Source of the DNA: Candidatus Woesearchaeota archaeon
GTDB lineage: Archaea; Nanobdellota; Nanobdellia; Woesearchaeales; JAGVYU01
Direction of reading: 5' to 3'
Assembly: GCA_018303105.1 (NCBI GenBank)
Contig: JAGVYU010000014.1
Location: forward strand, 1-35,656
Length of the DNA stretch: 35,656 nucleotides
Both the position numbers and the translations under genes were made by a program. The notes under the pieces were generated by a model, which saw only the letters and a list, made by a program, of their open reading frames with translations, did not search any database and was not told where the DNA came from. Positions 1 through 35,656 of the stretch are shown piece by piece; within the stretch, counting starts at the first letter, position 1; each line of letters begins with the position of its first letter.

Positions 1-1226
1 CTGAATATCTCCATTTTCGTTGGTGTGATCTCTCCGGCGATTCGATTCTCAGACGTGTCTGCCTTATTCGAAGCCACGGCATAGCAGGTAAGGGGATCAA
101 TCATGATCGGGTCATCAAGCGTCTGCCCCGTGAGATGCGCCTCAAACACGACATCATCCACAGTATAGAATTTCTCAGACAGTCCCTGTACGTTTTCGAT
201 ATAGACTCCAAGCTTTTCCTTTGCTTTCCGGTCCACTTGGCCATTGTAGTATTCGTCTCCCACGGCGCGGGAGATGAGCCTATTCTGTTCCCGTTGATAT
301 GCGGTTATTGTTTGATTCTTCATCATCAGGACATTCGCCCAGGACTGCCTAAATATTTCAATCGCCTGTGCTTTCTGGCTTTCATCGATCTGCTCTTGAA
401 GGTTTTGTTGTGACCAAGCCCATGCCGCCATTGATGAGATATAGATCAATATGATGACGGATACCACTACCTTTGTGAACCAGGACTTTTCGATATTTAA
501 TGTATACGCAACTACCAAAAGGAAGGGAATGGGGAGGTAGAATCTATTCGAAATCCAGGCTCCCGGAAAGTAGAAGTTAAGGATAGAGAACAGAAAAAAG
601 TCACAAAAAAGAAATACGATCATGTGAAGATTAGCCTGGGATTCTTCTGGGTAAAGCTTCTTAATGAGGCCAATGTACACAACGATTGCGAACGCGGTAT
701 GAAACAAGCCTGCCGCAATCAATCCCCCACTTGTGAGAATAATAACGCTAAACCCAAGCATCAGGAGGAATGTACCCATAGCTCGACCATTTGCTTTACC
801 CCCAAGTACCCTTGAGACGGTATACCAAACGCCAATAACGATAAAGAGAGCATTAGTAATGATTTCATAAAGGAAAAGGGGAATGTTCGTTCGCGCGTGA
901 TCTACAATCGTGAACCAGTCAAGCCCTCTGAACCCAAAGATCCAGTCAATAACTATTACGCCTATGCTAAGTACAATCCAAAATCCGGGAGTAATGGCTT
1001 CAGCAGCCTTCCCCGCAGCCATAGATCCAAGGTTTGCGCCGGCGCCTAAGAGAAATCCTGTTGTAGCGGTGGCCGCTCCACCTGCACGGCTAAGTGTCGG
1101 GGAAATGACATTTTGGTGTAGCACGCTTGCACCCGGCCTAATATAATTCTGGTATCCTGACTTGCCTGCTTGACCTACCCTACGCGCTGCGTTTCCGCCA
1201 TATTGCCGTATTCGGTTCCATACCAT
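1..1226 (-). CDS. Polytopic membrane protein with C-terminal extracytoplasmic domain, truncated by the window edge (C-terminus missing)
   Basis: Manual reverse-strand translation from ATG at 1226: MVWNRIRQYGGNAARRVGQAGKSGYQNYIRPGASVLHQNVISPTLSRAGG...FWIVLSIGVIVIDWIFGFRGLDWF...; open to base 1, several hydrophobic segments. Not in the ORF track because no stop lies inside the window. Starts 9 nt after the upstream gene ends. Confidence 0.8.
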   Translation of the reverse strand, partial: MVWNRIRQYGGNAARRVGQAGKSGYQNYIRPGASVLHQNVISPTLSRAGGAATATTGFLLGAGANLGSMAAGKAAEAITPGFWIVLSIGVIVIDWIFGFRGLDWFTIVDHARTNIPLFLYEIITNALFIVIGVWYTVSRVLGGKANGRAMGTFLLMLGFSVIILTSGGLIAAGLFHTAFAIVVYIGLIKKLYPEESQANLHMIVFLFCDFFLFSILNFYFPGAWISNRFYLPIPFLLVVAYTLNIEKSWFTKVVVSVIILIYISSMAAWAWSQQNLQEQIDESQKAQAIEIFRQSWANVLMMKNQTITAYQREQNRLISRAVGDEYYNGQVDRKAKEKLGVYIENVQGLSEKFYTVDDVVFEAHLTGQTLDDPIMIDPLTCYAVASNKADTSENRIAGEITPTKMEIF

Positions 1227-1234
1227 TCAGAATC

Positions 1235-2936
1235 CTATTCGATCCGTACTTCGAGTTTGACAATCTCCAGGGGCGAAACAGGGTATACCTCAATGTAGTT
1301 CGTCTGCGCCCTGACCCATTCGGATATGTCTCTGGAGTAATAAGGCCTGTCCTGATCGATGTTAAAGCGCCGCCCATTCACAACGATATCAGCATCCTTG
1401 TTCTTGCCATCATCAACAAATTCGATATAGAGCACTACAGAGTATCCTTCGCGGAGCACGTCGAGTTCCTCTACAAGGTAAGGCTGCAATCCCGTATCGC
1501 ACGTTAACTTCGTGTTTGTTTTTGAGCGGTAGCCAAACGGACAGTCATCACATTCCCCGGAAGTGATCGCAGCTTCGCACACGCTGCTTAATCCCGTAAC
1601 CGGAAGATCATCGCACCAGTAATTATCTTCATTCTCCATAAAACAACAGTCCTCATCATAATTTATGTCGCATCCGGCAGGGCATGCATCATCAGTGTCA
1701 TCGCCGCATTGCTCTTCGCATGCGTCAGGAGGATTCCCTTTTTCATCTTCATACCCTGTAGGGCATCGTGCGCATTTTGCAGAATCAACAGCAGAGACGC
1801 AGCGATCATCCGCGTCATCAGGTTCGAGGTCACACCAATAGGTGTTCGGGGATTCCGCGAAGCAACAGTCAATATCCCTGTCCTCGTCACAAAACTCGGG
1901 GCAGAGGCCATCCACAACGCCACATTCCACTTTGGATACCACTTCTTCAAATCCAAGGAAGAGTTCAGGGTCCAGCTCAAAGTAGAGGATCTTGGACTTA
2001 ATCGGTTTTGCTTCAAGGTCAATTCTCACCTGCTCCACAGAGTAGCTCCCTTTGCTTGTCACGAACGTGAGCGTGTTTTGGTCCGGATTCAGGGCGCGTG
2101 GTGAGAATGACAGTTTATAGGGGTCATCGCATATGGGAACCGCCGAGAAAATATTCTTGTTATTGAGGAAGATCTCAAGGAGGCCAACGCTGTTAAGGGA
2201 AGCGCAGTACGGAATAAATCGCAAAACCGCTTGCTCGAGGTTCTCATAGTCTGATTCAACAATGAAGAATTTGCTTGTGCTTTGCTGCCGTGAAAGGTCC
2301 GTGACATCCCCCGTTATCATGATGTTTTCAAGCGCGTATTCGTTTGTCTTCCAGAATGATGCCCCAACGGGAGCAACGGAGAACGTGAGCGCGTTTTGTT
2401 TTTTCAATAAGGACTGATCTAATTTAATAGGGTCCGGATTGAGGCTTGTGATCGCATATGCGTAAATCTGTTCTCCGTTAAGCGTAATGGAGAGAATCCC
2501 TTTATGTTTCTTTGCGGTGAATGAGAGAAGAGCATTTTCAACGGTTGTGAGGTCATCGAGTGTGAACGTGACCGAAGCTGCAGCGTACTTTGTATTGAAG
2601 AGGCCGCTTTGCACCGTGATAGGGGAAAACCGCTCAAGGACCTCGGCGTTTGTCGTTTCTGCAACGTACACATCAGGAAGGAGGATAGGCTCAATGTCTT
2701 CATACGGGCTTAAGCTGCCAATATGCTCCGATACAATAATGCCCAGTTCGATGGGGGGAGGAGCATCCGGATTCTGACTTCCGTATCTTGGATTTGTCGT
2801 GACGGTACTTGGCTCTCCCAATAGATCTGCTCGCTCAGCTGGTGGGAGAAACAGGATGTAGAAAATAATGACGAGCGTGATAATGCCAACGAGGGTCGCA
2901 GCAGCAGACCCCTTGCCTTGACCTCTTTTGTGCACG
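1235..2936 (-). CDS. Membrane-anchored surface protein with tandem beta-rich repeats and two Cys-rich repeats
   Basis: 594-aa ORF (1235..3019); likely start is GTG at 2936 (VHKRGQGKGSAAATLVGIITLVIIFYILFLPP...) preceded by GGAGAGG. Single N-terminal TM anchor, then repeated 'LxIxLN..I' modules and CPxxCDxxxDxDCCF repeats. Confidence 0.8.
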
Positions 2937-3030
2937 GTATCCTCTCCGGCAAAACTGGAGGATGAAGCATATATAAATGTATTGATTTTTAATAACAACT
3001 TTAATAAGTGTCTCGGCAACGATGATTTGC

Positions 3031-4071
3031 ATGAAGATCGTCCATAAAGATCTCAGGCATGGTGCGATGAAGCTCGTTCCGGAGTCTCCTGAAGATCTTT
3101 GGGTGCTCAGCACCATCATCCATCAGGGAGATGATGTGCGTGCCAGAACGCTCCGAAAAGTGAAGTCAACGGGAAGCGAGGAGCGGGCAAAAGACAGTGC
3201 AAAGATACCCATGATGTTAACGCTCACCGTTGAAAAAGTCGAGTTTGCGCCCCCCATGCTTAGGATCCTGGGCGCAATTAAGGAGGGTCCTGATGATATC
3301 CCCCGGGGCACATATCACAGCTTCTCGATTGACGTGCATGACACATGTCTCATTGTCAAAAAGCATTGGTCTTCGATTGTGCTTAAGAAGGTTGAGGAAT
3401 CAACGCATCCTCCCGTAAAGATTCTCTTGTGTGTTTTTGACAGGGAAGAAGCATACATCGCTCTGGTGAAGAATTTTTCATATGAACTGCTTGTTCATCT
3501 CAAAGGGGATGTCCAGAAAAAAGGAGACGTGGATATAAAGAAAGGGAACTTCTATGCCGAAATCATCAGGGCACTGCAAGAGTATACTCAGCGTCTCAAA
3601 ACAGAATCCGTGATTCTTGCTTCGCCCTCGTTCTGGAAGGAGGAGTTGCTCAAGGAGCTCCATGATGATACGCTGAGGAAGCAATTGATTCAGGCGACAT
3701 GCTCCTCTGTTGATGAGCGTGCCATGCATGAGGTCCTGCGCCGGGATGAAGTCCGGCACGCATTGCGGAATTCTCGCATGTTGCAGGAAGCTTCGCTTGT
3801 TGAGCGGTTGCTTGGAGAAATGAGGAAGCAGGGACCAGTAGCATATGGCTGGCAGGATGTGCAGTCAGCGATCGATGCAGGGGCTGTCGCTGAGCTATTG
3901 ATCACGGATGAGCTGCTCCGTGAGCAGCATGAGCGTGCGGAAGCAATGCTGCTTAGGGCTGAACAGACACATGCCCAGCTCCATCTTATACACACTGAGC
4001 ACGAGCCGGGAAAGCGATTACATGGATTAGGCGGGATTGCTGCATTCTTACGCTTTCGTCTCAATGTTTAG
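3031..4071 (+). CDS. pelA: Pelota homolog (mRNA surveillance / ribosome rescue, aPelota)
   Basis: MKIVHKDLRHGAMKLVPESPEDLWVLSTIIHQGDDVRARTLRKVK... typical archaeal Pelota N-terminus and length; track ORF begins at 3022 but ATG at 3031 is more likely. Confidence 0.93.
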   Translation: MKIVHKDLRHGAMKLVPESPEDLWVLSTIIHQGDDVRARTLRKVKSTGSEERAKDSAKIPMMLTLTVEKVEFAPPMLRILGAIKEGPDDIPRGTYHSFSIDVHDTCLIVKKHWSSIVLKKVEESTHPPVKILLCVFDREEAYIALVKNFSYELLVHLKGDVQKKGDVDIKKGNFYAEIIRALQEYTQRLKTESVILASPSFWKEELLKELHDDTLRKQLIQATCSSVDERAMHEVLRRDEVRHALRNSRMLQEASLVERLLGEMRKQGPVAYGWQDVQSAIDAGAVAELLITDELLREQHERAEAMLLRAEQTHAQLHLIHTEHEPGKRLHGLGGIAAFLRFRLNV

Positions 4072-4201
4072 GTTAGAATTCGTATTCCGGATGCCCTAAA
4101 TCTTTATATATCAGGCACGATCCTATCCTCTTATTGTATCCATTGAAGAGTGAATAAAAGATGCGCTCTTCGTGTAAGCACTGCTCTGCGGTAAAAAACC
4201 G

Positions 4202-4231
4202 TAATATATATTAAGTAGTACTCGTAGAGTA
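4202..4231 (+). promoter_or_regulatory. TATA element plus inverted repeat TACTC-GTA-GAGTA upstream of the TrmB gene
   Basis: taatatatatta (4202-4213) followed by TACTCGTAGAGTA (4219-4231), read directly. Confidence 0.6.
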
Positions 4232-4284
4232 TCCTTCATTCAGTAAATACAGAGTGTCATACGAAAAGGGGGTGAAGGGTTAAA

Positions 4285-5088
4285 ATGATTGTAAAAGAAG
4301 AATTTCTGAACAAACTGAGAAGATATTTCTCATTAAATTTATATGAAGTCAAGGTGTGGACGGCGTTGCTGTCCCGTGGGGTTTCCACCGCAGGAGAGTT
4401 GAGTGATATTGCGAACGTTCCTCGCTCTCGCAGTTATGATGTGCTCGAAAGCCTTGAAAAGAAAGGCTTTGTGGTGATGAAGCTCGGAAAGCCCATTAAG
4501 TACATCGCGGTTTCACCGAAGGAAGTTGTAGAGCGCGTGAAGAAAAACATGAAGGCAGAGGCAGACGAGAGAGTGAAGCGCCTTGATGAACTAAAAGACA
4601 CAGAAGTGCTCGGTGAGCTGAACTCACTGCATACGCAGGGCGTGGAGCTTGTTGAGCCCGCAGACCTCTCAGGAAGTCTTCGAGGCCGCCATAATCTCTA
4701 CAACCACCTTGAGCTAACGCTGCGCAATGCCGAGAAATCCGTTGCCATGATGACGACGTCTCAAGGACTCCTCAGGAAAGTTGAGGGTCTTAAGCCGACG
4801 TTTGAGAAGATCAAGAAGCGTGGCGTGAAAATCCGCATTGCTGCTCCCTTGACGAAAGATGCTAAGCAAATTGTTGAGGAAATGAGCGGAATCGCAGATA
4901 TTCGGAACTCAGGCAACACGAAAGCACGATTCACGATTGTGGATGGGAAAGAAATCATCTTCATGGTGCTTGATGACAAGGATGTGCATCCAACCTATGA
5001 CATCGGCATTTGGGTGAGTACTCCTTTCTTTGCGAAGGCTCTTGAAGGCCTGTTTGATGTTGCTTGGGACAAGATGAAGCCGATATAA
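4285..5088 (+). CDS. TrmB-family transcriptional regulator (HTH plus PLD-like C-terminal domain)
   Basis: FSLNLYEVKVWTALLSRGVSTAGELSDIANVPRSRSYDVLESLEKKGFV winged-HTH typical of TrmB; strong SD (aagggggtgaaggg) upstream. Confidence 0.9.
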   Translation: MIVKEEFLNKLRRYFSLNLYEVKVWTALLSRGVSTAGELSDIANVPRSRSYDVLESLEKKGFVVMKLGKPIKYIAVSPKEVVERVKKNMKAEADERVKRLDELKDTEVLGELNSLHTQGVELVEPADLSGSLRGRHNLYNHLELTLRNAEKSVAMMTTSQGLLRKVEGLKPTFEKIKKRGVKIRIAAPLTKDAKQIVEEMSGIADIRNSGNTKARFTIVDGKEIIFMVLDDKDVHPTYDIGIWVSTPFFAKALEGLFDVAWDKMKPI

Positions 5089-5090
5089 TC

Positions 5091-5111
5091 GGTTTTTTCC
5101 TTCTTTTTTTG
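5091..5111 (+). terminator. Poly-T terminator after the TrmB gene
   Basis: cggttttttccttctttttttgtt immediately after the stop codon; archaeal terminators are commonly T-rich tracts. Confidence 0.5.
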
Positions 5112-5153
5112 TTATATTGCCCGTGAAACCTATGGATTCCACACCATACTGAC

Positions 5154-5194
5154 TACTCTAGAGTAACAATCATATAACAGATAAATATTTATAG
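5154..5194 (+). promoter_or_regulatory. Perfect palindrome TACTCTAGAGTA plus TATA element ahead of pheST
   Basis: TACTCTAGAGTA at 5154-5165; ataaatatttatag at 5181-5194; read directly. Confidence 0.6.
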
Positions 5195-5242
5195 TTTGTG
5201 CTTCCCGACTTTTCCTTATTTACTATCGTTTGGGGGTTTAAG

Positions 5243-6772
5243 GTGGCAGAAAAGGCGTTAAAGCAGCTCATTAACTCATTACACCCGCTCGAGCGGAAGC
5301 TTATCCCATACCTGGAGCAAACAAGCTCCGTGGAAAGCCTCATTCAGCTTTCCCAGATGAAGGATGTTGAGGTTATGCGGGCGCTCCAGTGGCTGCAGAA
5401 CAAAAAGGCTGTGAAGATTACAGAGACGGTCAAGGAGATCATCGCCTTGGGCTCCAATGGTAAGCTCTATGCGGAAAAAGGGCTTCCCGAACGCAGATTG
5501 CTTGATTTACTGAAATCTGGACCGTTGACGCTCACGCAGGTTACAAAAAGCCTCAATCTCTCAAAAGATGAGCTCAATATCTGCTTAGGCGTACTCAGAA
5601 AAAAGGCCGCAATCCTTATCACGAAAGAGAAGGAGATCACCGTTCGCATTCTTGACCAGGGTAAGCAGCTACTGGGCAAGGAGATGCTCGAAGAGCGTTT
5701 CCTGAAGCGTGAATTTCCAGCTCCCGTTGAGGACCTCGAGCCTGAAGAGAAATTTGCGTTCCAAAGCCTTGTGAAGAGAAAGAACATTCTCCGGAGCATC
5801 GAGCAGAAAAAGAAGGGATTTGAGCTCACGGAGCTTGGGAAGCTTCTCGTCAAGGAGAAGGTTGTTTCCGGGGATTTTATTGATATGATTACCCCCAAGG
5901 TCATAAGGGAACGCCTCTGGAAGGGCAAGGAGTTTAGGCGCTACGATATCAAGATCAATGTTCCCAAGGCATACCCTGTGCGCAAGCAGCATTACAGAAA
6001 GTTTCTTGAGCATGTGAGAACCAAGTTCATCGCGCTCGGATTTAAAGAGATGTCCGGGCCTATCGTCGAGACCGAATTCTGGAATATGGATGCGCTCTTT
6101 ATGCCGCAGTTTCACTCAGCCAGAAGTATTCATGATGTCTATTACATTAAGGAGCCTGAATACGGCAAGCTTGATCGGGCGCTTGTCGACCGCGTTAAAA
6201 AAGCGCATGAAAATGGATTCGGCACTGGATCAAAGGGATGGCAGTATGTCTTTGATGTCAAGCGCACACACCGCAATATTCTGCGCAGCCATGACACGTC
6301 CATTTCTCCGCGCGTCCTGTCTTCAAAGGATCTCCAAATCCCCGGAAAGTACTTTCAGACCGTGCGGTGTTTTAGGTATGACGTGATTGATGCCACGCAT
6401 CTCCCCGATTTTAATCAGACCGGGGGCTTTGTGATCGAGCCCGGGATTAATTTTGGCCATCTGAAAGGCCTGCTGAAGCTCTTCGCGGAGGAGTTTTGCC
6501 AAACGGATCAGGTCCGGGTTAAGCCAGCGTATTTTCCATTCACGGAGCCTTCTGCCCAGCTCATGGCAAAACATCCTGATCTGGGATGGATTGAGCTCGC
6601 CGGCTCAGGAATTTTCCGACCGGAAATGTGCAAGCCCCTTGGAGTCGATGTTCCCGTCATAGCTTGGGGCGTTGGCGTAGAACGTTTAGCAATGTTTACG
6701 CTTGGGCTGAAGGACATTCGCGATTTGTTTACACACGACTTGGAGTATATGAGGAAAATTAGGGTGATATAA
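5243..6772 (+). CDS. pheS: Phenylalanyl-tRNA synthetase alpha subunit
   Basis: Archaeal PheS N-terminal HTH region plus class II aaRS core (GPIVETEFWNMDALFMPQFHSAR, GVGVERLAMF). Likely start GTG at 5243 after gggggt; the track start at 5198 lies upstream of the predicted TSS. Confidence 0.95.
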   Translation: MAEKALKQLINSLHPLERKLIPYLEQTSSVESLIQLSQMKDVEVMRALQWLQNKKAVKITETVKEIIALGSNGKLYAEKGLPERRLLDLLKSGPLTLTQVTKSLNLSKDELNICLGVLRKKAAILITKEKEITVRILDQGKQLLGKEMLEERFLKREFPAPVEDLEPEEKFAFQSLVKRKNILRSIEQKKKGFELTELGKLLVKEKVVSGDFIDMITPKVIRERLWKGKEFRRYDIKINVPKAYPVRKQHYRKFLEHVRTKFIALGFKEMSGPIVETEFWNMDALFMPQFHSARSIHDVYYIKEPEYGKLDRALVDRVKKAHENGFGTGSKGWQYVFDVKRTHRNILRSHDTSISPRVLSSKDLQIPGKYFQTVRCFRYDVIDATHLPDFNQTGGFVIEPGINFGHLKGLLKLFAEEFCQTDQVRVKPAYFPFTEPSAQLMAKHPDLGWIELAGSGIFRPEMCKPLGVDVPVIAWGVGVERLAMFTLGLKDIRDLFTHDLEYMRKIRVI

Positions 6773-8428
6773 ATGCCTACAATCACGTTTGCACTAAAGG
6801 ATATCCAGGAGCTTACCGGGAAAAAGCTTTCCATTGAGGATCTCAACGAGCTTATGGGCTACGCGAAAGGGGCTGTGGAGGGCTATGATAAAGAGAGCGA
6901 TCAGGTTTCTGTGAGTGTGGATGATACAAATCTTCCTTACCTCTGGAGTGCTGAGGGGCTTGCGCGGCTGTTTCGTCAGGTGCTTGGCTACTCAAAGGGA
7001 ATTGCGCCGTTGAAGATTCATAAAGGAGAGTATCAGGTCATCGTTGATGAGAGCGTCTCAAAGATCAGACCCTACATCGCGTCATTTGTCGCGCGGGGCA
7101 AAAAAGTGTCAGAGTATTTGCTGAAGCAGATGATCCAGCTTCAGGAAAAATTATCAGAAGGCTATGGGCGAAGGCGTGAGAAAATTGCGATTGGAGTGTA
7201 CCGCCTTGGGCATATCTCGTTTCCTGTCACGTATAAGGCTACCCATCCTGAGTCTGTGCGGTTTGTCCCGCTTGACTTCAGAAAGGAGATGACGCAGCAG
7301 GAGATTCTTGAGGAGCACCCTAAGGGAATTGAGTATGCTTCGCTCCTTGCAGGCGCCAAGAAGTATCCGTTGCTCATGGATGATAAGCGCGTTGTGCTCA
7401 GTTTTCCCCCAATAATCAATTCCGCCGCGACAGGGAAAGTTGAGCTCGGCGATCAGGACCTCTTCATTGAAGCAACGGGCACAGATCAGGATTCAATTCT
7501 CTTGGCGATGAATATCTTCGCGTATGCGCTGTATGAGCGGGGATTCACAATTTATTCCGTTGACATCAGGTATAAGACAAAAAAAATAACGACACCGCGA
7601 ATGTTTGAAGAAAAAATTAAGATCAGGCGCGAAGCGATACACGAGCTCCTTGGCATCGAATGTTCTGATGCAGAAGTGAAGCGACTTATCGAAAAAGCAG
7701 GGTATGGATATCATGCAGGGAGTGTGCTTATCCCGGCGTATAGAAAAGATATTCTCCATCAGAATGATGTGATTGAGGATATCGGGATTATGTACGGATA
7801 TGACAAGATTCCGGAATATCCCATGCGGAGCTTCACGATTGGCGAGCAGCTGCCTATCCATAATTTTTTAGATGCCGCCCGTGAGATTATGCTCGGGTTG
7901 GGATTCCAGGAAATGATGACGAGCCTCCTCTCCAATAAGAAGACGCTCTATGATCGCATGCATGTGAAAGACCTTGGCACCGTGGAGATTCAGCAATATA
8001 CCTCAGAAACGTTCTCCGTCGTGAGAACGTGGCTTATCCCCATACTTATGGACATTCTCTCAAAAAATAAGCATATAGAATACCCGCAGCAGATTTTTGA
8101 GCAGGGCCTTGTAACCGTCAGAAAAGGGGACGAGACCCTCGATTATGAGCGCATCGCTGCGGCGAGTTGCCATGAGCGTGCGGATTATACGACGGTTAAG
8201 CAAAATGTGGACGCGCTGCTCTCTTCCTTAGGGTTCGCGTATGAGATCGAAGCATACGAGTATGGCAGCTTGATCCCCGGACGTTCCGGATTGATTTGGG
8301 TGAATGGAAAGTGCATCGGCTTCCTTGGCGAGATTCATCCTGCAGTGCTTGAGGAGTTTGGACTTGAGTTTCCTGTTGCGGTCTTTGAACTCAATCTGAC
8401 CGAGCTGTTTGAGCTTGCTAAGAAGTAA
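6773..8428 (+). CDS. pheT: Phenylalanyl-tRNA synthetase beta subunit
   Basis: 551 aa, directly downstream of pheS; MPTITFALKDIQELTGKKLS..., B3/B4- and B5-like regions. Confidence 0.95.
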   Translation: MPTITFALKDIQELTGKKLSIEDLNELMGYAKGAVEGYDKESDQVSVSVDDTNLPYLWSAEGLARLFRQVLGYSKGIAPLKIHKGEYQVIVDESVSKIRPYIASFVARGKKVSEYLLKQMIQLQEKLSEGYGRRREKIAIGVYRLGHISFPVTYKATHPESVRFVPLDFRKEMTQQEILEEHPKGIEYASLLAGAKKYPLLMDDKRVVLSFPPIINSAATGKVELGDQDLFIEATGTDQDSILLAMNIFAYALYERGFTIYSVDIRYKTKKITTPRMFEEKIKIRREAIHELLGIECSDAEVKRLIEKAGYGYHAGSVLIPAYRKDILHQNDVIEDIGIMYGYDKIPEYPMRSFTIGEQLPIHNFLDAAREIMLGLGFQEMMTSLLSNKKTLYDRMHVKDLGTVEIQQYTSETFSVVRTWLIPILMDILSKNKHIEYPQQIFEQGLVTVRKGDETLDYERIAAASCHERADYTTVKQNVDALLSSLGFAYEIEAYEYGSLIPGRSGLIWVNGKCIGFLGEIHPAVLEEFGLEFPVAVFELNLTELFELAKK

Positions 8429-8433
8429 CGTGC

Positions 8434-8685
8434 CTATTTCTTTGCCTTACGTGCGGGAATTGTGATGCCCAGAGACCCAAAAGCCTCTCGGATGTCCTCA
8501 TGGATTGTGTTCTTCTTTATATCCATGACGTGGACTGTCGGTTCAAGATGTGCGATGTTGCATTTTCTGCGTCGGGTCGCCCCATCGATAAGCACAGTAT
8601 GGTCATCCACAACATCGAGAACAACACAGTGTTTGCCCGCATCTCTGCCTGCGATTTTTACGCATACTCTTCCTTGGGTTATCAT
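8434..8685 (-). CDS. rpl14e: Ribosomal protein L14e
   Basis: MITQGRVCVKIAGRDAGKHCVVLDVVDDHTVLIDGATRRRKCNIAHLEPT. Confidence 0.93.
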   Translation of the reverse strand: MITQGRVCVKIAGRDAGKHCVVLDVVDDHTVLIDGATRRRKCNIAHLEPTVHVMDIKKNTIHEDIREAFGSLGITIPARKAKK

Positions 8686-8724
8686 TCTTTTCCTCCTCTA
8701 GTATGATGGCCGTCGCCGTATCCA

Positions 8725-8988
8725 TCAGGAGCGGGCACGTGCTTTGAGAAGCGTGCGCATGCATGCCGAGCACAAGACCCCGCCGTAAGGCCTCTCCGGC
8801 CGTCGTTCTGTTTTCGCGAGCTTTCTTATCATCACATCCCTTCCTCGAGGCACTCCTGCGAGCACCCTTCCGCATGATGCGCAGTGTGCTGCTTGAGGTT
8901 TGCGTTTTACGTAATGAAGTTTCGTTCCTCCGATAACGCGCCGCATAATCCTGCGAAACGTTCGTGATTTGTGCTTTCCTGCTGGCAT
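8725..8988 (-). CDS. rpl34e: Ribosomal protein L34e
   Basis: MPAGKHKSRTFRRIMRRVIGGTKLHYVKRKPQAAHCASCGRVLAGVPRG...; CxxC pairs. Confidence 0.92.
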   Translation of the reverse strand: MPAGKHKSRTFRRIMRRVIGGTKLHYVKRKPQAAHCASCGRVLAGVPRGRDVMIRKLAKTERRPERPYGGVLCSACMRTLLKARARS

Positions 8989-9026
8989 GATTCTGTGAGT
9001 CTCCGTCGCTTTAAAAACGTTGCGTT

Positions 9027-9785
9027 CTAGTATACTTGAAGAACCTTTCGTAAGAGCATGCTAAAGAGGATGGACAAAATAATATACGTACCGAGCCATC
9101 CGAGCTTCCATCCGAACAGATTGAGTGCGATGCGTTTTTCCTGCTGCACATTGACTTCCTTGATAACCGGGTCGGAATAGCGTTGCTGGGGTGCCACATA
9201 CTGTTCTGAAGAGAGGGTAATCTCCTTTACTACACTCCGGCCATCCACATCGAATTGGATCAAGTAATCTCCCGCATCGCCTTGCAGCGTCCACCGTGCG
9301 CTCCCACCACTGGCTTGTTGGTTAGGTTCACTGAGGATGGTCAAGTATTCGCTAACTAGCGTGATATTCCCCGAAAAATCAGGGGTAGTCTGTGCAACAA
9401 CAGTAAATGGAGTCCCCGGCTGCAGGGGTTCATACGCTAATGTTGCGTTCATCCATCCAAAGAGGATGATGATGGGAATGAATGTGAAGATCATGGAGCG
9501 AAAGCTCTGCATCATGTACTTCATGTTAAGCTCCATCGCGCGTTTGTTGATTTCCATCATCTTCTGCGGATTGTCGCGATGTTTTTTGATCTCCTGCTGC
9601 GCGCTTTTGAGATCCGTACGCAGCTGTTTCATGAGCACTTGATCTGTCGTGTATTTGTAAATAACAGTAATAATGAGTGTTATGAGAAAGCTGAGAATAA
9701 CGACCGCCCAGAAGAGTCCAAGCACAAGGAGTGGCTTGAGTACAGGGTCAAGGAAGGAATACCATACCATGCGATCACTCAACAA
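9027..9785 (-). CDS. DUF106 (EMC3/Oxa1-superfamily) membrane protein with large extracytoplasmic insertion
   Basis: Position after SecY; TM-coiled-coil (LKSAQQEIKKHRDNPQKMMEINKRAMELNMKYM)-TM architecture typical of archaeal DUF106; about 100-aa hydrophilic segment before the last TM. Confidence 0.88.
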   Translation of the reverse strand: MLSDRMVWYSFLDPVLKPLLVLGLFWAVVILSFLITLIITVIYKYTTDQVLMKQLRTDLKSAQQEIKKHRDNPQKMMEINKRAMELNMKYMMQSFRSMIFTFIPIIILFGWMNATLAYEPLQPGTPFTVVAQTTPDFSGNITLVSEYLTILSEPNQQASGGSARWTLQGDAGDYLIQFDVDGRSVVKEITLSSEQYVAPQQRYSDPVIKEVNVQQEKRIALNLFGWKLGWLGTYIILSILFSMLLRKVLQVY

Positions 9786-11205
9786 ACTTGCGCATCATGG
9801 GATGCATATCCATCATGTGCTGGCGGGCAATGTCTTCATACAGTCGATAGATGATCATGACCGTGAGCAGGATTCCTGTTCCGCGTGAGAGCGCTCCGGA
9901 AAGATCTGCGGTTGCTGATAAAAATCCAACAAGCGCCCCGCCCATTATCGTAAGGGGCATAATGTATCTGCTCAGGAGCCGTTCGAGCACGCGCTCATCT
10001 TTTCTGAATCCGGGAATTTGAAGTCCGGATGCCATCATCTGCTTTGCCTGTGATCGCGCATCCATGCCTGCAGTTTGAACCCAGAATACTGAGAAGATGA
10101 CAGCTCCCACAATCATGATGAGGAGGTATCCCAAAGCTACCCAGAACAATCCCCAATTCAATGATCCTGTGATCGCGCTCCGCATAATATCCGGTGGATT
10201 GACCCATTGCACCATGCCATATCCGGAATTCACGCTATTGACCATGCCAAAGATATATTTTGAAATGAAAAATGTCACTCCAGCCTCAATTGCGCGGTCC
10301 TCAACGAATTTCTGGAGAAGGGATGCCCAGAGCTGGATGTTTGCGAGCAGCGCAGCGACAAGAATGACGGGCATATTTGACGTATAAATAAAGGAAAGGG
10401 GCCAACGAATGCCGTGGCCTCGCACGCGTCCGAAGGACAGTGGAATCTCAATCTTCATGGCCATTCCGTAAATGGAGACAACAAAGACAAGTACGGTCGC
10501 GATGACAGCTGACATCATGATAAACGCGGTCTGAGGGTCGCCTGCCGCGAGACTCTGAAAGAGCGCGGGAATAGCGCCCGTGGCGATTCCCGGATTTGTG
10601 GGTGAGGGCAAGGGACTGAGCGCGCGAACCGCGATTTCCTCAGAGACTCCCGCTGCAATGAAGAGGCTGATTCCAGAGCCAAATCCCCACTTGGATACGA
10701 CCTCATCCATGAACATCACGAGCACGCCGCCTAAAAAGATTTGAAACACGAGCATGAGTTGAAGCTCAAAATAAAGGGGAGTTCCTATAAACTGCGTTTC
10801 CGGAGCGAGTCCTCCTAAAAATACATAGATACATGCCTCAAAAACGATGAAAAATATCGACAACAGCTTCTGAACGCCTTGGAACTTCCGCTTGCCTTCA
10901 TGAGAGTTGAGGTCGAATTTTACGATGCCGGACCCATTCAGCAATTGCAATACGATGGATGCCGTAACGAGCGGCCCAATTCCGAGGCTGACAATGGAAC
11001 CAAACTTTGCCGCAACGATAACGGAGAGAAATTCAAATTGCTGCAGCGCGTTTGCGCCTAATCCAAACAAGGGGATGAGCCCCAGCACATAGAAAAGCAC
11101 GAGAATAATCAGGGTCCATTTTGCTTTTTCCTTGAACGAAAGCTTGCGCTGGCTGGGTCCCGCAATCGCAGGAAGATTATCAATGATCGTGGTAAATATT
11201 CCCAT
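9775..11205 (-). CDS. secY: Preprotein translocase subunit SecY
   Basis: 476-aa polytopic protein, Sec61alpha/SecY motifs (RGTGILLTVMIIYRLYEDI), follows L15. Confidence 0.97.
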   Translation of the reverse strand: MGIFTTIIDNLPAIAGPSQRKLSFKEKAKWTLIILVLFYVLGLIPLFGLGANALQQFEFLSVIVAAKFGSIVSLGIGPLVTASIVLQLLNGSGIVKFDLNSHEGKRKFQGVQKLLSIFFIVFEACIYVFLGGLAPETQFIGTPLYFELQLMLVFQIFLGGVLVMFMDEVVSKWGFGSGISLFIAAGVSEEIAVRALSPLPSPTNPGIATGAIPALFQSLAAGDPQTAFIMMSAVIATVLVFVVSIYGMAMKIEIPLSFGRVRGHGIRWPLSFIYTSNMPVILVAALLANIQLWASLLQKFVEDRAIEAGVTFFISKYIFGMVNSVNSGYGMVQWVNPPDIMRSAITGSLNWGLFWVALGYLLIMIVGAVIFSVFWVQTAGMDARSQAKQMMASGLQIPGFRKDERVLERLLSRYIMPLTIMGGALVGFLSATADLSGALSRGTGILLTVMIIYRLYEDIARQHMMDMHPMMRKFVE

Positions 11206-11215
11206 GGTTGTCGTG

Positions 11216-11662
11216 TTATGGCTTAAGCGTTACAGACCCTTTTGCTGCCTGAATTTTTTCAACGGCTTTCGAGGAAGCATACGCCACGCTGATCACATAT
11301 ACCCTCGTTACATTTCCTTGGCTCACAAGTTTTTGATATCCGGCGTTTTCCAGGTCAAGTTCAATCATGCCTTTATTGTCTTTAGCCAGTCCTTCCTTGA
11401 GAAGTTTGGGCGTAATTTGTTCCAATGTTTTAATGCTGATCTCTTGAATCTGGGGAGTAGGCCCCTGTTTTATGAAGCCGTGCTTGCCGAAATAATTGGG
11501 ATTATGCCATATGCTGGGTTTGCGGGCATCTCCCCTCTTTCCTGTTCCCGCATTGCCTCTCCCTCCCCGGTTTCCCGCGCCTCGGTGTTTCTTCATGGAT
11601 CCCCATCCGTGGGTTGTTCCGCCGCGCTGGCGCGTATTCTTTTTGCGTTTGTTCATAACCAT
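11216..11662 (-). CDS. rpl15: Ribosomal protein L15
   Basis: KNTRQRGGTTHGWGSMKKHRGAGNRGGRGNAGTGKRG. Confidence 0.96.
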   Translation of the reverse strand: MVMNKRKKNTRQRGGTTHGWGSMKKHRGAGNRGGRGNAGTGKRGDARKPSIWHNPNYFGKHGFIKQGPTPQIQEISIKTLEQITPKLLKEGLAKDNKGMIELDLENAGYQKLVSQGNVTRVYVISVAYASSKAVEKIQAAKGSVTLKP

Positions 11663-11663
11663 G

Positions 11664-12032
11664 TTACATCATCCGTTTGAGCAGGTCATTGATCGCGTCC
11701 TTGCGGTCACCGAGGGCTCCTCCGATCGTAAACGACTTTTTCACTCCCCTGTATCCATATCCTTTTCTGGGCGGATTGAGGCGGATCATGCGCTTTATTG
11801 TCCCATCAGGAAGCGTATCCGCGTGCTTAAGAAGCTCTTTTTTCACAGGCTCGCTGATTTCTCCCCACGTGATATAGTCTTTGGCTTTTTTCAGCATGCC
11901 TAACGATGTTGGCGTATTGGGAAGGATTACACACGCGTTCTTCCGGCGCAGGTTAAGTTTGGTCAGTGCGTCGAGAATGCGGTAGTCTACCCGAATGCCT
12001 CCTCGCACCCTCACAACGGCAAGTTCGCTCAT
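11664..12032 (-). CDS. rpl30: Ribosomal protein L30
   Basis: AVVRVRGGIRVDYRILDALTKLNLRRKNACVILPNTPTSLGMLKKAKDYITWGEI. Confidence 0.95.
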   Translation of the reverse strand: MSELAVVRVRGGIRVDYRILDALTKLNLRRKNACVILPNTPTSLGMLKKAKDYITWGEISEPVKKELLKHADTLPDGTIKRMIRLNPPRKGYGYRGVKKSFTIGGALGDRKDAINDLLKRMM

Positions 12033-12035
12033 GGA

Positions 12036-12875
12036 TTACTCCTCCCGCTTTCCTGCATCCACGGCAGGGCCTTCCACAATTCCTAATGATTGTACTTCCC
12101 GCTCACCATATTTCGTGCGGGTAAGGCTTTGCAATGCTTGAAAGCACGCTTTAATCGCATTCGTCTTTGTTTTCGTATGTCCGAGTGTTTTGGACCATGC
12201 ATCTTTGATTCCCGCAAAACGCAGAAGCTTCGCCATCTCAGGTTCAAGGACGAGCCCAGTTCCTTTTGGCGCAGGCATCAGTTTTACCCGAACACTGCCG
12301 CATTTTCCATTGACTGTAAACGGTAATGAGTGGGGTTCGCCGCATCCGCATTCCCAGCTGCCGCATCCCCTGACGATTTTGATGATGTGCAGTTTTGCAT
12401 TGCGAATGGCCTTTTCGCGGGCAGGTACGGTTTCTTTGCTTTTTCCGAGTCCTAATCCCACGTAGCCGTTGCGATTGCCAACGAGCGCGAATGTTGAGAA
12501 GCTGGGTTTGTTGCCCTCTTTTGTCTTCTTCTGTGTTTGCTTGAACACCCTGCGCTGGCCGCCCCCAAACTTTCCTTTAGACTGGCCAATGAGCAGAAGA
12601 TCCGTCTCTAATCCCGGAAGGAGCGCATCGACAATCTCGTACTCGAGGATTCTCTGGCCGCTTTCCAGGAGAGGATCGATGATGGTGATCCGACCTTCCT
12701 TGACCTGCTTGCCAAGAGAGGTTTTTGGCTTCCACGCCTCTTTATCAAACTGTCCCGGCTTCAGAACTACTGCGGGCTCTTCCTCTTTAATGATTTCAGG
12801 AAGGGGGCTCTCTTGCTCGATTTCCAGCGGTTTTTCTTCAACCGGTTCTTCAATTTCTTTTTGCTTCTTTGCCAT
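12036..12875 (-). CDS. rps5: Ribosomal protein S5 with acidic N-terminal extension
   Basis: GNRNGYVGLGLGKSKETVPAREKAIRNAKLHIIKIVRGCGSWECGCGEPHSLPF; about 55-aa Glu/Pro-rich extension at the N-terminus. Confidence 0.96.
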   Translation of the reverse strand: MAKKQKEIEEPVEEKPLEIEQESPLPEIIKEEEPAVVLKPGQFDKEAWKPKTSLGKQVKEGRITIIDPLLESGQRILEYEIVDALLPGLETDLLLIGQSKGKFGGGQRRVFKQTQKKTKEGNKPSFSTFALVGNRNGYVGLGLGKSKETVPAREKAIRNAKLHIIKIVRGCGSWECGCGEPHSLPFTVNGKCGSVRVKLMPAPKGTGLVLEPEMAKLLRFAGIKDAWSKTLGHTKTKTNAIKACFQALQSLTRTKYGEREVQSLGIVEGPAVDAGKREE

Positions 12876-13458
12876 TATGCACCTTGAGGATTTCAGCCTT
12901 CACCGCAGCGAACTGCGCGCTAATATTTTCAGGATCCACATGCTGACGCGCGTAGCCCGAAAATTGTTTGGCATATGCTGCCGTGTTTTCTTTGAGTGAG
13001 TGTGCGTAGTGTTGAATATGGTTTCCGTTGATTCGTGTGGGCGCAGGCAATATGTCCGGGGAATGGGGAATGGTAAGGCCGCCGTCGACAGCGCCCTGCA
13101 AAAGAGCGAAAAGTTTGTTTCCCTTATTCTTTGTATAGATGCCCAAATCAAGAATCCCTGACGTAATCTGTTTGTCTTTTGCCTTGACGCCCAGAAGGAA
13201 CCCGGTTAAGTACGCGGCTGGAACATTTTTTGTGCTAAATCCCCAGCCGAGCTTGCGGAGCTCACGGGAATGGGCCTGTACACACACAACATCGCCCTGA
13301 GGCGCATACGTTATGATCTGAGCGTGCACGTACTTGAGACTTTTGCGTACGACAAGCCTCGGTTTTTCTGATAACAGGAGTCGTAAGCGTTTCCGATAAT
13401 TAGTTCTTCCCTGTCTTCTCCGCCTGAACGCTAATGTTTTGAGTTTTCCTTGCACCAT
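12850..13458 (-). CDS. rpl18: Ribosomal protein L18
   Basis: RRRRQGRTNYRKRLRLLLSEKPRLVVRKSLKYVHAQIITYAPQGD. Confidence 0.96.
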   Translation of the reverse strand: MVQGKLKTLAFRRRRQGRTNYRKRLRLLLSEKPRLVVRKSLKYVHAQIITYAPQGDVVCVQAHSRELRKLGWGFSTKNVPAAYLTGFLLGVKAKDKQITSGILDLGIYTKNKGNKLFALLQGAVDGGLTIPHSPDILPAPTRINGNHIQHYAHSLKENTAAYAKQFSGYARQHVDPENISAQFAAVKAEILKVHNGKEAKRN

Positions 13459-13460
13459 GA

Positions 13461-13916
13461 TTACTTCCTCGCTTGGATGAGCTCTCGCTCTTGGAGGTAA
13501 AGTTTAAGGTGTCGCACGCTCCTGAAGAAGCCGCCCTTTGCTTTCATATACACCTGCTGATATATTTGTGGAGTGATATACGAATGATCGCGGAGTGTTT
13601 TAAGCACGTCACGCTGCGCCCGAATCCTGTAAATCCATTCGCGTTTTTTCGGATTGCGGGTGTTTGCGGTTCCTTTTCTGCTGCCGTGGCTCCGTCGCTT
13701 TCCATGCCGCTTCTGATGCTGCGTGTGGCGCGCGCGCCCCCGGGAAATTCCACGCAGGGGTAATATCTTGATTGCCCCGGAGCGAATAAGGCCCTTAATA
13801 TCTGCCTTCGTGATGCTTTCCTTAATATCACTGAGCCGCTCAGTATCGAAGGAGACCTTTTTCCGCGATCGCTTCGCAACGCTCGCCGCGAGTCGTTTTT
13901 GTACGTTGAGTTTCAT
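13461..13916 (-). CDS. rpl19e: Ribosomal protein L19e
   Basis: MKLNVQKRLAASVAKRSRKKVSFDTERLSDIKESITKADIKGLIRSGAI. Confidence 0.96.
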   Translation of the reverse strand: MKLNVQKRLAASVAKRSRKKVSFDTERLSDIKESITKADIKGLIRSGAIKILPLRGISRGRARHTQHQKRHGKRRSHGSRKGTANTRNPKKREWIYRIRAQRDVLKTLRDHSYITPQIYQQVYMKAKGGFFRSVRHLKLYLQERELIQARK

Positions 13917-13923
13917 GGGGGCA

Positions 13924-14490
13924 TCACTGTGTGTGGATCAATGCCTGATCCATTTTCTTCTTTTCTTCCCTCTTTTGCTCTTCTGCCGTAAGGGTTTCAG
14001 CGAGCTCTTCTGGCTTCTTGCTTTTGGTTTCTTTCTTTTTCTTTTCTTTCGAGCTCTGTTTTTGCTGCTTGAGCTGCCTGCGCTCTGAAAGATAGGCGTG
14101 TTGCCGCTCAATGTATGCTAAGGGATTGCGAATGTTGAGTACAGGGATATTCATCTCCTTTGCTTTGGAGAGCAATTCGATCTTTCTGCGAATTCCCACG
14201 GTGCGCCCGATCATGATCCCTTGTCCTTTCTTAACGGCTTGAAGTTCATGCAGCGTGTGAATGCGCACGGGAATTAAGCCTTCGCTGCTGAGCCCACGCA
14301 CCGCACGGGGCGCTTTATATCCGATGGAGGGCATTTTGCGGTATCCGTATCTGCGCACGCGCATTTTAGAGTCTGATCCCTGAGGCCTTCTCCAGCGCCA
14401 TTTGAGCTCTTTCTTCTTATGCGCGTCCTGCATGATGAACTCAGGTTTCTTAGCCTTCATTGATTTCCGCACTTCTAAGAGTCGTTTCAT
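13924..14490 (-). CDS. rpl32e: Ribosomal protein L32e with charged C-terminal tail
   Basis: KKKELKWRWRRPQGSDSKMRVRRYGYRKMPSIGYKAPRAVRGL; Lys/Glu-rich C-terminal tail. Confidence 0.95.
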   Translation of the reverse strand: MKRLLEVRKSMKAKKPEFIMQDAHKKKELKWRWRRPQGSDSKMRVRRYGYRKMPSIGYKAPRAVRGLSSEGLIPVRIHTLHELQAVKKGQGIMIGRTVGIRRKIELLSKAKEMNIPVLNIRNPLAYIERQHAYLSERRQLKQQKQSSKEKKKKETKSKKPEELAETLTAEEQKREEKKKMDQALIHTQ

Positions 14491-15035
14491 TTGATAGCTC
14501 TTCCGTCTTTATGAGTAATATAGATACCATCCTGGAACACACGTAAATCCTTGTTCGTAACCCTCGTCAATTGTTCGATCTCAGCGGCAACGTGTGACGT
14601 ATGCTCTTTGCTGATTCCCTCTACGATGACTTCCTGGCCATTGATTTTGACCGAGACATCATCCTGCAGGGAGAGAGTACGCGGGACTTTCTCTCCGAGG
14701 AAATTCTTGATGACGAACTCTTTTCCCGATATACTGACGTTCATGGGAAAATGTCCTGAACAGATCTTGAGTTTGTAGACATGTCCTTCAGTGACGCCCT
14801 TAAACATATTCTTGATATGGGCTTGGCACGTCGCCAGGAGGCGGCGCTCTCGCTTTGTGTTTCGCTTGGCAGCAAGCACAATCTCCTGTCCTTGCAGCGT
14901 TATCGCATACCCGGGATGGTACATGGTTCTCGTGACCTCTCCCTTTTTGCCTTTGATTTTGACAATGCCATGATCTACAGAAACATTGATCCCCTGAGGG
15001 ATCTCCAAGGCGTATGTGATCTCGTTCTTTGCCAT
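14487..15035 (-). CDS. rpl6: Ribosomal protein L6
   Basis: Archaeal L6 sequence (IPQGINVSVDHGIVKIKGKKGEVTR), syntenic position. Confidence 0.95.
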   Translation of the reverse strand: MAKNEITYALEIPQGINVSVDHGIVKIKGKKGEVTRTMYHPGYAITLQGQEIVLAAKRNTKRERRLLATCQAHIKNMFKGVTEGHVYKLKICSGHFPMNVSISGKEFVIKNFLGEKVPRTLSLQDDVSVKINGQEVIVEGISKEHTSHVAAEIEQLTRVTNKDLRVFQDGIYITHKDGRAIK

Positions 15036-15036
15036 G

Positions 15037-15429
15037 TTAATAACAATATGCGAGCAAGCGTCCTCCTACATGCTGTTCTTTCGCCTGTGTGTGTGTCATA
15101 ATTCCTTTCGGGGTGGATACGATGAGGATTCCGAATCCTTTTGCGAGCAGGTACCGTTTCTCGAATTTGGCATATTCATTCGCCTTAACGGCAAATCGCG
15201 GTTTTACAGATCCGCACTTGTTAATGCGGCCGATGAGTGCAACGTCTACATAATTTCCCTTGCTATCATTCGTCTCCTGATATGCACCGAGATAGTGATG
15301 GTCTTGGAGTACTCCTAGGACATTTTTTATCATGCCAGATGCAGGGAAGAGCACACATGTGGGCTTGCCTTGGCGTTCACTGTTCAAGATCTTGGAAAGC
15401 GCATTTGCCAATGGATCGTTTATCGTCAT
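15037..15429 (-). CDS. rps8: Ribosomal protein S8
   Basis: DPLANALSKILNSERQGKPTCVLFPASGMIKNVLGVLQDHHYLG. Confidence 0.96.
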   Translation of the reverse strand: MTINDPLANALSKILNSERQGKPTCVLFPASGMIKNVLGVLQDHHYLGAYQETNDSKGNYVDVALIGRINKCGSVKPRFAVKANEYAKFEKRYLLAKGFGILIVSTPKGIMTHTQAKEQHVGGRLLAYCY

Positions 15430-15438
15430 TGATTCACC

Positions 15439-15669
15439 TTAGCTATATTTTTTAAATCCGATGCTCGTTGCAATGTCCCGAAAGCACTGCCTGCACAGGT
15501 CAAGTCCGTAGCTGGAGATATGCGCCTGGTGTCTTCCACAGCGCCGGCAGCTTTTATTCGAGATTCCACAACTGCGCTCTTTTTTCGCGTTGTGCTTCAT
15601 AAACTTCTTGAGCTTGACGGGCTTTGCTTTCAGTTGCTTGAACGCTTTACGGTAGTTGCTTACGGTCAT
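15439..15669 (-). CDS. rps14: Ribosomal protein S14 (zinc-type) with N-terminal extension
   Basis: [43 protein letters not shown]; start overlaps the L5 stop as ATGA. Confidence 0.95.
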
Positions 15670-16178
15670 TCTTCACTCACCATAACATTGAATTGTTGTT
15701 GCATGAACGTGATCGCGTCATGCTGCGTAATTTGATGATGCTTGCTGATCTTCTGCGGGTGGATCTTTCTTCTTTTGACCCTGAATCCGGGGCGCTCCAG
15801 CGTAACGCATACCTCAAGTCCCATGACTTTTATTTTGGGATCATACGCAACCCCTGGGATGTCCACGTATTCATGGATGCCAAATGCGACATTCCCTGCG
15901 GAGTCGAACTGCGTAGGCTTGAGCTTGTTGTTTTTTGCCTGCAGAAGACGCTTCAGGAGTTCTTCCGCGGGTTTTTTACGCAGCGTAATCTTGCAGCCTA
16001 TAGGAAGCCCGGGCCGGAGCCCCCACGTGGGAATGCGCTTGTTCGTGAATGTTTTCACGGGTTCAATGCCCGTAATATTTTTAAGCAGGAGCACTCCTTT
16101 TTCTAACCGGGTCTGGTCTTTTCCCGCTCCAACATTGAGCGTTATTTTCTCGATGCGAATAGTTTTCATAGGGTTCAT
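15666..16178 (-). CDS. rpl5: Ribosomal protein L5
   Basis: [28 protein letters not shown]...; internal ATG at 16178 gives an ATGA overlap with the S4e stop, preferred to the track start at 16232. Confidence 0.94.
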
Positions 16179-16873
16179 GGCGTATGCACTGCGGTAACCG
16201 CAGGCTTCTTTGTTCCAATAACGAATGCGCATTTCTTCTGAGTTTCATACACCGTGCCGTCTTGGGACTTATAGAAGAGGCGTTGCCCTTCAAAGCGCTC
16301 AATCGTGCCAAGATCGCCTTTGTGCTGGCCGCTGATGAGCATGATCATAGCCCCTGGTGTAAACGGCAGGTGCTCGTGGATTGTGTTCTTGGGAAGCTCG
16401 AGGAGAAGCGAATCGTTAACCGCATACGCTCCTTTTTGGACGAGGATGTTTTTCGCGTCATAGAGGTTAAGTTGAGTGTGTTTCCCAACAAGGGTCTTTC
16501 CTATGATTTTGCAAACTTTCCGTTGCGTCTCCTGTTCTGAGATCGGAATGCAGATCAATGTTCCTTTTCGTGTGAGCGTAACGCGATAATGGAGTTTGCC
16601 TGAGGGGATGGAGAGCGTATCCATAAATCCAACAATGGTGTGCGGGTCTTTGCGTCTCCTGCCGTCAATGAGCACATCTGATTGTTGAAGAATATAGCGC
16701 ACTTCCTTCGCATTTGACGCGAGGTGAAGCACATCACGAAGTATCATTCCGAGAGGCATGCCGAGTGTGAGTCCGGATTGCCCGGGCTTTGGACGGACGA
16801 TGAATACTCTTGACTTGCGCTGCAGTGGCCAACTTTGAGGCGCGTGATGTCGTTTTAAGTGGTTTTTTACCAT
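16175..16873 (-). CDS. rps4e: Ribosomal protein S4e
   Basis: MVKNHLKRHHAPQSWPLQRKSRVFIVRPKPGQSGLTLGMPLGMILRDVL; start chosen at 16873 rather than 16933. Confidence 0.95.
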   Translation of the reverse strand: MVKNHLKRHHAPQSWPLQRKSRVFIVRPKPGQSGLTLGMPLGMILRDVLHLASNAKEVRYILQQSDVLIDGRRRKDPHTIVGFMDTLSIPSGKLHYRVTLTRKGTLICIPISEQETQRKVCKIIGKTLVGKHTQLNLYDAKNILVQKGAYAVNDSLLLELPKNTIHEHLPFTPGAMIMLISGQHKGDLGTIERFEGQRLFYKSQDGTVYETQKKCAFVIGTKKPAVTAVHTP

Positions 16874-16877
16874 AGGA

Positions 16878-17261
16878 TCAACTTCGTGTTCTTTCAATAA
16901 TGGCTTTACGGTATTTATCATCAAGGACCACATCCGTTAGCACGAGCTGGCTGGGATGTATTCCCCGAAGGGACTTCGTGCCATCTTTTTTTGTGAGGTC
17001 TATTCCCGTGATGAAGAGGAGGCTTTTCTTTGCGTTCACATGGTCAATTTTGCCCGTCTTCCCAGCGTGTGTTCCCCTCAGCACTTTCACAGTATCTCCA
17101 GTGCGTGCCCGGAGAGATCTGCGTTTGTGTTTTGTCCTGAGCTCCTTGGAGAGGTGTACGTTGAGGAACGCACCTCTCACGTGTAAGGGAGCATGTTTTC
17201 TATATAATCGCTGTTTGCGTGGCTTCTTGCTTGATTTCCAGTGAGATGAAAACGTTTTCAT
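16878..17261 (-). CDS. rpl24: Ribosomal protein L24
   Basis: KELRTKHKRRSLRARTGDTVKVLRGTHAGKTGKIDHVNAKKSLLFITGI (KOW motif). Confidence 0.95.
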   Translation of the reverse strand: MKTFSSHWKSSKKPRKQRLYRKHAPLHVRGAFLNVHLSKELRTKHKRRSLRARTGDTVKVLRGTHAGKTGKIDHVNAKKSLLFITGIDLTKKDGTKSLRGIHPSQLVLTDVVLDDKYRKAIIERTRS

Positions 17262-17659
17262 ACGATAATCCCCGCCAGCTTGGCAATGCCCGGGTAGCGT
17301 TGTGTCGCTTCTTTTGCAATCGCTCCCTTGAAGATCGTGCCTTTTGGATTTCCTTTGTCATCTTTGAGGACGACAGCAGCATTGTCCTCGAACTTGATGC
17401 GCGTTCCGTCTGGCCTTCGGTATTCCTTTTTTTGACGCACGATCACTGCGAGCACAACCTCTTTGCGCATCTCGGGCTTTCCCTTTTTCACGGCTGCGAG
17501 CACCATGTCTCCGACGCCTGCAGCGGGGCTTTTTCCCTTGCGTGTCTTGTGCAGCTTTACGGATGTAATCTTCAGCAGTTTTGCCCCTGAATTATCGCAG
17601 GTTTCTATATGCGCTCCAACCGGAAGGCTCTTGACAATGTGGGATCGTACTGCCTGCAT
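17258..17659 (-). CDS. rpl14: Ribosomal protein L14
   Basis: LPVGAHIETCDNSGAKLLKITSVKLHKTRKGKSPAAGVGDMVLAAVKKGKPEMRKEV. Confidence 0.97.
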   Translation of the reverse strand: MQAVRSHIVKSLPVGAHIETCDNSGAKLLKITSVKLHKTRKGKSPAAGVGDMVLAAVKKGKPEMRKEVVLAVIVRQKKEYRRPDGTRIKFEDNAAVVLKDDKGNPKGTIFKGAIAKEATQRYPGIAKLAGIIV

Positions 17660-17661
17660 GG

Positions 17662-18063
17662 TTATTCACCTTTTTGGCGCGCTTCCTCTTCTTGCAGCGC
17701 CTCGAGTTTTTCGTGGTAGCGTACATCCTCTCCTTTTTTCTGCAGGATTACGAATTTTTTTGTCTTGCTGAGGGGTCTGCACTCGGTAATAATCACAACA
17801 TCCCCTTTTTTGGCCCCGATGCAACTGGGATTGTGCACCCTGAGCCGTGTTTTCCTGTTCTCGAAGCGCTCGAATTTTGGAACGTAGCGCTTGCGCGTCC
17901 ATTCCACCGTAGCAGTGTTGTGCACATCCTGGCCAACGACGGTTCCCGAAAACATTCTTCCGCGAACGCTCAGGCAGCCATGAAAGGGGCATTTCTTGTC
18001 CGTGCACGTGCCGTGTGGCGCCTTGATTCCAAGTATTGTTTTTTGTGGTGTCATAATCTTCAT
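17662..18063 (-). CDS. rps17: Ribosomal protein S17
   Basis: CTDKKCPFHGCLSVRGRMFSGTVVGQDVHNTATVEWTRKRYVPKFERFE. Confidence 0.96.
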   Translation of the reverse strand: MKIMTPQKTILGIKAPHGTCTDKKCPFHGCLSVRGRMFSGTVVGQDVHNTATVEWTRKRYVPKFERFENRKTRLRVHNPSCIGAKKGDVVIITECRPLSKTKKFVILQKKGEDVRYHEKLEALQEEEARQKGE

Positions 18064-18368
18064 CGCATTTCAATCGTGTCTGCAGGGAATCCAATCTCAA
18101 CAAGGTACGCTTTTGCTTTCTCCTTGTGGTTGCCTTGCAGTTCGATATTTCCTTCTTTGACTGTTCCTCCGCACGCGAATTTGTTCTTGAGTTTCTTGCA
18201 CAGGTCTTTGATGTCGATCTCTTTGCTGTCGATGCCGTGGATCACGGTATACATCTTGCCAAATTTTTTGGCATCTGTCCTCACGATGATCTTTTGGCTC
18301 TCTTTTGCGATAGTCTCGCAGACACAGAGCTCCTTAGGGAGCCCACAGGTTGGGCAGATCGTACTCAT
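18060..18368 (-). CDS. Translation initiation factor aIF1 (SUI1)
   Basis: MSTICPTCGLPKELCVCETIAKESQKIIVRTDAKKFGKMYTVIHGID...CACGGT-type core (FACGGTVKEGNIELQGNH). Confidence 0.95.
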   Translation of the reverse strand: MSTICPTCGLPKELCVCETIAKESQKIIVRTDAKKFGKMYTVIHGIDSKEIDIKDLCKKLKNKFACGGTVKEGNIELQGNHKEKAKAYLVEIGFPADTIEMR

Positions 18369-18571
18369 GTGTTTGTTTTCCCTCCATGCAAGTATTGCAT
18401 AATGCGTGCGATGTTTTTTTTAATGATGCGCACATGTCCCGGGCTTTTTGGAGTTGTCCCTGAGGCGATCTGCGCATTGAGCTTCATGAGTTCCTTCCGG
18501 AGCTCCGCAGCCTTCTGCTGGAGTTCACTGGGGTTCATCTGTTTGAGTTCGTTCTGTCTGAGTCTGCTCAT
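18365..18571 (-). CDS. rpl29: Ribosomal protein L29
   Basis: MNPSELQQKAAELRKELMKLNAQIASGTTPKSPGHVRIIKKNIARIMQYL; true start may be 18538. Confidence 0.92.
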   Translation of the reverse strand: MSRLRQNELKQMNPSELQQKAAELRKELMKLNAQIASGTTPKSPGHVRIIKKNIARIMQYLHGGKTNT

Positions 18572-19244
18572 GGGTTTTTTTCCTTTGTGCTCGTTTTTTC
18601 TTTGGTTTTTCCTCTACCTTGGCCTCCTCCTGAGGTTGTTGAGGAGTTGAGTCTTTAATCGTAATCGCGTCAGGAAGCCGTGCGTTAGGGGGCATGATCG
18701 AAACCTGGATGCCGATGATTCCTGTTTTGAGCAGCGCTTGCGTGTATGCTTTCTGCACTCCTTCAACAGCGAAGCTGCCGCTCTTTTTCAGATAGCCTTG
18801 ATAAAACCGCCAGCGTTTCGCACGCGCGCTTGGCACTTTTCCGGAGATGAGAATTTCGACGCCTCGGGCACCGGCTCCCATGACATCACTCATAGCTTTA
18901 TGTCCTACGCCTTTAAATTTCGCCGTGCCGAACCGCTCAAGAGAACTTGCAATTCTTTCTGCGACAATTTGTGCATCAAGATTCGGGTTTTCCACTTCAC
19001 TGATTTCAATTTGTGGATTTTCAAGGTTAAACCGTTTTTTCAGTGTCTTCGTAAGTTTCTTGATGTTCTCTCCTTTTCTTCCCACGATGAGCCCGGGGTG
19101 GCTTGCGTAAATAACGATTTTTTCGCCTAAAGGCGTTTTGATCATCTTCGTGTGTGAATGCCCTACTTTCTTAAGATTCTCGGAAATATACTCCTGGCTC
19201 TGGAATTCCTTGATTTTTTGGGATACGAATTTTCGCTCAATCAT
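18525..19244 (-). CDS. rps3: Ribosomal protein S3
   Basis: IVYASHPGLIVGRKGENIKKLTKTLKKRFNLENPQIEISEVENPNLDAQIVAERIASSLER (KH domain). Confidence 0.97.
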   Translation of the reverse strand: MIERKFVSQKIKEFQSQEYISENLKKVGHSHTKMIKTPLGEKIVIYASHPGLIVGRKGENIKKLTKTLKKRFNLENPQIEISEVENPNLDAQIVAERIASSLERFGTAKFKGVGHKAMSDVMGAGARGVEILISGKVPSARAKRWRFYQGYLKKSGSFAVEGVQKAYTQALLKTGIIGIQVSIMPPNARLPDAITIKDSTPQQPQEEAKVEEKPKKKRAQRKKTHEQTQTERTQTDEPQ

Positions 19245-19687
19245 TGTTTCTCATCCTTATGTTCTGCCACAACAACTTCGATATGCGTTCGCTTTGCTTT
19301 GATTCTGCGCTGCCTTCCATATCTCCACGGCCGAGATGCCTCTTGGGCCATGAGATGAACAACGTGCAGCTGCTCAGCGTCCAATCCCTTGTTCTGCGCA
19401 TTAGCTTCTGCGTTCGTGAGGACTTGGAGGATGGCAAGCGATGCTTTGACAGGGTACCGTCCCGGACCAATTCCCGGTTTATGCCCCGTATCCCCATGAA
19501 ATCTCGTGTACGGCACAGCTTTTTTCAGTGCAGCAACATCATTTAGGATTTTCTTTGCCGCGCTGACTTTTTTCCCTCTGAGGTATTTGCAGATTTCAAT
19601 GCTCTGCTTGCTGCTGATGGGAAGGTCCTTGCCGAGGGCAATCGCCTCATGATCCTTATTGTGCTGATACGCGTATTTGTACGTCAT
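19241..19687 (-). CDS. rpl22: Ribosomal protein L22
   Basis: DLPISSKQSIEICKYLRGKKVSAAKKILNDV...RPWRYGRQRRIKAKRTHIEVVV. Confidence 0.96.
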   Translation of the reverse strand: MTYKYAYQHNKDHEAIALGKDLPISSKQSIEICKYLRGKKVSAAKKILNDVAALKKAVPYTRFHGDTGHKPGIGPGRYPVKASLAILQVLTNAEANAQNKGLDAEQLHVVHLMAQEASRPWRYGRQRRIKAKRTHIEVVVAEHKDEKQ

Positions 19688-20071
19688 TTATTTCACCGAG
19701 ATTGCAGCGCTGCTGCGTGTTGCTCCGATTCCCGGAGAGGAGTGCTGCACTTTCTTGCGATTATACGTGAACTCTCCCAAATAATGCCCAATCATTTCAG
19801 GCTTGATCTGAACGGGCTCGAATGATTTTCCATTGTAAATCATAATCGTGGCGTTGACCATTTCCGGGAGCACGACCATATCCCTACAATGCGTTTTGAC
19901 GTTGTTTTTCTTTGCTCGGAACACTTTGAGGAACGTCTTTTGTGCAGGGGTGAATCCTCGGGTGAGCGTTCTGCGTGCCCGCGCAGGAACAAGCCGCGCG
20001 ATCTCTTCAATGCTTAAGCTCTTGAGCTCCTGCAGCGATTTTCCATACATCGTGAATTCTTTCTTTACCAT
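19688..20071 (-). CDS. rps19: Ribosomal protein S19
   Basis: VKTHCRDMVVLPEMVNATIMIYNGKSFEPVQIKPEMIGHYLGEFTYNRKKVQHSSPGIGATRSS. Confidence 0.97.
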   Translation of the reverse strand: MVKKEFTMYGKSLQELKSLSIEEIARLVPARARRTLTRGFTPAQKTFLKVFRAKKNNVKTHCRDMVVLPEMVNATIMIYNGKSFEPVQIKPEMIGHYLGEFTYNRKKVQHSSPGIGATRSSAAISVK

Positions 20072-20072
20072 G

Positions 20073-20777
20073 TTATTTCCTTCCCGTGCGTCGCGCTGCG
20101 ATCAGACCAACCTTGCGTCCTGGAGGAGCATCACGTGACGTAGTCGATGGCTTGTTCTTTTTGGATGATCGCGATCCGCCAAAAGGATGGTCCACGGCGT
20201 TCATCGCAATTCCTTTGACGTGAGGATACAATTTATTTTTTGCCTGCATTCTGTGATGCCTATTTCCCGCCTTGTAGAACGGTTTCTCTGTTCTTCCGCC
20301 GCCCGCCACAATGCCAATCATCGCGCGGCACTCCGGCAAAAATGACCGTTCTTTTTTTGAAGGGAGCATGACCATGATCCGATCAGGAAGCCGTGCAGTG
20401 ACGCGTGCGTATATTCCAGAACATCTGCAGAGCTTTCCGCCATCGCCGGGCTGAAGCTCAACGTTGTAGATGAGCGTTCCCTCAGGAATATCTTTGAGTT
20501 GGAAGATGTTTCCCGGTTCAACGGGGGCTTGCGCAACGGCGCTGATCTCAGAGCCTACGCACATGCCTTCGCATGCGGCGAGCAGGACACGTTCTCCCGT
20601 ATCAAACTGCACTCTCGCGAGGGGCGCGCTGTGCCCGGCGCAATGGATGAGTTCAAGAATCGTTCCCTTTTGTGCTGCGATTCCTGGATACTGTATTCTT
20701 CCCTTGAAATGGAAGCTGTTTGCCCGGTATCTTGGACCGCCTTTTCCCCGTGCCTGTTGAATAAGGTTTTTTCCCAT
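20073..20777 (-). CDS. rpl2: Ribosomal protein L2
   Basis: KNLIQQARGKGGPRYRANSFHFKGRIQYPG...VKGIAMNAVDHPFGG. Confidence 0.97.
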   Translation of the reverse strand: MGKNLIQQARGKGGPRYRANSFHFKGRIQYPGIAAQKGTILELIHCAGHSAPLARVQFDTGERVLLAACEGMCVGSEISAVAQAPVEPGNIFQLKDIPEGTLIYNVELQPGDGGKLCRCSGIYARVTARLPDRIMVMLPSKKERSFLPECRAMIGIVAGGGRTEKPFYKAGNRHHRMQAKNKLYPHVKGIAMNAVDHPFGGSRSSKKNKPSTTSRDAPPGRKVGLIAARRTGRK

Positions 20778-20778
20778 G

Positions 20779-21042
20779 TTACATGAGCCCCATGGATGTT
20801 GCTACGTCAATAGCGGGCGTGTCTGGCGAAAACCGGACATACGCGCGCTTTCTCCCTTTCATATCAATCTGGGTTGTGACTCGAGTTACTTTTGCTTTGA
20901 AGAGTTCTTCGATCGCTTGTTTAATCGTCTGCTTCGTAGCTTTGTTGTCCACTACAAAGATTAATTTGTTTTCCGCTTCCATGAGCCGCAGCGACTTTTC
21001 TGTGGATAGGGGATACTTGATGATTGTAGTGTGCTCTTTCAT
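20779..21042 (-). CDS. rpl23: Ribosomal protein L23
   Basis: [65 protein letters not shown]. Confidence 0.97.
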
Positions 21043-21857
21043 GCGCTCGCCTCACTGAAGAGCTTGTCTTTCCTGATTTTTTCAAGAGAGCCTTTCGTGA
21101 AGAGCGTGAGTCTTCCCGGATGTCCTCCTGGAGCGAGCAGTTCAATATTAATATGGTGAACGAGGGCAACATCAATCCCGGGGATATTGCGCGCGGATTT
21201 GAGGAGTGCGCAGGGTTGGGAGACGACGACTAAAGGCCCGGTTCGTTTCTTGTATCTTCTGCCTCGCATCTTTCCTTTTCCCGCGCGGATTGTTTTGAGT
21301 CCTGAGCGCGCAAGTTCCTCTCCCAGTCCCATGCTCCCAAGCAATGTGTAAAACTCCTTTGTCTTTGACACGCTTTCAAATTCATCATCGAGTGCGACCG
21401 GGTATGCCTCTGGCACTTTGTGTCCGCGTCCCCCAACAAGAGTCTTCTGGACTGTCGCGCTCAGTGCTGAGCGCAATGCCTTGAGCCGTTCTTTATCATT
21501 GATTTTAAGATCCCAGATCTTTGAGGATTTGGGCGGATGCGCTCTCCTTCCTCCGACAGTTCCGGGTGCGAATGCGCCAACCCAGTTGAATCGGGTTCCG
21601 CTACGCGATAGTATTTTTCTCGGGACTCTGGAAATGCCAATGCCATAGGAGGTTTTATAGTCACGTCTCCTTCTGGAAAGCTTTGCGCTCTGGCGTTTTC
21701 CAGCCGTGGGCAACGCACCGTAGGGTTGGCGTTTGTGGCTCCGCAGAGACGTAAATGCACGGCGTATGAGGTCCTCACGTAAACTTTCCTTAAACTGTGC
21801 AGGCAACTCTATCTGCCCCGGGCTGCTCATGTCCTTTTTGATAATCTTGATTTTCAT
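21039..21857 (-). CDS. rpl4: Ribosomal protein L4 (L4e/L1e type)
   Basis: [64 protein letters not shown]. Confidence 0.97.
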
Positions 21858-21860
21858 TGT

Positions 21861-22847
21861 TTATTTTCCCTGTTTTGACGCGATGCTGATATATTGAAGT
21901 GCTGGAGCCTCTGAAGGTATTCCTTTATCAGCCCTCCACGGCACCGTGAGCTTGATGAGCCTTTTTGAAGGGCCGGGAATGCTTCCCTTGACGAGAATAT
22001 AGGGATTCTTCACTACCCCATAGCGTAAGAATCCGCCCTTCACATTGATCTCTTCTGGTTTCTCGCCAATTTTCAGAATCCATTTGTTGTATTCCGTCCG
22101 AGTGTGATATCCCATCTGGCCTGCGTGCGCGACTCTGTACATCATGTGCCCTTGGGCGTTCCATGCGCCAAGCGATCCAGGCCCTCGCTTTGTCTTTTCT
22201 GACTTGTGACTGCGAATCGAGACCCCAAAACGCTTTACAGGGCCTTGAAATCCCTTTCCCTTAGTGACCGCATGGATGTCGCTTTGCTGCCCTTCCTTGA
22301 ATACGTCGCTGATTTTGATTTCCTTGCTGAGCAGTTGCTGTCCAAGGGCGAGTTTTTGCTCTTTCGATCCTGATAGACCAAGCTCAAAGATTTCCGGTTT
22401 CTTTTTTCCGATGCCTGTAAGTTTGGGCTGCGTGTAAACAACGAGTCTGACGTCATCGAACTCTTTGAAATCGTCAATTTTTTTTGAATGTTTCTTGATA
22501 TGAGGCAAAGCGCGTTCCAGCTCCTTGTCAATGTGCTCAGAAAGCACTTCACCAATGACATTGAAACCGTTGTGGCGTTTGCGGAAAAAGCGGAGAGAAA
22601 GAGGTTTTATGGGCGGGCATTCAATGACCGTCACGGGACAAAAAATGTCTTCGTTTTTGGTCGTTGACTGCTTCCGGTTATCCGTCATGATCACGTGGGT
22701 CATGCCAACTTTATATCCGGCAAAACCGAGCAGTTGAGCGTCCTTGAGGGCGCGCTGCCAAGACCTTATTCTAGTATGTTGACGCCTGGCGCGCTTTCGC
22801 GGCCAATACTGCATACTTCCATGTCTTGGTCCGAATACCTGTCCCAT
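21861..22847 (-). CDS. rpl3: Ribosomal protein L3
   Basis: HGSMQYWPRKRARRQHTRIRSW...GPVKRFGVSIRSHKSEKTKRGPGSLGAW. Confidence 0.97.
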   Translation of the reverse strand: MGQVFGPRHGSMQYWPRKRARRQHTRIRSWQRALKDAQLLGFAGYKVGMTHVIMTDNRKQSTTKNEDIFCPVTVIECPPIKPLSLRFFRKRHNGFNVIGEVLSEHIDKELERALPHIKKHSKKIDDFKEFDDVRLVVYTQPKLTGIGKKKPEIFELGLSGSKEQKLALGQQLLSKEIKISDVFKEGQQSDIHAVTKGKGFQGPVKRFGVSIRSHKSEKTKRGPGSLGAWNAQGHMMYRVAHAGQMGYHTRTEYNKWILKIGEKPEEINVKGGFLRYGVVKNPYILVKGSIPGPSKRLIKLTVPWRADKGIPSEAPALQYISIASKQGK

Positions 22848-23040
22848 TGTTCAATATCCACTGATTTCAAAGTTGCTTGAAATCTTTTGTGTGTTACGGT
22901 TGTAACCACCCCACAAACCAGAAAACAGTGCGTTTCTGCCAAAACTGTACTGAAAACCTTGTTTTCAGGCTTGTTTTGACGTTATTCAACTTGAATATCG
23001 TCTTAGGTATCATTTGAAGAATTGATGGTTTATTTATAAA
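22848..23040 (-). promoter_or_regulatory. Promoter and structured 5' leader of the ribosomal-protein block
   Basis: Minus-strand TATA element tttataaata (23031-23040); leader contains inverted repeats at 22983-22997, 22950-22968 and 22863-22884, read directly. Confidence 0.6.
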
Positions 23041-23083
23041 GGTTTCTGTTAATGTAATCTATAGTATAGAGAAGTAACCCTGG

Positions 23084-24457
23084 TCATTTTGTGTCTTGAT
23101 GAGGGGCTTTTTTCTTCCTTGGCTCTTCCTGCTTCAACAGCCGAGTCTTTCGAATGGCATAGCTCACGGGATTTTTGATTTTGGCACATAAGCTGTCCGG
23201 CTGGCACACTCCAAGATCATTATAATACATCATGTTCTGGCAGTTTGGGGGGAGCACTTTCTTCTGTTGGGCCTTGTGATACTTAATATGCCCTAAAAGA
23301 ATCGTGTCGCGGAGATGCTCTTTGTTTTTTGCGTTCCAATCCTGCAATCTTGCCTGGATCATGTCATAGCTCCACCCGCAGCTCACAAGGAAATTCACGA
23401 GAATGAATAATGCCCGTTTCTTGCCGTCGTCCATTCCCCCAAAGATAAGCTTGATGCATGGTGGGAAAAATGGTTCAGGGATTGCTTGGTCCAATGCAGC
23501 AAATTCCTTGAGCTCATCCTCTCGCGGTTTTTCTCCCACAGGTTTATAGTCATACGCTTGCACTAAGAGTTGCCGCGCCTCTCCCGCAACACAGGTTGCA
23601 TCATCGAGAAAACGGATAAACGTGACATTGACATTGCTAGGAAGCGCGTCCTCATGCGAGAAACTCCGAATGGACGTTGGCTCAAGTGGGATGCTAATGA
23701 GCCCTGATTTCTCATTAAAGCTATAGACGCTTCTGTAGAGATGCCGTGACGCAAGGAGTACCGTGTCGATTGTAAGAACCTGATACGGATTAAACGTATT
23801 GTTTTGAACAAGGGCGTCATACGCGAGGCCCGTTCGCTTCATAATAGCATTAATGTCCTCGAATCGGAGAAGCTCAACGGCTAATGCTTCTTGAATAAAA
23901 CATTTAAGGTACACCGCGATCCTTCGTGGAGCTTCTGGAAAGAGATCTTTTGTGTACTTGTTTCCAAGTTGTGGCGGGAAAGCCTTAAACGGCACTCCAA
24001 TGTGGAATCCATGGTTTCCTGAAAATTTCACGCTGATTCCCTGTGCTCCATGATGAAGCAGGGCTTTGCACAGCAGATCTGCAGCGATTTGTGAGTATGC
24101 AAAGTGATCGCAGTCAATATCGAGGACGAGATCCCAGCCGGTTCGGAGTGCGTCAAGCTCCCGCCGCGAGAGGTTCGTTCCCAGCTGCCCGAGGGTTCCC
24201 CAATATTCTTCAGAGATGTGGAATGATGTTGCTCCTTCTTGCACGGCGCTGAGGATATCATTGGGGTAGCGCAGCGTATCAGGCCGTTTTCCGAAGCCTT
24301 TGTCTCCGTACTTAATCGCAACCTCCTTGCCTTGCGCGTTGTCCAGAATCGCCTGCTGAATCTCAATCCGTTTATAGTGGTTCAACAGCTTGGATATTGG
24401 TATCTCCCCCATCCTCTCAATGAAGGGAATCCCGTTTAAAATACTTTTGATCCACAA
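23084..24457 (-). CDS. DNA primase, PriS catalytic domain fused to PriL Fe-S C-terminal domain
   Basis: PriS motif LVLDIDCDHF and VKFSGNHGFHIGVPF; C-terminus FPPCIKLIFGG...LPPNCQNMMYYNDLGVCQPDSLCAKIKNPVSYA matches the PriL 4-Cys region. Confidence 0.9.
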   Translation of the reverse strand: MWIKSILNGIPFIERMGEIPISKLLNHYKRIEIQQAILDNAQGKEVAIKYGDKGFGKRPDTLRYPNDILSAVQEGATSFHISEEYWGTLGQLGTNLSRRELDALRTGWDLVLDIDCDHFAYSQIAADLLCKALLHHGAQGISVKFSGNHGFHIGVPFKAFPPQLGNKYTKDLFPEAPRRIAVYLKCFIQEALAVELLRFEDINAIMKRTGLAYDALVQNNTFNPYQVLTIDTVLLASRHLYRSVYSFNEKSGLISIPLEPTSIRSFSHEDALPSNVNVTFIRFLDDATCVAGEARQLLVQAYDYKPVGEKPREDELKEFAALDQAIPEPFFPPCIKLIFGGMDDGKKRALFILVNFLVSCGWSYDMIQARLQDWNAKNKEHLRDTILLGHIKYHKAQQKKVLPPNCQNMMYYNDLGVCQPDSLCAKIKNPVSYAIRKTRLLKQEEPRKKKAPHQDTK

Positions 24458-24500
24458 GTTTAATATACTTAAAACGTATCACTCATGATGGTGGTTGGGT

Positions 24501-25346
24501 ATGTTCATGAATCAACTTAAGACAACAATGTTGCTCGCCGTATTGACAGCTCTTTTATTATGGGTTGGCAGTTTATGGAGCACCGCGGGCCTTATTGTTG
24601 CAGGAATCTTTGTCATTCTCTTAAATGGGCTCGCATTCTTTTTTTCAGACAAAATTATTTTGTGGATGTATAAAGCTAAGGAAATTAAGGAAAAGGAAGA
24701 CCCAACCTACTATCATATTGTGAGGGATCTGGCAAAGCGCGCTAATCTTCCCATGCCCAAAGTCTATGTCATTCCAACGATGACTCCGAACGCATTCGCT
24801 ACAGGGCGAAATCCCAAACATGGCGCTGTTGCGTGCACAGAGGGGATTCTTCAGCTGTTGAGCAAGGAAGAATTGACTGGGGTTTTGGCGCATGAGCTCT
24901 CGCATATCAAGAATCGAGATACGCTTATCACGGCCGTAGCTGGAATGATCGCCGGGGTTATCTCTTACGTCGCTGTTATGGCGCGCTGGGGTGCTATTTT
25001 TGGAATGGGTGGAGACCGGGACAACCGTTCAGGGCTCATCCAGTTGATTCTCATCGGGATTCTGGCTCCGATCATCGCGCTGATTTTGCAAACGGCCATT
25101 TCCCGCGCGCGTGAGTATCTTGCTGATGAGGGTGCCGCGAAACTCACGAAAGATCCGAAAGGATTAATCACGGCATTACGAAAGATAGAGGATGGCGTAA
25201 AGCATAAACCGCTTACATTTGGCAATGCCGCGACGAGCTCTCAATTTATCATTCAACCCTTCAGAGGTCAAGCATTGCTGCAGTTGTTTAGCACCCATCC
25301 TTCAACGCAAAAGCGCATTCAGCGGTTGGAGGCTTTGAAAGTATGA
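24501..25346 (+). CDS. htpX: Zinc metalloprotease HtpX (M48)
   Basis: GVLAHELSHIKNRDTLITAVAGMIAG; N-terminal TMs; ATG at 24501 preferred over TTG at 24495. Confidence 0.95.
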   Translation: MFMNQLKTTMLLAVLTALLLWVGSLWSTAGLIVAGIFVILLNGLAFFFSDKIILWMYKAKEIKEKEDPTYYHIVRDLAKRANLPMPKVYVIPTMTPNAFATGRNPKHGAVACTEGILQLLSKEELTGVLAHELSHIKNRDTLITAVAGMIAGVISYVAVMARWGAIFGMGGDRDNRSGLIQLILIGILAPIIALILQTAISRAREYLADEGAAKLTKDPKGLITALRKIEDGVKHKPLTFGNAATSSQFIIQPFRGQALLQLFSTHPSTQKRIQRLEALKV

Positions 25347-25582
25347 ATCAAGTGTATATGCTCATCTGCGCGAGGCCGAAGAAGCTTCAATCATTAATGC
25401 AGAAACTTTTAAGAATTAAGGAAATCTCGAATATGCATTCCCTCTATGGCCAGTATGATTTGATTCTGGAGATCAAAGCGAAGGACATGAACGCCATTGA
25501 TGATGTGATTGACAAGAAGATTAGAAAGGTTGAGGGAATTGAGAGGACTGAAACGCTCATCGTGAGTGATATTCCGCTTTAG
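25343..25582 (+). CDS. Stand-alone Lrp/AsnC ligand-binding (RAM) domain protein
   Basis: 79 aa, MNQVYMLICARPKKLQSLMQKLLRIKEISNMHSLYGQYDLILEIKAKDMNAIDDVI; no HTH; ATGA overlap with htpX. Confidence 0.88.
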   Translation: MNQVYMLICARPKKLQSLMQKLLRIKEISNMHSLYGQYDLILEIKAKDMNAIDDVIDKKIRKVEGIERTETLIVSDIPL

Positions 25583-27768
25583 TATTCCCTCTCAACGATA
25601 TCCCTGATTTTTTTTGCGGTGAGCGGCCCTATTTTTCCCACATACGTGAGCTGTTGCTCGGATGCCGTCATCACATTCTGCACGGTGCGAAAATGGTTGA
25701 GCAGTTCTTTCGCCAGCGCCGGTCCAATTCCCGGAATGGAGCTGATAATGTACTCTTGTTGCTCCTTCAGCGTGAGCTGCCGTTTTTCTCCATGGAGCGT
25801 GAACTCTTTCGTTGAGCCTTCTTGCTCTCTGCGCGCGATGAGCATAAGAATGGATGCGGTCTCCTTCGCGTTCTTTGTCTGGAGGAGCGGAATTCCGAAT
25901 CCAATGGCGATGGCCGCGAGCATGCCTTGAATGGCATGGGCATGGACATTCCTCACGCTGTAGATGTCATTCGTCCCCTCGATGATGAGCAAAGGCCGTT
26001 CATATGCTGATTTGAGCTCTTTCATCTGGTGCAGGAGTCTGCCGTCAAGAATGCTCTGGACAAAGTCCTCAACGGTTTTATATTCAACGCCGACGCGCTC
26101 GCTGAGGATGAAATCGCCCTGTCCAAGCTGTTCGAGCTTGAGGTTCATCCCATAGTCGAGGAGCGCCTTAATAACTCCCGACCCTTTTTCTCTATGATCC
26201 GCGATGACGGTTGTTTTTTCTGTGGGTTGAGGGGCTATTGGAGCAATGTTCTGCACTAAGGTGCTTGAGAGTTTGCTTTGCAGTGCGTCCAAATTGCGGT
26301 ACATCCGCTTTTCCTTGTGATGTGCAGTCCATCGGTTCGCCTCGTCCCGGGTGTCTTTCGTCACGAGCACCGTGATCATTCCTTTCTCATGTCTCCCTGT
26401 GCGTCCCCTGCGCTGGATGCTTCGGATTGCGCTCGGCACGGGCTCGTAAAAAATCACTTCATCGACGCGCGGTATATCCAGCCCTTCTTCACCAATGGAC
26501 GTTGCTACGAGAACATTGATTTCTCCGGTAGAGAACGCGTGCAGCATCGCCTGCTGTTGTTTCTGGCTCATGCCTGAATCCCTCTTTTTTTGCTGGCCGA
26601 CGAACAGCGCGGGCTTAACGTTGGGAAGCGCTTGCAGTTTCTGTGTAATGTCAAGCGCATTATCCCGATATTGTGTGAACACCATAACCTTTCTTTCTTG
26701 AGAGTTCTGAAAGCACTTTGCAATTAACTTTTGCAGTTCAACGAGCTTGGGATGCTCCATTTTTTGCTCGTACAGCGATTGAACCTTGACGAGCGCTCCT
26801 TTGAATCCAGGGTCTGCGGCGATATTTTTCACTGCCTTCACGGTTGAGCTCCCGGCCTCATGCGCAAGCCCTTCCATGTAACGATAGAGTGGAATGACTC
26901 CTTGTGTTTCAAGGAGATCAAGCGCATGAGATATTTTGATAATCTCCGCAAGCAGGGAGATCGCGCTCCAGAGTGTCGTGTCTTTTTCTCCTTGAGCGAG
27001 CTGAGCGCGAATATGAGACTGCAAGTTAAGGATCTCCCGCTTGCTTGTGCCCTCAAGCCGGATTCCAACGCCTTTCAGCCGTTTAGTGCGATCCTGGATG
27101 AATGCTTTGAGGAGTGCTCTGATCTCGAGCAGCGGCTTAGGAAGGTCTACCATGACGTAGTGGACATCGAGTTCCTGCACATATGGCTGAACATCAGGAT
27201 CACTTTCGGTCCGGACTTCTACGGCTTGGATGAAGAGGTTTTTGCACACATCCTGAATCGTTTCAATATCCGATCCGGGAGATGCGGTGAGCCCAATGAT
27301 TCTGGGATAGGGTGATGCGGCAATGTATTGTTTCGCGACAAAGACATAGCTATAATCGCCAACTGCACGGTGCGCTTCATCGAATCCAAGTAATGAGACC
27401 TGCGCAAGGTTGATCCGCTTCATGATAATGTCATTTTCAAGGCCTTGCGGTGTTGAGAATATGATCCGTGAGCTGTTCCAAAGTTCTGCCCGCTTTTCTG
27501 GTTTGACAAGCCCCGTAAAAATGGCCATTTGATCGGCTGGAATTTCAAACTGTTCAGAAAAAACGCGGTAGTATTGATCAATAAGCGGTTTTGTGGGCCC
27601 GAGCAGCAGGATTTTGGATCCAGGATACTCGTGAAGTCGGTGCGCTGCAAGCATGAGGAAGATGTTTGTTTTCCCCAGTCCTGTAGGAAGTACTACGAGC
27701 GTATTCTTTTGCGCGGCTGTCGCGAGGATCGTCTCTTGATAGAGCCGTGGAGTGAAGTTCTTAATCAT
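25579..27768 (-). CDS. hef: Hef-type helicase/nuclease (SF2 helicase + ERCC4 nuclease + HhH)
   Basis: LVVLPTGLGKTNIFLML, GFDEAHRAVGDYSY, VATSIGEEGLDIP, RRGRTGR; C-terminal VIADHREK..GDFILSERVGVEYKTVEDF and helix-hairpin-helix region. Confidence 0.95.
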   Translation of the reverse strand: MIKNFTPRLYQETILATAAQKNTLVVLPTGLGKTNIFLMLAAHRLHEYPGSKILLLGPTKPLIDQYYRVFSEQFEIPADQMAIFTGLVKPEKRAELWNSSRIIFSTPQGLENDIIMKRINLAQVSLLGFDEAHRAVGDYSYVFVAKQYIAASPYPRIIGLTASPGSDIETIQDVCKNLFIQAVEVRTESDPDVQPYVQELDVHYVMVDLPKPLLEIRALLKAFIQDRTKRLKGVGIRLEGTSKREILNLQSHIRAQLAQGEKDTTLWSAISLLAEIIKISHALDLLETQGVIPLYRYMEGLAHEAGSSTVKAVKNIAADPGFKGALVKVQSLYEQKMEHPKLVELQKLIAKCFQNSQERKVMVFTQYRDNALDITQKLQALPNVKPALFVGQQKKRDSGMSQKQQQAMLHAFSTGEINVLVATSIGEEGLDIPRVDEVIFYEPVPSAIRSIQRRGRTGRHEKGMITVLVTKDTRDEANRWTAHHKEKRMYRNLDALQSKLSSTLVQNIAPIAPQPTEKTTVIADHREKGSGVIKALLDYGMNLKLEQLGQGDFILSERVGVEYKTVEDFVQSILDGRLLHQMKELKSAYERPLLIIEGTNDIYSVRNVHAHAIQGMLAAIAIGFGIPLLQTKNAKETASILMLIARREQEGSTKEFTLHGEKRQLTLKEQQEYIISSIPGIGPALAKELLNHFRTVQNVMTASEQQLTYVGKIGPLTAKKIRDIVEREY

Positions 27769-27801
27769 AGAAGGGCATGAGGGATGCGAGATATAAAAAC
27801 A

Positions 27802-28152
27802 TTAGTACTCTTTGCTGCTGACAATCTTCTTGTCGTGGAGATAGTAGCTTACGGTCACGCCAATGACAAAGAGGAGAACAACAATTCTTCTATCGCCGTA
27901 CACGGTTCCGATGAGGAATCCTGCGAGTGTGCAGAACGCGAGGACAAACCATGTGTGCTTCATCTTATTCTTCAGCCGATAATACCCTCTGCCGAATGCA
28001 AGTCCGAAGAGCAGGATGAGGATGTAGCTCACAACGGCTGATCCGCTCGTGATTGCGAGCAGAAATCCGACAAAGAGCATGGTGAAGCCAAGGTATTCTG
28101 GCCAATTCTCCCATAGGTTGAGCACTGCTTTTTTCATGAGATCAGCTTCCAA
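27802..28152 (-). CDS. Small multi-pass membrane protein
   Basis: 116 aa, several hydrophobic helices; start overlaps the end of the M50-like gene. Confidence 0.7.
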   Translation of the reverse strand: MEADLMKKAVLNLWENWPEYLGFTMLFVGFLLAITSGSAVVSYILILLFGLAFGRGYYRLKNKMKHTWFVLAFCTLAGFLIGTVYGDRRIVVLLFVIGVTVSYYLHDKKIVSSKEY

Positions 28153-28898
28153 AGTCCCCGTTCAAAGAACAGGTAGAAGAGCAGCCATATGATTCCTCCG
28201 ATTAAGAGCGCAAAGACAAACGAGTATATCCCAAGAAGGATGAGCGCTCCATATCCCGCGATGCTTCCAAAGATGAACGCATAGACGAGCCGCGAGTTAA
28301 ATAAGACGGCCCATCCATCAAGTGGGGGAAATGGGAGAAGGCTCAGGAGCGCATACATCCAGTTAAAGAATACGAGGTTATTCAGGAGCTCAATGTCTGA
28401 GATAGGTACTCCAAACCAGACTTCAAATGTTTTTATAAACGTGGCGAGCAGGATGTTTGCAAGTGCGCCTGCGAGCGCTGCCATCGCTACCGCAAAATAA
28501 TTTGTCCCGTAGCGAAAGTATCCTAGTCTATGCGTTGACATATGATACAACGTTATTCCCCCGGGAAGCAGGAGCCAAAGTGCTCCCTTTGTGACGAATG
28601 CCAGAATGATGCCCAGGAGAAGCCCATACCACCAAATGCTGAATTCAACCCTGAAGCCATTGTGCAATCCAACTATTTTTTGAGCGCTGATATGCAGTAC
28701 GACGGAAATGGCTATGATGAATCCCCAGAGCACAAGATTTTGAATTCCCGCCTGGGCATCAAAGGTTTCTCCTCCCCATTTGTTGAATGTGGTAATGAAT
28801 GTGAAGATGAGAATAACTATGAGTATGCTTCTGAGTTCAAGGGGGGTGAACCTAAAGTACCGCTTGACCTTATCCCACAGATCAAAATAGCCGTACAT
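28134..28898 (-). CDS. M50 (site-2 protease)-like membrane protein lacking canonical HExxH
   Basis: AISVVLHISAQKIVG in place of HExxH; LLSLLPFPPLDGWAVLF retains the C-terminal (N)PxPxLDG-like motif. Confidence 0.75.
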   Translation of the reverse strand: MYGYFDLWDKVKRYFRFTPLELRSILIVILIFTFITTFNKWGGETFDAQAGIQNLVLWGFIIAISVVLHISAQKIVGLHNGFRVEFSIWWYGLLLGIILAFVTKGALWLLLPGGITLYHMSTHRLGYFRYGTNYFAVAMAALAGALANILLATFIKTFEVWFGVPISDIELLNNLVFFNWMYALLSLLPFPPLDGWAVLFNSRLVYAFIFGSIAGYGALILLGIYSFVFALLIGGIIWLLFYLFFERGLWKLIS

Positions 28899-28937
28899 AC
28901 GTTAAATCTCGTTAGATTTGCTATATAAAGGTTCTGA

Positions 28938-29609
28938 TTAAAAATACTCGCGGTCTGCGTACATGCGGATGTAGCGCATGATCCCAGGGACATGCCCTGC
29001 TCCGACAATGGCGAGAATGGAGCTAGTAGGATAGCTGACGGATAATGCATGGAGCTTCTTCGCCATGTAGATATCCCGTTCCTCGATAAGGGTTCGGTAA
29101 ATGGACGGGTAGTGTGCCTGCACCTCACGCAGCAATCCGTTGATGACATCGGTTGATGGCACCGTGCTGAGGTCGAATCGTGCTTTTTTGGCAAATGGAG
29201 ACCTAAGAATATCCCAGACGAATCTAAACCGCTCTTTCCACGGGATGTGCAGGCGTCTGAGTGTTATTCTGATGGGCTGGTCGATAAGCGCAATTTTGGA
29301 ATGGTGTGTTTTCGCGAGACGATACGCGGTGAGCATCTCCTCTCCCGGCTGGATGCCCACGCTCGAGCCAAGCTGGTGTTCTGCCCAATGCCCAAGCTTT
29401 GCGAAGAGATACCCTTTCCATCCGATGTGTTTGATGTCCCTAAGCTTCGGGCCTTCTCTGTGTCCATGCAGTAATGCGTGAAAACGCTCCCTGTCAAGCT
29501 CAAGACAGATCATCTCTGGCGCATTAGTTCTGAAGACCTGCTCTATCGAAGCGATGCTCTGGGCAGCAATATGGCTTGTTCCGAGCAGCGTGATATTCTG
29601 AAAGCGCAT
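28938..29609 (-). CDS. TraB/PrgY-like family protein
   Basis: ITLLGTSHIAAQS...ICLELDRERFHALL...LAIVGAGHVPGI. Confidence 0.88.
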   Translation of the reverse strand: MRFQNITLLGTSHIAAQSIASIEQVFRTNAPEMICLELDRERFHALLHGHREGPKLRDIKHIGWKGYLFAKLGHWAEHQLGSSVGIQPGEEMLTAYRLAKTHHSKIALIDQPIRITLRRLHIPWKERFRFVWDILRSPFAKKARFDLSTVPSTDVINGLLREVQAHYPSIYRTLIEERDIYMAKKLHALSVSYPTSSILAIVGAGHVPGIMRYIRMYADREYF

Positions 29610-29701
29610 CCGCCTGAGAAGAATGAGCTCTTTAAAAACCTATGACTGGGCTTTAGAAATCTTTATAAACACAGGCGCTTTGAAAATGCATAGGTGAGAT
29701 C

Positions 29702-29971
29702 ATGCTCAAGCTGAAAAAAATTTCGGAAACATATGATATGAAGGTGTTTACAGAAACGGGAGATTATTTTGGTGATGTAGAGGAAAGCATTTTGACCCAG
29801 AGTAAAGTGTTTGGCTGGCGCATCCGCGCGACAAAAGCATCGTTCCTTGCAAAAGTTCTTGGCAGCGCGAAAGGGGTTATTGTTCCGCATCAGCTCGTGA
29901 AGAATATTGGAGACGTCATGATCATTAGCAAGGCTGCCGTTCCCAGTTATAACGCGGAAGACGAAGAATAA
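29702..29971 (+). CDS. PRC-barrel domain protein
   Basis: 89 aa, VFTETGDYFGDVEESIL..GVIVPHQLVKNIGDVMIIS typical PRC-barrel pattern; SD ggtga. Confidence 0.75.
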   Translation: MLKLKKISETYDMKVFTETGDYFGDVEESILTQSKVFGWRIRATKASFLAKVLGSAKGVIVPHQLVKNIGDVMIISKAAVPSYNAEDEE

Positions 29972-30002
29972 TTTTATATAGTCTTTCCCTTTTGGTTTTT
30001 CT

Positions 30003-31166
30003 ATGAGTTTCTTAATTACCGTAATGGTAAGCTTGGGCGTTGCGTTTGCCCTGGGCGAGTTTTTCCGCAGGATGGGGTTTCCCGTCATGGTTGGCCAGAT
30101 TCTCGCCGGTGTGCTTGTGAGCCTCCCGCTTATCTCGCAGCACGTGTTTCGGAATGACCTCACCGATTTGGGCCTCATTGCCCAGCTGGGCATCGTGTTT
30201 CTTATGCTCATTGCGGGATTGGAGACGGATTACACGAAATTAAAGAAAAGCTCGCATGACATCCTCATTGTTTCCGTACTCTCTGCCGTGCTGCCGTTTG
30301 CGCTTGGCTTTCTGCTCACCATTATGCTTGGATACTCATATATCGCCGCGACGGTCGTTGCCGCGTGCTTGTCCATGACTGCGGTGGGCACAAATCTCCC
30401 CGCGCTCATTGACTTGAAGCTGATCAATACGAAAGTAGGCCGTCTCATTGTGGGCTCAGGAATTGCTGACGACCTGTTCGAGATCCTTTTTCTGTCTATG
30501 ATTCTTATCATTGCTCAGAAGGGGGGCTATGCTGAGGTCATCGCACTACCTTTGAAGATCCTTGGATTCGTTGTGCTCGTCTATATTATTGTGAAGCTCA
30601 TCCCGAAGCTGATTAACGCGATCGTGCAGGAGCATTCTGAGTCGAGTGAGTTTATGATGATTATTTTGCTCGCACTCTTTATCGCCGCAATTTCAACACT
30701 CTTTGGCCTCGGGCCCATTGTAGGGGCGTTCGCAGCAGGCTTAATGATTCGCGCTATTATGAATAAGACGGAAGAGCGGAAGATGGTAAAAGACCTTTCT
30801 GTGATTGGATTTGGATTTGTCGTGCCGTTCTTTTTTATTAACATTGGCATGAATTTTGATGTCCGGCTGCTTTTAGGGTACTGGCCGCTCATGCTTGTGA
30901 TCGCCCTTGCGGCAATCATGGGGAAATTACTTGCAGCGCTGCTGTCCTCTCCCTTCACACATCTTGATTATCGCCAGAGCATGATCCTCGGCTGGGGCTT
31001 GAATTCGAGAGGGGCAGTTGAATTAGTCATCGCGGAGGTTGCTCGTTTGAATGGCATTATTAATCTCGAGTTGTATGCGGCAATCGTCGTTATGGCGCTT
31101 GTGTCCACAATCCTCTCTCCCTTAGTATTACCTCATTACGTCAAGAAATATCCTGTGTTATCATAA
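30003..31166 (+). CDS. Monovalent cation/proton antiporter (CPA2 / Kef-NapA type)
   Basis: 387-aa polytopic protein: GFPVMVGQILAGVLV, GLETDYTKL, GWGLNSRGAVELVIAEV. Confidence 0.9.
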   Translation: MSFLITVMVSLGVAFALGEFFRRMGFPVMVGQILAGVLVSLPLISQHVFRNDLTDLGLIAQLGIVFLMLIAGLETDYTKLKKSSHDILIVSVLSAVLPFALGFLLTIMLGYSYIAATVVAACLSMTAVGTNLPALIDLKLINTKVGRLIVGSGIADDLFEILFLSMILIIAQKGGYAEVIALPLKILGFVVLVYIIVKLIPKLINAIVQEHSESSEFMMIILLALFIAAISTLFGLGPIVGAFAAGLMIRAIMNKTEERKMVKDLSVIGFGFVVPFFFINIGMNFDVRLLLGYWPLMLVIALAAIMGKLLAALLSSPFTHLDYRQSMILGWGLNSRGAVELVIAEVARLNGIINLELYAAIVVMALVSTILSPLVLPHYVKKYPVLS

Positions 31167-31167
31167 T

Positions 31168-31258
31168 ACGGCTGTGGTGCAGTGGTTAACATTCGAGCTT
31201 CCCAGGTCCTAAGGACTGGAAACAGCTTGTGACCCGGGTTCGAATCCCGGCAGCCGTA
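31168..31258 (+). tRNA. tRNA-Gly (anticodon CCC) with 19-nt intron (31205-31223)
   Basis: Acceptor ACGGCTG/CAGCCGT, anticodon stem CGAGC/GCTTG, T arm CCGGG-TTCGAAT-CCCGG; anticodon loop TTCCCA^...^A interrupted at 37/38; no encoded CCA. Confidence 0.92.
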
Positions 31259-31261
31259 TTA

Positions 31262-31531
31262 TTATTCTTCCAGCCGAATCGCCCCACTCCCACCGAATAT
31301 CTTCACGCCTTTGATGAGATGGACTCGTTTCCTTATCTCTTGGGCAATCATCTCAAACTCCGCTGCAGAGAATTCAACAATGCCTGAAGAATCCTTGTTC
31401 ACGAACCCAAGAGCGATCGTTTCTTTTCTCGGATTGATGATGTTTTCATTAATCATGACTTCCTGAATTCTTGCGTCATTTTCAATCCTGCTGATTCCAC
31501 CAGAATGATTATAGCGTATCTTGATCTTCAT
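31262..31531 (-). CDS. Hypothetical protein
   Basis: MKIKIRYNHSGGISRIENDARIQEVMINENIINPRKETIALGFVNKDSSGIVEF...; likely start at 31531 within the track ORF. Confidence 0.7.
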   Translation of the reverse strand: MKIKIRYNHSGGISRIENDARIQEVMINENIINPRKETIALGFVNKDSSGIVEFSAAEFEMIAQEIRKRVHLIKGVKIFGGSGAIRLEE

Positions 31532-31592
31532 ACGATCACCCATTCATGTCATAAGAATATCCGCTCATAAGCATTTCGCTACTGGAAAGAAT

Positions 31593-31679
31593 AGTACACA
31601 GAGGCACGTAGGAACTTAATATTGTTGGCCACAGGCCTGTTTTGTAGTTAGGCTCCCATTGTGCCGTCTGTAGTGTACT
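31593..31679. other. Intergenic long inverted-repeat structure (candidate RNA element)
   Basis: AGTACAC (31593-31599) + GGCAC (31603-31607) pair with GTGCC (31661-31665) + GTGTACT (31673-31679); internal GGCC-ACA-GGCC. Confidence 0.45.
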
Positions 31680-31680
31680 C

Positions 31681-32205
31681 TCAGGAGATCCTGCCAAGCA
31701 TTCTGTTGGCTATCTCGAGCATGAAATCTCTGATGCGCTGCATTTGATTCTTGTTTTCCTCATTGATTTCCTTGATCAGCCGCAGCTGTTCTTGAATTAA
31801 AACTTCTTTCTCTTCAATCGTCAGGTTTAACCGTTCAATCTCGGAGATTTTCGCGTCTATTTCCTGCTGTTTTTGGCTCAGCAATTGAGGAGTGACAGGC
31901 TCTTCTTGGACGTACACGACCTGGCCAATCGTTTGCGGCTGCTCAGGCAGCAAAATATAAATCGCAACGCCCGCAATAAGGATAATGACGATGCCAAAAG
32001 CAACCCACGGCAATGGGCTTTTCTTTTTTAGAAAGCTCGGGCTCCCGTGATGTGCTGGCTGGGGCCTGGATGTCACGGCGCTCGCGCATTCTTCTACGAT
32101 GGCAGGGTCATGGCCGTGCTGAAGAAGTGTGTGTTTAAGGGTGTTAAGCCCATATCCCCGCTTCAGGCCTTTGTTTAAATAGTCAATAATGTCTGCCTTG
32201 GACAT
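31681..32205 (-). CDS. Single-pass membrane protein with coiled-coil C-terminus
   Basis: PLPWVAFGIVIILIAGVAIYILLPE TM; KISEIERLNLTIEEKEVLIQEQLRLIKEINEENKNQ coiled coil. Confidence 0.75.
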   Translation of the reverse strand: MSKADIIDYLNKGLKRGYGLNTLKHTLLQHGHDPAIVEECASAVTSRPQPAHHGSPSFLKKKSPLPWVAFGIVIILIAGVAIYILLPEQPQTIGQVVYVQEEPVTPQLLSQKQQEIDAKISEIERLNLTIEEKEVLIQEQLRLIKEINEENKNQMQRIRDFMLEIANRMLGRIS

Positions 32206-32255
32206 ATGATCTTCGGCGCAATGAGGGTATTTAAGGTTTTCTGTGGTTTTCTAGC

Positions 32256-32699
32256 CTACAGCGCTACTTCTTCCACGCTTTGGAATAGGCTTCGTAATCC
32301 TAACTCAAGGCTTTCCTCATCGCAGATTTGGTTATGCGTATACGGTTGGAGAATCCATTTTCTATCTGTTTCCTTTGCTTCAGGGTTGACGAAGTACATC
32401 GTGAGTTTCTTGTAGCCGACAAGCCTCTGCCAGTTCTTGATCACACTGTCAATATTTGATTTAATATTGAGAACCACAATCGCTGGAATCTCTTCTCCTG
32501 AAATACCATCAAGCTTTTCCACGACCGTGTGAACGGAATCAATCACGGGCAAGAGGAAGAGTGTAAGCTTCTTGTCCTTATAGATAACTTTGATCGTATC
32601 CCCCTCCCGCTTGACTTCCTGAATGCTCTGGAGAAGGATATCGCGATGCTGCAGGTACTGAATGATCCACTCCGCGAGGACAGAGCCGTAATCTTTCAT
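32256..32699 (-). CDS. Hypothetical protein
   Basis: 147-aa uninterrupted ORF in a minus-strand gene run, no competing ORF of similar quality. Confidence 0.7.
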   Translation of the reverse strand: MKDYGSVLAEWIIQYLQHRDILLQSIQEVKREGDTIKVIYKDKKLTLFLLPVIDSVHTVVEKLDGISGEEIPAIVVLNIKSNIDSVIKNWQRLVGYKKLTMYFVNPEAKETDRKWILQPYTHNQICDEESLELGLRSLFQSVEEVAL

Positions 32700-32756
32700 C
32701 CCTCTTTGAAGTCTGAATCGGTTTATAAATATAGCTTTTTGAATAGCTCTATTCCA

Positions 32757-33590
32757 CTAGCCACGTGCATCTTCCACAAAATATCCAAGATAATTGTACA
32801 AAAGTTCAACCAAGCCATAAACGAGTCCATCCACAAAATTCTTTCTGGGCAACGAGTCTCTAAACGTCAGCAATACAGTATAGAGCTTTCTCACGTCTTT
32901 CGAGAACAGGAGTGTTGAGAACTGTTCTATCAATTCCCTGGTTTCTCTTGCAAGCGCTTTGCGATTGCCAATGAATTTTGCAATGCGTGAGAGCGCATCT
33001 CCTGCTTCCTCAATTGTGCTGCAGAGAAGAAAAAACTTGTATGACTGCTGCCCCTTTGAATATTTGGTGAGATAGCGCATACAATACCTCAAATGATAAT
33101 CAAGAAGTCGTTCCTGCGTTTTTACATCGTCATAGTTACCTTTTTTTGTAGGAATCGATTCGAGCAATTGAGCTTGCTGTACGAGCATATGCATGCAGCG
33201 CCGGAAAATTTGATCGATATTTTCCTCGGGAACCGCAATGACATTTCTGAGGACCATCCGCGATGCCGTCTGTTCCTCAACAATCATGCCCAGCAACCGG
33301 CTTCCTGTTTCTTCGGCGAGCTTAGTATTGTTGTGCAGTACCCTGATGATATCATATCCTTCAAGGTATCTGCCCATAACCAGGTGATGCGCCATGGTTT
33401 TCGCAGTATCTCGAATGTCAACAGTGATTTCAGTTTTAGGCGCATGAGCTCCTGCGTTAACAAGAAGTCCTGTTCCGTCTTCTGAAATCGTGATCGTGTC
33501 TCCTGCCGCTAACCCTTTCCTTTGGGTCCAAGCAGCGGGCAGCGTAACCGTAAGTGCATTCCTTCCCTGCCTGACGAGTTTGCGTTCCAT
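32757..33590 (-). CDS. PhoU-like protein with N-terminal SpoVT/AbrB-type DNA-binding domain
   Basis: MERKLVRQGRNALTVTLPAAWTQRKGLAAGDTITISEDGTGLLV plus PhoU-like helical region; start at 33590 rather than 33689. Confidence 0.88.
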   Translation of the reverse strand: MERKLVRQGRNALTVTLPAAWTQRKGLAAGDTITISEDGTGLLVNAGAHAPKTEITVDIRDTAKTMAHHLVMGRYLEGYDIIRVLHNNTKLAEETGSRLLGMIVEEQTASRMVLRNVIAVPEENIDQIFRRCMHMLVQQAQLLESIPTKKGNYDDVKTQERLLDYHLRYCMRYLTKYSKGQQSYKFFLLCSTIEEAGDALSRIAKFIGNRKALARETRELIEQFSTLLFSKDVRKLYTVLLTFRDSLPRKNFVDGLVYGLVELLYNYLGYFVEDARG

Positions 33591-33600
33591 GAGTATCACA

Positions 33601-33641
33601 AAGTTATATAACTTATATATAAAATAGAAGATATATATAAA
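33601..33641. promoter_or_regulatory. Divergent TATA promoters with 14-bp palindrome AAGTTATATAACTT
   Basis: AAGTTATATAACTT (33601-33614); TATA-like tracts 33612-33624 (minus) and 33630-33641 (plus). Confidence 0.55.
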
Positions 33642-33665
33642 TTGTCCGATGTAATAAAAGGAAGT

Positions 33666-34484
33666 ATGACACCAACAAAAACATTCCAAAAACGCGTCAG
33701 CGGTAAAAAGATTAAGGAAGGAATCAATTCCGTTATCGATATTGTCAGATTAATTACTAAAGATTATCTTTGCTCTTATGATTTTGATAGCAGATCCGAT
33801 GTCCGATTCAAAAAGAAAGATGACCCTGTCACAGCCATGGACACGATGTTAGAGGGCATGATACGCGAACAACTGAAGAAAATCGACGGAATCACTCTTG
33901 TTGGCGAAGAAGAAGGCGGTTCTTCTGAAGGAGCAGATCTCGTTGCGTATATTGACCCTATTGATGGAACAAAATCCTTCTTGCGTGAAGATTTTCGTTC
34001 AGCAACAAGTGTAGGTATAGAGTTTCAAGGAAATCTCATCGCAGGACTTGTCTTCGACTTTATGAAAGATATTGCATATAGTGCGATTGATGGAAAATGC
34101 GTTCGAAGAAGGGGGGTTCGTGAAACCCCTCGATTTGCAGCACGGTACCGTTTCGGAAGACCAAGGATATCAGTAGACATGGAAGGAATTCGAACAATCA
34201 TTGACAAGAATCTTCCATTCTCTCCTGTAAAGGCAGAAGGTTCAATAGCCCTGGGAATGGCAGAGTGCGCGATAGGCGCATATGACGCGATGATAGACTA
34301 TCCAAGCCCAAAAACACATACTTGGGATATTGCGGGCGGAGCAGCACTGATCCAAGCGCAAGGCTTTTACTTTACGGACATCTACGGAAATCCATTCAAC
34401 CATAGAAAGCCGGAAAACGGCTTCATTGCCTGTAAACCAGAATTTGCAGAGCAAGTTCCTAAACATTTCCTCCTGAAAAAATAG
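33666..34484 (+). CDS. Inositol monophosphatase family protein
   Basis: LVGEEEG, AYIDPIDGTKSFLR, HTWDIAGGAALIQAQG motifs; ATG at 33666 preferred over 33642. Confidence 0.9.
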   Translation: MTPTKTFQKRVSGKKIKEGINSVIDIVRLITKDYLCSYDFDSRSDVRFKKKDDPVTAMDTMLEGMIREQLKKIDGITLVGEEEGGSSEGADLVAYIDPIDGTKSFLREDFRSATSVGIEFQGNLIAGLVFDFMKDIAYSAIDGKCVRRRGVRETPRFAARYRFGRPRISVDMEGIRTIIDKNLPFSPVKAEGSIALGMAECAIGAYDAMIDYPSPKTHTWDIAGGAALIQAQGFYFTDIYGNPFNHRKPENGFIACKPEFAEQVPKHFLLKK

Positions 34485-34509
34485 GTTTTTAAAGCGGGAA
34501 GCACTTGCA

Positions 34510-35628
34510 ATGTGCATGGGAGAAGAGCCTGCCAATGGAATCCACAATGTGCGTATTGCGAAATCTACGAGAAGTATTCCGGCAGCAGTGTTAAAGGAGC
34601 GCTATTCGTTGCATCGCACTCCTAGATTGGAGCACTTGGGCGGGGTTGCATATGACACCGTCATTCAAGCGCGCAGGCAAATCGAATCCATTTTAAGAGG
34701 AGAAGACGAGAGGTTCATCGTATTTATCGGTCAATGTTCAACGCGAGATCCCCAGGAGTCTTTAGAAATAGCACAAAACCTCGCCGAATGGCAGGAAGAA
34801 GTCAAGGATCACATTCTCATTGTCAAGCGGGAGTATGGTCTCAAGCCGCGCACAGAAGACGGCTGGCAGGGTTTCGTCAGCGATCCAAATATGGATGGGA
34901 CGAATGACAGAAACAAGGGCATTGAGCTGTTCTATTCCTTATTGGTTCAGATTAATGCGTTGGGGGTTCCCGTGATCAGCGAGCTTGTAGACGCAAGGCT
35001 TGCAAACCTCTTTGGTGATGCTCTCGCTGCAATCGCCGTTGGTGCTCGAGATGTTACAGGAATGACGCATCGCCAGATGGCTTCAGGGATGAGCATGCCT
35101 GTTGGTTTCAAGAACACGTGTGAGGGAAGCATTGACGCTGCAGTTACGGCAGTGAGCTATGCGAGCAAGCCCGGCTTTTTTCCCGGCCCTGATGACTATG
35201 GGAGTGATTGCTATCATGAGACACTTGGTAATCCGTATGGATTTGTAATCTTACGCGGATCCGATACGAGGTCAAATTATGATGCTCAAACGATAGCAGA
35301 CACAACAGCCAAACTGCTGAGTAAAGGCCTACATGACACGATTGTTGTGGATGCGAGCCACGGCAATTCACGTAAAGACTATGTTAGACAGCCGGAAGCC
35401 TGGGAGGCGGTGCTGAGGCAGCGTGTGCTCGGCAACAAAGATATTGTAGGCATTATGGCTGAGATGAACATTTATGAAGCGAGTATTGAGATCCCAAAAG
35501 ACCTAATGGGATTTGACGCTTCAAAACTGCCTTATGGAGTGAGTGTGACGGACTCCTGCATGAGTCTACAGATGGGAAAAGATTTAGTGTTTAGGACGTA
35601 TGAGGCATTGTCCAAACACCATGATTAA
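34510..35628 (+). CDS. 3-deoxy-7-phosphoheptulonate (DAHP) synthase, class I AroFGH-like
   Basis: Aligns by eye with AroG landmarks: IGQCSTRDP, KREYGLKPRTEDGWQG, GARDVTGMTHRQMASGMSMPVGFKN, VILRG, DASHGNSRK, SVTDSCM. Confidence 0.92.
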   Translation: MCMGEEPANGIHNVRIAKSTRSIPAAVLKERYSLHRTPRLEHLGGVAYDTVIQARRQIESILRGEDERFIVFIGQCSTRDPQESLEIAQNLAEWQEEVKDHILIVKREYGLKPRTEDGWQGFVSDPNMDGTNDRNKGIELFYSLLVQINALGVPVISELVDARLANLFGDALAAIAVGARDVTGMTHRQMASGMSMPVGFKNTCEGSIDAAVTAVSYASKPGFFPGPDDYGSDCYHETLGNPYGFVILRGSDTRSNYDAQTIADTTAKLLSKGLHDTIVVDASHGNSRKDYVRQPEAWEAVLRQRVLGNKDIVGIMAEMNIYEASIEIPKDLMGFDASKLPYGVSVTDSCMSLQMGKDLVFRTYEALSKHHD

Positions 35629-35656
35629 CCTCCCCTCAAGGTTCCGCTATGGATAC

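Follow-up and report, generated by a model that had tools for sequence, protein, structure and literature searches.

Autogenous control of ribosomal-protein (r-protein) genes through mRNA leaders is an established mechanism of archaeal uL1 and of E. coli uL4, which acts on the S10-operon leader to control both transcription and translation (PMC10931766). The L4-Archaeoglobi r-leader is a predicted RNA upstream of rplC-rplD-rplW-rplB, to which L4 was assigned by precedent (Eckert and Weinberg 2020, PMC7247131). It exists in Archaeoglobi only and was rated borderline by its authors (PMC7247131). The archaeal S15 and eL15 r-leaders likewise show covariation, in other operons and other lineages (Halobacteria, Methanomicrobia, Euryarchaeota) (PMC7247131).

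The leader studied here precedes the genes of L3, L4, L23, L2 and S19, in this order, in the window, which is the whole 35,656-nt stretch of Woesearchaeales DNA that was analysed. Like the L4-Archaeoglobi r-leader, it is a predicted archaeal leader RNA in front of an rpl3-rpl4-rpl23-rpl2 type cluster, and it shares with the E. coli S10-operon leader a long structured leader and a homologous gene cluster. The latter is bacterial, however, and no Rfam family of such kind matched. The E. coli S10 operon also starts with rpsJ, unlike the rpl3-first archaeal block. No meaningful match to the window leader was found in Rfam 15 up to E 5, and a search of nine rpl3 loci, related or outgroup, gave no match up to E 1. 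The r-leaders of PMC7247131 were in Rfam by release 14.3, from which we infer that L4-Archaeoglobi was among them; the Woesearchaeales element is thus set apart from it through Rfam, not through a consensus structure. The archaeal uL1 control belongs to a different operon and involves close mimicry of a 23S site, which was not found in the Woesearchaeales leader.

Table 1. Positions in the window of the repeats, the putative RNA elements and the first two genes of the block
Feature	Position	Strand	Remark
Repeat 1, TATTCAA-C-TTGAATA	22983-22997		
Repeat 2, CTGAAAAC-AAG-GTTTTCAG	22950-22968		
Repeat 3, GATTTCAA-6 nt-TTGAAATC	22863-22884		
TATA box TTTATAAA	23033-23040	-	sequence; good TATA box
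P0 hairpin GACG-A-TATTCAA-G-TTGAATA-A-CGTC	22978-23002	-	extended first palindrome; window z -3.8 (simple shuffles)
Conserved leader element, divergent copy	22904-22974	-	R2 27.1 bits, E 1.4e-4 (window)
P1 5' strand ACAAGCC	22968-22974	-	pairs with 22913-22919; homologous to conserved xxGCC
Internal-loop strand UGAAAA(C)	22961-22967	-	near-invariant in relatives
CAGUAC box	22947-22952	-	alignment A2
UUCU box	22920-22923	-	kept 3' of P3 in relatives
P1 3' strand GGUUUGU	22913-22919	-	directly after UUCU
Window-specific pairing GAAAACA (22960-22966) / UGUUUUC (22921-22927)	22921-22966	-	minimum-energy fold
Alternative local hairpin CUGAAAAC-AAG-GUUUUCAG	22950-22968	-	second palindrome; weak covariation support in relatives
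Start-proximal hairpin GATTTCAA/TTGAAATC	22863-22884	-	ends 15 nt before ATG
GUUAC-AACC-GUAAC hairpin	22893-22906	-	fold of predicted transcript; conserved counterpart not established
rpl3 (uL3)	21861-22847	-	first gene of the block; PF00297, E 1.6e-68
rpl4 (uL4)	21039-21857	-	second gene, candidate ligand; PF00573

The original prediction described three perfect inverted repeats within 22848-23040, and all of them are present exactly where they were placed (Table 1). Their number is beyond chance. Among 2,000 dinucleotide shuffles of this region, 1,608 contained no repeat, 359 contained one, 33 contained two and none contained three, and three repeats occurred in only one of 710 segments of 193 nt taken every 50 nt over the whole window. 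A smaller inverted repeat that had also been noted, GTTAC-GGTT-GTAAC, was found as well (Table 1). Transcription would be expected to start about 25 nt downstream of the TATA box, near 23008. The predicted 161-nt transcript folds with -45.2 kcal/mol (z -3.55), more stable than all of 200 dinucleotide shuffles. The distance from the TATA box to GCCTG is 63 nt in the window and 53-98 nt (5th-95th percentile) in relatives, and a TATA-like box lies 5' of the element in the 117 leaders examined. Elsewhere in the window, just upstream of the leader, the minus strand encodes a 457-aa protein (23084-24457), which may be a fused primase, judging from a weak match of its C-terminal part to the DNA primase large subunit (PF04104). 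On the plus strand, a tRNA-Gly(CCC) gene (31167-31259) is 93 nt long, longer than usual, and possibly contains an intron.

When the window leader was compared with 60 Woesearchaeales genomes by blastn, a short segment (CCTGAAAACAAGGTTTTCAGTACAG...) matched shortly before rpl3 in several places. Further matches, to query positions 244-284, reflected nothing more than TATA boxes in common. These loci were pooled with 33 further loci, whose contig titles were mostly Candidatus Woesearchaeota, and with 100 loci at chosen coordinates, giving 168 distinct rpl3 upstream sequences, a few of them from other archaea. The shared element reads, from 5' to 3', P1 (xxGCC), UGAAAAG, a variable P2, CUUUUCAGUAC, P3, GUUCU, P2', NNNAAWA and P1' (GGCxx). 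P1 is thus formed by xxGCC and GGCxx, the internal loop by UGAAAAG and NNNAAWA, and the tip by CUUUUCAGUAC, P3 and GUUCU. A separate 5' hairpin, P0, usually precedes the element, and the median distance from P1' to the start codon is 58 nt in strict matches. The UGAAAA(C) strand is nearly invariant both in alignment A2 and in the members without AGUAC, and UUCU is kept 3' of P3. CAGUAC is invariant in the 37 leaders aligned in A2, which is biased upwards because this set was picked for AGTAC. A helix of AGUAC with GUUCU is possible if a U-U mismatch is allowed; it is conserved but not covarying. Some other families, notably f66, lack the CAGUAC box, yet UGAAAAG, UUCU and AAWAGG are kept.

Several upstream regions showed other conserved segments. 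In f66-type leaders (for example L046, L057 and L098), a conserved YACACTG-stem-TTAAATG hairpin lies at the P0 position and replaces GTGTTTAAA/TTTAAACAC. Two leaders of family f18 (L040 and L054) are without the element and have a common conserved segment instead, CACCTATAGAGGGAA ... CTCTATGGGAATTAA. The Thermoplasmata and DHVE2 rpl3 upstream regions L079, L089 and L080 contain another candidate leader, AGCC-A-GACGCC ... AAAAGGCGUC-AC-GGCU, which encloses two hairpins with apparent covariation between L079 and L089 and lies near an SD-like GAGGTG.

Conservation and compensatory change upstream of rpl3 in relatives had been named as the check on the original prediction, and the comparison revealed a conserved covarying RNA element. 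In the 37 aligned leaders, a set picked for AGTAC and for at least four of the five P2 pairs, each of the four P2 pairs that were counted has changes on both strands. Doubly changed cells numbered 55 in this set versus 16.4 ± 3.4 after shuffling, and 195 versus 60.9 ± 10.7 in 99 model-aligned matches; these covariation figures are not probabilities, because related sequences are not independent. Paired cells of P2 amounted to 92.9% versus 33-60% after sliding by 1-3 columns, the former being biased upwards because of the selection for P2 pairs. A strand-swap test had no selection on P2 pairing; its only anchors were the first pair of P1 and the conserved boxes. The two strands of P2 formed 3.94 of five pairs within a genome versus 2.76 when strands were swapped between genomes, and with the best of three registers taken on both sides, P2 was complete in 53% versus 8%. 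Among the members without AGUAC, the same test gave 4.5 versus 3.4. The core fold had a mean z of -3.3.

A covariance model of the element, R2, matched 215 of 353 Woesearchaeales genomes at E<=0.1 and 180 of them at E<=1e-3, the latter count being obtained by subtracting the 35 genomes with listed values above 1e-3. All of the 78 matches that could be cross-checked, namely those with rpl3 coordinates also listed, share the strand of rpl3 and precede it by 6-181 nt. R2 was also found at E<0.001 in 82 of 100 sampled rpl3 upstream regions. Outside Woesearchaeales, a draw from the whole class gave only six matches (E 1e-3 to 6e-3), which were taken as chance level because about 300 genomes would give about as many. 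Covarying structure in the 5' leader and a consistent position upstream of r-protein genes, both expected of an r-protein leader, were thus observed. Conserved position, compensatory base changes and the exclusive link to rpl3 strongly support, at the level of sequence comparison, that the leader of this r-protein block is an RNA element.

The palindromes themselves are real, while conservation with covariation is seen in the helices P1 and P2, which had not been recognised as such. The GGTTTGT strand had been noted as part of an imperfect stem; it takes part in a longer, previously undescribed pairing with ACAAGCC, which is P1. The middle palindrome, CTGAAAAC/GTTTTCAG, holds only in part: its strands are conserved, but their mutual pairing is barely backed by covariation. 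As a conserved fold the local hairpin was rejected: doubly changed cells numbered only two and fell at a single pair, without a gain in pair types. Model R1, an RNAalifold structure that covered this hairpin alone, was dropped. The hairpin is possibly an alternative state rather than a supported fold. The start-proximal hairpin, proposed as leader structure, has no clear conserved counterpart in relatives, where the region shows a weak general tendency to fold (mean z -1.2, versus -2.7 in the window).

The copy in the window retains P0, P1, UGAAAAC, CAGUAC and UUCU. Because P1' directly follows UUCU, it is without the standard P2' and the NNNAAWA segment, and it could be partly degenerate. Two other leaders (L067 and L064/L144) seem irregular in a similar way. 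In the minimum-energy fold of the window copy, GAAAACA pairs with UGUUUUC instead, and the local hairpin CUGAAAAC/GUUUUCAG cannot form at the same time. In the whole-genome search, this copy was found at E 0.005 as the only match of its genome at E<=0.1. A second, weak R2 match in the window (34424-34490, plus strand) scored 14.9 bits with an E of 0.12; it falls where a reading frame of 280 aa has its 3' end and was taken as chance.

The leader most likely represents a cis-acting structured RNA of the rpl3 operon, belonging to a Woesearchaeales-wide family and serving autogenous control by uL4 or uL3, a reading that we hold with fair but not high confidence. Its position in a single operon class is a hallmark of r-protein leaders. 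The region would be the 5' untranslated leader of the rpl3-rpl4-rpl23-rpl2-rps19... transcript. Its RNA would form the P0 hairpin and then a stem-loop, whose conserved purine-rich internal loop lies between P1 and P2 and whose tip helix is CAGUAC/GUUCU. A large-subunit protein encoded in the operon, once in excess over free rRNA, would bind the internal loop or the tip and stabilise the stem-loop, and expression of the operon would fall. The existence of a ligand, its identity and its point of action, either translation or transcript elongation, are what we infer. As ligand, uL4 is the plausible first choice, because of the precedents set by E. coli uL4 and by the leader predicted in Archaeoglobi, and uL3 the second. 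Broken gene order was sought as a guide to the ligand, and rpl4 follows rpl3 in 60 of the 60 loci checked. Since rpl4 always comes after rpl3, gene order cannot decide between them.

Shine-Dalgarno-like sites before the start were found in 21 of 127 leaders versus 14 in the control region. They are hardly enriched, therefore simple Shine-Dalgarno blocking is unlikely. No convincing resemblance to 23S rRNA emerged: R2 searched against four Woesearchaeales 23S loci gave a best E of 0.39, outside the rRNA, and manual comparison with the 23S L4 region of domain I and with domain VI found no structural match. An apparent similarity to 23S domain VI (CCUGAAGG...GAUAGG in E. coli) fails in the archaeal structure, where these strands pair elsewhere. 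The resemblance between CCUGAAAAGG and the hairpin CCUUGGAAAAGG of domain I is short, and the structural context differs. Mimicry of 23S rRNA is not required for autogenous control.

The same RNA might instead work by premature transcription termination, with the P1 hairpin and a following U-run as an attenuator stabilised by the ligand. Of 127 leaders, 46 have a TTTT run no more than 10 nt from P1', versus 2.6% in the local background, which keeps attenuation in play, and uL4 of E. coli works partly by attenuation (PMC10931766). However, a U-run is absent from about two thirds of the leaders, that of the window among them, and the enrichment is partly a consequence of P1' pairing with A-rich 5' flanks; we regard this mode as unlikely. 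Still less likely is a ligand-switched version, in which the UGAAAA strand would alternate between a UUUUCAG hairpin and the open P1/P2 stem, and P1 with the U-run would be the attenuator. The window copy would be its two-state version, since it offers GAAAAC a choice of two GUUUUC strands as partner. If true, this leader would be the first r-protein attenuator in DPANN archaea. A conserved structure without an r-protein ligand, serving mRNA stability, ribosome loading or the sensing of an ion, a metabolite or a growth-rate nucleotide, is about as doubtful as simple attenuation. The lack of rRNA likeness favours it, and the strongly conserved unpaired boxes would also suit a small-molecule or ion sensor, but the exclusive link to an r-protein operon is the usual setting of r-protein leaders.

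Two further readings do without a regulatory RNA. The TATA-proximal palindrome had been offered as a protein operator, and it is a near-perfect dyad around a single central nucleotide, spanning about +6 to +30 of the expected transcript and longer than first noted (Table 1, P0). The sequence of such an operator should be conserved. In the P0-equivalent hairpins of relatives (n=108; mean z -2.5 versus dinucleotide shuffles), only the position is kept, while the sequence differs and the loops are long (TGTTTAAAT.., CGTTAAAAC.., GTGTTCAG..), as an RNA stem predicts. Recurrence in position but not in sequence argues for RNA and against a fixed protein operator, which we consider improbable, although it leaves room for an operator specific to the window. 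That the repeats are chance palindromes of AT-rich intergenic DNA is most improbable of all. The start-proximal hairpin and GTTAC/GTAAC, which have no clear conserved counterparts, would fit it, but no shuffle produced three such repeats, and the covariation across the order refutes it for the core element.

A literature search over freely readable main texts found no r-protein leader of Woesearchaeales or DPANN. With no match in Rfam 15 and no description in the literature searched, the best reading of the sequences is that the element is a predicted new RNA family of the known r-protein leader kind. Because this folded RNA is conserved before the same gene across most of Woesearchaeales, it is probably a regulatory switch that matches r-protein output to need. 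Very few cases are known of how archaea balance r-protein synthesis. A leader over most of a large, largely uncultured order would offer a testable cis-regulatory RNA and a new family for genome annotation, and it opens the question of whether uL4 (or uL3) came to control this operon independently in bacteria and archaea.
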